Positions 1-64,000 of a DNA stretch of 64,000 bases are shown here, piece after piece. Source of the DNA: Candidatus Sumerlaeota bacterium. GTDB taxonomy: Bacteria; Sumerlaeota; Sumerlaeia; MWCT01; JAUWMI01. The translations under genes and the position numbers were made by a program. The DNA lies in the NCBI GenBank assembly GCA_030613245.1, contig JAUWMI010000011.1, positions 1-64,000 of the forward strand. The letters are read 5' to 3'. Under the pieces are notes generated by a model, which was given only the letters and a program-made list of their open reading frames with translations, did not search any database and was not told where the DNA came from. The first letter of the stretch is position 1. The number at the start of each line of letters is the position of its first letter.

Positions 1-357
1 GAGGAGCTCAGCACGACGATCTTCTTCATTCACAAACCGCTGGCCTTCAGCTCGGGCTGAGTACAAGACTGGAAGATCATGGTAGCGAGGCAGTGGTCGT
101 TGCGGCAGCGAAGCTTCAGTCAAGTAGCCCTTGCTCCAGAATTCAGATTCATAGATGTGAATATGCGGAGCTCCCGTAATGTCCGGCTTCACAAGACCGT
201 AGGAAATGATTGGTTTATTGCCATGTTCGGTTCGCCCTTCGATCTCAGCAAGCTGAACAAACATTGGCCTCAGACCTAACAGGTCACATATAAGCCGAAA
301 GCTATACTCAATCTGGCTTTTGAAAAACTCATTCGCATATGTTACACGGATTTCCAT
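1..357 (-). CDS. Partial gene: N-terminal part of a putative polysaccharide deacetylase (DUF7033-like)
   Basis: An uninterrupted minus-strand frame of 119 codons runs from an ATG at 355-357 off the left edge, so only the N-terminus is visible. It starts MEIRVTYANEFF, has a core reading PIISYGLVKPDI, and continues with HIHIYESEFWSKGYL and RPLPRYHDLPVLY. The pattern of a short helix, 'ISYG', then a proline/aromatic stretch resembles the N-terminal domain (DUF7033) that precedes NodB-type deacetylase domains in polysaccharide loci. This is recognition by eye and the catalytic domain lies outside the window. No strong ribosome binding site precedes the ATG. The neighbouring flippase and glycosyltransferases fit a role in modifying an exported glycan. 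Confidence 0.5.
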   Translation of the reverse strand, partial: MEIRVTYANEFFKSQIEYSFRLICDLLGLRPMFVQLAEIEGRTEHGNKPIISYGLVKPDITGAPHIHIYESEFWSKGYLTEASLPQRPLPRYHDLPVLYSARAEGQRFVNEEDRRAELL

Positions 358-667
358 ATCATGCCACTAAAAATTGAATGCCTATGCATCTGATAAGAGC
401 CGCACAATAAATACCGCTGCTCCACGTACAACCATTCTGATGTACCAGAAGGTGCGAACCGGTCAATTCTAAAATCATAATTAAACCAAAAAAAACTGCT
501 ACTCAAGGATAGAGATTGACAGCCCGAAGCTGCGGTGATAATAAACCCTCGGGTTAAGCCAACGGCGATAGGCACAGACGAATGGTCATGAGCTGCAATT
601 AATGTTTTCTTCGAGTTAATTAAAAACAAACTGTCCTTACCCTAAGCAGTTCTGCTGAATTAATCAA
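358..667. other. Intergenic region, divergent, no gene seen
   Basis: This 310-bp AT-rich spacer separates the minus-strand partial gene on the left from the plus-strand flippase. A 95-codon minus-strand frame covers most of it but has no family resemblance and overlaps the start of the left gene. I see no tRNA, terminator or clear promoter. It presumably holds divergent promoters. Confidence 0.4.
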
Positions 668-2146
668 ATGTCACAACAAAAAGATAAAACTTTGCGCACT
701 ATTTTCAGTCTTTCTTTTTCGATGAATATAAACAGTTTTTGTCTCTTTGTCGCAGGATTAATAATTAACAGAATAATTGGGCCCACCTTAGCAGGAATAT
801 TGAATTTTCTTAATCTTATCTATTCTTACTGCAATCATGCCTATTCGCCATTTCAGCTTTCCCTTTCCAGAGATTATCCACAATTAATGGGCAGGAATGA
901 AAAAGAAAAGGCAACTCTCCTGTATAATAATGCCTATAGTCTAACAATTATGACAGCCTCTGTTATCAGTATCGGGCTCCTCGTTTGTTCACTTTTTGTT
1001 CAGGAGAATAAATTCCTACATTACGGTTTTATTGCATTATCTATAATAAATCTAGGACGAGCGACAAACTTTTTTCTAGTGGTGGCTGCACAAGTAACAA
1101 AAAACTTCCACGTTCTATCCACTTATTATATTTTAATCGGGCTAGCTAATTTATCTATTGTGACTTTATTTACATATTTATATAGCTTTTATGGGACGAT
1201 ATTTGCTCTCGCATTTGTGCAATTTACTGCTTGCATTATTTTTTCAATTAACCTGAATCTTACGTTAACAATAAAAAGAGCTATTTTAAATATAAAGCTC
1301 CTTCTTAGAAGAGGTTTACCTTTACAAATTTTCAGTTTTGTTTTTCTGAACTTAAGGCAGGTTGACCGCCTGTTGATAATTATCTTCCTCGATTTTACGA
1401 GGCTTGGCTATTATGGTCTGACAGTTACAATGATCAATTTTGCCATGCTTATCCCAAACAGTATTTGGTATGTCATATACCCAGAATTTATGGAGATGGG
1501 TGCAGCAAACAAAGACAATACAGAAAAGATTAAAGGCGTTGCAAAACACAATACTATTAATTCGGGCGCATTTATAATATTTCCGCTACTATTAATATCT
1601 CTGGCAGTGCCTTTGGTTATCAACAACGCATTGCCAGCATTTCAGCCAAGTATAGCTGTTGCACAAATCTTACTCTTTGGCCTTTTTTTTCTGAGTGTAT
1701 ATCAGATGTATTATTATGTTTTTATCCTATATGAACAATTACCACGTATCATAATTTTAGCGTCTTTTTGTCTACTAATCGATCTTATCCTAAATTATTA
1801 TTTTATAAAAAGAGGACTTGGAATCAATGGCGTAGCTCTTGGCACATCTGTCTCTTTTTTCCTGTTCTGTTTTGCTACCATTGTGGAGGGCGGAAAAATC
1901 CTCCGGCAAAAACTAGCAGAAACAGCCATTTTATTGCTAAAGATACTTTTTCCTTTTTGCTATGCACTCGCTATCTTTTTATTAATTAATAAAATCAATC
2001 TTTTGGAACATAGTTCGCTGTTGAATGATATTAAATCGTTTTTGTTGGCATCTATTATTTGCCTGTTCTTATATTCACCTGTTTTATTGTATCTAAATTA
2101 CAAGTCTAAAATCATTACGAGGCTACTAAAGTCAATATTCCGATAA
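668..2146 (+). CDS. Wzx-type polysaccharide flippase (MOP superfamily)
   Basis: A 492-residue, almost wholly hydrophobic protein with about 12-14 predicted membrane helices, the size and layout of lipid-linked oligosaccharide flippases in the MOP exporter superfamily. The N-terminus (TIFSLSFSMNINSFCLFVAG, then LIINRIIGPTLAGIL) matches the first-helix pattern of this family. Its role would be to flip undecaprenyl-linked repeat units across the inner membrane before polymerisation, which suits the surrounding glycosyltransferases. The gene is strikingly AT-rich compared with the right-hand two thirds of the window, typical of flippases in variable polysaccharide loci. The exact glycan cannot be deduced. 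Confidence 0.88.
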   Translation: MSQQKDKTLRTIFSLSFSMNINSFCLFVAGLIINRIIGPTLAGILNFLNLIYSYCNHAYSPFQLSLSRDYPQLMGRNEKEKATLLYNNAYSLTIMTASVISIGLLVCSLFVQENKFLHYGFIALSIINLGRATNFFLVVAAQVTKNFHVLSTYYILIGLANLSIVTLFTYLYSFYGTIFALAFVQFTACIIFSINLNLTLTIKRAILNIKLLLRRGLPLQIFSFVFLNLRQVDRLLIIIFLDFTRLGYYGLTVTMINFAMLIPNSIWYVIYPEFMEMGAANKDNTEKIKGVAKHNTINSGAFIIFPLLLISLAVPLVINNALPAFQPSIAVAQILLFGLFFLSVYQMYYYVFILYEQLPRIIILASFCLLIDLILNYYFIKRGLGINGVALGTSVSFFLFCFATIVEGGKILRQKLAETAILLLKILFPFCYALAIFLLINKINLLEHSSLLNDIKSFLLASIICLFLYSPVLLYLNYKSKIITRLLKSIFR

Positions 2147-2215
2147 GAATGTCATGGTCAGCAGGATAAATAGTAAACCTAATGCTTTGAAATCCAGCTA
2201 ATAACTTGTAGCACA

Positions 2216-2899
2216 ATGCCATTCACACTGTATGATAATCCGCGTGTCGAAGAACGAATTAGGAATGACTTACGTATTATTAGGAAGATGGTAGCTACTA
2301 AAGTCGAGGGCATAGTGGCACTAATCCTTGTCGGGGGATTCGGCAGAGGTGAAGGTACAGTAAAGTTCATTAACGGTGAGCCTTATCCACAGAATGACTA
2401 TGATGTTGTAGTCGTAACAAATAAAAGAATTGACGCTGACTCATTAAAATCCTCAGGTGCAGAAATAGCCTCAAGAATCGGTATATGGCACATTGATTTA
2501 ATTCCTACTAATCGTAAGAGAATTTCAAAGTTACCCTTTACGATGTTTAACTACGATTTCAAGTATGGAGGATATGTTTTTTACGGAGACCGAGAAATTC
2601 TTGAAAAGATACCAGAGATGAAGGCTGAAGATATGCCGCCAGAAGAAGCAAAAGCTCTATTATTCAACAGGCAACTGTCCTTTCTGGAATGTATCTATAA
2701 CGGTTTTCCACTGAAAGAACCTGAAGGTAAAGAAAAGGACTTTCTAATAGCACAATGTTGTAGGGTTTTACATGCCTGTTGCGACAGTGCTCTTATTCTC
2801 AATAAAAAGTATGTAACATCTTATCAAGAGAAATGGAAGATACTAAATAACGGCAGTAAACTATTGGCTCTATTTTGTGGCCATGAATATTTAGATTAG
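2216..2899 (+). CDS. Nucleotidyltransferase-fold protein, possibly C-terminally short
   Basis: A 227-residue protein. Residues ~38-66 carry the pol-beta-type nucleotidyltransferase signature: VGGFGRGEG followed by PQNDYDVVVV, where the paired acidic residues would bind metal, and a third acidic strand at HIDLIP. Related stand-alone proteins in polysaccharide loci are usually longer, and this one stops abruptly after CGHEYLD, 22 bp before the convergent glycosyltransferase, so a 3' truncation is possible. Substrate unknown. It could transfer a nucleotide to a small molecule or sugar or be part of a toxin-antitoxin-like pair, but no partner is visible. The fold assignment is good; the function is open. 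Confidence 0.7.
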   Translation: MPFTLYDNPRVEERIRNDLRIIRKMVATKVEGIVALILVGGFGRGEGTVKFINGEPYPQNDYDVVVVTNKRIDADSLKSSGAEIASRIGIWHIDLIPTNRKRISKLPFTMFNYDFKYGGYVFYGDREILEKIPEMKAEDMPPEEAKALLFNRQLSFLECIYNGFPLKEPEGKEKDFLIAQCCRVLHACCDSALILNKKYVTSYQEKWKILNNGSKLLALFCGHEYLD

Positions 2900-2921
2900 A
2901 AGACATTTTCGCCCTTTGTGA

Positions 2922-4103
2922 CTATTGATACTCATAATACCCTTCAAGAATCTTAATCACATTATCAATCTCATATCGGCTCTGGGCAAACTGCTTTGCA
3001 TTTTCAGAAATTTTAATCCTCTGTTTTTCATCTTCAAAAAGCAAGATAATTTTTTCAGCAAACTCTTTTTGATTTTCAGCAAGAAGAAGATGTTTTCCAT
3101 CCTGTGCACCGATGCCCTCATTTCCTATTTTATTAGTAATGACGGGGCATCCGCAGAACATCGCCTCTATTACCTTCGTGATTACGCCACCACCAACAAA
3201 CATCGGCGCAACAAACACCGTTGCCTTCAAGTAGTATTCAAATAAATTCTCAACATATCCCGTAACAATCAGGGTTTTGTCCCTTTTCGCCCACCCACAC
3301 ATTTCATCTGTGGGATTTCCGCCCGCAAAAACAAGCCGAGCATCATGATATGACCTTTTTACGAGAGGGAAAACCTCGGTGTAAATGAATCTCGCTGATT
3401 CTACATTGACATCCCGCTGAAATGCACCCGTGAACAAAATGGAATTCCTAAGTGGCTCAACCTCACCAACAGATTTTAATTTTGCGCCGTCCAGAGGATG
3501 ATGCAGCACGGCGACACGCGTCCCCTTGTAATATCTCTTAACCAGATTCATATCATATCCCGAACGCGTCAAAACGAGGTCAAAATTACTGTAAGTCCTC
3601 TGCTCAAACCACTTCGTCAACATCACATTTACAAAGAGCAGAATCTTCTTTAGCAACTTCTTCTCTCTGTTAAAGCGGCGGAGTGCCGGTTTCAAATTCA
3701 CATCGTGTACATCGAGGACCATTTTTGTGTTTCCAGCATGTTTTATATGAAGTCCCGCTTCCGCAAACTCTACTTGCACAACATCGTAATTGTTTTCTCT
3801 TATCAATTTATTTGCCAGAAGGACAGTCCAGCGATGTTTTAATGGACCGCGGCAGAAACCACCTATCCACGACAAAATCTGTATTATCTTTTGTAAAGAC
3901 ATAACACTTCGTTTTGCGGAATACACATTTCTGCAAATCTGAGACATCTCTTCGAGTTTATGCTCGTCGCCTTCGGCAAAAGCAGACACAAGGTCAACCG
4001 TATGGTGTTTTGCCAACTCTTTTATATAAGTATAAACTGCTACACCTCCGGCGGCGCTTATTCTGGAATAAGGTACAGCTACTGATAAAAAAAGAACCTT
4101 CAT
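2922..4103 (-). CDS. GT4-family glycosyltransferase
   Basis: A 393-residue GT-B fold glycosyltransferase. It starts MKVLFLSVAVPYS with a glycine-rich acceptor loop (AAGGVAVYTYIKEL), and the C-terminal half carries the donor-site pattern EAMFCGCPVITNKIGNEG, the E-x7-E-type motif of retaining GT4 enzymes. It probably adds one sugar from a nucleotide-sugar donor to the growing lipid-linked oligosaccharide on the cytoplasmic face. It is the last gene of a minus-strand run; its start is 21 bp from the stop of the pyruvyl transferase gene, so the two are probably co-transcribed. Donor and acceptor sugars cannot be read from sequence. Confidence 0.88.
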   Translation of the reverse strand: MKVLFLSVAVPYSRISAAGGVAVYTYIKELAKHHTVDLVSAFAEGDEHKLEEMSQICRNVYSAKRSVMSLQKIIQILSWIGGFCRGPLKHRWTVLLANKLIRENNYDVVQVEFAEAGLHIKHAGNTKMVLDVHDVNLKPALRRFNREKKLLKKILLFVNVMLTKWFEQRTYSNFDLVLTRSGYDMNLVKRYYKGTRVAVLHHPLDGAKLKSVGEVEPLRNSILFTGAFQRDVNVESARFIYTEVFPLVKRSYHDARLVFAGGNPTDEMCGWAKRDKTLIVTGYVENLFEYYLKATVFVAPMFVGGGVITKVIEAMFCGCPVITNKIGNEGIGAQDGKHLLLAENQKEFAEKIILLFEDEKQRIKISENAKQFAQSRYEIDNVIKILEGYYEYQ

Positions 4104-4124
4104 GATTTGGGTGGCTTAAGTTTG

Positions 4125-5216
4125 TTACGTAAATTTCTTTAGCACTTCCTCGTTTTTTAATGCGCGGGTCTTCATAATCTCAAGGCACTTCCCGATTTTC
4201 TCCTTATAAACATTTTTAGTCTCCAATATCTTTTTTACTTCCTCCAGACATTTATCGGCGTTCATATTCCTCACATTTGATACCGCTTCTTGCTCAAAAT
4301 CTCTCATAAAACTCTCCATCTTTTCTCCTCGTGCTATTCCTACAAAAGGGACATTTGCTATGGCGGAAAAGATGAGAAGATGTAATCTGCTGCTCAATAC
4401 TATGTCAAACTTCTCCAATATGGCTATAAGTTCAGATGATTCTACAATTTTTTCAGAGAGTAAAAATATATTCTCGGTTTCGGCTTTTTGTATTATTTCT
4501 CTTGCTAAATCTATGTCCATTCCCTTTCTAAAATTTGTCGGTAAAAATACCACAGTTGCGCCAATTTTCTCCAGCAAATTTTTACATAATTTAACGTACT
4601 CACCTATTGGTGTAATCTTTTTAACATCCATCTCCCCGGATATACCCAATCCCACCAAGAAGTCTTTTTTTTTCTTCGAGAGCCATTTGATTTTTTCTTT
4701 TGGAAAATGGGTTAACTTAGGTTTTTTCAAAAATGCAGGATCCGCTGTTGCAATAACATGCCCCACCCTAGCTCCATACCTTTCAAGTCTTTGCTTTACA
4801 TCCTTATCCCTAACCGTTACCGCGTCTGCTTTATTAACATACTTTACAACATAATTTCTGGTTTTCCGGTTGGATATCTCATTCATTCCTACTGCATAAA
4901 TATATACATCTTTTTTAAAAAGTTTTGCGGTTTTAACCAAAGATAAGGCAAAATAAGGGCAATCAGATAAAATCGTCGCCCCTCCACAAATAAAAAGATC
5001 ACACCAGAGCAAGGCTTTCAATTTTCGGAAAGGCCCGCTCAAGGGGATCGTACCAACATTCAAGGACTCTTTCGTATTTTTTACATCATTCGTTATAACT
5101 CTTATGTTAACATCGCCGAAGATCTTTCGGACACTTTTAATAATCGATTCTAGAATAACCTCATCGCCGATATTTTTTTGTCCATACATTGGTCCCCCTA
5201 TTAAAATTTTTTTCAT
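4125..5216 (-). CDS. Polysaccharide pyruvyl transferase family protein
   Basis: About 363 residues from the chosen start. MKKILIGGPMYGQKNIGDEV is the hallmark N-terminus of the WcaK/CsaB pyruvyl transferase family (the 'N-x-GDE' loop). CGGATILSD, a later SSRLHLLIFSAI motif and PFVGIARGEKM near the C-terminus fit the same GT-B-like fold. The ATG at 5214-5216 is preferred because AGGAGAGG lies just upstream; a longer open frame to 5315 would overlap the truncated GT2 gene. The enzyme probably transfers a ketal-pyruvyl group from phosphoenolpyruvate onto a sugar of the surface glycan. It sits in a minus-strand operon with GT4, GT2 and nitroreductase genes. Confidence 0.87.
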   Translation of the reverse strand: MKKILIGGPMYGQKNIGDEVILESIIKSVRKIFGDVNIRVITNDVKNTKESLNVGTIPLSGPFRKLKALLWCDLFICGGATILSDCPYFALSLVKTAKLFKKDVYIYAVGMNEISNRKTRNYVVKYVNKADAVTVRDKDVKQRLERYGARVGHVIATADPAFLKKPKLTHFPKEKIKWLSKKKKDFLVGLGISGEMDVKKITPIGEYVKLCKNLLEKIGATVVFLPTNFRKGMDIDLAREIIQKAETENIFLLSEKIVESSELIAILEKFDIVLSSRLHLLIFSAIANVPFVGIARGEKMESFMRDFEQEAVSNVRNMNADKCLEEVKKILETKNVYKEKIGKCLEIMKTRALKNEEVLKKFT

Positions 5217-5230
5217 ATTCCTCTCCTGTT

Positions 5231-5539
5231 TCAATAATTCAATTTTCTCAGAAATGCCGTTACCTTCTTCCAGGAATATATGGGTAATTTTGCACCTATA
5301 GTGCTGAAGACCCAAGTGTTTGTAAAAGACGTCACAAAAAACAAGATAACGGAACCAATTATGGCTTTTATACTTTTCTTTTTGCTGATATTGTCAACTA
5401 TTGCAACTGTGTTATCAGTTGAACCTCCGTCCACTATTATTATCTCATCAGGAACTCGACTCTGGTTAAGCACAGAGTCAAGAAAAGTGCTAATAGTTTT
5501 CCCCTCGTTTAGAACTGTGCAGACAAGACAAATTATCAT
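5231..5539 (-). pseudogene. Truncated GT2 glycosyltransferase (internally deleted)
   Basis: Starting at the ATG at 5537-5539 (GGAGGAATT just upstream), the first ~50 residues are a perfect GT2 N-terminus: CLVCTVLNEGKTISTFLDSV, then EIIIVDGGSTDNT. The usual ~150 residues of the catalytic domain, including the DxD region, are missing. The frame jumps to a short hydrophobic tail (SVILFFVTSFTNTWVFST) and ends at ~102 residues, against 250-330 for the family. The tail may be the C-terminus of the same or another gene, giving an in-frame internal deletion. It cannot be a working transferase. The reading frame and ribosome binding site are still intact, which suggests a recent event. Confidence 0.7.
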
Positions 5540-5808
5540 TAATTCCTCCAAAAAAAGCGCCTAAGTTTCCGCACAAGCGAGAACGATATTAAGAAAAGCA
5601 GCTTTGAGAAAAAGGACTCCTTGGTTAACAAATTACCAATTGAAACAAATGCTTAAAAATTAGTTATTCCCTTCGTTTCAATCCCTTTACAGAAAAGCAA
5701 CTTTTTCGTCTGGCAAGCTATACAATATTTAATCAACCAAATGGAAGAATACAGGTTTAATTCTAAAAAAATTGGTCGCTGCAAAAATTTAAAGGAGTCC
5801 AAAATCAT
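5539..5808 (-). pseudogene. Possible 3' remnant of a further glycosyltransferase gene
   Basis: Upstream of the truncated GT2, one minus-strand frame reads like the tail of a GT2/WaaE-type enzyme: SFKFLQRPIFLE, LNLYSSIWLIKYC, then one in-frame TAA at 5653-5655, then LLTKESFFSKLLFLISFS and KLRRFFW before a TAA that overlaps the next ATG (TAATG). That overlap is what a genuine upstream gene in the operon would leave. No start or catalytic region remains. The rest of the gap up to 5931 shows no other gene. The call is low-confidence; the AT-rich sequence could produce a chance frame. Confidence 0.32.
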
Positions 5809-5931
5809 TTTACTTTAGATTATAATTGATGTCATCTATAATTGCTTTCTTTTGTTAACTACGGATGCCTTTATGAATCTACAAATCTTATTTGACTTCT
5901 TTATTTTCCGTCATCTGTTGTTGGTTTATAT

Positions 5932-6600
5932 CTACATCTCGTAAATTTTAATGATGTGTTCCTCGACAGATTTTCGCATTATCGGGTTGCCGTAGTGAAG
6001 CGCTTTAGTTATGTCAGGGATAAATTTGCCGTATCCAAATGCTATTGCCGTAAGTATTTGATATTTTCGTGGTATCAGCCATTTTCGATATATCAAATCG
6101 CCATAAGTAAAATATCCTAAATTAAAGAAATGGTTTAGCTTCTCCAGTAATGTATGAATGATGCGGACAATAAGCTTGGAAGACCTCTTATCTCTTGGTC
6201 GTTTCAAGCTGGGAACTACATTTAACCAGCAAGCATGGATACCGAGACTTTCGGCTGCTAATAGCATGTTCATGGAGCAGGCACCAGCATCGAGGTAAGG
6301 AAGAGGATGCTTAACTTTGGATTTTTTATAGTCCCTATAATATTGCAGCGTAGTGTCATAAAAAATCAATATCATGGCTGTTGCGTTTTTAAGGGGTTTG
6401 ACCGAAAGCATCTTATTAATTGCTTGTCGGTCAGTTATAATCATAAAACGTAACTCTTGCTGATTGCTGGCTGTTGGTGCCCAGATTGCAGCTTCTAAAA
6501 TCCGTATCAAGTCATCCCAACTAATATGCTGATTTGGATTATAGACCCGCACACTTCTTCTGCGCCGTATTAATTGTGATAGTGACTCATACTCAAGCAT
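5932..6600 (-). CDS. Nitroreductase family protein
   Basis: About 222 residues from the ATG at 6598-6600, preceded by AGGAGG. Family signatures are clear: RRRRSVRVYNP near the N-terminus (FMN phosphate contact), AAIWAPTASNQQELRF, and DAGACSMNMLLAAESLGIHA for the second FMN-binding segment. These FMN enzymes reduce quinones, nitro groups or unsaturated bonds with NAD(P)H. Nitroreductases recur beside pyruvyl transferases and flippases in bacterial polysaccharide loci, where their substrate is not established. It follows a decayed flippase on the same strand, so a flippase-nitroreductase-GT order probably existed before the rearrangement. Confidence 0.85.
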   Translation of the reverse strand: MLEYESLSQLIRRRRSVRVYNPNQHISWDDLIRILEAAIWAPTASNQQELRFMIITDRQAINKMLSVKPLKNATAMILIFYDTTLQYYRDYKKSKVKHPLPYLDAGACSMNMLLAAESLGIHACWLNVVPSLKRPRDKRSSKLIVRIIHTLLEKLNHFFNLGYFTYGDLIYRKWLIPRKYQILTAIAFGYGKFIPDITKALHYGNPIMRKSVEEHIIKIYEM

Positions 6601-6701
6601 ATTCAACCTCCTGAACATGGAATGATATCTGAAAGGGGCGCACCTTTTTCAATATAAGTCATTGAAAACCATTTTAAAATTTTTATTCTGCACGAAGGGA
6701 G

Positions 6702-7030
6702 TTACTTCTCATTCTTTAATTGGCTATTGACTTCGCTCCTTTTCTTTCGAAATGGCAAAATATTACAGATGAGACTTTTTTCAATTTCCGAAAAATAGTT
6801 AAATCTAATAAGTAACAAGCTATATAAGATGATTCCAAATATGCCTGCAATGATAAAATTTATAATTTGTGGCAGCAAAAAGGCAAAACAGCAAGAAAAT
6901 ACACAGCATATAACAGGAGTTCTTGCATCGCGAAGAATAGGAATTTCTATTTTGTATGAGCTCACTTTAAGAGTATATAAAATAGCCAAAATTATGTCGC
7001 TTAAAATTTTGGCAATGGCTGAAGAGAATG
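6702..7030 (-). pseudogene. C-terminal fragment of a second Wzx-type flippase
   Basis: On the minus strand about 110 codons read as the last membrane segments and basic tail of a MOP flippase: AIAKILSDIILAILYTLKV, LLPQIINFIIAGIFGIILYS, LLLIRFNYFSEIEKSLIC, ending in FRKKRSEVNSQ. Normal flippases have 450-500 residues, so three quarters is gone. The right end abuts a plus-strand phosphodiesterase fragment at roughly 7030, which marks a recombination junction. The frame stays open somewhat beyond that point by chance. There is no start or ribosome binding site that would express this piece as a gene. Confidence 0.6.
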
Positions 7031-7415
7031 ATCGTTTAATCTTTGAAAAAAAATCAATGCCTGTAGAAAGTATCTTTGATATACTTATAGACGAGCAAAT
7101 ATCTTTTGGCTATTATGCATATCCTGTGTTAAGTGGATATACCTCTATGGTATTAAAAGAATCGCTGAAAATCATAAAAGAAAAGCGGCGATTTTTTACC
7201 TTTCAATTCTCAGAGCCAGATAATGAAGTGCATTACGTCGGCTCAGAGTCATCTGAACGCAGACGAATCATGAGTGAAGTTGATCTAGCTGTTGAAAAAA
7301 TTTATAACCAAGCCATTAGCCTTTATGACCGAGTTGCTTTGGTGCTGGTCGGTGACCATGGCATGGTTGATGTTCACAAACGAATTGACGCAGGTAAAAT
7401 AATTCACTCGCTTGC
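7030..7415 (+). pseudogene. Alkaline-phosphatase-superfamily phosphodiesterase, fragment 1 (middle part)
   Basis: Within a 224-codon plus-strand frame (6829-7503), only the part from ~7030 looks like a protein family. SIFDILIDEQISFGYYAYP, FSEPDNEVHYVGSES and VALVLVGDHGMVDVHKRID match the type I phosphodiesterase/nucleotide pyrophosphatase core, with metal-binding D/H residues in PDNEVHYVG and DHGM. The N-terminal third with the catalytic Thr/Ser is missing; the preceding ~65 codons are the antisense of the flippase fragment. From ~7416 the sequence switches to a GT2 tail in another frame. The C-terminal part of the same domain reappears at ~9.02-9.38 kb. Confidence 0.6.
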
Positions 7416-7574
7416 CCGATTGTTATTCTCAGAGATATTTGGTACGGTCTTGCCCGTGCGGATTTGCCCAGGTATGAGGGATATATTGATGGTTGGTTCT
7501 TAAAGGCTGTGGACGATGAGAAATTGTCAGCGATAAAAGCAAGGCATAAGAAAGAAGTATCATTTATCCAGTAA
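7416..7574 (+). pseudogene. C-terminal remnant of a GT2 glycosyltransferase
   Basis: From about 7419 one plus-strand frame reads IVILRDIWYGLARADLPRYEG, YIDGWFLKAVDDEK and stops at TAA 7572-7574. It aligns with the C-terminus of the intact GT2 encoded at 11977-12897 (VVLLRESLRGHARTILPRYKG, YIDGWLFKT), including the conserved LPRY-x-GYIDGW. So it is the tail of a paralogous glycosyltransferase gene whose 5' part has been lost where it joins the phosphodiesterase fragment. A strong terminator lies 150 bp downstream, consistent with the natural end of a transcription unit carried in with the fragment. Confidence 0.6.
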
Positions 7575-7729
7575 AGTCTACGTTGTATTAAGGTGGCAGA
7601 ATTATTGTCTGGACTTGCGTCTAGCGATTGAACTGTTGGGCGATACCATTGTCCAACCCCTCATTCTGCTCAGCGCTTACCGCCCCCTACCTTCTTACAC
7701 AGTACAGGTTTCTTCTTGCCTTTGGAGGT

Positions 7730-7768
7730 CCGCTAAGATATATTTAGAATCTTAGCGGCTTTTTTGTT
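7730..7768 (+). terminator. Rho-independent terminator
   Basis: A 10-bp perfect stem (CCGCTAAGAT at 7730-7739 pairing with ATCTTAGCGG at 7749-7758) with a 9-nt loop is followed by C and six T, then GTTTT. On the opposite strand there is no T-run, so it acts on plus-strand transcription. It sits downstream of the GT2 tail fragment and upstream of the methyltransferase gene, which therefore needs its own promoter. Confidence 0.82.
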
Positions 7769-7911
7769 TTCTGATTCACCATTTCAAAAATTTACCGTTT
7801 GACCAGATTCAAGAAGGCGTCTCAATTTTCAACTAGATTTGGCAGGCTCTTCGTATGTCAATGCTTGACCTTTTGAAAAACGAGTAATGAACCTTACTGA
7901 ACGGATTAAGC

Positions 7912-8775
7912 ATGATTACAGTTCCTGATATTTTAAGAAATATTGAGATTCTAAGAAATCTGAATCGAATCCAAAAAAATCGCAGGTTGTGGCTTAAATT
8001 TAGATTTCTTAGTCTTTTTTCTAATATGGAGTATTTCAGATTTCGTTGTAACTTATGCGGGCATTTTTCTACTTCTCCTTTGATTGAAATTTGCGCAAGA
8101 GAGTCTGCGTCCTGCTATCATTGTGGTTCTAGCTTAAGATATAGATCAATCATTCATATATTATCATTAGAATTATTTGGAGAAAGTCTGATACTTCAAG
8201 ATTTTCCTAAGGCCGAGATCGTGGGCATTGGCATGAGCGATCCAGACATATTTACCATCCCCTTAAGCCAAAGACTTTCTTATACAAATACTTTCTATCA
8301 TAAGGAACCCAAGGTTGATATAACTTCAATAGAACCTCAAATGAAGAGTTCTTGCGATTTCATAATTTCAAGTGAAGTATTTGAGCATGTTCCACCGCCC
8401 ATCGAATTAGCGTTTCAAAATCTATACAGTTTATTAAAACCTGGTGGGGTGTGTGTCTTTACTGTTCCGTGTACAAAAGACGTTTCTACCAAAGAACATT
8501 TCCCTGATTTACATGATTATAAGCTAGTCAAAAAATGGGGAAAGACTATGTTGATTAATAAAACAAAGGATGGAGTTGACCAAATCTTTGACAACTTGAT
8601 ATTTCATGGTGGCAAAGGTTCTACACTGGAAATGCGTGTTTTTTCTGAATCATCTTTGATTGAAAATATTTCCAAAGCTGGCTTTAAGGACATAGAGATT
8701 CATAAATGTCATAAACCTGAGTATGGTATTATTTGGAATATAACCGAATCTCTTCCAATATCAATGAGACGGTAG
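7912..8775 (+). CDS. Zinc-ribbon class I SAM-dependent methyltransferase
   Basis: A 287-residue protein. Residues ~43-75 form a four-cysteine zinc-ribbon pattern (RCNLCG ... ASCYHCGSSLR). The C-terminal two thirds is a Rossmann methyltransferase: the motif I region is degenerate (AEIVGIGMSDPD), but motif IV/post-motif IV is good (CDFIISSEVFEHVPPP, SLLKPGGVCVFTVP). Such proteins occur in polysaccharide and lipid-linked sugar loci, where the substrate may be a glycan. The gene stands alone between pieces of other genes; the phosphodiesterase halves flank it. The degenerate SAM loop is unusual and may lower activity. Substrate unknown. Confidence 0.75.
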   Translation: MITVPDILRNIEILRNLNRIQKNRRLWLKFRFLSLFSNMEYFRFRCNLCGHFSTSPLIEICARESASCYHCGSSLRYRSIIHILSLELFGESLILQDFPKAEIVGIGMSDPDIFTIPLSQRLSYTNTFYHKEPKVDITSIEPQMKSSCDFIISSEVFEHVPPPIELAFQNLYSLLKPGGVCVFTVPCTKDVSTKEHFPDLHDYKLVKKWGKTMLINKTKDGVDQIFDNLIFHGGKGSTLEMRVFSESSLIENISKAGFKDIEIHKCHKPEYGIIWNITESLPISMRR

Positions 8776-9019
8776 AAGCCTAACATTGTAATCGGCTTGA
8801 CGGCTTGCGTCTGGTGACGATTAAAGCGTTTTGTGCATTTCCGAAAGTCTTGACTTAAATCCAGAAGTTTGTCTTATCCTCGTCACCCACCAGGTTAGCT
8901 CTGCGGTAAGCCAGGAGACTGAAATAAACTTTGCAAATCGAAAACGAAACGACTCGGCTACGAAGCCCTTCTGCCTGGCCGCTGGAATATCTCTTTTTAT
9001 CCTTGACAGCTACTTATCA
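8776..9019 (+). other. Gap between methyltransferase and phosphodiesterase fragment
   Basis: About 240 bp with no coding signal. Right after the methyltransferase stop there is GCCTAAC, and a block around 8806 (GGCTTGCGTCTGG, then CGATTAAA) is similar to one upstream of the gene at about 7611 (GGACTTGCGTCTAG, then CGATTGAA). The pair of similar blocks roughly brackets the methyltransferase and may mark the ends of an inserted segment. Confidence 0.3.
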
Positions 9020-9377
9020 TGGCTGTCCCAGTTTTAAGGACAATGGTATAATTGTGGATGAAGAAGTTGGGCGCAAATATAGATTCCCTTTTCCAGATAA
9101 ACTATACGGAGATATTGGATGGTGGGCGAATCCTGGAGTTTTAATCTCCCCTTGCTACTTTCATCCTAAAGGTGACCCAGTGATAGCTATGCACGGTTAT
9201 GAGTCTTATCATCCTGCCAGTCAGGGATTTATTATAATGTTCGACAGTTCACAGGACTATCATAAATATATTCCACAGGCAAAATTAGTAGATGTATGTC
9301 CGACGATATGCGATCTTTGCCATGTGAGATACCCAGAACACAATGAAGGAAAGAGCCTTTTTTCGTATGAACAATGA
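9020..9377 (+). pseudogene. Alkaline-phosphatase-superfamily phosphodiesterase, fragment 2 (C-terminal part)
   Basis: From ~9020 a plus-strand frame reads GIIVDEEVGRKYRFPFPDKL, YGDIGWWANPGVLISPCYF, PVIAMHGYESYHPASQGFII and KLVDVCPTICDLCHVRYPEH, then ends at TGA 9375-9377. 'YGD...pG.lIsP.yF', 'HGY' (a metal-binding His) and 'DVCPTICDL' are the standard C-terminal elements of type I phosphodiesterases. It continues the domain broken at ~7415, leaving about 60 residues of the linker region unaccounted for. The ~30 codons before 9020 in this frame show no similarity and are not part of the gene. The gene is dead as a single enzyme. Confidence 0.6.
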
Positions 9378-9461
9378 ATTTATAACAGATAATTTGAGGG
9401 TTTTTCAGCTCTTAAGTTATACCTACCTAAAAGCAGAAATCAAAAACGAGACCAGCCAATT

Positions 9462-11984
9462 ATGAATTTTAATAAGTATATAACAGGAATTAGCTTGTTT
9501 GTTCTGGTAACACTAGCATCCTCCGCGGCAGTAAGTTCTTTAAAACAGAAAGAAGAAGAGTATGTCTTTTCTCCAAGAAATACAAGGCATACGATGAAGC
9601 TGCGCGGATACTTGGACAGCTACAACAGCAGGAGTCCTGTGGGAACGGCCAGTTGGGAGATTGCGTTTAATCCACAGCTAGAAATGGTAATGGAAAACAT
9701 CGGTGACACTACTCTTATAAGTCCCAACATCTGGATTAATGAAGAAGGATTACTTTACGACTGGTTTGATTTCGAGGAATGCATTCTGAAAAAGTGCAAA
9801 ACCGAAAGAGAAAAAGCCCTTGCTATCTTCTATTACTGGATTGATAAACGGATGCACTCTACAACCAGAGATCCTATTAATCACGACCCCTTCGTTGTTC
9901 ATAATTGTCTAGCAGGGACACTTTGCTTTAATGACTCCGAAATTGTGCGCAGGCTCTATGGCTGGGCAGGTTTCAAAACCGCAAAAGGCATGGTTTACGG
10001 ACACAGTGTCAGAAATGTTTATTTCGATAATAAATGGAATATGGTTGATACAGACGTGGAGACATTATGTCTGGCTAAAGATAATAAAACCCTTCTGTCA
10101 ACCGCAGAGATGGCTCGAGACCATGACCTGATCCGGCGTTCCCATGCCTCCTCTTTATGGACCATTAGGGAACTTTTTACACAGGAGCTTTATGCTTCAT
10201 GTTTCGGCGACGAAAGAATAGACAAACCAGATTTGGCTATAGAGAAGCCTAGAGAGCTTATATGGTATCTAAGACCCGGAGAAAAATTGGTGTGGAAATG
10301 GAATAAGGCCGAGATCGTCTTTCGTCGTGAAGTGCTGGAACAAAGTACGGTATGGGCAAGAACGCTTGGACTCCTGGCAAATGGGTTTATATACTATGAG
10401 CCGCTGGTGGACGCAAACCTTTTATCGAGGCAAGGAATTACCAATCAGCAGGCAGAGACTGAGATGGGCAAACTCGTCATTCGCAAAGGTGGTTTCGTTA
10501 AGATAAATACTCGCATTCCCTTTATTATCCTTAACTGTAAATTAGCTCTTCACATCAGCACGGGAGATAGGCTGACGGTTATTTTCGCCTTCGACGATAA
10601 AAAAGAGCTGAAGAAATTCACTGTAGCCGAAGGAAAGATAGAGCTAGACATATTTGAGTATTACGATCCCGAGCAGGAAAAGGCAACGGCAAAACGCAGT
10701 CTGACCATTACTCTGGATGCCCGCAACGCTTCTTCCGATATTACTATCGACACCCTGGGATTAAAAACTATTTTCCAGACTTCAAGGCTGGCAATGCCAG
10801 GACTGAAACGAGGAAAGAATAATCTGCAATTTAGATGCAAGAATAAAGAGGGAGATTATAAGGTCAGAGTGGCGCACTTATGGCAAGAGACAAAGGAGAA
10901 CCGTCCTCCCAAACCGCCAACAAAACCAATCTATCCACCAAACAAAGACAGGATAAATAACCTTGATGTTGAATTTAGATGGAGAGCCGCTCGTGAGCCA
11001 AATGGCGACAAGGTGGTGAAATATTTACTCCAGGTTTCTGACCGAAAAGATATGCGTTTCCCTGCGAGTCCGGTGTTCTATCAGTTTGCACCAGATCCGC
11101 ATAATAAAGAAGAGGCAGAGCCAGTCTGGTGCCCCCCCAGGAGCGGTCTGCTGACTCCAGATAAGAGATACTACTGGCGAGTAAAGGCACAGGATGAGCG
11201 AGGTGCCTGGAGCGATTGGAGCAAGGTCTGGTGGTTCATTCCTCAGGGCTCCTTTGCTCCGGTAAACCTGCGCTATGAAGTAAAAGGGCGAGAGGTCTAT
11301 CTGAGCTGGCGACCCTCCAGCGAAGGCTCCAGACCCGTAAAATATGAGATTTATGGCAGTGACGAGCGCGGTTTTTCTTGTTATGGAGAGGCCCGGAAGA
11401 TAACAGGCGGCTTCCATCGAGAAAAATGGTATAAATGGGATGGGTACGAACTGCATAGCCAGCCAAATTTATTCTGTGAGACTACTGAGACGAAGATTAA
11501 AGTGGCCTCGGAAAAATTGATCGGCAAGCAAGGTGCAAATAGGTGTTATTATCGTGTAATTGCTGTAGATGCTGAAGGTGCTCGAAGCGATTCATCCGAC
11601 TTCATTGAGCTTCCCCATCCCTTTATTATCGAGCCACAGGAGATACATTACATGCCTGGAGAAAAAATAAGGCGAAAAATGCACGTAATAACCTCTCTGG
11701 GAAAACTCTTGGCTCATGATACCAAACAAGCACAGTATCATTTGAACTATTGGGATCACGAGGAAATACAGTTTGAGTTAGAGCAAGCACCGGCTTGGCT
11801 GCGCGTGTCAAACTCTGATGGCTATTTGGTTGGCAGAGTTCCCCCCGATGCCAGCGGCGAATACAGTTTTTCACTGGCTGTCAGAAATCAAAATAGGAAT
11901 GAGGACAAAGTAACCCTCAAATTAATACCTAGAAAAGGAGAAGACGTAGAAGGAACGGGAGGAATGGAAGATAATAATGAATAA
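9462..11984 (+). CDS. Exported transglutaminase-like protein with fibronectin III-like and Ig-like domains
   Basis: An 840-residue protein with a signal peptide (KYITGISLFVLVTLASSAAV). Residues ~110-230 look transglutaminase-like: a lone Cys region (AGTLCFNDSEIVRRLYGWAG), His in MVYGHSVRNVYFD and the W-x-MVDTDVE strand supplying Asp. Residues ~480-590 and ~600-740 resemble fibronectin type III repeats (EFRWRAAREPNGD, KYLLQVSDRKD, YYWRVKAQDERGAWSDWS). The end resembles a cadherin-like putative Ig domain (APAWLRVSNSDGYLVGRVP, DASGEYSF). The stop overlaps the GT2 start by 8 nt, so the two are translationally coupled. Probably an envelope or extracellular protein acting on or binding the glycan; the true substrate is unknown. 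Confidence 0.7.
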   Translation: MNFNKYITGISLFVLVTLASSAAVSSLKQKEEEYVFSPRNTRHTMKLRGYLDSYNSRSPVGTASWEIAFNPQLEMVMENIGDTTLISPNIWINEEGLLYDWFDFEECILKKCKTEREKALAIFYYWIDKRMHSTTRDPINHDPFVVHNCLAGTLCFNDSEIVRRLYGWAGFKTAKGMVYGHSVRNVYFDNKWNMVDTDVETLCLAKDNKTLLSTAEMARDHDLIRRSHASSLWTIRELFTQELYASCFGDERIDKPDLAIEKPRELIWYLRPGEKLVWKWNKAEIVFRREVLEQSTVWARTLGLLANGFIYYEPLVDANLLSRQGITNQQAETEMGKLVIRKGGFVKINTRIPFIILNCKLALHISTGDRLTVIFAFDDKKELKKFTVAEGKIELDIFEYYDPEQEKATAKRSLTITLDARNASSDITIDTLGLKTIFQTSRLAMPGLKRGKNNLQFRCKNKEGDYKVRVAHLWQETKENRPPKPPTKPIYPPNKDRINNLDVEFRWRAAREPNGDKVVKYLLQVSDRKDMRFPASPVFYQFAPDPHNKEEAEPVWCPPRSGLLTPDKRYYWRVKAQDERGAWSDWSKVWWFIPQGSFAPVNLRYEVKGREVYLSWRPSSEGSRPVKYEIYGSDERGFSCYGEARKITGGFHREKWYKWDGYELHSQPNLFCETTETKIKVASEKLIGKQGANRCYYRVIAVDAEGARSDSSDFIELPHPFIIEPQEIHYMPGEKIRRKMHVITSLGKLLAHDTKQAQYHLNYWDHEEIQFELEQAPAWLRVSNSDGYLVGRVPPDASGEYSFSLAVRNQNRNEDKVTLKLIPRKGEDVEGTGGMEDNNE

Positions 11985-12897
11985 TCCGCTGGTATATCTC
12001 ATTGTACTGGCCTGGAATCAGAAACAAGATACCCTTATGTGTTTGGCAAGTGTTTCGCGGCTAACATACCCTAATTTTCGGGTTGTTCTGGTGGATAACG
12101 CTTCAGTGGATGGTACCGCCGAGGAGGTGCGCGAAAAATATCCCGAGGTTAAAGTAATCCGTAACGAAAAGAACCTGGGGTTTACCGGCGGCAATATAAA
12201 AGGCGAGGAATATGCCTGTGCGCAGGGGGCCGATTATATAATGCTTCTGAATAATGATGTGGAAGTTGCGCCCGATTTCCTTGAGCCACTAATCAAAGTG
12301 GCAGAAGCTGATGCCGCAATTGGTGCCATCGGTCCTTTAATACACTTCTTCGAACCCCGTGACCGTGTCCAGTCTGCCGGATGTAATAGGAAATGGCTTG
12401 GATTGAACAATCAGAAGCTTTTTTGCGGAAAACCCGATAAGAATATCCCCGAACTTCTGGAATCGGATATGGTCTCGGGGGCAGCTCTATGTATCAAGCG
12501 CAAGATAATCGAAGAGGTGGGATTCCTGGATAATATTTATTTCGCTTACAATGAAGACGTGGACCTGTGCTATCGGATAAGAAAAGCCGGTTACCGGATA
12601 GTCACTGTAAAGGCATCCAGAATATGGCATAAGGTTTCCGCATCTACCGGGGGGCCTAGAAATCCTGTCAATCAATATTTAATGGCACGGGGACACTCAA
12701 TTTTTATGCGGAAATTCGGTCGCTGGTGGGAGAAACTCATCTTCTTCCCGCTGGCCTTTGCTGCCACTACGGTAGTGCTTCTCAGGGAAAGTCTGCGCGG
12801 TCATGCGCGCACAATCTTACCCAGATATAAGGGCTATATTGATGGCTGGCTTTTTAAAACCTTTGAATGCGAAAAGAGTGAAAACACTCATTGTTAA
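11977..12897 (+). CDS. GT2 glycosyltransferase (rhamnosyltransferase-like)
   Basis: A 306-residue GT-A enzyme. It shows YLIVLAWNQKQDTLMCL, VVLVDNASVDGT (nucleotide-sugar site), NEKNLGFTGGN, YIMLLNNDVEVAP for the DxD-equivalent NDV, SAGCNRKW and FAYNEDVDLCYRIRKAG (catalytic-base ED region). This set is typical of the WbbL/rhamnosyltransferase-like branch of GT2. A C-terminal hydrophobic stretch (FFPLAFAATTVVLL) suggests membrane association, followed by LPRYKGYIDGW. It is coupled to the exported transglutaminase-like gene by an 8-nt overlap. Donor and acceptor sugars are unknown. Confidence 0.88.
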   Translation: MNNPLVYLIVLAWNQKQDTLMCLASVSRLTYPNFRVVLVDNASVDGTAEEVREKYPEVKVIRNEKNLGFTGGNIKGEEYACAQGADYIMLLNNDVEVAPDFLEPLIKVAEADAAIGAIGPLIHFFEPRDRVQSAGCNRKWLGLNNQKLFCGKPDKNIPELLESDMVSGAALCIKRKIIEEVGFLDNIYFAYNEDVDLCYRIRKAGYRIVTVKASRIWHKVSASTGGPRNPVNQYLMARGHSIFMRKFGRWWEKLIFFPLAFAATTVVLLRESLRGHARTILPRYKGYIDGWLFKTFECEKSENTHC

Positions 12898-13280
12898 CTA
12901 TCAGTAGGGAGAATTTCGCAGTATCCTACGGAAGAGTTTGCCACCTGCGGAAATTAAGTAAAAATAATTACAGCTCACTGAGATCGTCTACCACGTTTCG
13001 ATGGGCAGGGAGAGACAGTTGGAGAAAACTCCGAAGAAACTCATAGCAGGTTTCAAATGGCGCAGTCATGTCTTGCAAAATATGGATCTCGGAAGCTGTC
13101 ACATCTCCACCCATGGGAATCTCTCTCTACTCCTGCGGCGCCATCGGTGAAAGCGTTATCTACTAAGACAACATGCCAATTTGAATAAGTTGTTTTTCTC
13201 TAAACTCTCAAGACATCCTGGGTTATTTTCTTTTCAGTTCCAGATTAACATGACTATATAAACCAGAGGTTTCTCCATAA
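12898..13280. other. Convergent intergenic region, no gene seen
   Basis: This 383-bp gap lies between the plus-strand GT2 and the minus-strand GT4 gene. Short frames exist (for example one reading KKLIAGFKWRSHVLQNMD at ~13.05 kb) but match no family I recognise. I find no convincing terminator hairpin with a T-run. It may hold decayed sequence like the rest of the locus. Confidence 0.4.
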
Positions 13281-14543
13281 TCATCTACCTCGTGCAAACG
13301 AAATTTCCATAAATTCCAACAATTTATCAATAATTCCTGCTTCCCAGGCAAAACACTCATATGCTAAACGAGACCGCCTCCTCTTCCCTTCCTCGCTTAA
13401 TAACTTCTCCTTATCTCTCAACAACTTTTCTGCTGTATTTTCCAAATCTTCCTTTCTTAGACTGCTGATGTAACCTAATCCCGTATCTTCTTTTACCATT
13501 TTCGATAAATCACCTATACCTTCAGTCAAGACTATTGCGGGACCACATCGCAAGTATTCAGCGAACTTTGTCGGACAAGCCACTTTGTTAACAACGTCTC
13601 GTTCCCTCAGAAGCAGCCCGACGTCGGCCGCCATTAAATAAGGAGCCATCTCTTCCAGAGGAAGTGAGATGACATGGAAGGGCATAAGTTTACCCTCTCT
13701 ACTCAGCAGGTACTCAAACTTCCCTTTATCACGAGTGATAATAAGGAAAATAACATCTTGCTCTCTTCTATAAATGCAGCTTAAAAGTTCTAAGATTTTA
13801 CCAGGCATTTGCCACCTTCGCATTGAGCCACTGTAAGCAATAGCCAGCTTTTTATCCAACCCTAACTTCTTTCTAACCCTTTCCCTTTCTTCACTATCGA
13901 AGTAAAATAATCGATGATTAACACAAGAGGGAATAACAAGTATCTTTTCCTCTCTTACTCCATATTGTTCTATTATAAGCTCCTTAAATCGCTGCGACAC
14001 GCAGGTAAGCATGTTACAACGCGGGATTATGAATTTTTCCATCTTTAATGCCACGAGATACCTTAAAAAACGGCGCGGTAAAATCCCTCCTTCATAATGA
14101 AGCTCTTCTGGTGGTAATATTCCTTTTAAGTCACCAATTACTTTTAATGCTACCCCTTTACCTTTTAGACGTTCATCGTTTCTTTGCTTCCAGCGAAGTA
14201 AACTATATAGCATTAAATAGCTATTTGATTCTATTAATATTTTTCCCTGTTTATCATCTTCCAAAAGAAGCTTCTCCAGTTCCTTACCCAAAGCATTGAC
14301 AACTCCTCTTAGACCGAAGTAAATAGAAGGTTCGCGAAAGTAATAGCTCCTCCCTTGAGTTATCTCATTTATTTTGGCCAAAGTCTGGTGCAATGTTCTC
14401 TCGTGAACCTTGCGGTGCCATATGGTTACAAAGTCTATTTCCCAGTCCGGTTTCCGCTCCCTCACTAAGCGAAGGTACTCTAATACATGCGAAGGGAAAA
14501 CGCTATTTGTAATCTTTGTCCCGTTGACGAAAACCAAACGCAT
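13281..14543 (-). CDS. GT4-like (GT-B) glycosyltransferase
   Basis: A 420-residue protein with the GT-B layout. N-terminal MRLVFVNGTKITNS, a middle acceptor-domain end (MLTCVSQRFKELIIEQYGV, KILVIPSCVNHRLFY), then the donor domain (AIAYSGSMRRWQ, APYLMAADVGLLLRERD, KFAEYLRCGPAIVLTEGIGD). The last segment is the donor-binding glutamate motif in a variant form in which the usual E-A-M is replaced by K-F-A-E-Y-L. It is probably cytoplasmic, adding a sugar to the lipid-linked repeat. It is followed on the same strand by another GT4 gene 63 bp upstream, likely one operon. Composition is intermediate between the AT-rich left end and the housekeeping region. Confidence 0.83.
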   Translation of the reverse strand: MRLVFVNGTKITNSVFPSHVLEYLRLVRERKPDWEIDFVTIWHRKVHERTLHQTLAKINEITQGRSYYFREPSIYFGLRGVVNALGKELEKLLLEDDKQGKILIESNSYLMLYSLLRWKQRNDERLKGKGVALKVIGDLKGILPPEELHYEGGILPRRFLRYLVALKMEKFIIPRCNMLTCVSQRFKELIIEQYGVREEKILVIPSCVNHRLFYFDSEERERVRKKLGLDKKLAIAYSGSMRRWQMPGKILELLSCIYRREQDVIFLIITRDKGKFEYLLSREGKLMPFHVISLPLEEMAPYLMAADVGLLLRERDVVNKVACPTKFAEYLRCGPAIVLTEGIGDLSKMVKEDTGLGYISSLRKEDLENTAEKLLRDKEKLLSEEGKRRRSRLAYECFAWEAGIIDKLLEFMEISFARGR

Positions 14544-14606
14544 GCGGCTTTCACCTCTTTATTTCTACCTGACCAAGCCACATATTTGCCCGAGCTTATC
14601 CTTTAT

Positions 14607-15734
14607 CTAACATCTCAAGAGTATTTCCCGATATTGCTCTGTTGTGCTCCGCCAGGAGTACTGTTCCGCTTTCTTTCTGGATTTCTCTCCCATGCGGCGT
14701 CTGAGCTTCTCATCCAGCACTTTTTCTAACAGACTTTTCAATGCGTTTACGTCACCGGGCTCAAAGAGAAATCCGTTTACCCCATCCTCTACCAAGTCCA
14801 CATTACCTCTGATTCTTGTAGCAACCACGGGCATACCAGAAGCCATCGCCTCCAACACAACATTGGGCATTCCTTCATCTATTGACGGTAATACAAATAC
14901 ATCGGCTTCGCTATAGATACTGCGCATCATTGTCCTATCCAACCATCCACGAAAGTTCACCACATTCAGAAGCCCCATTTGTTTAACAAGAGACACCAGT
15001 CGTTCTCGCTCGGGACCGTCTCCCACAATTTCCACCTCGATTTCTCTTCCACTCTTTACGAGCAAGCCCGTCGCTCTTATCAGAGTAGGTAAATCCTTTT
15101 CCACATTTAACCTACCTGCAAAGAGTATCTGTATTCTGCTTCGAGTTTTTCGCTCAGAAGGTGTGAACCACTCGGTATCCACGCCATTAGGAATAAGTTG
15201 AAATGGCAATTCTGGCATAGTCCTTTTTGCAAGGACAAGCAACCCCTCAGAGTTCGCCACAACAAAACGGGCTTTCTTCCAGATCAATTTCGTTAATGGC
15301 TTTGCTAACGAATGATAAAAGGCCAATTGCCGCTCCATAGACCCGGGGACGTCACCCCCTCGCAGAGAAACAGTGTAAGGCGTTCCATAAAGCCACTTTG
15401 CGAGCAACCCCACATGCCCGCAAGGTATACCAAAAAAAACCAGCATTGCATCTGCCTTTAATTTTTTAACCAAGGGGACAGCTATGAAGCAGCTGCTTAT
15501 CATAAATGTTACCATTTCTGGAACACTACATCTATCTATCCTTCGCCGCCAGACAGGAAGCCGAATTATTCTTACGCCATCTTGCGTCTCATGTCGAGGA
15601 AGATTCTTAAAATGTGAAGTGATAACCACCGTCTCATCGCCCAGTCTCACAAGTTCTCTGGCAATATAATAAGTGGCAGTCGCTGCCCCACCGCCCAATG
15701 GCGGATACTCGTAATTTATGATAATAATCCTCAT
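14607..15734 (-). CDS. GT4-family glycosyltransferase
   Basis: A 375-residue, full-length GT4 enzyme. The N-terminus MRIIIINYEYPPLGGGAAT is the classic GT4 acceptor loop. Then VVANSEGLLVLAKR, LIPNGVDTEWFTP, ILFAGRLNVEKDLPTLI, VEIVGDGPERERL, and the E-x7-E donor motif EGMPNVVLEAMASGMPVVAT. This is the best-conserved GT4 of the locus. It would transfer a sugar from a nucleotide donor with retention of configuration to a lipid-linked acceptor. It is transcribed with the GT4 gene downstream. The upstream 180 bp to asnB is noncoding. Confidence 0.92.
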   Translation of the reverse strand: MRIIIINYEYPPLGGGAATATYYIARELVRLGDETVVITSHFKNLPRHETQDGVRIIRLPVWRRRIDRCSVPEMVTFMISSCFIAVPLVKKLKADAMLVFFGIPCGHVGLLAKWLYGTPYTVSLRGGDVPGSMERQLAFYHSLAKPLTKLIWKKARFVVANSEGLLVLAKRTMPELPFQLIPNGVDTEWFTPSERKTRSRIQILFAGRLNVEKDLPTLIRATGLLVKSGREIEVEIVGDGPERERLVSLVKQMGLLNVVNFRGWLDRTMMRSIYSEADVFVLPSIDEGMPNVVLEAMASGMPVVATRIRGNVDLVEDGVNGFLFEPGDVNALKSLLEKVLDEKLRRRMGEKSRKKAEQYSWRSTTEQYREILLRC

Positions 15735-15916
15735 ATCCTCTGCTTTTCGCAGATCAATGTTCTTCCCTTATATATCACGCGCGCCCTGGAGAAAGACCTG
15801 CAGCAGGAAAATGCGCTCCATCCATAATTTAGACATTTGATTATAAGGTCTCAACACCCCTACGGGCGCACGCAGCGGGTCAAATTATATACGGAATTGC
15901 CCGATATCTCGACTCA

Positions 15917-17821
15917 CTAACAGTACTTCTCATACCACTTTTCGAACATAAACAGCGTCCACAGCTGTTTGCGATTGTCCTTGCGGCCAGCAAAGTGCTC
16001 ATCCATCAGACCACGGACGTATGCCGGTTGAAACAATCCCTGCTGCTTGAGCTTCGACTCCTGAAACAAGTCGAGCAACACAGGTTTCAAATCATGCTTA
16101 AACCACTCAGCAATAGGAACACCAAATCCCTTTTTCCTCCGATGGATAATATCACGGGGAAGCTTCGACTGCATCGCCCGTTTTAATATGTATTTCGTTG
16201 TAAACCCTCGGAGCTTCAGGTTGTGCGGAATAGTGTTAACAAATTCCACAACGTTCACATCGAGGAACGGCGCACGCACTTCGAGTGAATTAGCCATGCT
16301 GGTTCGATCAACTTTAACCAGAATGTCGTCCTGAAGATAGAGTTTGCAGTAAAGATAGATGATTCCATCGAGCTCATGCTGAATGGGAATCTGGCGCAGA
16401 TAGTTGTCAATAACACAAAACGGATTATGCGAATTAGTAGCCACGTATGCATCCGGGGTGAGAAGTGGACGCTGGCGGTCCGGCGGAAACGAACCAAGCC
16501 AGGCAAAATGGCGCTGCCCGTAATGATACTCCATTTCAGAGAGAAACTGTTTGACAACGAAGTCGAAACTAATGTTCCGGGACGATACCGGGAGCAGTCG
16601 TGCCACACTGCGCAGGGCCTTGATCACTGGCATCGGCAGCTTCTCCAGGTACTTTGCCGGATAATGGGCGAGAAAAGGATCGTAGCCTGCGAAGAGCTCA
16701 TCTCCCCCATCGCCACCCAGCGCAACAGTTACGTGTTTGCGCGTAAAGCGCGATAGGAGAAACGTGGGAATGACGGAAGGGTCGCCAAATGGTTCATCCA
16801 GGTTGTCACAGACCTCGGGCAGGATGTCGAGCAGCGTTTCCGGCTTCAGCACTTCTTCATAGTGGTCTGTTTGAAAGAGGTTAGCTATCCGCCGGGCATA
16901 TATAGATTCATCAAATGATTTCTCAGTAAAGCCAATTGAAAAGGTCTTAATGTCCTTTGACGGCATGAGTTCCGCCATCATAGCGACCACACAGCTGGAA
17001 TCAATACCGCCACTGAGAAAAACGCCGAGCGGCACGTCACTAATCAGGCGCAGTTGCACCGCCTCCTTGAATCGCCGAAGGAATTCTTCCGTGATCTCCT
17101 GGATGGGCCGCTGCACAGGTTTAAATTCTATGTCCCAGTACTGCCGAGGGATAATTTCTTGCCGGATCGCCCATGGCTGCTTCATATCAACGACAAAATA
17201 ATGGCCGGGTTCCAGCTTAAAAATCCCTTCGAAAATCGTTGCCGGGGCCGGAACGTATTCAAAAGCAAGATACTTGCTGAGACTCTCAAGCGATAGCGAT
17301 CTGCGAACTTCGGGATGCAGGATCAGGGCTTTGAGTTCAGACGCAAACACTATGTGCTTATTCATCACGGTATAATAGAGTGGCTTTTTGCCCATGCGGT
17401 CACGTGCGCAGAACAGCCGCTCCTGCTTCTTGTCCCAAATAGCAAACGCAAACATACCATTGAGCGACTTGAGGCAATCTACATCTTCCTCTTCGTACAG
17501 ATGAACGATTACTTCGGTATCCGAGTGAGTCTTGAAGACGTGGCGTCCGGTTTTCTCCAGGCGGGCTTTAATGTCGGGGAAATTGTAGATCTCGCCATTA
17601 AAGACGATGGCAATGCTGTCATCTTCGTTAAAGAGCGGCTGGTGTCCGCCGGCGAGATCAATAATGCTAAGGCGGCGCTGTCCGAGGGCCACATAACTAT
17701 CAAAAAAAACCCCCTGGTCATCAGGCCCGCGATGCCTGATTGCCAGGCACATTCGCTCGAGAACTTCGGGCGGCGGAATCCCTCCCCGATTAAGATGCAA
17801 ATATCCGCAAATGCCACACAT
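15917..17821 (-). CDS. asnB: Asparagine synthase (glutamine-hydrolysing)
   Basis: 634 residues from the ATG at 17819-17821. That start places Cys at position 2 (MCGICGYL), the nucleophile of the class II glutaminase domain after Met removal; longer open frame upstream would bury it. The glutaminase domain (about 1-210) shows RHRGPDDQG, RRLSIIDL and FNGEIYNF. The ATP-pyrophosphatase synthetase domain shows LGVFLSGGIDSSCVVAMM at about residue 267 and VALGGDGGDELFAGYDPF. It converts Asp to Asn, but AsnB homologues beside glycosyltransferases often amidate sugar carboxylates or other glycan-locus substrates. It precedes a downstream noncoding stretch and the GT4 genes on the same strand. Confidence 0.9.
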   Translation of the reverse strand: MCGICGYLHLNRGGIPPPEVLERMCLAIRHRGPDDQGVFFDSYVALGQRRLSIIDLAGGHQPLFNEDDSIAIVFNGEIYNFPDIKARLEKTGRHVFKTHSDTEVIVHLYEEEDVDCLKSLNGMFAFAIWDKKQERLFCARDRMGKKPLYYTVMNKHIVFASELKALILHPEVRRSLSLESLSKYLAFEYVPAPATIFEGIFKLEPGHYFVVDMKQPWAIRQEIIPRQYWDIEFKPVQRPIQEITEEFLRRFKEAVQLRLISDVPLGVFLSGGIDSSCVVAMMAELMPSKDIKTFSIGFTEKSFDESIYARRIANLFQTDHYEEVLKPETLLDILPEVCDNLDEPFGDPSVIPTFLLSRFTRKHVTVALGGDGGDELFAGYDPFLAHYPAKYLEKLPMPVIKALRSVARLLPVSSRNISFDFVVKQFLSEMEYHYGQRHFAWLGSFPPDRQRPLLTPDAYVATNSHNPFCVIDNYLRQIPIQHELDGIIYLYCKLYLQDDILVKVDRTSMANSLEVRAPFLDVNVVEFVNTIPHNLKLRGFTTKYILKRAMQSKLPRDIIHRRKKGFGVPIAEWFKHDLKPVLLDLFQESKLKQQGLFQPAYVRGLMDEHFAGRKDNRKQLWTLFMFEKWYEKYC

Positions 17822-17923
17822 AAACTTCGCTATACCATTCTTGCCAGGCCGAATGGCGCAGTGACTTTGCCCTTCTGGCAATTACCCAAGAGTGGGCATC
17901 ATCACCGCGGCCCTGCTGGCTGG

Positions 17924-18910
17924 TCACTGGTTTTTCTCTTCCAGATTATGCTTCTCGCGAATTAAATATGTCGGTTTGTCCTGTGATTCATAATACAGCC
18001 GTATGGAAATCTCAGCTATCAAACCCATGAGGATCGAGCTAAAACCGAGCACAAAAAGCAGTACTGTCAGTAGTGGGAGTGGGGTTTCAATAAACGAGGT
18101 GCTGCGAAAACACTTCAGGTACATTGCGTAGAGTCCCGACAAAAAGCCTCCTGCGAAGCATAAGAGGCCTAAGCCTCCAAAGACATGGATTGGCCTATGG
18201 GCGTAATCGCTCAGGAATTTAACCACAATCAGATCGAGAATCACTTTAGGAACGCGCCAGAAGCCATACTTTGAGCGGCCAAACTTGCGCGCGTTATGAT
18301 GTACCACCACTTCAGCCACCTTTGCTCCTTGCCAGGCTGCAAAAATAGGAATGAATCGGTGCATTTCGCCATACAGCCGAACGTCCTTGATTGCATCCCG
18401 CCGATATGCCTTCAGCGTGCACCCGTAGTCGTGCAGATGAACCCCGCTAATCACTGAAATGATCTTGTTGGCGATCTTTGAAGGCAGCACACGCGAAAGC
18501 GCCCGATCCTTACGATCCTTGCGCCAGCCACTTGCAACGTCGTATCCTGCGGCTAATTTCTCCAAGAGCAGAGGGATGTCGTCAGGATCGTTTTGCAGGT
18601 CTCCATCCATTGGGATGAGGATATCCCCGGAGGCAAAATCAATACCTGCTGCAATCGCAGCTGTCTGTCCAAAATTCCGCTTGAACAAGACCACTTTTAC
18701 CCGTTGATCCTTCTCCGCGAGCTCGGCGATCCTCCTGTACGTCCGGTCCGTACTGCCATCGTCAATAAGAATAATTTCGAACGATTTGCCCACATCTTCC
18801 AAGCTCTGAATCAGGCGGTCATAAAGAAGAGCGATGTTCTCTTCTTCGTTAAAGAGAGGAATGATGATGGACAACTCAGGGATTTTCGCTGTCTGGTTAC
18901 GTGTGACCAT
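17924..18910 (-). CDS. GtrB/DPM1-like GT2 glycosyltransferase with membrane tail
   Basis: A 328-residue GT2. The catalytic domain (about 10-230) carries LSIIIPLFNEEENI, EIILIDDGSTDRT, FKRNFGQTAAIAAGID and ILIPMDGDLQNDPDDIP with the DGD metal site. Two hydrophobic segments follow (VFGGLGLLCFAGGFLSGLYA; LTVLLFVLGFSSILMGL). That layout is typical of polyprenyl-phosphate glucosyl/mannosyl/aminoarabinosyl transferases (GtrB, ArnC). It would charge undecaprenyl phosphate with one sugar for transfer outside the inner membrane. The GT39-like polytopic protein at 33.7-35.2 kb is a possible user of such a donor, though it is far away. Confidence 0.9.
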   Translation of the reverse strand: MVTRNQTAKIPELSIIIPLFNEEENIALLYDRLIQSLEDVGKSFEIILIDDGSTDRTYRRIAELAEKDQRVKVVLFKRNFGQTAAIAAGIDFASGDILIPMDGDLQNDPDDIPLLLEKLAAGYDVASGWRKDRKDRALSRVLPSKIANKIISVISGVHLHDYGCTLKAYRRDAIKDVRLYGEMHRFIPIFAAWQGAKVAEVVVHHNARKFGRSKYGFWRVPKVILDLIVVKFLSDYAHRPIHVFGGLGLLCFAGGFLSGLYAMYLKCFRSTSFIETPLPLLTVLLFVLGFSSILMGLIAEISIRLYYESQDKPTYLIREKHNLEEKNQ

Positions 18911-19021
18911 TTGCCTTACAAAATATCTGGTTGATCTCCATAGAACCGCTCGAGCAGAGACATACTCACTCGAAGCGCTTCGCCTAGTATCTTTGATAAA
19001 TGCAGTGCTAACAATTAGGTG

Positions 19022-19040
19022 TTGACAGGCCTTTTGTCAA
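19022..19040. promoter_or_regulatory. Inverted repeat TTGACA-N7-TGTCAA between divergent genes
   Basis: TTGACA (19022-19027) and TGTCAA (19035-19040) form a perfect inverted repeat in the 286-bp divergent region between the GtrB-like gene and kdsA. Each arm equals a consensus -35 hexamer, one per strand, but I do not find a good -10 at 16-18 bp on either side. It could be an operator or a chance repeat. Confidence 0.28.
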
Positions 19041-19196
19041 GAACCTTTCCGCTTCCTTGATCTGCCAGAGCCAAAATTCTCTTGATTTCCTCAGAACTTC
19101 CGATACCATTGGAAATCACAAATAGGGTAGTATGCACACTGGAAAAAGCCATAAATCCTTTAAGTTAAATCTCACTTGTTTCGGACTGGAAAACTC

Positions 19197-20027
19197 ATGA
19201 AAGCCGTCACTGTAGGCGAAATAAGAATCGGCGATGCACATCCGCTTGTTTTGATTGCTGGTCTTTGCGTGATTCAAGACCAAGCGCACACGCGAATGAT
19301 TGCGGAGCGGCTCCAGGAAATAACCTCTTCCCTCGATATCCCCTTTATTTTTAAAGCTTCATATGATAAGGCGAACCGTAGCTCCATAAAGTCATACCGG
19401 GGACCTGGGGTGGTAGAGGGCCTTGAAATTTTGCAGAATGTGAAGCAAAAGCTGGGGCTGAGAGTGCTCAGCGATGTACATCGTCACGAGGAGATCGAAC
19501 AAGCCGCAGCAGTAGTAGATATGCTGCAAATTCCTGCATTCCTCTGTCGGCAAACGGACTTTGTCGTCGCTGTGGCGCGAACTGGTAAGCCGCTCAATGT
19601 TAAAAAAGGCCAATTCCTGGCGCCATGGGATATGAAAAACGTGATTGAAAAAATAACATCAACTGGTAACCATCAGATTCTCCTTACGGAGCGGGGCACG
19701 TCATTCGGATACAACAATCTCGTCTCTGATCTCCGGTCGCTGGCAATTATGCGCGGGTTTGGCTATCCAGTGGCGTACGATGCAACCCACTCTGTGCAGC
19801 TGCCAGGAGGAGCGGGCAGCGCTTCATCGGGCCATCGAGAATTTGTAGTGCCGCTGGCGCGCGCCGCAACTGCAGTAGAAATTGATGCCCTCTTCCTTGA
19901 AGTGCACGAAAATCCTGACCAGGCTCTCAGTGATGGGCCCAATACAATTGCTCTAGACCAGCTCCCTGCTTTTCTCCATCAGATAAAGGCAATTGACGCC
20001 TGCATAAAGGGGTACGCACGGAAATGA
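19197..20027 (+). CDS. kdsA: 3-deoxy-8-phosphooctulonate (Kdo-8-P) synthase, metal-dependent type
   Basis: 276 residues from the ATG at 19197; an upstream TTG would add seven residues. It condenses phosphoenolpyruvate with arabinose 5-phosphate to Kdo-8-P for lipid A-core synthesis. Motifs: KASYDKANRSS (positions 54-63), DVHRHEEI, GTSFGYNNLVSD and AYDATHSVQLPGG. Cys24, His198, Glu235 and Asp246 keep the spacing of the metal ligands of Aquifex KdsA (C11, H185, E222, D233), so this is a class II metal-dependent enzyme. The usual GPCVIES loop reads GLCVIQD here, losing the Pro and the Glu-Ser pair, which is odd. The gene overlaps kdsD by 4 nt (ATGA). Confidence 0.93.
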   Translation: MKAVTVGEIRIGDAHPLVLIAGLCVIQDQAHTRMIAERLQEITSSLDIPFIFKASYDKANRSSIKSYRGPGVVEGLEILQNVKQKLGLRVLSDVHRHEEIEQAAAVVDMLQIPAFLCRQTDFVVAVARTGKPLNVKKGQFLAPWDMKNVIEKITSTGNHQILLTERGTSFGYNNLVSDLRSLAIMRGFGYPVAYDATHSVQLPGGAGSASSGHREFVVPLARAATAVEIDALFLEVHENPDQALSDGPNTIALDQLPAFLHQIKAIDACIKGYARK

Positions 20028-20989
20028 ACATTCTCGATCGAGCCAGGCACGTGTTTGAAATTGAGGCACGCGCAATCATAGATCTTGGTGCCAAGCTAAC
20101 ACCTGATTTTGAAAAGGCCATTGATCTAATCTATCAGTGCAAAGACCGCATTGTGCTTACTGGAATGGGGAAAGCTGGCATTGTCGCCCGCAAGATTGCG
20201 GCAACCCTGGCCAGCACCGGTACACCGGCGTTCTTTATGCACCCGGCAGAAGGAATGCACGGTGACCTTGGCATGGTAACAACTGACAACGTGATGCTGG
20301 CCGTTTCTCACAACGGCAACACCGAGGAAATCCTGCGTCTGATTCCCTACATTAAGCATTTCAAAATTAATCTGATTGGCATGACGGGCAATCTCAAATC
20401 TGAGCTCGCCCGCCACAGCGACGTGGTGCTGGACATTAGTGTAAAGGAAGAGGCGTGCCCGCTCGGCCTTACTCCTACGGCGAGCACAACAGCGGCACTG
20501 GCCATGGGCGATGCGCTCGCTGTGGTTCTGCTTGAAAAGCGGAACTTCAGGGCCGAGCATTTTGCAATCTTTCATCCTGGAGGTACGCTGGGCAGACGGC
20601 TGCTCATCAAGGTTGAAGACCTTATGCACACCGGCGAAAACAATCCAGTGACCTCGGAAGACAAGACACTAAAAGAAGGTATTATCGAAATGACGTCAAA
20701 GGGCCTGGGTGCAACAAGTATTATTGACAAGAAAGGTGTTCTGGTTGGCATACTGACAGACGGTGACCTCCGCCGCATCTTCCACGCTGGAAAACACGGA
20801 CTCGATACCTGTCTGGAAAACATCATGGTTCGCACACCGAAAAGCACCACTAAGGATACACTTGCCGTTAATGCAATTGACCTGATGGAGCAGTACAATA
20901 TTACCGTCCTGCCTGTGATTGACGATGAACGTCGTCCGATCGCTATGATTCACCTTCACGATCTGATCAAGGCTGGCATTACGCCGTAG
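20024..20989 (+). CDS. kdsD: Arabinose-5-phosphate isomerase
   Basis: A 321-residue protein. The N-terminal SIS domain (about 35-180) shows VLTGMGKAGIVARKIAATLA, STGTPAFFMHPAEGMHGDLG and AVSHNGNTEEILRLIPY; His residues of the PAEGMHGDLG loop and the EACPLGLTPTAST segment are family-typical. Two CBS domains follow (about 205-321; EDLMHTG ... ENIMVRTPKS). It interconverts ribulose 5-phosphate and arabinose 5-phosphate, feeding kdsA. Its start overlaps the kdsA stop by 4 nt, so the pair is translationally coupled. A strong terminator lies about 80 bp downstream. kdsB, kdsC and waaA are not in the window. Confidence 0.95.
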   Translation: MNILDRARHVFEIEARAIIDLGAKLTPDFEKAIDLIYQCKDRIVLTGMGKAGIVARKIAATLASTGTPAFFMHPAEGMHGDLGMVTTDNVMLAVSHNGNTEEILRLIPYIKHFKINLIGMTGNLKSELARHSDVVLDISVKEEACPLGLTPTASTTAALAMGDALAVVLLEKRNFRAEHFAIFHPGGTLGRRLLIKVEDLMHTGENNPVTSEDKTLKEGIIEMTSKGLGATSIIDKKGVLVGILTDGDLRRIFHAGKHGLDTCLENIMVRTPKSTTKDTLAVNAIDLMEQYNITVLPVIDDERRPIAMIHLHDLIKAGITP

Positions 20990-21064
20990 CACGAGGTTGG
21001 TGGGGGGGCTGCTGTCAAAATGAAAAATGCTAGCTAGTGCAATATGGGTAAGCACACGCGGAAC

Positions 21065-21095
21065 GTAGGGGCGACCCGATGGGTCGCCCTTTTTA
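21065..21095 (+). terminator. Terminator hairpin after kdsD, derived from a palindromic element
   Basis: A 9-bp GC-rich stem (GGGCGACCC at 21069-21077 with GGGTCGCCC at 21081-21089) with a GAT loop is followed by five T. The left arm begins GTAGGGGCG, the same start as the palindromes at 22539 and 63863. Here the expected right end CCTAC is replaced by a T-run, so a repeat element seems to serve as the kdsD terminator. Confidence 0.8.
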
Positions 21096-22307
21096 TAGGT
21101 CCACCCGGCAGTGTTTGTTCCGGCAGGCTTCTGGGATCACATTATCGAGGAAATTCTGGCGCATCTGCCGTGCCGCCGGGCCATTCCAGATTGTCTGAAA
21201 GTCCTGCTGCAGAAGATTGCCAAAGCAGACCGAGGCATAACAGCACGGCCGCACATCGCCATTAGTGTCAATATACAAAAACATCCATGGGTAGCGACAA
21301 AGCTCGATCAGCGGCTTGCGGCCGATCAATGATTCTGCCCGTGTGAGTCTCGTCGAGCTGCCAGAGATTGACTTCGCTGCTGTGGTGGCAAGCAGGTTCT
21401 GCATTGCTAGATGTATGATCAGCCGTACACCGCTTGCTTTCGCTAGCTCTTCAGCCTCGTTGAGCATCTGGCGTGTGAGAGACACGTGGTGCTCGAGCGC
21501 CTCGGACTCAAGGGCCGGATTTTCCACTTCCATGAGCTGCACCGAAATCTCCTCAATACGGTGTCGGGCGGCAAACTCGACCATAGCAGGCAGCTGGGGA
21601 ATATTGCGCGCCATAAATGTTGAGGCGAGGATCAGGCGCGGCACACGGCTCTGAAAGCGATCCTTCCACTGGTTCACTCGCTCAATACCTGCTTCTGCCT
21701 GCTCCAGTGTCCCTCCCACACGCATCCCTGCGTAAATCTCTGGGTCGCACGTGTCAATCGATAGAAACAGAGTATGAACCCCTGAACGCACCAGCATCTT
21801 GCTTCGCTCGTCATCGAGCAGTTGAGCATTTGTGGTCAGAGCCAGATTATCACACTGATTGAGCCGATAGCGTTCGAGCAGCTCGGCTAACTGCGAGAAG
21901 AGCAACGGCTCGCCGTAAGGAGTCAAGTTTACCATTTCGGCATATGGAATTAGTTGCGCGATGCGCTCGACCAGTTCCCAGCTCATCTGCCGGTCGGTCG
22001 ATAGAAGATTTGCCAGCCGTTCTTGTTCAGCAGGCACCTGGCGGCGGCAGAAGATGCAGCGCAGATTGCAAGTAAGATTCGTCCCTACTTGTAAATGGAG
22101 CGGCAAAGAGTGAAGCAGCGTCTGGCCGTGCCAGAACTCGCGCCAGTTCAGACGTGCATTATGGAAGCGCTTGGCACGCGTTGAGCTCAGCCCAAGGCGG
22201 CCACGTAATCCATAACGGATACACCAGCGCGCAGCCCGACGAATTGAAGATATCTTTTGCGTAGGTTGTGGCAATACAGCACACTCGCCGGTAGTTTTAA
22301 CGGACAC
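21093..22307 (-). CDS. Radical SAM protein with SPASM-type C-terminus
   Basis: A 404-residue protein. The radical SAM cluster motif is CNLRCIFC (CX3CX2C) at about 79-86, followed by MVNLTPYGEPLL (the GGE-like SAM site as YGEP) and LFLSIDT. The C-terminus has a SPASM-like cysteine set: LCRYPWMFLYIDTNGDVRPC, CYASVCFGNLL, TIWNGPAARQMR and CRNKHCRVDL, binding one or two extra clusters. Such enzymes modify peptides or other substrates, or act in anaerobic maturation; no peptide partner is adjacent. The start is a GTG at 22305-22307, because no ATG lies between there and the first cluster. That GTG sits inside an inverted repeat. It is convergent to kdsD. Confidence 0.85.
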   Translation of the reverse strand: MSVKTTGECAVLPQPTQKISSIRRAARWCIRYGLRGRLGLSSTRAKRFHNARLNWREFWHGQTLLHSLPLHLQVGTNLTCNLRCIFCRRQVPAEQERLANLLSTDRQMSWELVERIAQLIPYAEMVNLTPYGEPLLFSQLAELLERYRLNQCDNLALTTNAQLLDDERSKMLVRSGVHTLFLSIDTCDPEIYAGMRVGGTLEQAEAGIERVNQWKDRFQSRVPRLILASTFMARNIPQLPAMVEFAARHRIEEISVQLMEVENPALESEALEHHVSLTRQMLNEAEELAKASGVRLIIHLAMQNLLATTAAKSISGSSTRLTRAESLIGRKPLIELCRYPWMFLYIDTNGDVRPCCYASVCFGNLLQQDFQTIWNGPAARQMRQNFLDNVIPEACRNKHCRVDL

Positions 22308-22321
22308 TCTTTACGTGTCCG
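22301..22321. promoter_or_regulatory. Inverted repeat over the radical SAM gene start codon
   Basis: CGGACAC and GTGTCCG form a 7-bp inverted repeat separated by 7 nt. The proposed GTG start of the radical SAM gene lies inside the left arm. As RNA it would fold into a hairpin covering the start codon, and as DNA it could be an operator. Confidence 0.35.
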
Positions 22322-22538
22322 CAAGTCTAACAAGACAAATAGCTTGCCCGTCTTTTTAAACTTGATCTTTACTATAATAAGCGATATGCAAGCTTCAAGA
22401 ATAATCTGTGGTGTCCTAATCTGATTTGTTATGTTCTGTTTGTTTTTTCCAGGGCTTTTATATTTAGCGCCCTTCCCAATACTTTTGCCTGGCCAAAATG
22501 CTGAAGAATTGCTTTACTTCATTGCAATGTTGGTTTTT

Positions 22539-22586
22539 GTAGGGGCGAGGTCTCCTCGCCCATGGGCGGGGTAACCCCGCCCCTAC
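22539..22586. repeat. REP-like palindromic element, double hairpin
   Basis: The element begins GTAGGGGCGAGG and ends CCCCGCCCCTAC. Its outer ends are inverted repeats (GTAGGGGCG / CGCCCCTAC). Inside there are two successive hairpins: GGCGAGG-TCT-CCTCGCC and GGGCGGGG-TAA-CCCCGCCC. It lies in the 390-bp noncoding gap between the radical SAM gene and the cupin gene; the rest of that gap holds no gene. It is related to the elements at 21065 and 63863. Confidence 0.75.
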
Positions 22587-22698
22587 GTCCTGACCGCAGG
22601 GATTATCTATTATTGGGTTTAGATTTAATATAAAATAGTCTCTCTGTGGCATTCTTCAATCAAAACAGGACACAAGAGAATAATCTGGGAAGCGAGCG

Positions 22699-23043
22699 AT
22701 GAAAATTGTGAAGAAACCGTGGGGTGAAGAGCGCTGGCTCGCACACACGGATTGCTATGCAGGCAAGATCCTAATAGTGAAGAAAGGCCATCGCCTGAGC
22801 CTCCAATATCATCAAAAAAAACACGAAACCCTGTACGTGGATGAGGGAGTGGTGAAAATCACCATTGGTAAGCACGAGCCTCTGGAAGAAAAGATCCTGC
22901 GTGCAGGCGATATTATCGAGATCCCTCCAGGCACTCGCCACCGGATTGAGGCTTTGGAGGATGCAAAGATTTTCGAGGTCTCGACACCTGAACTCGATGA
23001 CGTCGTGCGGGTGTCTGACGACTATGGGAGGGAAGACGCATGA
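22699..23043 (+). CDS. Mannose-6-phosphate isomerase-type cupin
   Basis: A 114-residue single cupin domain resembling the C-terminal isomerase half of bifunctional ManC/type II phosphomannose isomerases: KPWGEERWL at the start, HRLSLQYHQKKHETLYV (metal ligands H, H, E), then AGDIIEIPPGTRHRIEA (third His). Good GGAAG ribosome binding site. Stand-alone proteins of this kind bind a divalent metal and either isomerise mannose 6-phosphate or act as sugar-sensing cupins. It overlaps the ABC binding-protein gene by 4 nt (ATGA), an odd pairing for a sugar isomerase. Whether it is an enzyme or a regulator is unclear. Confidence 0.85.
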   Translation: MKIVKKPWGEERWLAHTDCYAGKILIVKKGHRLSLQYHQKKHETLYVDEGVVKITIGKHEPLEEKILRAGDIIEIPPGTRHRIEALEDAKIFEVSTPELDDVVRVSDDYGREDA

Positions 23044-24779
23044 AATATGCTGTTACTAGATGTATTATCACGGCAATAATTGCTCCGTTGTTGCTCTTCG
23101 CCAAGCCGGTGACTGAAGAGAGACACGTGATCGAAGATATTGAGATCGGCAAGTACGGAGGACAAATTATAGTAGCAACAATAAGCGATCCAAAGTCATT
23201 TAACATCATTCTGGCAAATGAAACTTCTACTACCGACATTGTGAATCGTATGTTCGCCGGAATTGTCGAATACGATAATGAGAAACAGGAGATCATACCC
23301 GGACTCGCGAAAAGCTGGGAACATTCGGATGACTATCTTACGTGGACATTCCATCTCCGCAAAGGGATTCGCTGGTCTGACAGCCATCCGATTACGACTG
23401 ATGATATTCTTTTCACCTTTGACGTTATTTACGATCCGAAAATTCCAAACGCAGCGAAAGATTCGCTCCAGGTAGACGGCAAGAGATTTCGGGTGGAAAA
23501 AGTTGACGATTATACATTCAAAGTGCATCTTCCGAATACATACGCCCCACTGCTCTGGGCCATGCAACTGCCCGTAATACCAAAACATATCCTGGAACCG
23601 CGTGTCAAAGACGAGACATTTAATCAGTATTGGAACACGTCAGTGGATCCAAAGAATATGGTAGTATCCGGCCCGTTCACACTGGAGAAATACGTGAGCG
23701 GCGAGAAGACAATGCTGAAGCGTAACCCGCATTATTGGCGATTTGACACGAAAGGCAATCGGCTCCCTTATCTGGATCGTGTGATATTTCTAAATGTTCC
23801 GGATCTCAACGCTATGTTTCTAAGGTTTCAGGCGGGTGAATGCGACGTGTATGATCCATTTTATGGCGATAAGTACCGGATGGTCAAGGACAGTGAGCAA
23901 AAAGGAAACTATACAGTATACGAGCTCGGCCCGGCATTCGGCACTGCCCATTTCTGGTTCAACCTCAATCCGGAGATCAATAAAGAGACCGGCAAGCCGA
24001 TTGTCAATCCTACGAAGCTCAAGTGGTTTCAAAACGTCAAATTCCGCAAGGCAATTGCCTATGCGATTAACCGTCCAGGCATCATCCGCACTGTCTATTT
24101 CGGCCGGGCTATTCCGATATGGAGCCCGGTAAGCCCTGCCAATAAGCATTGGTATAACTCAAGTGTCATCCGGTATCCCTACGATCTGGATAAAGCCCGA
24201 AAGCTGCTCGATGAGATTGGCCTTGTTGACCGCGACAACGATGGGATTCGCGAGGATGCCGAAGGCAACGACGTCGGATTTAGATTCATTAGCAACCGAG
24301 AGAACAACATACGGGAGAAAATCGGCAATATTCTGAGCCATGATTTCAAAAAGATCGGCCTTAAGGCAATTTTTAAACTGGAAGATTTTAACACCCTGGT
24401 CACCAAGCTGCAAGATAGCTACGATTACGAAGCCTGTTTGCTCGGGCTAACAGGATCGCCAGAGCCATCGTCTGGCATGAATGTTTACCTCAGCTCGGGC
24501 CGTACGCACCACTGGTATCCGAGTCAGGAAAGACCAGCAACTGAGTGGGAGGCACGCATTGACGAGCTAATAAATATGTACCTCCACGAGCCAGAGGTGA
24601 AAGAGCGCAAGCCACACTTCGATGAAATTCAATCTATCATGTCAGACAAAGTGCCGATGATTTATACTGTCAATGCCATTGTCTATGTGGCGATTCGCAA
24701 CAATTTCGCAAATATGAAGCCGACGGCCATTCGGCACCGAACGCTGTGGAATGTAGAGGAAATCTATAAGAAAGATTGA
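23040..24779 (+). CDS. Peptide/nickel-type ABC transporter substrate-binding protein
   Basis: A 579-residue exported protein. The N-terminus (MKYAVTRCIITAIIAPLLLF) is a signal peptide; the mature part begins near AKPVTEE. Family 5 binding-protein features: NRMFAGIVEYDNEKQEIIPG, LAKSWEHSDDYLTWTFHLRK, GIRWSDSHPITTDDILFTFD, then IPKHIL and FRKAIAYAINRPGII. It would capture oligopeptides, dipeptides or a similar solute in the periplasm and deliver it to the permeases encoded next. Coupled to the cupin gene by an ATGA overlap. Length is slightly above the family average (~530). The substrate cannot be told from sequence. Confidence 0.9.
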   Translation: MKYAVTRCIITAIIAPLLLFAKPVTEERHVIEDIEIGKYGGQIIVATISDPKSFNIILANETSTTDIVNRMFAGIVEYDNEKQEIIPGLAKSWEHSDDYLTWTFHLRKGIRWSDSHPITTDDILFTFDVIYDPKIPNAAKDSLQVDGKRFRVEKVDDYTFKVHLPNTYAPLLWAMQLPVIPKHILEPRVKDETFNQYWNTSVDPKNMVVSGPFTLEKYVSGEKTMLKRNPHYWRFDTKGNRLPYLDRVIFLNVPDLNAMFLRFQAGECDVYDPFYGDKYRMVKDSEQKGNYTVYELGPAFGTAHFWFNLNPEINKETGKPIVNPTKLKWFQNVKFRKAIAYAINRPGIIRTVYFGRAIPIWSPVSPANKHWYNSSVIRYPYDLDKARKLLDEIGLVDRDNDGIREDAEGNDVGFRFISNRENNIREKIGNILSHDFKKIGLKAIFKLEDFNTLVTKLQDSYDYEACLLGLTGSPEPSSGMNVYLSSGRTHHWYPSQERPATEWEARIDELINMYLHEPEVKERKPHFDEIQSIMSDKVPMIYTVNAIVYVAIRNNFANMKPTAIRHRTLWNVEEIYKKD

Positions 24780-24789
24780 TCCCAATCAG

Positions 24790-24816
24790 CACAGGCAAGT
24801 TGAAAATGCGCCTGTG
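24790..24816 (+). other. Stem-loop between binding-protein and permease genes
   Basis: CACAGGC (24790-24796) pairs with GCCTGTG (24810-24816) across a 13-nt loop in the 160-bp gap after the binding-protein gene. There is no T-run. A stabilising 3' hairpin here would leave more binding-protein mRNA than permease mRNA, as is common in ABC operons. This is inferred from position only. Confidence 0.35.
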
Positions 24817-24939
24817 GCGTGATGCCCGTGTTACTTTAAGTTTCAAGTGTGGGAAACCGACACCAGGGCAAATGGCTGAATTAGTGAGGTCTCTGGTGCG
24901 CTAGATGTTGTGCATTTAACAAAAGATCCTCCCTGCTGC

Positions 24940-25911
24940 ATGAAAACCTACATTCTGAAACGTTTACTGCATGCCATTCCGATCCTCTTCGGGGTCACCT
25001 TGATTACTTTTTTCCTGATTAATCGCACGCCGGGCGATTACCTCGCCACCATGAAGATGAATCCCCAGATTTCGGATGAGGTGATCGAAGCCCAAGAGAA
25101 ACTGTTCGGACTCGATGAGCCACGTTGGTACGTTCGCTACGCAAAGTGGATTAGGAACGTGGTAACTGGTTTAGACTTCGGCTATTCTTTCGCCACGCAA
25201 GAGCCGGTCTTCAGCGTTATAAAACAGCGGCTTTTTAATACATTCATTCTCGCCCTGTGTGCGCTGATTTTCGCCTGGACGATCTCCCTGCCCCTGGGGA
25301 TTCTCTCTGCAGTGAAGCAGTATCAGTGGACCGATAAGATCTGTTCAGCGATTGCATTCCTGGGTCTCTCCATCCCTAATGTCTTTTTTGCCCTGCTCAT
25401 GGTCTATTTTGCGGCGGTTACTGGATGGTTTCCCACCGGAGGCCTGCGTTCGGTCAATTTCGAGGAGATGAGTCTGGGAGGCAAGATACTCGACATGGCT
25501 CACCATCTCGTGCTGCCCGCCATTGTGCTGGGCACGGCAGCAATGGCCACCTTCATGCGCCAGATGCGAGGTAATCTGCTTGACGTGCTCCGTGCCGACT
25601 ACGTCACGAGTGCACGCGCGAAAGGATTGGGCGAGGGAGCCGTAATCGTGAAGCATGCAGTACGCAACGCGATCAATCCACTGATTACCCTGTTCGGCTA
25701 CTCTCTGACAGATCTACTAAGCGGGACTTTCCTGGTCGAAGTGGTGATGAGCTATCCCGGCCTGGGACGAACCACGATAGACGCCCTGTTTGCCAAAGAC
25801 ATGTATCTCGTTGTGGCCGCCGTATTAATGGCATCGGTGATGCTAATTCTAGGCAACCTGGTTGCTGATTTGCTTCTTGCTCTGAATGACCCGAGGATTC
25901 GATATGAGTAA
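24940..25911 (+). CDS. Peptide ABC transporter permease, DppB/OppB type
   Basis: 323 residues from the ATG at 24940, where MKTYILKRLLHAIPILFGVT is the canonical DppB start; a GTG 30 bp upstream is also open. About six membrane helices. LINRTPGD after helix 1 is typical. The binding-protein-dependent transport signature (EAA loop) reads DYVTSARAKGLGEGAVIVKH. It forms the inner-membrane pore with the DppC-type protein. The gene lies 160 bp after the binding-protein gene, and its stop overlaps the next permease start by 8 nt. Confidence 0.92.
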   Translation: MKTYILKRLLHAIPILFGVTLITFFLINRTPGDYLATMKMNPQISDEVIEAQEKLFGLDEPRWYVRYAKWIRNVVTGLDFGYSFATQEPVFSVIKQRLFNTFILALCALIFAWTISLPLGILSAVKQYQWTDKICSAIAFLGLSIPNVFFALLMVYFAAVTGWFPTGGLRSVNFEEMSLGGKILDMAHHLVLPAIVLGTAAMATFMRQMRGNLLDVLRADYVTSARAKGLGEGAVIVKHAVRNAINPLITLFGYSLTDLLSGTFLVEVVMSYPGLGRTTIDALFAKDMYLVVAAVLMASVMLILGNLVADLLLALNDPRIRYE

Positions 25912-27019
25912 GGCATCTGTACATACGATTGAGCCAAAGAAGATGAGCAAGGGAAAGGCACCGTGGAAAATCGTGCTTGGTCGCCTGGTGCGCAATCGGA
26001 GTGCCATCATCGGCGGGATTATTCTGGCCTTTCTCTACATTGCTATGATTCTCGGCCCGTCTATTGGCCCCTACAACCCTGGAGAGCAGGATTTAATGAA
26101 TTTCTATCACCCACCCACAGCCCTTCACTTCATCGATGAGAACGGTAGATTGCATCTGTGGCCGTTCGTCTATAAGTATGAGCTCACGGATCTGGATTAT
26201 ATGACCTACACGCCGGATAAGTCGAAGAAGTACTTCGTTAAGCTCTTTGTGAGGGGCGAGAGCTACTCGTTCTGGGGCCTGTTCAACACGAATATTCATC
26301 TGTTTGGCGTGGAGCCTCCTGCGAAAATCTACTTGTTCGGCACAGACGGTCTGGGTCGCGATGTGTTTTCGAGACTCCTGGACGGGGCAAAGATTTCGCT
26401 ATCTGTAGGCCTGTTGGGTATTTTTATTACCTTAACACTCGGAATGCTTATCGGCGGCATCTCGGGATACTTTGGGGGTATCATTGACATTGGTTTGATG
26501 CGCTTGACCGAACTGATCCTGGCTATTCCCGGACTGTATCTTATCCTGGCACTGCGAGCGACGTTTCCCACAGAACTGACCTCCAGCCAGATGTACCTGC
26601 TCATTGTTGTTATTCTGGGCTTCATTTATTGGGCAGGAACTTCGCGCGTAATCAGGGGGATGGTTCTGGCGCAACGTGAACAGGAATTTGTCCTGGCCGC
26701 GCGCTCTCTCGGCGCTTCTCATCTACGCATCATCTTGAAGCACATCTTGCCCAATACACTGAGCTACGTCATCGTAGCAGCAACCATTTCGATCCCAGCC
26801 TACATTTTGGGCGAAGTGGCACTCAGCTATCTGGGCGTTGGAATTGAAGAACCGCAGGCGAGCTGGGGCAACATGCTGCGGCAGGCGCAGGACGTCAGGG
26901 TATTGACCAGTTTCCCGTGGATTTTGGTTCCAGGAGTGGCCATTTTTGTTACGGTTTTTGCCTTCAACTTTCTGGGCGATGGCGTGCGTGATGCAGTTGA
27001 TCCACGTCAGAAAATCTGA
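25904..27019 (+). CDS. Peptide ABC transporter permease, DppC/OppC type
   Basis: 371 residues from the ATG at 25904, with GAGG eight bases upstream and an 8-nt overlap with the dppB-like gene. The N-terminal OppC segment (RLVRNRSAIIGGIILAFLY) is followed by an unusually long first periplasmic loop of ~100 residues with no family match, then HLFGTDGLGRD-type sequence (YLFGTDGLGRDVFSRLLDGA), the transport domain and the EAA loop (EFVLAARSLGASHLRIILKH). The C-terminus FLGDGVRDAVDPR is canonical. Family members usually have ~280-310 residues; the extra length is the first loop, which might contact the binding protein. Confidence 0.92.
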   Translation: MSKASVHTIEPKKMSKGKAPWKIVLGRLVRNRSAIIGGIILAFLYIAMILGPSIGPYNPGEQDLMNFYHPPTALHFIDENGRLHLWPFVYKYELTDLDYMTYTPDKSKKYFVKLFVRGESYSFWGLFNTNIHLFGVEPPAKIYLFGTDGLGRDVFSRLLDGAKISLSVGLLGIFITLTLGMLIGGISGYFGGIIDIGLMRLTELILAIPGLYLILALRATFPTELTSSQMYLLIVVILGFIYWAGTSRVIRGMVLAQREQEFVLAARSLGASHLRIILKHILPNTLSYVIVAATISIPAYILGEVALSYLGVGIEEPQASWGNMLRQAQDVRVLTSFPWILVPGVAIFVTVFAFNFLGDGVRDAVDPRQKI

Positions 27020-27111
27020 TGCTCCGCATCTCCCCGCGAAGGCTACTGCTCATGCCGCTGAAGTTAACATTCTACTACTGCGCAGCAAGACAAGGTTCAA
27101 GGGAATATCCC

Positions 27112-27140
27112 TTGACTTTGACCTGATCTGCTTCTACATA
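27112..27140 (+). promoter_or_regulatory. Putative sigma70-type promoter before the ABC ATPase gene
   Basis: TTGACT (27112-27117) and TACATA (27135-27140) are separated by 17 bp in the 182-bp gap between the DppC-type and DppD-type genes. The -35 matches 5/6 and the -10 only 3/6, so this is a weak prediction. It may allow separate expression of the ATPase and the genes after it. Confidence 0.3.
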
Positions 27141-27156
27141 CCGTAAATGTGATAAC

Positions 27157-27173
27157 GCATGTCATAGACATGC
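27157..27173. promoter_or_regulatory. Perfect inverted repeat upstream of the ABC ATPase gene
   Basis: GCATGTC-ATA-GACATGC is a perfect 7-bp inverted repeat just downstream of the putative promoter and 28 bp before the ATPase start. Its position fits a repressor operator or a leader hairpin. Confidence 0.4.
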
Positions 27174-27201
27174 CACGCAGAACGGTCAGCAGGACTTTCC
27201 A

Positions 27202-28197
27202 ATGCAGAACGATCCAGTACAGGCAGAAAACTCGGTTCTTCTGAAAGTCGAGAATCTCAAGACCTATTTTTTTCTTACCGACGGGATTGCAAAGGCGGTT
27301 GATGGGGTAAGCTTCACCATCCCCAGAGGCAAAACACTTGGCATGGTAGGCGAGTCTGGGTGCGGGAAAACAGTCACCTCGCTCTCGATCCTGCGCCTGA
27401 TCCCGGAACCTCCCGGCAAAATCGTGGAGGGTAAGATTTTCTTCAAGCAAACCGACCTCATTCAGCTCTCCAGAAAACAGATGCGTTCGATCCGGGGAAA
27501 TCATATCGCGATGATCTTTCAGGAGCCAATGACCTCCTTAAATCCGGTGTTTACCGTAGGTGACCAGGTGGCTGAGGTTTTTCAGGTGCACCGAAAGATG
27601 AAGAAACGGGAGGCTCTGCAAGAGGCAATCCGCATGCTGGAGCTGGTCAAAATGCCGTCAGCAAAAGACCGCGCCAAAGAGTATCCTCACCAGATGAGTG
27701 GCGGGATGCGCCAGCGGGTTATGATCGCAATGGCCCTGGCGTGTGATCCGGATTTATTGATTGCCGACGAGCCGACCACTGCCCTCGACGTTACGGTACA
27801 GGCCCAGATACTGGAACTTATGGAAGGACTGAAGGAGCAGTTTGAGTCGTCAATCCTCATCATTACACACGATCTGGGCGTGATTGCCGAAACGGCGGAC
27901 ATTGTTGTGATTATGTATGCGGGGATGATCGTGGAATCCGCCGACGTAGACGTACTTTTCGGGCATCCGCTTCACCCATACACCACTGCGCTGATGAAAT
28001 CAATTCCCCGGATTGACGAAATTCGGCGGGGAAAAAAGCTTGCCGTCATTGAAGGCAATGTGCCAGACCCTGTGGATTATCCTGCTGGATGTCGGTTTCA
28101 CCCGCGCTGTCCGTTGATGACGCCTGAGTGCATCGCTGCGATCCCCGAAATGCGCGAACTCGAGCCGAATCACTTCGTCCGATGCATCCATGTTTAG
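27202..28197 (+). CDS. Peptide ABC transporter ATPase, DppD/OppD type
   Basis: A 331-residue ATPase. Walker A GESGCGKT at about 50, Q-loop [11 protein letters not shown], signature MSGGMRQR at about 164, Walker [13 protein letters not shown] at about 186 and H-loop ITHDLGVI. The C-terminal oligopeptide-transport extension carries the cysteine cluster [14 protein letters not shown]...C (a 4Fe-4S-like or structural Cys set seen in DppD/DppF). It would power the two permeases encoded upstream. No second ATPase (DppF/OppF) follows, although most such systems use two different ones, so this subunit either homodimerises or pairs with a distant partner. Confidence 0.92.
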
Positions 28198-28352
28198 CAT
28201 CACTGTTGCAGATGAAGGAAGCGGTATGTGTATGTTGATATAAGTTGACGAAATGTGACGAACTCAAAAGAATAGCTGTTGCGCGATCTCAAGAAGTGCC
28301 AACAGGGACACGGTGTGCTCACTAACATCATCATGAACAAGGACCAAGAGGA

Positions 28353-28628
28353 ATGAAGAGAGGCACAACCTCTGGCCAGCGCGTGCTTATTGACATTGAG
28401 CTGTGCAAGGGATGTGGGCTCTGCGTTGAGGTATGTCCGCGGGATCTCATTCAAATTGAAAAACACAGCCTCAATACGAAGGGACATCATCCAGCGCGGT
28501 TTCACGATCCCGAAGACCAGTGTACCTCATGCACGTTCTGTGCTCTGATGTGTCCGGACATTGCCATAACTGTGTACAAGCCGGATGAGAAAAAAACACA
28601 TACTGTTTCAGGCAAAAGGAGGAAATGA
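28353..28628 (+). CDS. Two-cluster 4Fe-4S ferredoxin (KorD-like)
   Basis: A 91-residue protein with two [4Fe-4S] motifs: CKGCGLCVEVCP at about 18-29 and CTSCTFCALMCP at about 57-68. The spacing and the R-D-L-I-x-I / D-I-A-I-T-V sequence after each cluster resemble the delta subunit of 2-oxoacid:ferredoxin oxidoreductases. The alpha, beta and gamma subunits are not adjacent. Instead its stop overlaps the start of the amidase-like gene (ATGATAATGG). Its electron-transfer partner is unknown. The co-transcription with an envelope protein is probably incidental but unusual. Confidence 0.85.
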   Translation: MKRGTTSGQRVLIDIELCKGCGLCVEVCPRDLIQIEKHSLNTKGHHPARFHDPEDQCTSCTFCALMCPDIAITVYKPDEKKTHTVSGKRRK

Positions 28629-30145
28629 TAATGGAAAGAATGCTACGAATTGCATTGCTGGTTGTGGTCAGTGTTGTCCTCAGCTACCTGGCGTTGGGAG
28701 ACGAATTCATTACTCCGCTGTCAGGTGTAACGGTCTGCCTGGATCCAGGATTTGGCGGCGATGTTGACTTAGCCTACACCGGCGACAAAACAGGGCCTGA
28801 ATATGACTTCAAAGAGTCGGAGGTCAATCTCCGCGTCAGCCTATTTCTCAAACGATTTCTCGAGAAAGCAGGCGCTACGGTGATTATGACACGCACTGGC
28901 CCACCAGAAGAAGCGCCAGCGATTGACAAACGCATCGCCATCGCCATGGAGAACAAGGCTCAGTATTTCATCTGTGTAGCGCATAACTATAGCAAAAATC
29001 CCGACATCAGTTACACTGCCGTGTACTACTATCCTGAATTCAGCGAACCGAGTTTTCCCATGGCACAGGTGGTAAGCGCGGCTGTGGCGAAGCAGCTTGA
29101 GCTGCAGAACCTCGGTGCCCAAGTTCAGGAGTATCCCTTGCTGTTGCAGCAGCGTATCCCTATGATTATGGTGTGCCCGAATTTCATCAGCAACCCGGCA
29201 GAAGAGGAGCGGCTGAAGGAACTGACGTATAACCGCAAGGAAGCAGCGGCGATTATGGTAGGACTCGCGGAATACTTTCTGGCGAATCCACCTGGCGCAC
29301 CAATGCCTCCTGCGGAAACTCCTGCACCAGCTGTGCCAACCGCGCCAATCACTACCCCTGTGGCACCACCGGCTCCAGAGCCAGTGGTACCGGCTCCCGA
29401 TGCAATTGGCCCTGTTAAACGGTTCTCTCCATTGTGGCGTTCACCTGTGGACGGCCGGATTGACCAATCGTGGATTTATGGCGAAAGTTATGGGGATCTA
29501 GCGGTGAAAAAGGGTGTCTCGTTCATTGTTTCGGCCCACACGCCCGTAGTTGCTGTGGCTGACGGACAGGTGATTGTGGCTGACACGTCTGGAACTATCG
29601 GCCCTAGTTCGCCTTACAAGAACTGTGTCATCATTCAACACGACAAAATGCTTGATGCACAACCCGTTTATGCGCTCTACGGTCAGCTGACGGAGGTTAG
29701 CACGAGCGCAGGTCAGCACGTACGACAGGGCGAGCAAATCGGCAAGACCGGAATTCCCTTCACGAGCGCGGAGCTGGGTCGCGAAACGGAACTCGAGTTA
29801 GAAATTCGGCTGGGTGAAAACAGTCAAGCCGACGTCGTGAACCCTGAACTTTTCATCCAGCATACCTCGAACGGGACAGGCATGATCATTGGCCGCATCG
29901 TGGACGATTCAGGCCATGCCCTTCCGCTGGTACGCATAGATGGGGCAAAGAAGCCTGACGATTATCTCCATTATGAATTCTCCATGACCTACGGTGAAGG
30001 AGCGAACAGCTCGCCTCAGTGGGAAGAAAACTTCATGATCGGCGACGTGATCGCGGGATCGTATACGTTGACAACACAGTACGGTACAAAGGACGTGATC
30101 GTAGAGCCAGGCATGGTGACTTTTGTCGAATGGGAGGTCAAGTAA
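28625..30145 (+). CDS. Amidase_3-LytM fusion with lost catalytic residues (probable pseudoenzyme)
   Basis: A 506-residue exported protein with signal sequence (MLRIALLVVVSVVLSYLA). Residues ~35-220 fold as an N-acetylmuramoyl-L-alanine amidase (Amidase_3). The first zinc His of 'LDPGHGG' is Phe43 (CLDPGFGG) and the catalytic Glu of 'vE.GF.SN' is Cys184 (MIMVCPNFISNPAEE); Glu64 and His120 remain. A Pro/Ala-rich linker (~225-260) leads to a LytM/M23-like domain (~268-390) lacking the HxxxD and HxH motifs (YALYGQL for 'YaHL'). The C-terminal ~85 residues look like a carboxypeptidase-regulatory/beta-sandwich fold (GMIIGRIVDDSGHAL). Likely a peptidoglycan-binding or amidase-activating protein rather than a hydrolase. 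Confidence 0.8.
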   Translation: MIMERMLRIALLVVVSVVLSYLALGDEFITPLSGVTVCLDPGFGGDVDLAYTGDKTGPEYDFKESEVNLRVSLFLKRFLEKAGATVIMTRTGPPEEAPAIDKRIAIAMENKAQYFICVAHNYSKNPDISYTAVYYYPEFSEPSFPMAQVVSAAVAKQLELQNLGAQVQEYPLLLQQRIPMIMVCPNFISNPAEEERLKELTYNRKEAAAIMVGLAEYFLANPPGAPMPPAETPAPAVPTAPITTPVAPPAPEPVVPAPDAIGPVKRFSPLWRSPVDGRIDQSWIYGESYGDLAVKKGVSFIVSAHTPVVAVADGQVIVADTSGTIGPSSPYKNCVIIQHDKMLDAQPVYALYGQLTEVSTSAGQHVRQGEQIGKTGIPFTSAELGRETELELEIRLGENSQADVVNPELFIQHTSNGTGMIIGRIVDDSGHALPLVRIDGAKKPDDYLHYEFSMTYGEGANSSPQWEENFMIGDVIAGSYTLTTQYGTKDVIVEPGMVTFVEWEVK

Positions 30146-30203
30146 CACCAAAGGTCACCAGAACCTGCTCAGAGTGGAGAACGACGGCGAAAGGAGGGGA
30201 AAA

Positions 30204-30578
30204 ATGGGCCAATCAATTCGGATTACTGCAGGGAAGATCTCGCTCAAGGCGGAATTGAATGACACAGCAACCGCGACGAAGATCTCCGAGCTCCTCCCCC
30301 TCAAGGCTAGAGCCAATACATGGGGAGACGAGATTTATTTCTCCATTCCGCTGGAGACCAGTGCGGAAAATCAAAAAGCCATTGTGGAGATGGGCGACAT
30401 TGGCTACTGGCCCCCAGGATCGGCACTGTGCCTATTCTTTGGCCCAACTCCTGCAAGCCAGGGTGAGGAAATTCGTCCAGCCAGCCCGGTCAATGTGGTG
30501 GGAAAGATTCTCGACGATCCAAAAGTCCTGAAATCAGTTAAAGACGGCGACGCGGTCGATGTGACTAAGGCCGAGTAA
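30204..30578 (+). CDS. Cyclophilin-like fold protein (DUF369/Cyclophil_like family)
   Basis: 124 residues from the ATG at 30204, chosen because AGGAGGGG lies seven bases upstream; the open frame continues further upstream without support. Family features: SIRITAGKISLKAELNDTAT, ELLPLKARANTWGDEIYFSI and MGDIGYWPPGSALCLFFGPT, the 'GdigYWppG.al.iffG.tp' signature of small bacterial cyclophilin-like beta-barrels, followed by NVVGKI. Members are cytoplasmic with unknown function; prolyl isomerase activity is doubtful. It ends the operon-like run that starts with the cupin gene. Confidence 0.88.
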   Translation: MGQSIRITAGKISLKAELNDTATATKISELLPLKARANTWGDEIYFSIPLETSAENQKAIVEMGDIGYWPPGSALCLFFGPTPASQGEEIRPASPVNVVGKILDDPKVLKSVKDGDAVDVTKAE

Positions 30579-30910
30579 GATCAGCCGATCGGCTCCACTC
30601 TGGAAGGTCAGATACGGAATTAGCCTCGCCGCAATTTACATACTCCGTGCCGCAGTGACCCATCTCACCGCCAAAAATGGGCAAGAAAAACCGGAACAGA
30701 TGAAATTTCTTCGATACTACGGTACTTTCCTTAGCTAAAATAGAAATGAGTGGGATAAAAAAGGAGTGTCTAACTCCATTTTTGCTAGCGAACGTCGTCC
30801 TAGTGGGCCGTGTGACGCCGGCGTGACTCCACCTGTCCATTGTCCTAACGCTCCGTAGGCAATATGATTAATCTGGAGCTCTAAGGAGCGAAAAGAGGAG
30901 GGAAATAGAG
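30579..30910. other. Intergenic region, no gene seen
   Basis: About 330 bp between the cyclophilin-like gene and the TPR gene. A minus-strand frame of 91 codons has no family features. A short palindrome GCCGATCGGC lies just after the preceding stop but has no T-run. A promoter for the next gene is expected here; none is clear. Confidence 0.35.
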
Positions 30911-31609
30911 ATGAAGAACAATCTTACAGCTCTGATGCTAAGTTTTTTGATTATGACTTTTGAATTTACGGTGCAAGCCGTTGAAGATTCGACTTCATCA
31001 TCGGCTATGACAACAGAGACGCTTGTAAACGATCTTTTTTCCAAAGGATTATATGAGAAAGGAATTAAAATTCTCCAGAAGGAAAAACAAAAACCGGGCG
31101 CCTATTGCTGTGAAGGGGCCCTGACCGTCACCATCATAGAATTAAACAAACAAATAAAAGACTTAAAAACCAAAGCACTGTGGAGTGAAGCAATTAAAAA
31201 ATATGAACAGGTTCTTAAGGCTCGTCCTGATTCATATAAGTCAATAGGTTATGCATTGACCGGAATTGCTAAAATTTGGCGTGAGCAAGAAAAGTATGAT
31301 GAAGCTCTAAGCATTTATAATCAGCTGCTGACAATTAGTCGCCGGCAGAAAGGATTCTATAATGAAGGTGGCATATCGATTGCTCGCTTGTGTGAGGTGG
31401 AGAGCCGATGGAAAATTGCTGAATGCCAGGTAGACAAAGGATGTTACGACAAAGCAATTAAAGAATATGAACTTATGATTCAGCTCGCTACTGACCCGGA
31501 GAGCTATTCTAAATACTCTCCAGAATTGAAAACGGAAACCTTGGAAGGTGTCGATAAATGGCGGGCACGAATAAAGGAATTAAGAGAACTTCAAAAAGAA
31601 ATCAATTGA
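30911..31609 (+). CDS. Exported TPR protein
   Basis: A 232-residue protein with a strong ribosome binding site (AGGAGGG) and a signal peptide (LTALMLSFLIMTFEFTVQA). The mature part carries about three or four TPR-like helical pairs: ALWSEAIKKYEQVLKARPDS, KYDEALSIYNQLLTISRR and GCYDKAIKEYELMIQLATD. Such small periplasmic TPR proteins scaffold protein complexes. No specific partner is visible; the gene is flanked by noncoding DNA and seems monocistronic. Composition is more AT-rich than its neighbours. Confidence 0.65.
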   Translation: MKNNLTALMLSFLIMTFEFTVQAVEDSTSSSAMTTETLVNDLFSKGLYEKGIKILQKEKQKPGAYCCEGALTVTIIELNKQIKDLKTKALWSEAIKKYEQVLKARPDSYKSIGYALTGIAKIWREQEKYDEALSIYNQLLTISRRQKGFYNEGGISIARLCEVESRWKIAECQVDKGCYDKAIKEYELMIQLATDPESYSKYSPELKTETLEGVDKWRARIKELRELQKEIN

Positions 31610-31861
31610 TGTCTCAGCAAATCCGGTGATGGGGAATTCCAGGACAGCAACCTAGATTCCGGTATATAAAATCCAGGATTTGCCCAGCCTGCAAGTCACT
31701 ATGGCACGAATGAGCTGCAGTCGTTCCTCAAGTGCTTGCAAAAACTTTTGAGTTGAGTCTTACATCATTGCAAGGTCGACCGAAAATCCAGGGCAAGTAC
31801 AAATTGGGTTGCTGTCCGCGATTTTTCCCAAATAGGTGGTAGAGACAAAGGGGATTGCTCA

Positions 31862-32365
31862 ATGCTTAATGTCATCTATTTCAATCTTCTTATATTCATT
31901 TTAGCCCTAACAGTTTCCTGCGGTAATGATTCTGAAGCCCAGCAAATAGGCTCAGTTGAGCCCCTCGAGAGCGAAACAATCGATATGCAAATGGGGATAT
32001 TGTACTCGGCCCTGAAGACCTATTACGTTGATTTTAGGTGTTATCCCCAGAGTATAAACCAACTGAGCACACCGAATGCATACATTATACGAGGAGACTT
32101 GCAGAAGATATTGCCAGATTGGGATTATTCCTCAGATGCCAGCGGACAAGGATTTAATCTGCGACATCAAAAGAACAAGGACTATGAACTTATTCTGCCC
32201 CATGAATCTATGGAGACGATTAAAAAGTTGCGTAATGAGGGCAAAGCAGAGGATTTATTAGAATTGGCGGAACAGGAACCCAATGCCCTTCTTCGGGCTG
32301 AGATTCTCAGAATCTTCTATGTGGACTTCATCAAGTTCAATCAGAGCAACCACTATTCTTTTTAG
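31862..32365 (+). CDS. Putative lipoprotein with a pseudopilin GspG-like tail
   Basis: A 167-residue protein. The N-terminus (LLIFILALTVSCGNDSE) ends in a plausible lipobox, VSC, with Cys20 as the lipidation site. Residues ~45-75 (LYSALKTYYVDFRCYPQSIN) resemble the 'al..Y..D.g.YP....gL' stretch of type II secretion major pseudopilins, but there is no prepilin leader or Phe-Thr-Leu-x-Glu helix. The C-terminal half is alpha-helical and unrecognised. Function unknown. It is convergent with tsaD, whose stop lies 40 bp away. Confidence 0.5.
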   Translation: MLNVIYFNLLIFILALTVSCGNDSEAQQIGSVEPLESETIDMQMGILYSALKTYYVDFRCYPQSINQLSTPNAYIIRGDLQKILPDWDYSSDASGQGFNLRHQKNKDYELILPHESMETIKKLRNEGKAEDLLELAEQEPNALLRAEILRIFYVDFIKFNQSNHYSF

Positions 32366-32405
32366 CCGCGTCCGGGGGATCTGCTTCAAGAACTAAGGCG
32401 GAGGC

Positions 32406-33542
32406 TTACGAGCCCAGGGGATAGTCGGCCTGAGCATTGAGGGTAAGCGAGGCGAAATTGCGTGTGCGATAGTGGAGCATCGCCAGCCCCGCAACCATTG
32501 CAGCATTATCAGTACAGAGAATCGGAGCGGGAATGATAACCCGAATGCCCGCGAGCCGCTCCATTGCCTTTGCCCGAAGACCGCTATTCGCAGCAACCCC
32601 ACCAACAATCGCGAGCTGGTCAAGGTGAAAGGCAGCCAGGGCGCGTTCTGTCTTAGCCAGCAGGCAATCAATCACCGCAGCCTGAAATGAGGCAACGATG
32701 TGTCGAATCAGGGCCTGGTCGTGTATGACCCGTTCATATCCTGTCTCTCTCACGTATTGCATCACCGAGGTTTTCAATCCACTGAATGATAGATTAAAGT
32801 CTTTGGCCCTGATACGTGGCCTCGGAAAGCGCACATAAGCACTATCACCTTCCTGTGCGAGACGGTCAATAATCGGTCCTCCCGGGTATCCCAGCCCAAG
32901 CAGTTTCGCCACCTTATCGTACGCTTCGCCTGCTGCATCATCCAGGGTCACACCAACTACCTCGTAGCGCAGTGGCTCCCAGACAACCACCAGGCTACTA
33001 TGACCTCCTGAAACGACCAGGCCAAGGTATGGATAGCCCAACTGAGCGCCAGAGCGTGATAATTCGCTGGATGAACCGGAGGAGCTGCGGTGCGCAGACG
33101 AAGGAGAGCTCACCTCGGAAGACTTGCCGCTCGGTTTAGCCTTCATGAGTTCTGTACGACTTCTCTCCTTTGCGTCGGAGAGAAAGGGGGCATACAGGTG
33201 GCTGGCAATGTGATTAATCGCCATAAGCGGTTTCCCTGTGGCGTAACTGAGCGCCTTTGCTGTCTCAACGCCGACCAGAAGCGACCCAATAAGCCCTGGG
33301 CCACGGGTCACGGCCAGAGCATTGATCTTATCCAGCGACACGTCAGCGTCTGCGAGTGCGCGCTCAAGCACGGGCAGGATCTTCTGAATATGTGCCCGCG
33401 AGGCGATTTCAGGCACAACTCCGCCGTACGACGCATGCAAATCAACCTGTGAGGCAACGATGTTCGACAGAATATCGCATCCATCGCGCACAACTGCGCA
33501 CGACGTTTCATCACACGAAGTTTCGATTCCGAGAATGTACAT
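32406..33542 (-). CDS. tsaD: tRNA N6-adenosine threonylcarbamoyltransferase
   Basis: 378 residues from the ATG at 33540-33542, giving the canonical start MYILGIETSCDETS with GAAGGG upstream. It transfers the threonylcarbamoyl group to A37 of ANN-decoding tRNAs. Family motifs: VASRAHIQKILPVL, TRGPGLIGSLLVG, the metal-binding MAINHIASHLYAPF, VVSGGHSSLV, and DDAAGEAYDKVAKLLGLGYP. Residues ~120-168 are an insertion rich in Ser, Lys and Arg (KSSEVSSPSSAHRSSSGSSS) between the metal-binding helix and the glycine loop; it is absent from the standard ~335-residue enzyme. The catalytic core looks intact. Confidence 0.95.
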   Translation of the reverse strand: MYILGIETSCDETSCAVVRDGCDILSNIVASQVDLHASYGGVVPEIASRAHIQKILPVLERALADADVSLDKINALAVTRGPGLIGSLLVGVETAKALSYATGKPLMAINHIASHLYAPFLSDAKERSRTELMKAKPSGKSSEVSSPSSAHRSSSGSSSELSRSGAQLGYPYLGLVVSGGHSSLVVVWEPLRYEVVGVTLDDAAGEAYDKVAKLLGLGYPGGPIIDRLAQEGDSAYVRFPRPRIRAKDFNLSFSGLKTSVMQYVRETGYERVIHDQALIRHIVASFQAAVIDCLLAKTERALAAFHLDQLAIVGGVAANSGLRAKAMERLAGIRVIIPAPILCTDNAAMVAGLAMLHYRTRNFASLTLNAQADYPLGS

Positions 33543-33737
33543 ATATTCAAAACCCTTCGCCACTACGGGGCCTTCCATTTATCTTTTCCGCACTCACATC
33601 ACACTCTCACATTTGCATCCGAAAAACGAATCCAACCCCTGGATTATTCACTTGCAAGTTATTAATAAATTCTTTCTAATCTCTGTGCCGTAATCAATGA
33701 AAAAAATGCGCGAGGAACAATCGAATCTCTCTTTGTC

Positions 33738-35243
33738 ATGAGCAGAATCTGGAACATCCTTACATTTCGAAGGATTAAGCGCCATCCACTTGAGTGGCTG
33801 ATTTTCGTGTCGCTTTTTATCACCTATTCTTATTTCTTTCACCAGACCGCAGGGTGGAATATCAATAGCCGCATTAACCTTACCTATGCCTTGGTAGATC
33901 AGGGCACCTTTCGTATTGATGCCTACCACGATAAAGCGCCCTACCGTACCATGGACAAGGCCTATTACAATGGGCACTACTATTCAGATAAGATCATCGG
34001 CCTTTCACTGCTAGGTGCTATCCCTTATACGATGTTGCGCTCTATTGCGTCGCTCTTTAACATCAGTTTAACGCTGGATGTGAGTCGTTACGTCATCCGT
34101 ATCTTCACAACCTCTCTTCTGGCTGCGGCATGTGCCGTTGTGTTGTACCGATTGCTACTGCTTTTTGGCGCCACGAGCCGCCAGAGTCTGCTCCTCGTAT
34201 TCTTCTGCGCTCTCGGAACACTCTTTCTTCCCTACGCCACAGTCTTCTATCCATATCTACCGGCTCTGTTTTTCGTGCTGCTCTCCTATCGAATTCTGCT
34301 GCGATACCGCCTTGAACGGCGCCTTGACGAGGCTCCGCTCTTCCTGGCAGGACTGGCGCTGGGCCTAGCATTACTCTGTGAATACATCATTGGGATCGTC
34401 GCTCTCGGATTGGTGGCGTACGTCTTCATCCACCTGCGGGCTCGGGGACAGATCTGGAAGTACCTAATTGGCAGCATTGTGCCGCTCATTCCATTTATTC
34501 TCTATACGCTATACTGCTTCGGGCGCGTAACTATTCCATACAAGTACGAGGTGGACAAAATGTTTGCAGTTGGAATGGGACAAGGGTTTTTCGGCATCAC
34601 GAGCCCAAACATGCACGTCATGTATTACATAACGATCCACCCATATCGTGGCATATTCTTCTATTCGCCGGTTCTTCTCCTCTACTTTTTGGGCATTGTT
34701 ACGATGATCAGGCAGCGGCGCTTTCGAAGCGATGCAGTGCTGGCTTTGTACATCGTAGCTGGCTATTTGTTATTCAATTCCTCGTACTACATGTGGTGGG
34801 GTGGATGGGCAGCTGGGCCGCGCTTTCTGATTCCGATGATACCGTTTATGATTCCACCGCTTGTCTTTCTGCTGCGAGGTGTGCGATATTCGCAATTTGC
34901 TATTGTTGTTCTTGGAATCGTATCAATTGCGATGACCTTTATTCCTGCAGCTATAGATCCGCAACCACCCCAAGGGTATAACACAGACATTCTGCTAAAT
35001 GCGAAAATCTGGGATAATCTTGCCAGTCCGATTCTTCTGATTCAATTTCCCGAATTTTTTCATGGGCGGATAGCCACGAATTTCGGGTCAGTGATTGGCT
35101 TGCCGGGGCTTGCCGGCTTGATTCCTCTGGGGCTGTTCTGGCTGGCAATAGGCATGGCGCTGCATGCGTGTCTGGCTCGTCAGAACACACATGCAGGTGA
35201 GTCCAGTGATGAGCCGAAGAGCTGTGGCGAACCCCGCGAATGA
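33738..35243 (+). CDS. Polytopic GT39-like glycosyltransferase / PMT-family membrane protein
   Basis: A 501-residue protein with about 11 membrane helices. The first periplasmic loop after helix 1 (INSRINLTYALVDQGTFRID ... AYYNGHYYSDKIIGLSLLG) matches a GT39-like family of GT-C fold proteins that use polyprenyl-phosphate sugars; an acidic residue pair in this loop is expected to be catalytic (here D and E/D near the VDQGTFRID and YYSDK segments). It would transfer a sugar to lipid A, glycan or protein on the outer face of the inner membrane. The acceptor is unknown. The short C-terminal tail is hydrophilic. Confidence 0.72.
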   Translation: MSRIWNILTFRRIKRHPLEWLIFVSLFITYSYFFHQTAGWNINSRINLTYALVDQGTFRIDAYHDKAPYRTMDKAYYNGHYYSDKIIGLSLLGAIPYTMLRSIASLFNISLTLDVSRYVIRIFTTSLLAAACAVVLYRLLLLFGATSRQSLLLVFFCALGTLFLPYATVFYPYLPALFFVLLSYRILLRYRLERRLDEAPLFLAGLALGLALLCEYIIGIVALGLVAYVFIHLRARGQIWKYLIGSIVPLIPFILYTLYCFGRVTIPYKYEVDKMFAVGMGQGFFGITSPNMHVMYYITIHPYRGIFFYSPVLLLYFLGIVTMIRQRRFRSDAVLALYIVAGYLLFNSSYYMWWGGWAAGPRFLIPMIPFMIPPLVFLLRGVRYSQFAIVVLGIVSIAMTFIPAAIDPQPPQGYNTDILLNAKIWDNLASPILLIQFPEFFHGRIATNFGSVIGLPGLAGLIPLGLFWLAIGMALHACLARQNTHAGESSDEPKSCGEPRE

Positions 35244-35276
35244 TTCTACGTTGCCTATTCACTCTATAATCTAGCA

Positions 35277-35987
35277 CTACCTATCGCGGAAGAGGTTCTT
35301 AAAACGCGAGCGGCGTGAGCCATGTGATTGGCGGCGGAAAATATCGCCTCTTTTCAGATAGAGAAATGCGACCACAAGACCACCCAGATGCGTGAGGTGC
35401 GAAATATTGCCGTAAGCCACTGGCGAAGCCGACCCGAGAAAGGTCAAAAATATGAATACCGCAACCAGCACTTTCACTTTGACGGGGAAGACCCCCCATA
35501 CCAGCACAATGTCATCCGGCCAATATAGGGCATACGCCAGCAGAACACCGTAAATCGCTCCAGACGCTCCAAAAATCTGGTAGTACCCCTTGCCGATGAT
35601 TAGCGAGATAAGAGCATGAAATATACCGGCCCCAATCCCAACAATAAAATAGAATTTGAGAAACTCCTGGGATCCCCAGCGGTGTTCCAATCGTGGGCCA
35701 AAAAACCACAGAACAATCATATTGGTGAGAAAATGAAACGGCCCGAGATGAATAAACATATACGTGACAAACTGCCAGATCATCCCATGCAAGATGGAAA
35801 GGTTTGGCTGTTGGCCGAGTATATGCATGAGCCAATAAAAAGCACGCTTACTCGCTATGGGAATGATAAGCATATACAGCACAAGCACAACAGTGTTGAT
35901 AATAATCAGCCACTTCACCACCGCGCTGAGGTGGGAATCCAGAAACCGATTCAACTCGTACGTGGTACCGCGTGAGCGCATTGACAT
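35277..35987 (-). CDS. Rhomboid-family intramembrane serine protease
   Basis: A 236-residue protein with six predicted membrane helices. The rhomboid residues are present: H80/H85/N89 in FIHLGPFHFLTNM (the oxyanion-hole HxxxxHxxxN region), the nucleophile Ser142 in FGASGAIYG, and His200 in ISHLTHLGG. It cleaves membrane proteins within the bilayer. Cytoplasmic N- and C-termini are short; the C-terminus is very basic. Either of two ATGs six bases apart could be used, with GGGAG upstream. Its substrate cannot be deduced; it sits in a housekeeping neighbourhood. Confidence 0.93.
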   Translation of the reverse strand: MSMRSRGTTYELNRFLDSHLSAVVKWLIIINTVVLVLYMLIIPIASKRAFYWLMHILGQQPNLSILHGMIWQFVTYMFIHLGPFHFLTNMIVLWFFGPRLEHRWGSQEFLKFYFIVGIGAGIFHALISLIIGKGYYQIFGASGAIYGVLLAYALYWPDDIVLVWGVFPVKVKVLVAVFIFLTFLGSASPVAYGNISHLTHLGGLVVAFLYLKRGDIFRRQSHGSRRSRFKNLFRDR

Positions 35988-36083
35988 CTCCCTAACGACG
36001 AGATTGTTCCTAACCTGTATGCCGTCCTACCCCTGGCACATTCTTTTAGCACCGCAGCAATTTGCTTTTCCAGCGTTAAGTAC

Positions 36084-37391
36084 CTACTCGGATAATTCAA
36101 TTGCCGCACCAAGCGACTTCAGATCCCGGAAAAAATTCGGGTATGATTTCGACACGTGCTGCGCGTTGGCGATGACAAGGCCTTTCCTGCACCGAAGGCC
36201 CACAATCGTAAGCAGCATCACTACCCTATGGTCGTTGTGGCTATCAACGGTCAGGCCTCCGTCGTAGCCAGCCGGATTCCCGTAGATAACCATCTCGTCC
36301 TGTTTCTCTTCAGCCCTTACGCCAATCCGGTTCAGCTCCGTGATTGGCACTGAGATGCGGTCACACTCCTTGAAGCGCAGGTTACCCACATTGTAGAATC
36401 GCGATTTGCCATGCGCGAAGCATGCAGCGCCGACCAGCGGCAAAACCGCATCAGTTGCAAGATCACCATTGAATTCCACTGCGCGAAGTGTCTGTGCCAT
36501 GGACTTAATCATGACGCTGTTTTTCTGATGCGATATCTCGGCGCCCATTGAACGCAGCACGTCCAGAGCAGCCCGCTCGCCCTGCTGGTCTTCGTACAGC
36601 CGCGTGATTGTAATGCGTGAGGGCATGATTGCCGCAGCAGCGAGAATGGCCGCTGCGCCGGGGTAATCACCGTGGACGTCGTAATGGTGGGGCTGATAAG
36701 CTTGCCCACCGTGAATAGAAAAGTACAACAGCTCATCGCTCGCATCAACCTTGATGCCTGCTTCGCGTATCACTTCAAGGGTGGTCTGGATCGCCGGCCT
36801 TGATTTCAACCCATTCACCACGCGAATAGAGATATCCTCGCCAATCAGCGGCGCGAGAAATAGCAGCGCGCTAACGTACTGCGAACTGACTGCGCCTGAT
36901 ACTGTGATCTCGCCACCCTTTAGCCCACTGCCATAAAGCGTAATCGGAAGATGACCCTGCTCCGACTCAGAGCGTACGCCGAGCTGAGCGAGTGCCTCGA
37001 GCAGATCTGCGTTTGGCCGCTTTCCCAGCGACTCAGGGAAATCGGTTTCAAAGGTCACCTCGGGCAATAACGCTCCTATCGGAAGCAGAAATCGGAGCAC
37101 GGCACCGGCGTTGTGAGGATTGAGCCGTCCAGGACTGCGCGGTCTTCTGCCAAAACCTGTAACATGAAGATCGCCGTTTCGTTTGCGAATGGTTGCGCCC
37201 AGAGCCTGGCAACACTGAATCATCGCCTCACCATCGTCGCTTTCCGCTGCATTGGAGACCAGACTTTCCCCTTCAGCAAGGCACGCGGCTAGAATATAGC
37301 GGGTAGTATAGTTTTTCGACGACGGTGGGGTAAGTGTTCCTTCCAGACGCTCAGTGTAGCGGACATGCGCAATCATTAAGTAGCCTTCCAT
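36084..37391 (-). CDS. aroA: 3-phosphoshikimate 1-carboxyvinyltransferase (EPSP synthase)
   Basis: A 435-residue two-domain enolpyruvyl transferase. The shikimate 3-phosphate site reads PSSKNYTTRYILAACLAEGES (Lys and Arg retained where others have GDKSISHR). NPHNAGAVLRFLLPIGAL stands for 'NAGTAMR', SLGKRPNADLLEAL for the R-P motif, then SSQYVSALLFLAPL, FKECDRISVPITEL and HNDHRVVM for the catalytic Asp/Glu-rich C-terminal loop. It is the sixth step of the shikimate pathway. The variant glycine loop resembles class II-type enzymes. The start could be ATG 37391 or ATG 37376. Other aro genes are not in the window. Confidence 0.9.
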   Translation of the reverse strand: MEGYLMIAHVRYTERLEGTLTPPSSKNYTTRYILAACLAEGESLVSNAAESDDGEAMIQCCQALGATIRKRNGDLHVTGFGRRPRSPGRLNPHNAGAVLRFLLPIGALLPEVTFETDFPESLGKRPNADLLEALAQLGVRSESEQGHLPITLYGSGLKGGEITVSGAVSSQYVSALLFLAPLIGEDISIRVVNGLKSRPAIQTTLEVIREAGIKVDASDELLYFSIHGGQAYQPHHYDVHGDYPGAAAILAAAAIMPSRITITRLYEDQQGERAALDVLRSMGAEISHQKNSVMIKSMAQTLRAVEFNGDLATDAVLPLVGAACFAHGKSRFYNVGNLRFKECDRISVPITELNRIGVRAEEKQDEMVIYGNPAGYDGGLTVDSHNDHRVVMLLTIVGLRCRKGLVIANAQHVSKSYPNFFRDLKSLGAAIELSE

Positions 37392-37468
37392 TCAAGCCAT
37401 ATAAGAATTGGACAATACCGCCTGAGGCGCACAATCCCGCCAAAGGCGGACAAGCAACTGATGTAGTC

Positions 37469-37506
37469 AAAAAAAGCGGGCAGGAGGAAGACTCGCTCCT
37501 ACCCAC
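37469..37506 (-). terminator. Rho-independent terminator downstream of rpmE
   Basis: Read on the minus strand: GTGGGTAGGAG, a 9-nt loop, CTCCTGCCCGC, then seven T. The 11-bp stem has two G-U wobble pairs. It lies 83 bp after the rpmE stop and before the aroA start, so it ends the rho/rpmE transcript. Confidence 0.78.
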
Positions 37507-37588
37507 TTTGAACTCGCTTTCCGGCAAGATTCCTGCGTATGCATCGCTCTTGCCATGCTGTTACCATTTCGTTCCTGTGAGCGCTACG

Positions 37589-37792
37589 CTATTTCTTCCC
37601 CCCGTATTTTTGAATATACTTCTCCACTCGCCCGGCACTGTCAACGAACTTCTGCTTGCCTGTAAAAAAAGGATGGCACGCTGAGCAAATCTCCAGCCGT
37701 TGCACCTTTTTTGTTGATCGGGTCTCGATCGCATTGCCACACGCACACGTAATGGTTGCTTCTTCATACTTAGGATGAATATCCTTTTTCAC
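37589..37792 (-). CDS. rpmE: Ribosomal protein bL31 (zinc-binding form)
   Basis: A 67-residue protein with the full bL31 pattern: [19 protein letters not shown], ...[29 protein letters not shown]. The four cysteines (CACG and CSAC, plus neighbours) make it the zinc-binding C+ form. The start codon is GTG at 37790-37792, supported by a strong GGAGGT eleven bases upstream. It is a peripheral protein of the large ribosomal subunit bridging to the small subunit. It follows rho on the same strand by 86 bp, a common bacterial order. Confidence 0.96.
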
Positions 37793-37878
37793 TCTACGTA
37801 TACCTCCGTAATTCAGAAAAATCTAAAAATTCACACCACCAGCCTGTTGCTCAATCCAACAAGAACTAGAATCATAGC

Positions 37879-39240
37879 CTATTGATTCATGGTGTCAAGA
37901 AAATCTTCATTGCTATCGGCTTTTTTCATACGTCCAATCAGGAATTCCATAGCCTCAACAATGTTCAGCTCGTTGAGGACTTTCCGCAGCAGCCACACGC
38001 GGCTCAATTCTTTCTCTGACAAGAGGAGTTCCTCCTTGCGCGTGCCAGACCGTGCAATGTCAATAGCCGGGAAGATGCGCCGATCTACGAGCTTTCGATC
38101 GAGGTTCACCTCCATATTGCCAGTACCTTTGAATTCCTCGAAGATCACGTCGTCCATGCGACTCCCGGTATCAATCAGTGCCGTTGCAATAATGGTAAGG
38201 CTGCCGCCCTCCTCGATGTTGCGTGCCGCGCCAAAGAAGCGCTTCGGCCGGTGAAGTGCATTCGAATCTAAGCCCCCCGAGAGTATCTTTCCGCTAGGGG
38301 GCGCGATGGTATTGTAGGCACGAGCCAGCCGCGTAATACTATCGAGCAAGATGACCACGTCTCTCTGATACTCAATAAGCCGTTTTGCCTTCTCAAGCAC
38401 CATCTCGGCCACCTGCACGTGGCGATCTGCAGGCTCGTCGAATGTCGAGGAGATGACCTCACCCTTCACCGAGCGCTCCATGTCAGTAACCTCCTCAGGA
38501 CGCTCGTCAATCAGAAGCACGATGAGATAAATCTCTGGATGATTAGTGGTAATCGCATTCGCAATATCCTGGAGGATCATGGTCTTGCCAGTGCGGGGCG
38601 GCGCCACGATCAGCCCCCGTTGTCCCTTACCAAGGGGTGTCATGAGATCCATGACGCGATTTGTCATTTTTGTTGGCGCAATTTCCAGATTGATGCGTTC
38701 CAGAGGGTAGAGGGGAGTCAAGTTGTCAAAGAGGATTTTCTCGCGGGCCAGCTCCGGGCTTTCGAAGTTGATCGCTTGGACCTTTAGCAGCGCAAAGTAG
38801 CGTTCGTTCTCCTTGGGTGGACGAATCTGACCCGAGACCGTGTCGCCCTTGCGCAAATTGAATCGGCGAATCTGCGACGGCGAGACGTAAATATCGTCCG
38901 GCCCTGGCAGATAATTGTAGTTTGGTGATCGCAGGAAGCCAAACCCATCGGGCAGAATCTCAAGCACCCCCTCGCCGAACATATGTCCTTCCTTCTCAGC
39001 GTTAGCCTGAAGGATTTTGAACATCAAGTCCTGTTTGCGAAGGTTTGAGTAGCCCTCAATCTTAAGCTGCTGAGCAAGCTTCATGAGCTTGGAGATAGTA
39101 TAGGTCTTCAGTACCCCAATATCAATGACCTGCGTCTCGTCCGGCTTGTCAGCAGTCTTGCTTGACACCTGCGATGGTGCAATCGCGTTCTCCGCAGGAT
39201 TCTGTTCATTGTTTTCTTCTACTTTTTTCTTCCCTCTCAT
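37879..39240 (-). CDS. rho: Transcription termination factor Rho
   Basis: About 453 residues from the ATG at 39238-39240, which has AAGGA upstream; the frame is open to 39318. A charged ~55-residue N-terminal extension precedes the Rho N-domain ([20 protein letters not shown]), the RNA-binding cold-shock fold ([21 protein letters not shown]) and the RecA-type ATPase with Walker [11 protein letters not shown], Walker [17 protein letters not shown] and the R-loop region. It is the hexameric helicase that terminates untranslated transcripts. Order rho-rpmE is conserved in many bacteria. Confidence 0.96.
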
Positions 39241-39327
39241 TGGTCTATCCTTCTTCCCTTCTTCATTTAGAATCTCACCCTGATTTGATGTGGAAACCAC
39301 CCTATATATAAAAATCACAGTATGAAG

Positions 39328-39930
39328 TCAGCGTATTTCTCCAAGAAACATTGCGGCCAGTTGCTTGACCTGAGCTTGCGCCTCTTCCAGACTGCCGCTA
39401 TTATCAATAACAAAATTGGCTCGTTTTCGTTTTTCTTCCTGTGGCATTTGTGCCTGCAGGCGGCGCTGAATCTCATCTGACGTCAGCCCCTCCTGCTGCT
39501 CTGTAAGACGTCGCATCCTCTCTGCCTCATTTACAACTACCACGACGACTTTGTCCACCAGATGCTCCATATTATTTTCAAACAATAAGGGGACGCTTAA
39601 AACTACAAGCGGATGATCCTTGTAGTGAGACAGGAGTTCCAGTTCACGCTTTCTTACGCGCGGGTGAACAATTCTGTTGAGAACTTCGCGTTTGGAGGCA
39701 TCCTGAAATACCATTGCAGCCAGCCTTTTGCGATCCAATGCACCCTGTTCATCACCCAGAACCTCGCGTCCAAATGCCTGTACGATCTCTTGAAATGCAG
39801 GTGTACCTGGTTTCACCACCTCCTTGGCAATTTCATCCGCATCAATAATGACGGCCCCCAGCGCGGCGAACATTCTAGCCACAACCGACTTTCCGCTGCC
39901 GAACGACCCTGTCAGACCGACAACCGTCAT
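39328..39930 (-). CDS. coaE: Dephospho-CoA kinase
   Basis: 200 residues from the ATG at 39928-39930, giving the standard start MTVVGLTGSFGSGKS with a Walker A P-loop. Then AALGAVIIDADEIAKEVVKP, LDRKRLAAMVFQD, NRIVHPRVRKREL, VLSVPLLFENNME and VVVVVNEAERMRRL. It phosphorylates the 3'-hydroxyl of dephospho-CoA, the last step of CoA synthesis. The frame is open a further 38 codons upstream into the polA 3' end, but that part has no similarity. It follows polA by ~100 bp and precedes rho by ~90 bp, so polA-coaE-rho-rpmE may form one transcript. Confidence 0.95.
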   Translation of the reverse strand: MTVVGLTGSFGSGKSVVARMFAALGAVIIDADEIAKEVVKPGTPAFQEIVQAFGREVLGDEQGALDRKRLAAMVFQDASKREVLNRIVHPRVRKRELELLSHYKDHPLVVLSVPLLFENNMEHLVDKVVVVVVNEAERMRRLTEQQEGLTSDEIQRRLQAQMPQEEKRKRANFVIDNSGSLEEAQAQVKQLAAMFLGEIR

Positions 39931-40028
39931 GCTATATCGCCACGCCCTGTTTCCACAAATCTCGCCGATCCATTCCAGAACCCTAACGGAATCGGCAGGG
40001 CCATTCAGAGGGCCCATGCCCTGAGCCG

Positions 40029-42713
40029 TTAGTGGCTCACGCACTCAGCCCAGTTCTTTCCGGTAGAAATGGTAACTATCACGGGAACGCGCAGCTCGAG
40101 CGCACCGGTCATTTCACGCTCGACAATCCCAGAGACCAGAGGGACTTCATCTTCCGGCACATCAAAGATCAGCTCATCATGAACTTGCATAATCATCCTG
40201 GCTTTCAAGGCATGATTGCAGAGTGCGTGATCAATGGCAATCATGGCCTTCTTGATCATATCTGCCGAGGTTCCTTGGACTGGCATGTTGATCGCCATGC
40301 GCTCGGCATTACTGCGCAACGTCCCATTGGAGGAGGTAATGTTGGACAAATATCGCCGCCGATTCAAGAGGGTCGTTACATAGCCATTATCGCGTGCATA
40401 TTGAAGAATTGAATCAATCCAGCCTTTCACCCCCTGGTAGGCAGTAAAATACTCTTTGATAAAGGTCTCTGCAAGGGCACGAGGAATTTTCAGCTGCTGG
40501 CTTACGCCATAGGCTGACATGCCGTAAATTATGCCGAAGTTGATAATTTTGGCCTGGTTCCGCATCTCCGGTGTAACTTCATCCAGTGAGCAGCCAAAGA
40601 TTTTCACAGCAGTAGCCCGATGTATGTCTTCATTACGCTGGAATGCCTCGATCAGACCTTTGTCCTCAGTCAGGTGAGCCAGAATGCGCAGCTCAATCTG
40701 TGAATAGTCCGCTGAGAGTAGTACTCGCGACGGCTCAGACGCGATGAATCCCCTCCGAATCTCACGCCCCTGCAGGGTCCGCACCGGAATGTTCTGCAGG
40801 TTTGGCTCACTACTGGTTAGACGCCCTGTGGCTGCCACAAACTGGTTATACGAGGTATGAATCCGCCCGGTGTGCGGATTCACCATCTCCGGCAGGCTAT
40901 CAATATACGTATTTTTGAGCTTTTCATAAGTTCGATACTCCAATAACAGCTTCGGCAAAGGATGGGATAAACTTAATTCATCCAGCACACGAACGTCTGT
41001 GGAATATCCGCTCTTTATTTTTTTCAGTGGCGGCAATTTCAGCTCCTCAAAGAGGACCTTTGCCACTTGCTTGGGCGAATTGATATTAAACGCATGTCCA
41101 GATAGCTGGTAAATCTTCTGTGCAAGCTCATTAAGCCTGTGTTGCGTTTCTCGCGATAACCCCCTGAAATACGGAACATCAATGCACACACCTTCCATTT
41201 CCATTGCATTAAGCACTTCAAGCAGGGGCATCTCAATCTCCCGGAACAACGGCAACAGCTTAGCCTCCTTGAGCCGATCGCAAAGTATGTGGCTAAGCTG
41301 AAGTGTAACGTCCGCATCTTCACATGCATACTGCGAAGCAGGCTCGATCTCTACTTCTGCCATGGTAATCGCTGATTTGCCCTTGCCAATAAGATCAGAT
41401 ATTGGCCTCATAACAATGTTCAAATAGTTAAGCCCAAGGTCTTTGAGGTTATGAGATTTCCTGTCGGGATTCAGGAGGTACGACGCCAACAGGGTATCAA
41501 AAACGATTCCGTCAAGCGAGAATGCGTGCCGACGCAGGACCTTGAGATCGTATTTGATGTTCTGGCCGCATTTCGTAATTGTAGCATCGGCCAGCAACGG
41601 GCCAAGAATCTCGCGCACCTCGGCTAGCGATATCTGCTGTGCCGAGGCAGAGTCACCCGTATGTCCACACGGGACATAGCTGGCTGAGTTCGGCTCAGTG
41701 CTCATTGAGATGCCAACCAGTGCTGCACGCATGGGCTTTTCAGATGTGGTCTCTGTATCAATGGCCACGTAGCCTGCGCACCGCGCTGCTGCTACTTCTG
41801 CTTTCAAGCTCTCAATGGATGTAATGGTCCGATAGTTGACGTCGCGCTTTGGCCCAGAAACGCACAGTCTCTCGAGCAGCGAGTGAAACTCCATCTCCCG
41901 ATAGAGACGCACCAGCTCGTCATTCGGGCGAAATTCCCAGGCGAAAGCCTCAAGGCTCACCGGCAGCTCCACGTCTATCTTAATAGCAGCAAGGCGTTTG
42001 GACAGCAATGCCTGTTCTGCATTCTCTTGAACGACCCGCCGCCGTTTCTCATTCGCGATGCGTTGACTATTGGCCAACAGGTTTTCGACCGTGCCAAATT
42101 CTGTCAGCAGCGCCGCTGCAGTCTTAGGCCCCACAGATGGAACACCTGGAATGTTATCCGACGTATCGCCCACCAGACCAAGGAAATCCACGATTTGCTC
42201 GGGGAAGACCCCCATCTTCTCTTTCACCTTCTGCCGGTCGTAAAGATCAAAACTTTCCGACTGTGCGCGCAGAATGCGCACTGAGTCGCTCACCAGCTGA
42301 AATAAATCCTTATCGGCAGTGAGGATGACAACCTCGAAGCCCGTTTGTGAAGCCGACGAAGCCAAAGTGCCTATAATATCGTCAGCCTCTACCCCTTCAT
42401 GTTCGATCTGCGTAATTCCCATAGCCGAAAGGATGCGCTTCACCCAAGGAATCTGTATCTGTAAATCATTAGGCATTGGGGGCCGGTGGGCCTTGTAGTC
42501 TGCAAAGAGGTCGTTGCGAAAAGTAGGCCCGGGATGATCGAAAGTAACTGCAAGATATTTTGGCTGACACTCACGTACCAGCTTATTCAGCATTTGCACA
42601 AAGCCGTAAATCGCATTCGTCGGCATTCCTTTTGAATTGCTCAGGTTACGAATTGCATAGTAGGCTTTGTACAAATACGAATGCCCATCAATGATGTACA
42701 ATATCTGAGCCAT
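40029..42713 (-). CDS. polA: DNA polymerase I
   Basis: An 894-residue, full-length enzyme. The 5'-3' exonuclease/flap domain (about 1-290) starts YIIDGHSYLYKAYYAI and has VEADDIIGTLA and GVPSVGPKTAAALL. The 3'-5' exonuclease domain (about 310-490) keeps catalytic Asp/Glu in YVAIDTETTSEKP and YACEDADVTLQLS, so proofreading is probably active. The polymerase domain (about 510-894) has motif A DYSQIELRILAHL, motif B KIINFGIIYGMSAYG and motif C MQVHDELIFDVPE. It works in Okazaki-fragment maturation and repair. CGGAG precedes the start. Confidence 0.97.
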   Translation of the reverse strand: MAQILYIIDGHSYLYKAYYAIRNLSNSKGMPTNAIYGFVQMLNKLVRECQPKYLAVTFDHPGPTFRNDLFADYKAHRPPMPNDLQIQIPWVKRILSAMGITQIEHEGVEADDIIGTLASSASQTGFEVVILTADKDLFQLVSDSVRILRAQSESFDLYDRQKVKEKMGVFPEQIVDFLGLVGDTSDNIPGVPSVGPKTAAALLTEFGTVENLLANSQRIANEKRRRVVQENAEQALLSKRLAAIKIDVELPVSLEAFAWEFRPNDELVRLYREMEFHSLLERLCVSGPKRDVNYRTITSIESLKAEVAAARCAGYVAIDTETTSEKPMRAALVGISMSTEPNSASYVPCGHTGDSASAQQISLAEVREILGPLLADATITKCGQNIKYDLKVLRRHAFSLDGIVFDTLLASYLLNPDRKSHNLKDLGLNYLNIVMRPISDLIGKGKSAITMAEVEIEPASQYACEDADVTLQLSHILCDRLKEAKLLPLFREIEMPLLEVLNAMEMEGVCIDVPYFRGLSRETQHRLNELAQKIYQLSGHAFNINSPKQVAKVLFEELKLPPLKKIKSGYSTDVRVLDELSLSHPLPKLLLEYRTYEKLKNTYIDSLPEMVNPHTGRIHTSYNQFVAATGRLTSSEPNLQNIPVRTLQGREIRRGFIASEPSRVLLSADYSQIELRILAHLTEDKGLIEAFQRNEDIHRATAVKIFGCSLDEVTPEMRNQAKIINFGIIYGMSAYGVSQQLKIPRALAETFIKEYFTAYQGVKGWIDSILQYARDNGYVTTLLNRRRYLSNITSSNGTLRSNAERMAINMPVQGTSADMIKKAMIAIDHALCNHALKARMIMQVHDELIFDVPEDEVPLVSGIVEREMTGALELRVPVIVTISTGKNWAECVSH

Positions 42714-43228
42714 AATACTCCGTTACGACCACTGGGGAGATATGTATCTTGCTGATGAATGGCATCGCAGGATGGTGTTCCTAATGGACCCCAGCACTCT
42801 TGCGGTATTCCAAGCGAAACGGTTGAAATCGCCCGCTGTTCCATCTGGCGCGATTCAGGACATCAGGCTGGTAACAAGTGGCACTCACGCATGGGCCGCT
42901 AAGGATGCAATGCAAGGTGTGCCGACGTCCGGATCTGCCGACTCTACGAAAGTGGGAAGCGCTCAGCTGACTTAACTAGAGCGAGTGCATTGCAGAAATG
43001 GCTCTCGTCACTCTCGGACTTGCCCGCCTCAGGCAGACTTACCATTTTTTTTCTGGATCGTTACTCTGGTGGTAAACTCCGCAATCTCAAGAATCCGTCA
43101 ATAACCGACAGGTGCGCGGTTTAAACGTGGTAAAAGGATGAAAATGAAGGTCAGTCAGACCACAGGATTAGATTTCGTTCGAGGCATACAAACCAACACC
43201 GTCTGTCTGACGGTCCGACGGCAATGAA
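42714..43228. other. Intergenic region upstream of polA, no gene seen
   Basis: This 515-bp stretch lies between polA and the end of the TPR-secretin gene. A 77-codon plus-strand frame at 42742-42975 has no recognisable features. It should contain the polA promoter region and the 3' end of the secretin transcript. No tRNA or repeat was recognised apart from the hairpin listed separately. Confidence 0.4.
43186..43213 (-). terminator. Weak terminator-like hairpin after the secretin gene
   Basis: On the minus strand CCGTC-AGACA-GACGG is followed by the T-rich run TGTTGGTTTGT, 16 bp beyond the secretin stop. The stem has only 5 bp and the T-tract is interrupted, so this is a tentative terminator. 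Confidence 0.3.
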
Positions 43229-46200
43229 TCAATCTACAATACGGCCAGTTAAGAAAATCAGAAGCGTGGTCTTCTCAATTTTACTAAGATTACGCCCAAA
43301 GAACAATTTCCCTAAAAAGGGAAGATTACGAAGTATTGGAACACCGGAGGTGTATTCTCCTGAGCGCTCGCCTGCCCAGCCTCCCAGGACGATGGTCTGG
43401 CCATCACGGAGTCGCGCCGTGGTACTTATATCCTTGCGAATCAGCCCCAAGTCATACGTTCCCTGGTAAACGGCGAGTGGCCCGACCCCTGGATCTAATC
43501 CAGGGCGCTGTATAGACGTCAGTGCACCCAAGTTATGATCAAAATCATAGATCTCCGCATCAATGTCTAACATAATAGAGCCCAATTGCGTGATCGTTGG
43601 ACTTACGCTTAAATCCACCTGATCAATCCGTGCGATGCCAGCACCGGCAATAAAGTTCCCCTGCGCATCTACCAAAGGAAGACCCAACTGCCGGTCTATC
43701 TCAAAATCCGCTGTCTCGCCATTGAGCACGAGAATATTGGGGCTACTTACTATGTTGATGATCCCTTCTGCCTCAAGCAGCCGCAACTGATAGTTAACCG
43801 GGGATTCCCCACCTCCAATAATCCAGTTGAAGATCGTTGTTCCTTTTAGTAGGTTCGCCTCCCGAGTACTCTCAACACCCGGCTCAAACTCCGAGCGAAA
43901 CTCGTCCATATCCTGGGCAAATCGCATATTGAACAAACTGGAATCTAGATCAACCCCTTTCCCCAGATTCAATATGGTAAATTCCGAACTGTACTCCTTG
44001 GCGCGGCTCTCGATGACCTCGACAAAACGGACTTCAATAGAGACCTGAAGCACAGGTATATCCAGCCTCTCGATCCACTCAGCCACCTCAGCAAATTGCG
44101 CAGGATCTTCGTAGCGAATGAGCAGCGCATTCAAGGTCTCTATTTCATCAACGCTCAATGCTTCTGCTGCCGCTTCCTCCTCCGGCGTCGGTGTGGGGGT
44201 TGCTTCAGGGGCCTGAACCTGCCCAGGAGGTGGCAGGTAACGAATTTCAAGCTTAGCCCGCCCTTCACCCGGTGTGCCGGAGGGCCTGATATCCGGCGCG
44301 CTGATCTCATAATCATCAATGAACTCTGAGCGGAACTCTTCAATGGTCATGTCCTGGCTGGTTGTTGGGGTATTGACCACAAGCTCCACGCTGTCGTCCA
44401 GATCATCGTTGATGTTATTCTCATTGACCCGCACTACTCGCAAACGCAGATCGCGAAATTCCAGCACATCTTCCACGCGCACTGATTTCGTTATACTGAT
44501 CCCCCGCTCTGCTACTGTATCAGCCGCCTCAAGCCCGAGCACCTGGCGCAACTGATCTGCCAGGTCCGTAGCCTTCACATGCTTGAGAAAAATAATCTCC
44601 GACTTTCTGCGCTTTTCAATCATGGGCAAGCTGGCCAGAAACTTACTCACAGCTTTCAGATTGTCGGGATAATCTGTAACGGTCAACTGCATGGTAGAGC
44701 GATCGTACCAGAGCCGGCGACCCTCCTGTCGTGCAGCGCTACGCCCGGTCTTGGCATACAGCATTGTCTCAATCACTTCAACAACATAGTCACCAAACTG
44801 CTGTACCTGCTCAGGATTCTTCTCTATCCACGCAGGAGCAACATTATACGTTTCCACGCGAATCTTGTCCTCGCGCAACTTCGCGATGAATGTCTTCTCT
44901 TCCAACAATTCCTCGATTTTCTTAATATTTTCCGGCGTGTCTTTTACGATGAGCTCGCCCTCGCTGATGAGCAACTTGCGTTCCTTGCTGTATGGTGCAC
45001 GGCTCTCTGCCTGTAACATACCCTCAATCAGGGCCTTGATCTTCGGCCCGAGCTCCGGACGGATAGTGTAGCTCCGGTAGATCAGCGATGGAGGCATCTC
45101 GTATTTGAGATCCTTTAGCAAGGCGTCCAGCCGCTCAATGTTGGACTTCGAATCCGTGCTGATCAAAAGCGCTTCGCGCTCATCCAGCCTCAATTCAACT
45201 CCCTTTACTTTTGGTGTCGCATCTGGAGGCCACAAAATCCTCTGGAGAAACTTCGTCTCCATCATTGCCCTGACTTTGGTAATCTCTTCGGGCGTTAATG
45301 AAAACACCTTCATCTGTAAATGCATCGTGACGGTGATGATGTCCGTTCCAGGCTTACGAGACCATTTTAGCCCAATTTCAAGCAAAATCGTGTCGAGGAT
45401 TTCTCGCAACTGAATATCGTCGAATTTGGCGAAGACACTTGCCTCTACACCCTCTGCCACGTAAAAGTTAATCCCGGTTGCTAGCGAAAGTGTTCGCAGG
45501 AACTCCTTCAAATCGGTGGTTTCGGTAGTGGAGATCGTTACCGGCATGTCGAGTTTTTTCTGCGCGGCTTTTTCTTTGGCCTGAAAGTCCTCCGCCTCTT
45601 TACTACGCGCCAGGAAGCGCTCGTATTCATCCCGGGTTTGCTCAAGATAAGTTTGTGCCCCGAGGTGATCAGGATTGGCTGCTAGTGCCTCCCGCCACTT
45701 CGCAACAGCAGTCTCAATGTCCGTACCCTCATAGGCAGCCAGGCCTTCTTTAAAAAGCTCTTCAGCCCGTTCGCCCCGATGCTTCATCTCTTCCTTATCT
45801 GCAACCATCCTTTGCTCTTCGATTCTTGTGTTGCAAAGCCGAATATGGCGGGCGGCTTTGGCATTTTTCGGATCGTATTGTAAGACCTCTTGAAATTTCT
45901 CGAGTGCCAGATTATATGCCCCTTCCTTATATAACCGTTCCCCATCCGCCAGCTTGTTGCGGATCAGCAGGAGATGCCGCTCCGCTTTCGTCGCTGCTAC
46001 CTGAGCCAGCAGATCCTTTGCCGTCTTGTTCTCCGGATAAACCCCCACCGCTTGCTCCAGCTTGGCCTGTGCCTCATCGTATTTCCCTGCGTCCAGCAGC
46101 TCCTTGGCCTCTTCGGTCAGATGCTGCGACGTTAACATAGCCTCTTCCTTGCGGCGTTGCTCTGCGCGCTTTCTCTCCTCTTCTTCGCGAATCTGCGCCA

Positions 46201-49036
46201 GTGCCACTTCTGTACGCCCCTTGTAAACAACAGCCTCCGAGTAGAGTGGCTCAAGAGCCAGAGCATTATCGAAACGCTCAAGCGCCTCCTCGTATTTCTT
46301 CTTATCAAATAGGGCTATTCCCTGGGCCGTGAGTTGTTTTGCTTGTTCCAGGCTTGCTTTTTCTAGTTCCTCAATTTCTTTCTGCTTGGCCTCTTCTTCC
46401 GCTTTAGCCTTCTCAAGTGACGCTTTCTCAACTTCTGCCTTTTTCCTTTCCTCTTTAGCCTTTGCCTCCTCAGCCTTCGCTAAACTCTTACGGGCATTCT
46501 GAACACCGGTCAGGGCTTTGGCGTTTGCCGCATCCAGTTTCAAAACCGCTTCGAATTCTGCAATAGCATCTGCATAGCTCTTTTCGCCAAGGAGTGCCTC
46601 AGCCTTATTGATATGGACAGCGATTTCTTTCTGCTTGGCCTCTTCTTCCGCCTTAGCCTTCTCAAGTGCCGCTTTCTCAGCTTCTGTCTTTTCCCTTTTC
46701 TCTTCCTCTTTAGCCTTTGCTTCTTCAGCCTTCGCCAAACTCTCGCTGGCGTCCTGAATACCAGCCAGAGCATCGGCAAGGGCTTTATTTTTCGGGTCCA
46801 GTTTCAAAATCGCTTCGAATTCTGCAATAGCCTCCTCATAGCTCTTTTGCCCAAGCAGGTCTTCAGCCTTTCTGAGATGGGCAGCGATCTTTTCTTTCTT
46901 TTCCTTCTGTTCGCGCTCCTGCAACAGCCGTTCCTGCTCTCGTGCCTCCGCCTGCTCGGCCTTGGCAAGAAATGCATTGGCGTCTACATTAGCCGGGGCA
47001 AGCTTTAACGCCTCTTTGGCTTCGGCAATCGCCTCCCGGAACTTATTCCGAGCAAGCAGATTCTCGGCTGCCTTAAGCTGAGAAGCAATGGCTGCCTCAT
47101 GTTCTCTCTTCTTACGCGCTTCAGCTTCGGCGCGACGTTTTTCTTCTTCTGGCAACCTGACTGCGGCCTGCTGGGCTGCTAATGCCTCCTGGGCAATTGC
47201 CAACTGCGCTGTTGCCCTTGTGTTTTCGGCACCCAGCTCTAATGCTTCCTTATACTTCTTTATCGCCCGTTCAAACTTGTCCTCCTGGAAGAGCCCATCG
47301 CCTTCCGCTATCAGTGCTCCCGCACGCTCGCGCTGCTTGGCCTCCTGTTCGGCACGTTTCTGCTCGTCTTTGGTAGCCCGCGCCTCAGCTTTCGCCAAAC
47401 TCTTATGGGCATTCTGAACACCAGCAAGCGCCTTTGCATTTGCTGCATCCAGTTTCAAAACCGCTTCGAATTCTGCAATAGCATCTGCATAGCCATTTTG
47501 CTTAAGGAGCTCTTTGGCCTTTCTGAGATGTGCGGCGATCTTTTCCTGCTTCTCTTCCTGTTCGCGCTCCTGCAACAGCAGCTCCTGCTCTCGTGCCTCT
47601 GCTTGTTCTGCTCTGGTAAGAAATGTATTGACATCTACATTAGCCGGGTCGAGGTTCAACGCCTCTTTGGCTTCGGCAATGGCTTCCCGGAACTTATTCC
47701 GAGCAAGCAGCTTCTCGGCTGCCTTAAGCTGAGAAGCAACGGCTGCGTTACGTTCTCTCTTCTTACGCGCTTCAGCTTCGGCGCGACGTTTTTCTTCTTC
47801 TGGCAACCTGACTGCGGCCTGCTGGGTTGCTAATGCCTCCTGGGCAATTGCCAACTGCGCTGTTGCCCTTGTATTTTCGGCATCAAGCTCTAATGCTTCC
47901 TTATACTTCTTTATCGCCTTTTCAAACTTGTCTGCCTGGAAAAGCCTATCGCCTTCCGCTATCAGTGCTGCCGCACGCTCGCGCTGCTTGGCCTCCTGTT
48001 CGGCACGTTCCTTGTCTTTCTTGGCAGCTTTTGCCGCAGTCTTTGCCGCAGTTTTTGCCTGGGCAATAGCCTGTTTGGCTTCCTGATTATTCTTGTCGAT
48101 GGAGAGAATCCTCTCGTACTCCGCAATGGCGCTCTTGAACTCTTGATTTGCCTGGAGCGCATTACCCCGCGCCAGCAAATTCGCAATTAACGCCTGCTGC
48201 GCTTCTTGCTGCTCACGCTTGCGTTCAGCTTCCAGACGCTCCGTTTCGGCAACTCGTGCTGCTTCCAGTTCCGCATTTATCTTCTTCTCCAGCGCGCGCG
48301 CCTGCCTGTTCCTGGGCTCTAGCTCAAACACCTGTCGCACCTCAGCCTTCGCCATAGCAAGCTGTGATTGCTTCAAATACGCCTCGGCTTTGTCTAAGTG
48401 GGAGGCAATTGCCTTGCGCTCTTCCTCTGCTGCCTTTTCTTTTGCCTCCTTAAGCACTAGGGACGGAGATGGAGTGACAGCAACAGGTGTCTCGCTTGTG
48501 GCAAGACGGTCTTTGATTCGCTTCAAGTATTTCTTTGCAGCGCGATAATCACCTGTAATAATCCAGATTTGTTCAAATACGTTCTTAGCTTCCTCATAGG
48601 CTTTGTCGCGATACAATTGTTGGGCTTCTTTGTACTTCTCCTTGACGTATTCGTCGCGCTCGGCTCCAAGAGGAATCTCCGCCAACAATGCCTTCTGTTG
48701 TGCCTGGCGCAACTTACACTCCTCGATTAACTGCTGAATCTTCACATTAGGCTTGTCCAAACGGAGGGCGCGTTCGTAGTTGATCAACGCGAATGTAAAT
48801 TCGGCATTGTCATAATACTCTTTCGCCTTCTTCAAATACTCAGCCACCTCCGCGGCTTTGCGCTGTTCAATCAACGTATCGAACGATTCATCCACCTGGG
48901 CAATCTGCTTAAGCTCCGGAGAAGAAGCAGGATCGTTCGTTGGGCTATCATCAGCAGCAATCAGCAGAGAAATGCCAAAAAAGACAATAGAAATTAGTAC
49001 CAGAACCTGTTTTTTCCCTGGCGTGCAACGCTTCAT
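43229..49036 (-). CDS. Giant TPR-secretin (PilQ/GspD-like outer-membrane channel)
   Basis: ~1,935 residues from the ATG at 49036 (an in-frame TTG at 49045 is better spaced from AAAGGAGT). Signal peptide VLVLISIVFFGISLLIAA. Residues ~40-1160 are TPR units separated by charged KAEEE-type coiled coil, e.g. SYADAIAEFEAVLKLDAANA. Residues ~1164-1650 hold STN/N0- and N1-like domains (TTDLKEFLRTLSLATGINFY) and a Pro/Glu linker. Residues ~1660-1935 are the secretin core: VSIEVRFVEVIESRAKEYS, SSPNILVLNGETADF, GVPILRNLPFLGKLFFGRN. Typical PilQ/GspD has 600-750 residues, so this is nearly three times longer. It probably forms the outer-membrane pore of the pilus/secretion system encoded with PilMN. Confidence 0.92.
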   Translation of the reverse strand: MKRCTPGKKQVLVLISIVFFGISLLIAADDSPTNDPASSPELKQIAQVDESFDTLIEQRKAAEVAEYLKKAKEYYDNAEFTFALINYERALRLDKPNVKIQQLIEECKLRQAQQKALLAEIPLGAERDEYVKEKYKEAQQLYRDKAYEEAKNVFEQIWIITGDYRAAKKYLKRIKDRLATSETPVAVTPSPSLVLKEAKEKAAEEERKAIASHLDKAEAYLKQSQLAMAKAEVRQVFELEPRNRQARALEKKINAELEAARVAETERLEAERKREQQEAQQALIANLLARGNALQANQEFKSAIAEYERILSIDKNNQEAKQAIAQAKTAAKTAAKAAKKDKERAEQEAKQRERAAALIAEGDRLFQADKFEKAIKKYKEALELDAENTRATAQLAIAQEALATQQAAVRLPEEEKRRAEAEARKKRERNAAVASQLKAAEKLLARNKFREAIAEAKEALNLDPANVDVNTFLTRAEQAEAREQELLLQEREQEEKQEKIAAHLRKAKELLKQNGYADAIAEFEAVLKLDAANAKALAGVQNAHKSLAKAEARATKDEQKRAEQEAKQRERAGALIAEGDGLFQEDKFERAIKKYKEALELGAENTRATAQLAIAQEALAAQQAAVRLPEEEKRRAEAEARKKREHEAAIASQLKAAENLLARNKFREAIAEAKEALKLAPANVDANAFLAKAEQAEAREQERLLQEREQKEKKEKIAAHLRKAEDLLGQKSYEEAIAEFEAILKLDPKNKALADALAGIQDASESLAKAEEAKAKEEEKREKTEAEKAALEKAKAEEEAKQKEIAVHINKAEALLGEKSYADAIAEFEAVLKLDAANAKALTGVQNARKSLAKAEEAKAKEERKKAEVEKASLEKAKAEEEAKQKEIEELEKASLEQAKQLTAQGIALFDKKKYEEALERFDNALALEPLYSEAVVYKGRTEVALAQIREEEERKRAEQRRKEEAMLTSQHLTEEAKELLDAGKYDEAQAKLEQAVGVYPENKTAKDLLAQVAATKAERHLLLIRNKLADGERLYKEGAYNLALEKFQEVLQYDPKNAKAARHIRLCNTRIEEQRMVADKEEMKHRGERAEELFKEGLAAYEGTDIETAVAKWREALAANPDHLGAQTYLEQTRDEYERFLARSKEAEDFQAKEKAAQKKLDMPVTISTTETTDLKEFLRTLSLATGINFYVAEGVEASVFAKFDDIQLREILDTILLEIGLKWSRKPGTDIITVTMHLQMKVFSLTPEEITKVRAMMETKFLQRILWPPDATPKVKGVELRLDEREALLISTDSKSNIERLDALLKDLKYEMPPSLIYRSYTIRPELGPKIKALIEGMLQAESRAPYSKERKLLISEGELIVKDTPENIKKIEELLEEKTFIAKLREDKIRVETYNVAPAWIEKNPEQVQQFGDYVVEVIETMLYAKTGRSAARQEGRRLWYDRSTMQLTVTDYPDNLKAVSKFLASLPMIEKRRKSEIIFLKHVKATDLADQLRQVLGLEAADTVAERGISITKSVRVEDVLEFRDLRLRVVRVNENNINDDLDDSVELVVNTPTTSQDMTIEEFRSEFIDDYEISAPDIRPSGTPGEGRAKLEIRYLPPPGQVQAPEATPTPTPEEEAAAEALSVDEIETLNALLIRYEDPAQFAEVAEWIERLDIPVLQVSIEVRFVEVIESRAKEYSSEFTILNLGKGVDLDSSLFNMRFAQDMDEFRSEFEPGVESTREANLLKGTTIFNWIIGGGESPVNYQLRLLEAEGIINIVSSPNILVLNGETADFEIDRQLGLPLVDAQGNFIAGAGIARIDQVDLSVSPTITQLGSIMLDIDAEIYDFDHNLGALTSIQRPGLDPGVGPLAVYQGTYDLGLIRKDISTTARLRDGQTIVLGGWAGERSGEYTSGVPILRNLPFLGKLFFGRNLSKIEKTTLLIFLTGRIVD
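46706..48007 (-). repeat. Tandem 651-bp duplication within the secretin gene
   Basis: Two consecutive units of about 651 bp (217 codons), roughly 47357-48007 and 46706-47356, are nearly identical at DNA level over most of their length. Both encode RAEQEAKQRERA, LIAEGD, KYKEALEL, LPEEEKRRAEAEARKKRE and NKFREAIAEAKEAL in the same order. The downstream part (45.9-46.7 kb) contains shorter imperfect copies of the same TPR and coiled-coil modules. Confidence 0.8.
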
Positions 49037-49223
49037 GATCACCAACTTTCGCACTCCTTTTAGCCACGGATGAGGTACATCATAAAAACGCATGCGATAC
49101 TAACAGTGTGCAGACCCATGTCAAGCAAAATAAAGCCTAAAACCTGTTTGCGATGATGGGAAACTTGCCTATTTTCAGCCGCCTCCAGCCATCAAACTGA
49201 GCCGGAAACTTCCCGGCACTCGC

Positions 49224-49709
49224 TTAGGATGAAGGAGGTGACGAGGTACTCAATTGCTCATCAATTTTCTTTAATAAATCTTGCGAATTGATATGCGCAG
49301 GCCAAACTGTTAAGATATCTTTGAGGATTCCACGGGCTTCCTCATATTTGGCGTCATTGTATAGTTGCTGTGCCTGGGTAAACTTCTGATTCATCTCTTT
49401 AAGAATAATCTCGTGATCCCGCACCGTTTTATAATCGAACACATTGAACCTGCCCAGTGAAATGAAAGCTTCGTCCTTCTCCAGATCCGAGTGTTCATTA
49501 AATAGTTGGATAACTTTCTCATACTCGTTGTTTGGCAGGTATTCCTCCAAGGGTTCTTTCTTAGGACTCGGTGGCGGCTCTATGGTTACCGATTGCTCAT
49601 GCATGTAGGCATAGATAATCCCAACGAGAAACAGGAGGAAAACAATGACAATCACCTTATCTAGCTGGCCTCGCAGCTTGTTCTGAACCGCGAGAAACTG
49701 TCCATTCAT
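49224..49709 (-). CDS. Single-TM periplasmic TPR-like protein in the PilMN-secretin operon
   Basis: A 161-residue protein. A short cytoplasmic N-terminus is followed by one membrane helix (VIVIVFLLFLVGIIYAYM, residues ~20-38), a Pro-rich linker (PPPSPKKEP) and a periplasmic domain with two TPR-like helix pairs (NEYEKVIQLFNEHSDLEKD; QQLYNDAKYEEARGILKDIL). It lies between the PilM-PilN fusion and the secretin, where PilO/PilP normally are, and could bridge the inner-membrane platform to the secretin. It shows no sequence similarity to PilO or PilP that I can see, so that role is inferred from position and topology. Confidence 0.6.
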   Translation of the reverse strand: MNGQFLAVQNKLRGQLDKVIVIVFLLFLVGIIYAYMHEQSVTIEPPPSPKKEPLEEYLPNNEYEKVIQLFNEHSDLEKDEAFISLGRFNVFDYKTVRDHEIILKEMNQKFTQAQQLYNDAKYEEARGILKDILTVWPAHINSQDLLKKIDEQLSTSSPPSS

Positions 49710-49770
49710 CCCTGTGTTCCCTTCGACTTCTGAACGGCCCCTGGGCTTCGCGAACGACCGTCACAGCATC

Positions 49771-51663
49771 CTATCGTTCAACTTCAATTGGCACGGGTGT
49801 CGCTACAACAGGGCGACGCCGCGATACGGCAGCTGCCTCCTCTGGCGGCCTGACCCGCGAAACCTTATCGGAAAAATCCATCCTGATTTCAAATTGATTA
49901 ACGTTCTTTTTATAGCGCTCGTCGTAAACTTTCATAATGTGGAAAAGCTCGGGGCGCGAATCAAAGTTCACGAGCACATTCTGAAGGTTCTTTGTAAAAT
50001 CCGACGCCGACCGCTCATCTTCCGTTTTTCCAAGTATCCTCACATTTCCGTTGGCATCCATGATGATAAGATCAATCAGCACATCAGCAGGCTTCTGCTT
50101 CTGCATGGTCGCTAGAAATTCCAGCCAATAGTCACGATCAGCCAGCGAGTCCCCTAAATTTACAAACCTTTCTTTAAGCGTTTCGCGTTCCTTTCTTATA
50201 TCGTCAGTCTTCGTAGTTCCTAAGCCTTCCTTCCTGATAATTTCCCTAACTATGGTCTCCAGACGCTGGTACATTTCAATATAGCGATCACCAACCTGTG
50301 TGCTGACCCCAATCGTGACCAAGAGAAGCACCACGATCGCTGCAACCAGCACATTCTTCTTCTTAAATTCTCGCAGGGTCTTAAGATCAACAGGCAGAAA
50401 ATCAATACTGACATTCGCCAGGCCCAATCCCTGAAGACCCAGTCCAATCGCAATTAGAAACGGCGTCAATTTCTTTCCATCTTGCCCCATCACTGCGATT
50501 GAAGGATTCTTGGTCTGCTCGACAACTTCAACCGGCAAGCCTAGTTTCTCCTCGATGTAACTGTCAAGATTGGACAGCTGTGCTTGCCCTCCGCTCAGGT
50601 AAATCGCATCAATTGCCATGCCCTCAGGCTGAGAAATATAAAAATCTAACGACCGTCGTAACTCTGCAATCAAACGGTCAACGATAAACATCGTGGCTTC
50701 TGTGGCTTCCTGATTCACAGGCTCATGCTCCGTCCCTTCTTCTGCTTCCAGGGTACGCAGCATGACGTCCTGCTTCTTTACCCGCTCGGCCTCTTCAAAG
50801 CTCTCAATCCCAGACTTGTCCTGGATACACTTGGTGATTTCGTTCCCAGCCACTGGCACACTTCGAGTGAACCCAAGCGTAGGAGTCTTGCCTAACCGCG
50901 CAATGGAGAGATCCAGCATGCTCGCCCCGATATTGACGTATGCCTTAACCTCTTCGTAGGCAGATACGTCTTCCACAGGCTTTTCTTCTACTTCTTCTTT
51001 CTCCTCCTCGGGTTTTTCCTGCGGCCTTGGCTTTCTTTTCAAAAAGGGGAGCGAGAAACCACGCAGTAACTTCCCCACCTTGTCAACCTTCCCTTTTCCA
51101 GTAGTCTCAGCACCCCCTGAGACCTTATCGAACAAAGGGCCTTCATCAAATATATAGTAATTATACAGAGCAAGCGAGCTCACGCCAATACTGAGCGGCT
51201 TTAGCCCCGTTCTCCTAACCACCTCCATATAACTGTTTATGTGGTCTCGCTTGACCGCCACCATGAGGACAACGACTTCGTCCTCTTCGGCCTCGGAAAA
51301 AACTTGGTATTCCATGACAGTCTTATCAAGCGGAAAGGGAATCTGCTGGCGTGCTTCATAGGTAATTATGCGGGCCAATCGCTCGTCAGTAGTCTTGGGC
51401 AGCTTAACTCGACGCACAAATACCGACTGGCCGGGAATGCAGAACACCGCTTCTTTCGTTGTAATGCGGTTTGTTCTGAGAAGATCTCGGAGGACGCTTA
51501 GGGCTTTCTCGTTCCGCTCGCTTTCTGACACACGATGGGGAAGATTTAGCTCGGCACTTGCAAGATTCGTGATCTTGAGCTGGCCCTTCTCGTAAACAAG
51601 CTCTGCAACTTTAATCGTATTACAGCCGAGATCAACCCCTAGACATTTTCGTCTAGCCTGCAT
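49771..51663 (-). CDS. PilM-PilN fusion protein
   Basis: A 630-residue protein. Residues ~1-425 are PilM (actin-like ATPase): KCLGVDLGCNTIKVAELVY, VFCIPGQSVFVRRVKLP, EARQQIPFPLDKTVMEYQVF and IYLSGGQAQLSNLDSYIEEK. A highly charged insertion (~205-245, EKPEEEKEEVEEKPVED) interrupts it. Residues ~437-456 are a single membrane helix, and ~457-600 read like the PilN periplasmic coiled coil plus ferredoxin-like domain (PADVLIDLIIMDANGNVRIL). In most type IV pilus operons PilM binds the cytoplasmic tail of PilN as a separate subunit; here they are one chain. GGAGG ribosome binding site upstream. First gene of a three-gene operon. Confidence 0.88.
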   Translation of the reverse strand: MQARRKCLGVDLGCNTIKVAELVYEKGQLKITNLASAELNLPHRVSESERNEKALSVLRDLLRTNRITTKEAVFCIPGQSVFVRRVKLPKTTDERLARIITYEARQQIPFPLDKTVMEYQVFSEAEEDEVVVLMVAVKRDHINSYMEVVRRTGLKPLSIGVSSLALYNYYIFDEGPLFDKVSGGAETTGKGKVDKVGKLLRGFSLPFLKRKPRPQEKPEEEKEEVEEKPVEDVSAYEEVKAYVNIGASMLDLSIARLGKTPTLGFTRSVPVAGNEITKCIQDKSGIESFEEAERVKKQDVMLRTLEAEEGTEHEPVNQEATEATMFIVDRLIAELRRSLDFYISQPEGMAIDAIYLSGGQAQLSNLDSYIEEKLGLPVEVVEQTKNPSIAVMGQDGKKLTPFLIAIGLGLQGLGLANVSIDFLPVDLKTLREFKKKNVLVAAIVVLLLVTIGVSTQVGDRYIEMYQRLETIVREIIRKEGLGTTKTDDIRKERETLKERFVNLGDSLADRDYWLEFLATMQKQKPADVLIDLIIMDANGNVRILGKTEDERSASDFTKNLQNVLVNFDSRPELFHIMKVYDERYKKNVNQFEIRMDFSDKVSRVRPPEEAAAVSRRRPVVATPVPIEVER

Positions 51664-51785
51664 CTATCGCACCTGCCTCCTGCCACACCATAAGCCTCTG
51701 TTTGGCATTTCGCTTACCGAGGCGAAGCAAGACGCCGCTGAACACAACGTAGAGATTTATCTTAACCATTGAAACTCGGAGAAAA

Positions 51786-51812
51786 AATATAAACTGCCCG
51801 AATCAAAGTCAA
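51786..51812 (-). promoter_or_regulatory. Putative promoter of the PilMN-secretin operon
   Basis: On the minus strand TTGACT (positions 51812-51807) and TATATT (51791-51786) are 15 bp apart, about 125 bp upstream of the PilMN start. Both hexamers match sigma70 consensus at 5/6; the spacing is two bases short. Confidence 0.38.
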
Positions 51813-51944
51813 TCCTTTTTTGTGCTGAACCAACTGCATCTAGACGTTGTCCCGGGATTCACAGGTAAGCAAAAGATGCGAGGAGTGGGAATCTCTCGTT
51901 GCTGGACGAACGCACCACGCATGACCCTTTCCCCAATTTTGTTG

Positions 51945-51974
51945 TTGCAAATACGCCCGATATTTCCATATAAG
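51945..51974 (+). promoter_or_regulatory. Putative promoter of the GH172-like gene
   Basis: TTGCAA (51945-51950) and TATAAG (51969-51974) lie 18 bp apart, about 117 bp before the chosen start of the DUF2961 gene. They match the sigma70 hexamers at 4/6 and 5/6. The 427-bp divergent gap (51664-52090) holds no other feature that I can support. Confidence 0.28.
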
Positions 51975-52090
51975 CTTTAAAAAGAGTACTTTGGCCGCGC
52001 TCTACAAATCGCCCGAGTCGTGAAACACTTTTCTGCACACACTGTTTCGGGGCCATGCACACCGAGTATAATTGTACATTGGAAAGGGTA

Positions 52091-53992
52091 ATGAAGAATA
52101 AAACCGTCAATCTCTCCTTATACGCGCTATTCATTTGTAGTTTCCTACTTCCTACCCTGTGTTGTCAACAGTTAAAAATGCCTGGGCGCCATTGTTTCTC
52201 TCCCCTTATCTTTTTTGACGCTCTCCCCCCACAGCCGATTTACACCAACTGGCGAGCCTCATCGTGGGATCGAACAGGGAAGAACATTGATTGCATACAG
52301 ATTGCCCCCGGGCAAACCAGTACCTTGGCGCGCCTTAGCGGACCTGGCGAAATAACCCATCTCTGGTTCACCTATGCAGGCGAGGAATATGCCTCGCGGC
52401 TGGTGGTGCTGCGTATCTTTTGGGACGGCGCCTCCCTGCCTGCTGTAGAAGCCCCTGTTGGCGATTTCTTCCTTAGCGCCCATGGATTGAACCTTGATGT
52501 AGAGGCGCGCCCGATCGTCGTCACCAATAGCGGCGCAGCCAAGAATTGCTATCTCATAATGCCCTTCAAGCGCTCGGCGCTTGTGGAATTGCGTAACGAG
52601 GGCTTCCAACAAGTGACCGTATACTATCACATTGATTATCGCAAGACCAGCCGCCGGGCATTTTCTGGCCTTTACTTTCATGCAAAATATCACCAGCAAT
52701 TCCCTACCGATGGCTGGATTGACCTGGATCTGGACCTCGCTCAGCGCGCTCAGGCTGATCATATTGTCAATCAGGAGCCAAACATTCGCGGTCAGGGGAA
52801 TTACACTATCCTCGACGTCTGCGGAACTGGGTATTATATCGGATGCACCCTCGGCGTCCATAGCCGTGCTGTCGGCTGGTGGGGCGAAGGCGATGACATG
52901 ATCTTTATTGATGGCGCCATAACGCCCACACTTCATGGCACCGGTACGGAAGATTATTTTAACAACGCCTGGGGTCTCCATGCCTACATGACCCCCTTGT
53001 ATGGCGTGCCGCATTACGAAGCATACGTCAAAGGCGGCCAGAGCTGCGTCTACCGCTTTCACCTCGATGATCCTATTGCATTCAAGCGCAGCATTCAGGT
53101 TACTATCGAACACGGCCACGCCAACAGCCGCTCGGATGACTATTCGAGCGTCGCCTACTGGTATCAAACTGAGCCAGGCGATTCATTCGGCTACCTGGGA
53201 CCAGCACGTGGCCGGATGACCGCCCGCATGGTGGATACTATGGATCATGTGGCAACCTTGCGCCAGACATACGAACTCGAGCGCGAAGGCCACACGGCTC
53301 AAGCCGCAGAGATCTGCGAACAACGCCTCCGCCACGACACAGCCCCTGTGCGCTCTGAGGTGATCAAGTTTCTCCTGGCACGACTCGCGTTAAAACTCGG
53401 CCAGACCGATAAAGCTAAATCTCTACTTCAAGAGATTGCCGATCACTCGGATAGTGGCTACCGTCGCCGGATTGCTCAGGATATGCTCTACCTCTTTGAA
53501 AGCACGAACAACGCTCTGATTCTCATCAACGGCGATGACATCTACAATGCTTACCTTGACGGCATGCCAATTGGCTCCGGCACATTGTTCGAGGGGTGCA
53601 AGCGCTTCAGGGTCACCCTTAAACCTGGCCGGCATACCCTGGCAATCCGGTGCCGTAATATTATTCTGTTTGGCGGCGTGATTGCAGAAGTTCTCATGCT
53701 CGATTCATCAACTATCACTGACAATGACTGGCTGGTCACAGACGAGCAAATCGAGGACTGGGAGCTACATACTGACGACATCACCTCGTGGCGTCCAGTG
53801 ATGGAGTATGGAACACACTACGATCATGTGGTATATTCATACCAGATGAACGTGCTCGAATGGACCGGCACAGGTGCTCAATGGATATGGGATGAGCGGA
53901 ACTACATTGACGGCCACATTCTCTATTTCAAACGCGACTTCATCGTGAACGAGGAGGCCTGGAGACAGACTGTGCCCTATTCGCTACTATAG
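52091..53992 (+). CDS. Exported DUF2961 protein (GH172-like)
   Basis: 633 residues from the ATG at 52091; the N-terminus (LSLYALFICSFLLPTLCCQQ) is a signal peptide with a possible lipobox Cys. The DUF2961 domain (~60-400) is clear: NWRASSWDRTGKN, PGEITHLWFTYAGEEY, CGTGYYIGCTLGV, WWGEGDDMIFIDGA and TLHGTGTEDYFNNAWG at about 280-295, whose acidic residues are the expected catalytic positions in GH172 difructose-anhydride/arabinofuranosidase enzymes. The C-terminal ~230 residues hold TPR-like helices (HTAQAAEICEQRLRHD) and a beta-sandwich segment. It probably hydrolyses furanose-containing glycans outside the cytoplasm; substrate unknown. Confidence 0.85.
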   Translation: MKNKTVNLSLYALFICSFLLPTLCCQQLKMPGRHCFSPLIFFDALPPQPIYTNWRASSWDRTGKNIDCIQIAPGQTSTLARLSGPGEITHLWFTYAGEEYASRLVVLRIFWDGASLPAVEAPVGDFFLSAHGLNLDVEARPIVVTNSGAAKNCYLIMPFKRSALVELRNEGFQQVTVYYHIDYRKTSRRAFSGLYFHAKYHQQFPTDGWIDLDLDLAQRAQADHIVNQEPNIRGQGNYTILDVCGTGYYIGCTLGVHSRAVGWWGEGDDMIFIDGAITPTLHGTGTEDYFNNAWGLHAYMTPLYGVPHYEAYVKGGQSCVYRFHLDDPIAFKRSIQVTIEHGHANSRSDDYSSVAYWYQTEPGDSFGYLGPARGRMTARMVDTMDHVATLRQTYELEREGHTAQAAEICEQRLRHDTAPVRSEVIKFLLARLALKLGQTDKAKSLLQEIADHSDSGYRRRIAQDMLYLFESTNNALILINGDDIYNAYLDGMPIGSGTLFEGCKRFRVTLKPGRHTLAIRCRNIILFGGVIAEVLMLDSSTITDNDWLVTDEQIEDWELHTDDITSWRPVMEYGTHYDHVVYSYQMNVLEWTGTGAQWIWDERNYIDGHILYFKRDFIVNEEAWRQTVPYSLL

Positions 53993-54122
53993 CCTGGCAA
54001 GCAAGCTGCTGAGTCCATCCCTTTGTGGGCGCCAACCATTGTGGCAATTAGAATGGGTTGGCTGATGCGTGGTATATGCTTGACGATCCTGATTGCACAC
54101 GGACAAAAGTGACATTGAGAAG

Positions 54123-56345
54123 ATGATCAGGGTCCTTGTTTGCATTTTATTTGCAGCAATCCATCTTCACACTTTCAATAAGGGTAGCGTACCTTACTCA
54201 ATGCCCAAGCAGTGCCTGGTTGACCATCACTCCCATTTTGCTTCTCGTAGCTCTGGGCTTACTGTGCCAGTAATCATCGCGGCCGTATGCTCGGCGCTGT
54301 GCTGCGCCTGTTTTGCTCAGGGATTTTCCAGCAATGGTAATTGTACATCCAACACAGCATACCAGATTGTCCGTGCCAGCGCTATAGCCAGTTTTACCGG
54401 CGATGTTTTGCTCCTGGACCGGCTGTATAAAGAGGCGAAAAATCTCGAGCGGCCTGAGCCAGGCCGTGTGGCCTTGCCTTACCGGTTGCACGACAATATC
54501 CTGGCGCTGCAAGCCGCATGTACGCCTGATCGTGTTTCTCGTATTAAGCTGGCCAGGCGAATCTTGAAGGAGCACCCGGATGCATTGCTCAAGCCTGGGA
54601 TTTTAACAAATGTTCAAAGCGATGAACTCAACCGTGCCTCACGGCTCAGGTGGGAGCTATACTACAACCATGTTGCCAGTATGTTCAACCGGCTGTCTAA
54701 ATCAACCTCCCAGCTGATCTCGGGTCAACTACAGCCGTTGTTTCAGTTTGCGCTTGATCTGCCTTTCCTCTACCAAAGGTTTTCCAAAATTACACCACGC
54801 GAACGAAAAATCCTTGTTCTAGCCAACACTTATCTGAAAAAACACCCCGAAGATCCAAGAGTTGAAACCCTGAGCCGCCAAATTCAGCGATTGGAAAAGA
54901 AACGCCGCGTACAGCAGGCGATCCTGGCCGCAGCACAGAGTAAGCGCCTCCGTGCTGCTGGCCGTCTCGACGATTCACTCTTCTCTATTCAGCAAGCGTG
55001 TCGTCTCATCCCAAAGGCCAGAAAATTTGAAAAGCAAAGATTAAATATCCTGCGTGATATTTCGCGCGCCCGACGCCGCCAGATTGATACGGTCACGGTT
55101 CTCGATGGCGAACTGTTCCAAAACGCAAGCGACGAGGAAATCCTCTATCGTCGCCTACTTTATGCTCTGGCACGCAATGATCAGGCAGACATTACTCGGA
55201 CCTCACTAACCTTTACTCAGTACGTACCGACGAGCAAGTTTGCCGACGAAGCCGCATACGCTCATGCACTATTCACAGCAGATCCCGCGAATCCAGAACA
55301 ACTCTCAGAGCGCATGCGGCTTTTAGCCAAACAGTATCCTCAAACGAATATGGCACAACATACAGAACAGGTGGCTCAAAGCCCTTTTATAAATCCACTG
55401 GCGGCATACGACCGCGAGAATGCTCGATACCATCATCGCCTGGCCACGTATCTTCTCCTAGGGGTTCACACCAATGAATCACGTCTATACATGGCGGCAT
55501 CAGAAACAATGCCTCAGCAGAACAAATTCGCGCAGCACATGGGGATCATCTGTATCACGGACATTCCTATGCGTGCGCTAAAGGCCGCGCTGGCAAATCC
55601 CGTTTCGAAAGAAAGCGTTATTGACAGGGCGATTTTATTTATCAACAAATACCCCGTAAGCCTACAAGCGAAGCGCCTGTCAGCCAAGGTCGCCCGCTAT
55701 TACGAAAATGATGCGCGTGGCGAAGAGGCTTTGCACTACTACGCGCTGGCTGACCAGCTGACTACACAATGCATCGCACGTGTGGAGAACACGTGCGCCC
55801 GCCATCTCTACGTGCTTGCCCTTCGCGTGCCATCCCCTGAGCCCCGCGTGAGCATTCTCAGAGAAATTCTGACTCTTTATCCGGACTCAAAACTACGGAA
55901 GAAAGTAAAAAAAGAACTTGCAGCAATCGAAAGAACACCTATTATTAAACAGACAATTCCCAAAACAGTTCTTCAAGTAACGCCAGTTCTATGGAATCAT
56001 AAAGGTCTTCGGCTCCAGCAAGAATTGTTCGATGGCGACCGTCGTAACAGCGAAATGACGAAAGAGGGCGTTACGATTTTTTCAAACAATCAAGCGCACT
56101 ATTTCGTATACGGCGATTCCCATCCACGCACATTAGAAATTGATGCGGAGGCCAGACGAGTTCTCTCGAGCCAGATTGCTGAACTCAACTATCAACAACG
56201 CATCCAGCTGGAAATCCAAGCCCGGTCTAAACGCCCACGATTTCCCCTGGAAGTCACGGGGTCAATCGGGGAAGCAGGCATTGTGGCCTATCCGACCCTG
56301 CAAAAGATTGAATACAAGGAGGAGGATCTGCCGCTGTATAAGTAA
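54123..56345 (+). CDS. Large exported helical-repeat protein of unknown function
   Basis: About 740 residues. The start is uncertain: ATG 54123 gives a hydrophobic N-terminus (MIRVLVCILFAAIHLHTF), while ATG 54201 gives a second candidate signal peptide (LTVPVIIAAVCSALCCACFA). The mature protein is rich in amphipathic helices resembling degenerate TPR/HAT repeats, e.g. KLARRILKEHPDALLKPG, ILVLANTYLKKHPEDPRVE and REILTLYPDSKLRKKVKKEL. The last ~110 residues look mixed alpha/beta and end IEYKEEDLPLYK. I do not recognise a family. It is co-directional with the GH172-like gene 130 bp upstream and may work with it in the envelope. Confidence 0.6.
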   Translation: MIRVLVCILFAAIHLHTFNKGSVPYSMPKQCLVDHHSHFASRSSGLTVPVIIAAVCSALCCACFAQGFSSNGNCTSNTAYQIVRASAIASFTGDVLLLDRLYKEAKNLERPEPGRVALPYRLHDNILALQAACTPDRVSRIKLARRILKEHPDALLKPGILTNVQSDELNRASRLRWELYYNHVASMFNRLSKSTSQLISGQLQPLFQFALDLPFLYQRFSKITPRERKILVLANTYLKKHPEDPRVETLSRQIQRLEKKRRVQQAILAAAQSKRLRAAGRLDDSLFSIQQACRLIPKARKFEKQRLNILRDISRARRRQIDTVTVLDGELFQNASDEEILYRRLLYALARNDQADITRTSLTFTQYVPTSKFADEAAYAHALFTADPANPEQLSERMRLLAKQYPQTNMAQHTEQVAQSPFINPLAAYDRENARYHHRLATYLLLGVHTNESRLYMAASETMPQQNKFAQHMGIICITDIPMRALKAALANPVSKESVIDRAILFINKYPVSLQAKRLSAKVARYYENDARGEEALHYYALADQLTTQCIARVENTCARHLYVLALRVPSPEPRVSILREILTLYPDSKLRKKVKKELAAIERTPIIKQTIPKTVLQVTPVLWNHKGLRLQQELFDGDRRNSEMTKEGVTIFSNNQAHYFVYGDSHPRTLEIDAEARRVLSSQIAELNYQQRIQLEIQARSKRPRFPLEVTGSIGEAGIVAYPTLQKIEYKEEDLPLYK

Positions 56346-56390
56346 TAGGGGCTCGAATCTTCGTCCCCCACAGATGATCTGGCAGAGCGC

Positions 56391-56816
56391 ATGATGCATA
56401 ACAAACCGCCACAAAACCAGGAAGCCGACACAACTCCTACATCCAATTACGAAGATTCAACTGTGCATGGCGATCGTACAGAGGTCACCCAGTTTGAATG
56501 CAAGCAATGCGGCAATTGCTGCCGAGGCAATGGCTACGTCAGGATTACGCCCGACGAGTCAAAGCGCATTGCACGGTTTCTGAATATCAAGGTGGCGTCG
56601 TTTTACAATCAGTACACCTTCCGTCCTGATGGGCAGACGGACGTCGGTACGGAGGACAACGAACACTGGCTGATCGACACGGAGACGCGTGAGTGCGCGT
56701 TTCTCGAAAACAATCTTTGCAAGATCCACCCGGTAAAGCCTGCGCAGTGCCGTGACTTCCCCCAGCATTGGCGACCTAGAGATTTTTTTCACTACTGCAA
56801 GGGCATGCAAAACTGA
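56391..56816 (+). CDS. YkgJ-family cysteine-cluster protein
   Basis: A 141-residue protein. A disordered N-terminal ~33 residues precede the CxxCxxCC-type cluster (ECKQCGNCCRGNGYVRIT), then ITPDESKRIARFLNI, ECAFLENNLCKIHPVKPAQC and RDFPQHW with the remaining cysteines. Family members are small cytosolic proteins thought to chelate zinc or an iron-sulfur cluster; their function is not established. It is followed by the rlmD-like gene 17 bp downstream, likely co-transcribed. Confidence 0.9.
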   Translation: MMHNKPPQNQEADTTPTSNYEDSTVHGDRTEVTQFECKQCGNCCRGNGYVRITPDESKRIARFLNIKVASFYNQYTFRPDGQTDVGTEDNEHWLIDTETRECAFLENNLCKIHPVKPAQCRDFPQHWRPRDFFHYCKGMQN

Positions 56817-56833
56817 CTCCGCTCAGAGAAACC

Positions 56834-58204
56834 ATGGCGATGGATGTCGCTCTAAATAATATTGTCACAATAACGATCAAGGACCTGGCGTACGGCGGTC
56901 GCGGAATTGGTAAGATAAACGGATTCGTGATTTTCGTGCCGGGCACTGTTCCGGGCGACGTTATCCGGGCTCGCATAATCAAACGAAAATCAAACCACGC
57001 CAGTGCCGAACTCGTTGACATTCAGACACCCTCCCCGCTTCGTCTCACACCACCCTGTTCGCACTTTGAAAAATGTGGAGGCTGCACCTGGCAGAATATC
57101 CCCTACAAACACCAGCTGGTATTCAAAGAACAGATCCTCAAGACTACCCTGGAGCACCTGGGCGCGCAAAAGGATCTCGCAATGCGGCCCGTCATCCCCT
57201 CTCCTGAAATCTGGCATTACCGCAACAAAATGGACTTTACATTCGGCACCAGCAGCACGGGAGAGGTGACCCTCGGTTTTCACAAGAAAGGAAGCTACCT
57301 CGACATTATTGACATCAAGAAATGCTTTATCCATCCAAAAATTTTCAACGCTATCCTGCAGATTCTGCGCGAGGAGGTAAACCGCCAACAACTCACGAGC
57401 TATAATCCCCAAACCCACGAGGGATTTCTTCGTCACCTGATTGTGCGTGAAGGAAAACAAACAGGTAACATCATGATTACGCTGCTTACCACGGCTGCTG
57501 ATACGTTGGCCATTGAGCCCCTCGCTGCAGCTTTACGTCAGCAGATACCAAACATAACCGGTCTGATCTGGGGAATTCACTCTGGCGTGGCGGATGTGGC
57601 CCGGTTAGATCGCATCGCCTATCAGGATGGCGACAGCCAGATTGAAGAGCATCTAGACTCACTACGCTTCCTCATCTCCCCCTCCTCCTTCTTTCAAACC
57701 AATACCCTGGCTGCTCAGCAACTATATACTGTCGTCAAGCAAATGGCCGACTTGAGCAAGAGAGACGTGCTGCTGGATGCATACTGCGGTATCGGTTCCA
57801 TTGGCCTCTTCTGCAGCGACTCTGTTAAGACCGTTATTGGCATTGAGCTCGAAGTTGAGGCGATTTGGGATGCTCGCCGAAATGCCGCACTTAATAATTT
57901 GACAAATTGCACATTTATGACAGGTGAGGTGCGCAAGGTGCTACCAACGGTTCTCTCCTCCATTGCCGATAGTATCACGCGCATCATTGTCGATCCACCA
58001 CGTAGCGGCATGGACAAAAAAACCTTGAGACATCTCCTCGAATTGAGAGCACCCGTTCTCGTCTATGTCTCCTGTAACCCAACTACTCTGGCCCGCGACC
58101 TCATCGTGATTAGAAATGCCGGTTATCGCATTGACGCAGTTCAGCCGATTGATATGTTCCCGCACACTTATCACATTGAAGCAGTTGCAAAGTTCATCCT
58201 GTAA
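56834..58204 (+). CDS. rlmD: 23S rRNA (uracil-C5)-methyltransferase, RlmD/RumA family
   Basis: A 456-residue protein. An N-terminal TRAM domain (ITIKDLAYGGRGIGKINGFV) is followed by the 4Fe-4S cysteines (PPCSHFEKCGGCTWQN) and the SAM methyltransferase domain: LLDAYCGIGSIGLFC (motif I), IIVDPPRSGMDKK and VYVSCNPTTLARDL, where the SCNP Cys is the catalytic nucleophile. It methylates U1939 of 23S rRNA in E. coli; in other bacteria related enzymes (RlmCD) methylate two sites, so the exact target is not certain. The core set is complete. Confidence 0.9.
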   Translation: MAMDVALNNIVTITIKDLAYGGRGIGKINGFVIFVPGTVPGDVIRARIIKRKSNHASAELVDIQTPSPLRLTPPCSHFEKCGGCTWQNIPYKHQLVFKEQILKTTLEHLGAQKDLAMRPVIPSPEIWHYRNKMDFTFGTSSTGEVTLGFHKKGSYLDIIDIKKCFIHPKIFNAILQILREEVNRQQLTSYNPQTHEGFLRHLIVREGKQTGNIMITLLTTAADTLAIEPLAAALRQQIPNITGLIWGIHSGVADVARLDRIAYQDGDSQIEEHLDSLRFLISPSSFFQTNTLAAQQLYTVVKQMADLSKRDVLLDAYCGIGSIGLFCSDSVKTVIGIELEVEAIWDARRNAALNNLTNCTFMTGEVRKVLPTVLSSIADSITRIIVDPPRSGMDKKTLRHLLELRAPVLVYVSCNPTTLARDLIVIRNAGYRIDAVQPIDMFPHTYHIEAVAKFIL

Positions 58205-58368
58205 ATTGAGATCTATACCCTCACACACGCGGGCGGATTTTCTAAGACTGCTAAGTAGCACCCATGCTGTACGGCATGGTTCACATAGCGCTGAGCAAAC
58301 AAAACTTATCGGACTAATAGAGAGAGATCAATTCCAGAAGAAAGATATACATGTATTCATACCTTTCT

Positions 58369-58374
58369 TATAAT
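58369..58374 (+). promoter_or_regulatory. Putative -10 element upstream of the fucose-isomerase-like gene
   Basis: A perfect TATAAT at 58369-58374 lies in the AT-rich part of the 229-bp gap, 95 bp before the chosen start. No good -35 is seen at 16-18 bp, so this is only a weak promoter candidate. Confidence 0.25.
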
Positions 58375-58469
58375 TCATTTGACTGCTATTTTCCTCTCTG
58401 TTAGGGATACGTTCGGCTTGTTCCGTCTGAGCTTTGCGTCCAGACTTTATATCGAAAGGATGTCGCTTC

Positions 58470-59918
58470 ATGCGGGTTGGAATTGTTTCATATACTGATC
58501 CCCGCAAAACTGCGTTCGCCCGCGAACGAGAACAGTACATCGAGAAGTCCCATTATCAGCTCTGCGAGTTTTTGCGGGCACACCACATTGAGGTTGTTGA
58601 TCCTTTGCCCCAGATGCGCGAAGGACGGAAGCATGCTTTTGGCATCGCCACAGATGCGGAGAATAAAGAGTTTCTGAAAACACTGGTTGCCAATGAGGTC
58701 GAAGCCTTGATTGTTTGCATTTGGCACTGGACTGAACCGCAGCTGGTGATCTGGCTTGCCCGCGAACTCAACCGTCCACTTGCTCTCTACACCAGTCAGA
58801 ATGCAGCATGGGCCGGTTCGGTTGGCATCACAGCTGCAGGTGCATCGCTGTGGGAACACGCGGCAACCCACCACGTGAGAACGCATCAGCGCTTCATGGA
58901 CGAGACCGGTGAACTCTTGCGCTGGCTTCGCGGTGCTACGGCCTTTCAGCGCATGCGACAGGGTAGTATCCTCCTGTGGGGCGGCAGCTACTGCCTCGGC
59001 ATGGAGCATCTGCAAGACGACATCCCCAATCTGAAGTCCTTTCTGGTTAACGACATTCTGACGGAAGGGCAATACATCATTATCAAGCGTGCCGAAGAAA
59101 TTCTGCAATCTAACCCCAAGCGGATTGCCAAGCTCCGCAGCTGGCTGGAGGCACAGGGAGTCAGGATACACTTCGACCGCAAGATGCTAACGGCTTCGGT
59201 GCTTGAGAAACAGCTGGCCCTTTATCTTGCGGCGCGTGATCGCCTGAATGAACTGCGCGACCTAAGCATTCTTGGCGTGTCAGTCAAATGTCAGCCGGAA
59301 TTTTCAATAGAGTACGGCGTCACAGCATGCACGCTTCCCGCGTTTCTTCCTTTTGCTAGCGATGCAAGCGGGCTGCAACCCATTATTCCCACTGTCTGCG
59401 AGGGCGATATCAAAGGGCTATTGACTGCAGTGCTCTTTCATCAGATTCAGCCCGAGATACCTCCCCTCTTTGGCGACTTGAAGTTCGTGTCGAATGAATA
59501 TCTCGTGCTGTCAAACTGTGGCGCATCGTCAGTGTTCTATGCGGCAAATTCCCTGGACCCCAAAGCCGCTCTCTCAAAAGTTATGATCGCACCACAGTGC
59601 CAGGGCGTCTCTGGCGGTGCCATCGGATATGACGGAAAAGCAGGCGACATGACCATCGGCCGGTTGGCTCGCATTGATGGTCGCTACGTCATGCAGGTGG
59701 CCAGCGGCCGCGCTATGGCGTTTAGCCAGCCTATGAAGAAGAACATCATGTGGGGTAAGACCTGGCCACACGTGGCTATTCACCTTAAGACCGACGCCCA
59801 TCGCTTCATCAAGCAGGCTGCAGGCAACCACTACGTCGCTACGCTGGGCCATTGCGTCCAGGAAATTACTTACGCCTGTCAGGCCGCCGACATCCACGTT
59901 CAAGATATGACCGTATAA
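58470..59918 (+). CDS. L-fucose isomerase-like protein
   Basis: 482 residues from the ATG at 58470 (AAAGGA upstream); the first residues MRVGIVSYTDPRKTAF are typical of this superfamily. The protein has the three-domain layout of L-fucose/L-arabinose isomerase-like enzymes. The active-site segment CEGDIKGLLTAVLFHQI supplies acidic metal ligands and a later GHCVQEITYACQ holds a His. Such enzymes interconvert aldoses and ketoses (fucose/fuculose, arabinose/ribulose) or serve less-known sugars. The class II aldolase gene lies 70 bp downstream, suggesting a catabolic pair in which a sugar kinase is missing. The substrate is not clear. Confidence 0.78.
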   Translation: MRVGIVSYTDPRKTAFAREREQYIEKSHYQLCEFLRAHHIEVVDPLPQMREGRKHAFGIATDAENKEFLKTLVANEVEALIVCIWHWTEPQLVIWLARELNRPLALYTSQNAAWAGSVGITAAGASLWEHAATHHVRTHQRFMDETGELLRWLRGATAFQRMRQGSILLWGGSYCLGMEHLQDDIPNLKSFLVNDILTEGQYIIIKRAEEILQSNPKRIAKLRSWLEAQGVRIHFDRKMLTASVLEKQLALYLAARDRLNELRDLSILGVSVKCQPEFSIEYGVTACTLPAFLPFASDASGLQPIIPTVCEGDIKGLLTAVLFHQIQPEIPPLFGDLKFVSNEYLVLSNCGASSVFYAANSLDPKAALSKVMIAPQCQGVSGGAIGYDGKAGDMTIGRLARIDGRYVMQVASGRAMAFSQPMKKNIMWGKTWPHVAIHLKTDAHRFIKQAAGNHYVATLGHCVQEITYACQAADIHVQDMTV

Positions 59919-59988
59919 GTCCACGGCATGCGCAGGCTGTGAATCGTTAGACCTCCAGACACTTATTGAGCACAGCAGGAATGATCCT

Positions 59989-60984
59989 ATGCCGCTCGTC
60001 AATTTCAAGGACGTCCTTGATGACGCGTACCGACAGAAATACGCTGTCGGCTCTTTTAATGTGATCAATATGGAGTTTCTCGAGGCGATTATCGAGGCGG
60101 CTGAACGCAAACGCTCCCCTGTTATCCTCAGCATTGCTGAAGTTCATTTCAAGTACGTTACGCTGGAAAACATCACGCCCGCCATCAAGTACGTTGCCCA
60201 CCGCACTAGTGTTCCCGTAGTGTTACATCTAGACCATGGCGAAAGCTTTGAGGCCATCATGCGCGCATTGCGTGCTGGCTTTACTTCAATTATGTTTGAC
60301 GGCTCGCGTCTCCCATTCGAGCAAAACCTCGCCACAACAAGCGAGGTCGTGAAAATGTGCCACGCAGTGGGCGTAACGGTCGAGGCTGAGCTGGGACATA
60401 TCGGCGGAGCAGAGGCGCAAGCGTCAACCAGCAAACAGGCGAGCGAAGAGCTCTTTACCAAAGTCAATGAGGCTGAGGAATTTGTCCGGCGTACAGGCGT
60501 TGATGCCCTCGCAGTGGCTGTCGGCACCGCACACGGGCTCTACCAGGGAAAGCCACAACTCGACTTCGAACGGCTCGACAATCTCAACAGGGCGCTCAAG
60601 ATGCCGCTGGTTTTGCATGGCGGTACTGGGCTATCAATTGAAGATTTCCGAAAAGCAATTAGCCTTGGGGTGGCAAAGATCAACTTTTACACTGGTATGG
60701 CCGTTGCGGCTTGTGAGGCAGTAAGACAACGGCTGGACAAGGGTTTCCAATGTGTGGATTTTCCCGGGCTGCTGAGCGAAGCGAAAGATGCGGTGACTCG
60801 TGTCGTGGAAGAGCAAATGGAAATCTTTATGAGCGCAAACGTTTGTGCTAAACAGAACGCGCTGTGTCCGATTTGCAACGGCTGTGGTATCGTAAAAGCC
60901 GCTACACCGCTGGCACACGATGACCTGGTGCGGAAAATCACGCAAGCTACCCTGGATGCGCTGCGTAAATTGCAGAAATCTTAG
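59989..60984 (+). CDS. Class II fructose/tagatose-bisphosphate-type aldolase
   Basis: A 331-residue zinc aldolase. AGGA precedes the start. Motifs: YAVGSFNVINMEFLEAII, VVLHLDHGESFEAI (zinc His), VTVEAELGHIGG, VAVGTAHGLYQGKPQLDFER (zinc His) and LVLHGGTGLSIEDFRKAI (zinc His, phosphate loop GGTG). The pattern is closest to the GatY/KbaY/FbaA branch, cleaving tagatose- or fructose-1,6-bisphosphate into two trioses. Residues ~280-304 add an unusual Cys cluster, CAKQNALCPICNGCG, not part of the normal fold. It follows the isomerase-like gene and probably works in the same sugar pathway. Confidence 0.88.
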   Translation: MPLVNFKDVLDDAYRQKYAVGSFNVINMEFLEAIIEAAERKRSPVILSIAEVHFKYVTLENITPAIKYVAHRTSVPVVLHLDHGESFEAIMRALRAGFTSIMFDGSRLPFEQNLATTSEVVKMCHAVGVTVEAELGHIGGAEAQASTSKQASEELFTKVNEAEEFVRRTGVDALAVAVGTAHGLYQGKPQLDFERLDNLNRALKMPLVLHGGTGLSIEDFRKAISLGVAKINFYTGMAVAACEAVRQRLDKGFQCVDFPGLLSEAKDAVTRVVEEQMEIFMSANVCAKQNALCPICNGCGIVKAATPLAHDDLVRKITQATLDALRKLQKS

Positions 60985-61013
60985 GTTGAATAGAACTCCG
61001 CCGGAAATTTTAC

Positions 61014-61040
61014 TTGACAATCTGGAAAGATGTGCATGAT
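61014..61040 (+). promoter_or_regulatory. Putative promoter of the small ribosomal-type gene
   Basis: A perfect -35 TTGACA (61014-61019) is followed after 15 bp by CATGAT (61035-61040), a 4/6 match to -10 with short spacing. It lies 47 bp upstream of the small basic gene at 61087 and after the aldolase stop. Confidence 0.4.
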
Positions 61041-61086
61041 CTTTATTCTCTAAATACAGGTAGCAAAGCAAAGGATAGAGATTTCT

Positions 61087-61179
61087 ATGGGCAGTGTTGT
61101 TAAGAAACGACGAAAGAAAATTCGCAAGCACAAAATTAAAAAGCAGCGCAAGCGCACTCGTCATAAGCGGAAAAAATAA
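61087..61179 (+). CDS. 30-residue basic ribosomal-type protein (AURKAIP1/COX24-domain, bTHX-like)
   Basis: An ORF of 30 codons: MGSVVKKRRKKIRKHKIKK then QRKRTRHKRKK and TAA. Over half of the residues are Lys/Arg. The pattern 'MgSVxKKRRKKirKHKxkKxxKrTRHkRkK' is that of the short bacterial proteins carrying the AURKAIP1/COX24 domain, related to mitochondrial mS38 and found on the small ribosomal subunit. AAGGA lies 12 bases before the ATG and a consensus -35 upstream. It is missed by length cut-offs. The short size is normal for the family. Confidence 0.85.
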   Translation: MGSVVKKRRKKIRKHKIKKQRKRTRHKRKK

Positions 61180-61289
61180 TACGCAGCATGACTGCTTGGT
61201 GTGCTAAACAGCACGAAAAAGCCTGGGTTCAGGAAAGACGAGGACGGTGTTTTATAATGCTTAGTCTGCGTTAATTATTAAAGGGTCAT

Positions 61290-63812
61290 CTATCGCGACT
61301 TATCGCTATCTTCCTGCCACTGCATTGCTCCTGCAATCCTTACAAACGCCGACCGAACCGGCGGTGGCATCTCTGAGTTCGCTCCCTTAATTGCCTTCCA
61401 TATAATCTCATTAAAGGCAATGTCATTGGCCGCATCCTCTATGTCGAGGTTCATTTCCATTGACTCTTTCGCACCCCACGCTGTTTTCAGGTTTGTCGCA
61501 TCAAGATCCACGGCGCTGACCGGCCGGTGCCTGTACGGCCTGTAATCTAGTGTCATGGTAAAGGCGTTGTACATCGGTGTGGCGGCTGCGTCGTACTGAC
61601 TCAGCGGTGGCAAACCAAGAATAAGTTCCATAGTGCGAAGCATGCTCGTCGTACTGTAAAACGTGCTGTCCACGTATCCGCGTTTTGCATATGGGCTAAT
61701 CACCAGCGCAACAGAACGATGCGCATCAACGTGGTCACATCCATTCTGCGCATCATCCTCAACCACAAAGATTGCCATCTCCTTCCAGAAGGGGCTTCGG
61801 CTGAGCTTCTCGACGACCAACCCTAGAGCGAGGTCATTGTCTCCCACCATAGCCCGTGGTGTCGGACGTCCTGGTCGCGTGCCAGCGGTGTGGTCATTGG
61901 GAAGCCGCATGATGATAAATTGCGGCAAGGTGCCCTGGGCCTCAAACTGGCGAAGCTCGCGCAGGAATTGTGCTGCACGATCTACGTCTTTATAGCGAAG
62001 ATCATAGCTCCGGAAGAAAGGGTCAAAGTGACCTTCCAGTGCAGCCACTCGCGCTCGGCCAGGATCCTGCGGCGTTGCGCCATTCTCGATGAACTCTCCA
62101 TAGCTGCGATACGTCACCCCGGCCTTTTGACACAAATCCCAGATGTAGCCTGCATCCGGCAGGGCGATCTTCTTGTGGCCTTCAAAGTCATACGTCCGGC
62201 CACGACCCGAATAGGTCTGCGGCCAGATTTTCTCTATGTAATCAGATGCATACGCTGCCGTTGACCAATTGTGCCCGTCTGCGCTTACCTCTGCGTCAAC
62301 GTAAAAATTATCAAACAAGATGAACTCGCGCGCCAGGGCATGATGATTCGGCGTGTTCCACTCTGGAAAAAGGCACAGATTTGGATCTCCATTACCTTCC
62401 GGCATGTCACCAAACACCTGGTCGTACGTGCGATTCTCTTTAATGATGTAGACGACATATTTGATTGGCGACGGCTTGCCCACACTATGCGGAATGGGAT
62501 TCGGACCTTCAGGCTTTGCCGTCACTACACTCCCCTTCTTATACGGACAGTTCGCGTAGACCTGCGCTGTGAATTGAGCCAGCTGCGATGCATCAGGCAT
62601 ATCAATAATTGACAACGATCCCTTAAGCAACCTGCCAATATACTGCGTCTCTTTGCGTGACGGTAGCAATGGCGAGGGGCCTTGCGGATTTGCAAACGAC
62701 GTTGTGCCCTTGCCATTCGCCACGAACAGCCGTGCTCCATCCTTCGTAACCTCGACTGCTGTTGGATACCAGCCCACTGGAATGAAGCCGCGCAGCTCGC
62801 TTGGTCCAGTATCAGAGACTGCCACAACTGCCACATCATTGTTGTCTGCATTCGCCACAAAGAGCATGGTACCGTCAGAGCTCAGTGCCACGGCATTCGG
62901 AGTACTTCCTTCCGGTGCATCTGGATAAAGACTCGTCGTAATCGTCTCAATGCGCTTGAGCCGTTGCGTGTCAATCACCGATACGGTATTAGTATTAGCG
63001 TTGGCAACGTATAGCCGCGTCCCCGCTTCATTCATCACCATGTCGTTCGGATGCGAATCTGTTTTGATGATACTGACCACCCGAAGTTCCGTCGCGTCAA
63101 CCACTACCACGGCCTCAGCACCCCACAAACTTACGTAAATGCGCTTATCATCGGGTGAGACCAAACACGTGTAGGGATACGTCTCAGGTCCGAGAGGAAT
63201 CGTAGCCTCCAGCCGTTCGTGCTCCAGATCCACCACCGACATGCTATGGCCCAGATTGTTAGCAACATACAGCTTCGTGCCCGTACGATTCGTCGCTATG
63301 CCGCTGGGGAAAATCGCCTGTTTCGGCTCGCCAACCGGAATCTTACGCTCGCCTGAAAGAAAACCCTCGTCAAACGTATAGCGATAAATAAGATTGTCAG
63401 CAGCGCCGGTCACGTAGAGAAATTTCCCGTCCGGGCTAAACGTCAGGCCATACCACGACTTCGGTATCGTCACCTGCGACCGAACCGTTCCTTTCTGAGA
63501 GTCAACTATGATCACCTGATGATCACTCCAGCCGTTATTATTCACTGCCAGGTAGCGCCCATCAGGACTCAGGGCCATATTGAGCGGAAGATCACCAAGG
63601 GGTAGCTGACGACCCGCCGGTGTAAGCCGCCATTGGTTCGGCAAAAGCACCTCATTCGTGCCAAGTCGTCCTGGTAAAAGCCGTGCCTGAGAATCTTGCC
63701 GGCTCCTCTGGACTGAAATATGAGAACAAGCCAGGAATACAACAATAATGCCCAATAACACCCCGCAACAAAAGACTCGTAACCTCATATTGTTTACTTT
63801 GTAACGCCTCAT
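61290..63812 (-). CDS. Lipoprotein with YVTN beta-propeller and phosphoesterase (phospholipase C-like) domain
   Basis: An 840-residue protein. The start at 63812 has AAGGAGG eight bases upstream. N-terminal LGIIVVFLACSH is a lipobox with Cys29 lipidated. Residues ~65-400 are YVTN-type propeller repeats (MALSPDGRYLAVNNNG, GTRLYVANANTNTVSVIDTQ, DGTMLFVANADNNDVAVV). Residues ~445-740 are a phosphoesterase domain (PF04185-like): YVVYIIKENRTYDQVFGDMP, SADGHNWSTAAYASDY, IFVVEDDAQNGCDHVDAHR with metal-binding Asp/His, and MLRTMELILGLPPLSQYDA. Such fusions are annotated as bifunctional YncE/alkaline phosphatase proteins; substrate unknown. Probably outer-membrane or periplasmic. Confidence 0.88.
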   Translation of the reverse strand: MRRYKVNNMRLRVFCCGVLLGIIVVFLACSHISVQRSRQDSQARLLPGRLGTNEVLLPNQWRLTPAGRQLPLGDLPLNMALSPDGRYLAVNNNGWSDHQVIIVDSQKGTVRSQVTIPKSWYGLTFSPDGKFLYVTGAADNLIYRYTFDEGFLSGERKIPVGEPKQAIFPSGIATNRTGTKLYVANNLGHSMSVVDLEHERLEATIPLGPETYPYTCLVSPDDKRIYVSLWGAEAVVVVDATELRVVSIIKTDSHPNDMVMNEAGTRLYVANANTNTVSVIDTQRLKRIETITTSLYPDAPEGSTPNAVALSSDGTMLFVANADNNDVAVVAVSDTGPSELRGFIPVGWYPTAVEVTKDGARLFVANGKGTTSFANPQGPSPLLPSRKETQYIGRLLKGSLSIIDMPDASQLAQFTAQVYANCPYKKGSVVTAKPEGPNPIPHSVGKPSPIKYVVYIIKENRTYDQVFGDMPEGNGDPNLCLFPEWNTPNHHALAREFILFDNFYVDAEVSADGHNWSTAAYASDYIEKIWPQTYSGRGRTYDFEGHKKIALPDAGYIWDLCQKAGVTYRSYGEFIENGATPQDPGRARVAALEGHFDPFFRSYDLRYKDVDRAAQFLRELRQFEAQGTLPQFIIMRLPNDHTAGTRPGRPTPRAMVGDNDLALGLVVEKLSRSPFWKEMAIFVVEDDAQNGCDHVDAHRSVALVISPYAKRGYVDSTFYSTTSMLRTMELILGLPPLSQYDAAATPMYNAFTMTLDYRPYRHRPVSAVDLDATNLKTAWGAKESMEMNLDIEDAANDIAFNEIIWKAIKGANSEMPPPVRSAFVRIAGAMQWQEDSDKSR

Positions 63813-63862
63813 TATGTGTCCTCCTTACGAAATTTTCGTTCTATCGCAACAACGAGAAGATC

Positions 63863-63891
63863 GTAGGGGCAGGTTTGAAACCTGCCCCTAC
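63863..63891. repeat. REP-like palindromic element
   Basis: A perfect palindrome of two 14-nt arms around a single G, beginning GTAGGGGCAGG and ending CCTGCCCCTAC. It lies 51 bp upstream of the propeller-phosphoesterase gene. Its ends match the elements at 21065 and 22539, whereas the interior differs, as in families of palindromic intergenic repeats. Confidence 0.75.
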
Positions 63892-63916
63892 AATTAAGGA
63901 TGCATAAACCGATACA

Positions 63917-64000
63917 TCACTTTCGATAATCGTAATGATTGCGTGAACATTGAACACAATCAGCATTGCCAGATGCACCATTACAGTGTTGCACGTACAT
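63917..64000 (-). CDS. Possible C-terminal end of a gene entering from the right
   Basis: On the minus strand the right edge begins an open frame of 27 codons (YVQHCNGASGNADCVQCSRN, HYDYRK) ending at TGA 63917-63919. Three or four cysteines, including CVQC, suggest a real Cys-rich C-terminus, but no family can be named and the short length does not rule out chance. Confidence 0.35.
   Translation of the reverse strand: MYVQHCNGASGNADCVQCSRNHYDYRK

Follow-up and report, generated by a model that had tools for sequence, protein, structure and literature searches.

Three adjacent genes on the minus strand of the stretch analysed here (the window, 64,000 nucleotides from a Candidatus Sumerlaeota bacterium) probably encode two components of a second type IV pilus (T4P), its inner complex and its outer-membrane secretin, in a form that is of the Akkermansia/PVC kind but has fewer parts. 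The homologies of the three products, the order of their genes, and the conservation of the operon throughout the class Sumerlaeia were observed directly. The variant departs from the known Akkermansia/PVC-type T4P alignment complex by the loss of PilO, the loss of the HR domain, and the lengthening of the secretin arm. Earlier examples exist both of PilM-PilN fusions and of secretins that bear TPRs (Amuc_1101, Amuc_1098, GspL); our search of the literature, which mostly covered sources other than subscription journals, returned no paper on a PilO-less and HR-less variant of this type.

An earlier note, made by reading the sequence, had described three minus-strand ORFs at this locus, and the ORF check found all of them. 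The Pfam search that it proposed for the three proteins matched PilM_2, TPR families, Secretin_N, and Secretin, with PilN remaining under its cut-off. In what follows, C-numbers are contigs of the window's genome (the three-gene locus is on C4), and G-numbers are comparison genomes. A scan of the genome's contigs with PilMN as the query returned a single, unrelated-looking locus.

The three proteins of the operon

The first gene (49771..51663, minus strand, an ORF of 630 aa) encodes a fusion of PilM and PilN. Residues ~1-412 form a cytoplasmic PilM/FtsA-like ATPase fold (Pfam PilM_2, 8e-36), followed by a single transmembrane (TM) segment at ~437-457 and a periplasmic PilN ferredoxin-like domain at ~515-596. 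The fusion belongs to the TIGR01175 pilM family (166.6 bits, cut-off 133) and matches the PilM structures 3jc8 and 5eou in the PDB. The Pfam PilN model (PF05137) matches residues 516-595 at 1.7e-3, under its cut-off. The PilN domain is confirmed by profile-profile comparison (hhalign): against the canonical PilN of this genome and class the probabilities were 95.5-96.7%, and against the PilO control 1-8%. These matches bear out the claim that one chain combines PilM with a PilN-type TM and periplasmic domain. Against the Amuc_1101 family (NF045709), the fusion scores 207 bits, below a curated cut-off of 650 bits that was reached by 0 of 386 genomes (best 618, in G309).

The second gene (49224..49709, minus strand, an ORF of 161 aa) lies in the position of PilP/Amuc_1099. 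Its product has a short cytoplasmic N-terminus, a single TM segment (~17-36), a Pro-rich linker, and an N-x-F motif (residues ~88-91, RFNVFDYK), after which come only one TPR hairpin (~103-153) and a low-complexity tail. GspC has a TM-linker-HR layout, and its HR domain binds the N0 domain of the secretin. The small protein shares with the PilP/GspC family the anchor, the linker, and a motif of the [R/N]-x-F type; it matches neither PilP nor T2SSC, and hence no C-terminal beta HR domain was found, the domain by which PilP binds the N0 of PilQ (PMC3441751). Pfam yielded nothing above cut-off for the small protein, with weak TPR-like matches only, and the single-sequence AF2 model is all-helical with low confidence (pLDDT 48). 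With the TPR removed, the half comprising TM, linker, and motif matched the third-gene proteins of other phyla, those in the PilP/Amuc_1099 position, at 96.4% in profile comparison (E 1e-9); controls using other single-TM proteins of these systems gave 5-8%. The N-x-F motif is found in all the Sumerlaeia members read and in G167 and G304. More generally, the small proteins of the class carry [N/D]-x-F near residue 90-110, which corresponds to the R-N/D-x-F of the third-gene proteins.

Judged by its sequence, the small protein is a PilP/Amuc_1099-position protein that has kept the anchor, the linker, and the N-x-F motif and has a TPR hairpin in place of the HR domain. The earlier description of a TPR-like protein with one TM segment holds; the accompanying statement that it resembles neither PilO nor PilP does not, and the match of the anchor half rules out a novel linker unrelated to PilP. 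The anchor half gave no match to the PilP-position protein of the canonical pilus set on C76. We make no claim of a specific homology between the TPR hairpin and the TPR of that C76 protein (93%), as generic TPRs of the secretin arm reached up to 89%.

The third gene (43229..49093, minus strand, an ORF of 1954 aa) encodes a TPR-secretin. Its likely start is an in-frame ATG at residue 20 (position 49036) that precedes a signal-peptide-like stretch and gives the length of 1,935 residues reported in the earlier note. TPR families of Pfam extend across ~1,100 residues of the N-terminal arm, which we delimited by these families and by composition as a TPR/charged-helix region (residues ~57-1160; 45614..48925, minus strand). 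The secretin core (residues ~1160-1954; 43229..45613, minus strand) includes an N0-like domain, further N domains, and the pore. Secretin_N (residues 1499-1683; 2.5e-11, 44 bits) and Secretin (2.2e-27, 96 bits; pore at 1773-1954) are both above cut-off and identify the protein as a secretin. The core also matches the PilQ structure 6w6m (7.6e-16), and STN/N0 is found at the corresponding place in the orthologues of G167, G304, and G319. Its score against the Amuc_1098 secretin family (NF042912) is 89.7 bits, for a cut-off of 750. The reading of a secretin of ~1,935 residues, the first ~1,160 of them TPR and coiled coil, is confirmed. A weak single-sequence AF2 model of residues 300-860 of the arm is almost all helical (pLDDT 71, pTM 0.28). 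Arm length within the class spans about 385-1160 residues, a 3-fold spread in which the window has the longest arm among those read, and the core (~795 aa) is 35-55% identical. The arm contains internal DNA duplications of up to 87%, which we consider recent. Because it is N-terminal to N0, it would be directed towards the inner membrane.

Conservation and origin of the operon

Among 38 other genomes of the class that were searched, 36 have a PilMN of the window type (best E below 1e-49); the two with no match are G015, with a completeness of 82%, and G035, with 75%. The small gene directly follows PilMN in all 20 class neighbourhoods fetched, with a gap of -56 to +100 nt that leaves no room for a PilO/Amuc_1100 gene, and such a gene is absent from the operon in all of them. 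The TPR-secretin comes next in each of the 15 neighbourhoods with enough contig, and is followed by polA in 9 of 14; coaE and rho frequently accompany it. In the window, these conserved downstream neighbours are polA (40029..42713), coaE (39328..40044), and rho (37879..39318), all on the minus strand; they provide context and are outside the machine. The conservation of the operon throughout the class excludes a chance arrangement, and both the three-gene neighbourhood expected in related genomes and the lack of a PilO gene were recovered. Sumerlaeota had no pure culture as of PMC8092238, a study in which all Sumerlaeota MAGs carried T4P twitching genes.

Other phyla have what we call the parent order: PilMN, PilO/Amuc_1100, PilP/Amuc_1099, and TPR-PilQ, with one or more secretins. 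The second gene matches Pfam PilO in G270, G056, and G255 and Amuc_1100 in G309 and G266; the third matches Amuc_1099 in G309 and G266 and, under threshold, Pfam PilP in G270. Along the Akkermansia-type locus of G309, the successive matches are Amuc_1101 (618 bits), Amuc_1100, Amuc_1099 (over cut-off), and Amuc_1098 (716 bits). The TPRs of the G309 secretin lie at about 108-233, in agreement with the published Amuc_1098 (PMC4960237). The parent operon is followed by polA and/or coaE-rho in G126, G266, and G255, and is preceded by PilB-PilT-PilB-PilC upstream of PilMN in G126, G244, and G103. Two genomes look like intermediate stages: G167 has the three-gene form with a small protein resembling that of the class, and the small protein of G304 ends just after an RNLF motif. 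Both are next to polA-coaE-rho, and in the phylogeny of PilMN they form one group with the class (94/98, including G319). From sequence and gene order, the three genes descend from a conserved T4P cluster adjoining polA-coaE-rho.

This result bears on two observations that the earlier note had named as jointly contradicting a distinct system. The first, a separate canonical set, was made: pilM-N-O-P-Q is present on C76. The second, an unrelated context for the three genes, was not, given their place in the polA-coaE-rho-linked T4P cluster.

The probable partner engine

The window contains no PilB/PilT-type ATPase, as the earlier note had stated; every T2SSE match in the genome falls on a contig other than this one. 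The genome-wide search for an engine and pilins pointed to C70, where LarC-x-PilB1-PilT-PilB2-PilC is followed by nine pilin-like genes, and the machine is thus probably completed elsewhere in the genome. The engine order on C70 is that found upstream of the parent operon in G126, G244, and G103, and LarC is upstream of the engine in G126 as well. PilB1, PilT, and PilB2 of C70 are each the best match of their counterpart in the engines of G126, G244, G167, G304, G255, and G266. In Sumerlaeia, the C70 and C4 loci are not linked to each other.

The PilC tree has a canonical clade (100/100) that groups C25 with the PilCs linked to canonical pilM (G126, G244, G255), a polA-linked clade (99/97), and a clade grouping C70 with G167, G304, and G319 (100/99), which are genomes carrying the window-type PilMN. 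The C70-type and polA-linked clades replace each other among the sampled genomes and have their gene order in common. Their sisterhood has a support of 48/41, and the alternative grouping of C70-type with canonical PilCs was not rejected (p 0.475); the tree does not show a joint clade. Because of this, the assignment of C70 as the partner of C4 is based on gene order, the one-to-one matches, and exclusion. In the simplest reading, the C25 engine would drive the C76 complex and the C70 engine that of C4. The canonical complex of C76 could also share the C70 engine.

Bridging the periplasm

In T4P and T2SS, the periplasm is usually spanned by an inner ring of PilN, PilO, and PilP and by the contact between PilP and the N0 of PilQ. 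We infer two things: the TPR arm stands in for the missing PilO/PilP bridge, and the machine builds a retractile T4P. In the proposed machine, PilM-PilN would recruit the cytoplasmic motor and anchor an inner ring lacking PilO. The PilP-position protein retains anchor, linker, and N-x-F motif and has lost the HR domain that grips N0, with one TPR hairpin instead. The secretin arm ahead of N0 would reach towards the inner membrane, and its TPRs, by contacting the small protein, the PilN domain, or both, would couple the pore to the motor. The motor and the fibre would be PilB1-PilT-PilB2-PilC and the nine pilin-like genes of C70. We propose tentatively, at somewhat less than even odds, that the class has a T4P without PilO and without the contact between PilP HR and secretin N0, in which a minimal PilP-position protein and a secretin arm that is extendable and duplicates internally link the membranes through contacts between their TPRs.

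A less probable reading, which we regard as unlikely, keeps the T4P complex and takes the arm as a built-in pilotin or an outer-membrane/peptidoglycan assembly module (like PilF, TadD, or BamD), the bridge being N0 with a borrowed PilP such as the TPR-PilP of C76. Known pilotins of secretins include the TPR lipoproteins PilF and TadD (PMC10499894), and the three TPRs of the Akkermansia PilQ were likened to pilotins by the authors describing them (PMC4960237). The PilP-position protein of C76 has a TPR hairpin, and its orthologue in G007 also has a weak T2SSB-like domain at the C-terminus. The wide variation in arm length also favours this reading; a 3-fold spread would be odd for a strut of fixed length and counts against a bridge. 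However, arms of 385-1160 residues are far above the five TPRs of TadD, and the loss of HR from the small protein coincides with the absence of PilO and a long arm. Moreover, TadD binds the C-terminal tip of the secretin (PMC10499894), whereas the arm is N-terminal to N0. MshN of MSHA, TadD of Tad, and PilF likewise attach TPRs to pilus machines built on a secretin, but they are separate proteins, and the TPRs of the window are within the secretin and the PilP-position protein.

Much less probable still is a distinct T2SS-like secretion or DNA-uptake system without a pilus. GspD is the best secretin model for the core (131 bits, under cut-off), and the PilM-PilN fusion is also the layout of GspL. 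Yet the operon has no GspM, no HR domain, and no pseudopilin operon around it, and the genome has two complete T2SS-type operons on C86 with their own GspE-F-L-M-C-D, for which reason we rejected its assignment to the T2SS. Synteny links it with an engine that has PilT and is accompanied by pilin genes, and the Amuc_1098-1101 models match its relatives. That the operon is a pilus alignment complex in decay, as the loss of PilO and HR and the canonical complex elsewhere in the genome might suggest, is the least credible reading: the three ORFs are intact and conserved in the class (PilMN in 36/38) and in two further lineages, and the ~795 residues of the secretin core are 35-55% identical.

Relation to known pilus systems

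Among the known systems closest to the operon are canonical T4aP and the Akkermansia muciniphila cluster. With PilMNOPQ of T4aP it shares the PilM, PilN, and secretin domains and a PilP-position membrane protein, but PilM and PilN are fused, PilO and HR are absent, and the secretin bears a TPR arm. The Amuc_1098-Amuc_1102 cluster encodes the PilM-like Amuc_1101, Amuc_1100, Amuc_1099, and the PilQ Amuc_1098 with three TPRs (PMC4960237). Shared with it are the order from PilM(-N) to the secretin, the PilM-N fusion, and TPRs N-terminal to the secretin. Of the Amuc_1098-1101 arrangement, the first and last members are present in the window, though under the Amuc_1101 and Amuc_1098 cut-offs; the PilO-like Amuc_1100 is absent (20/20 neighbourhoods), the Amuc_1099 position is reduced to TM, N-x-F, and TPR, and the arm has up to 1160 residues, compared with about 200.

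The operon helps to place the poorly understood Amuc_1099, Amuc_1100, and Amuc_1098 proteins, whose interest comes from Amuc_1100, an Akkermansia protein that has been studied as an immunomodulator. A whole class that keeps a pilus cluster without PilO or HR and with a lengthened secretin offers a test, set up by nature, of which bridge components are essential.

Organisation of the secretin locus and its counterparts

The TPR arm that precedes the secretin core in the window's TPR-secretin contains internal duplications (46374-47747), which are recent: a 300-nt repeat recurs in the window DNA at a spacing of 651 nt with 87% identity, and the other copies in this interval are 71-88% identical. 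Immediately downstream of the pilus secretin gene lie polA, coaE, and rho (36084-42713), a set of genes that is found directly 3' of pilus secretin genes across several phyla.

The secretin pore and the TPR-bearing protein are encoded by separate genes in G244 (L126 4554-8481) and in G103 (L133 12764-16487), and each of these loci has two short secretins. A further giant is found in the genome G056 (L141 2521-14399), where a single operon encodes an 861-aa PilM-PilN, PilO, a PilP-like protein, a protein of 1009 aa, and a secretin of 1614 aa. The protein in the PilP position of the canonical pilus operon (L057 4496-5239) and its orthologues in the class have a TPR hairpin and a C-terminal domain that weakly matches T2SSB.

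Secretins and ATPases in the genome

The window's 4.3-Mb genome encodes 10 secretin domains, on contigs C86, C76, C84, C94, C4, C82, and C22. Two short secretin ORFs are adjacent on C84 (L058 8420-10416), as are two secretins of ~535 aa on C22 (L063 8064-11358). The number of retraction-type ATPases is unusual: nine PilT-size proteins (357-388 aa) are spread over nine contigs (C41, C87, C65, C16, C93, C55, C70, C26, and C31), in addition to nine ATPases of the PilB/GspE type.
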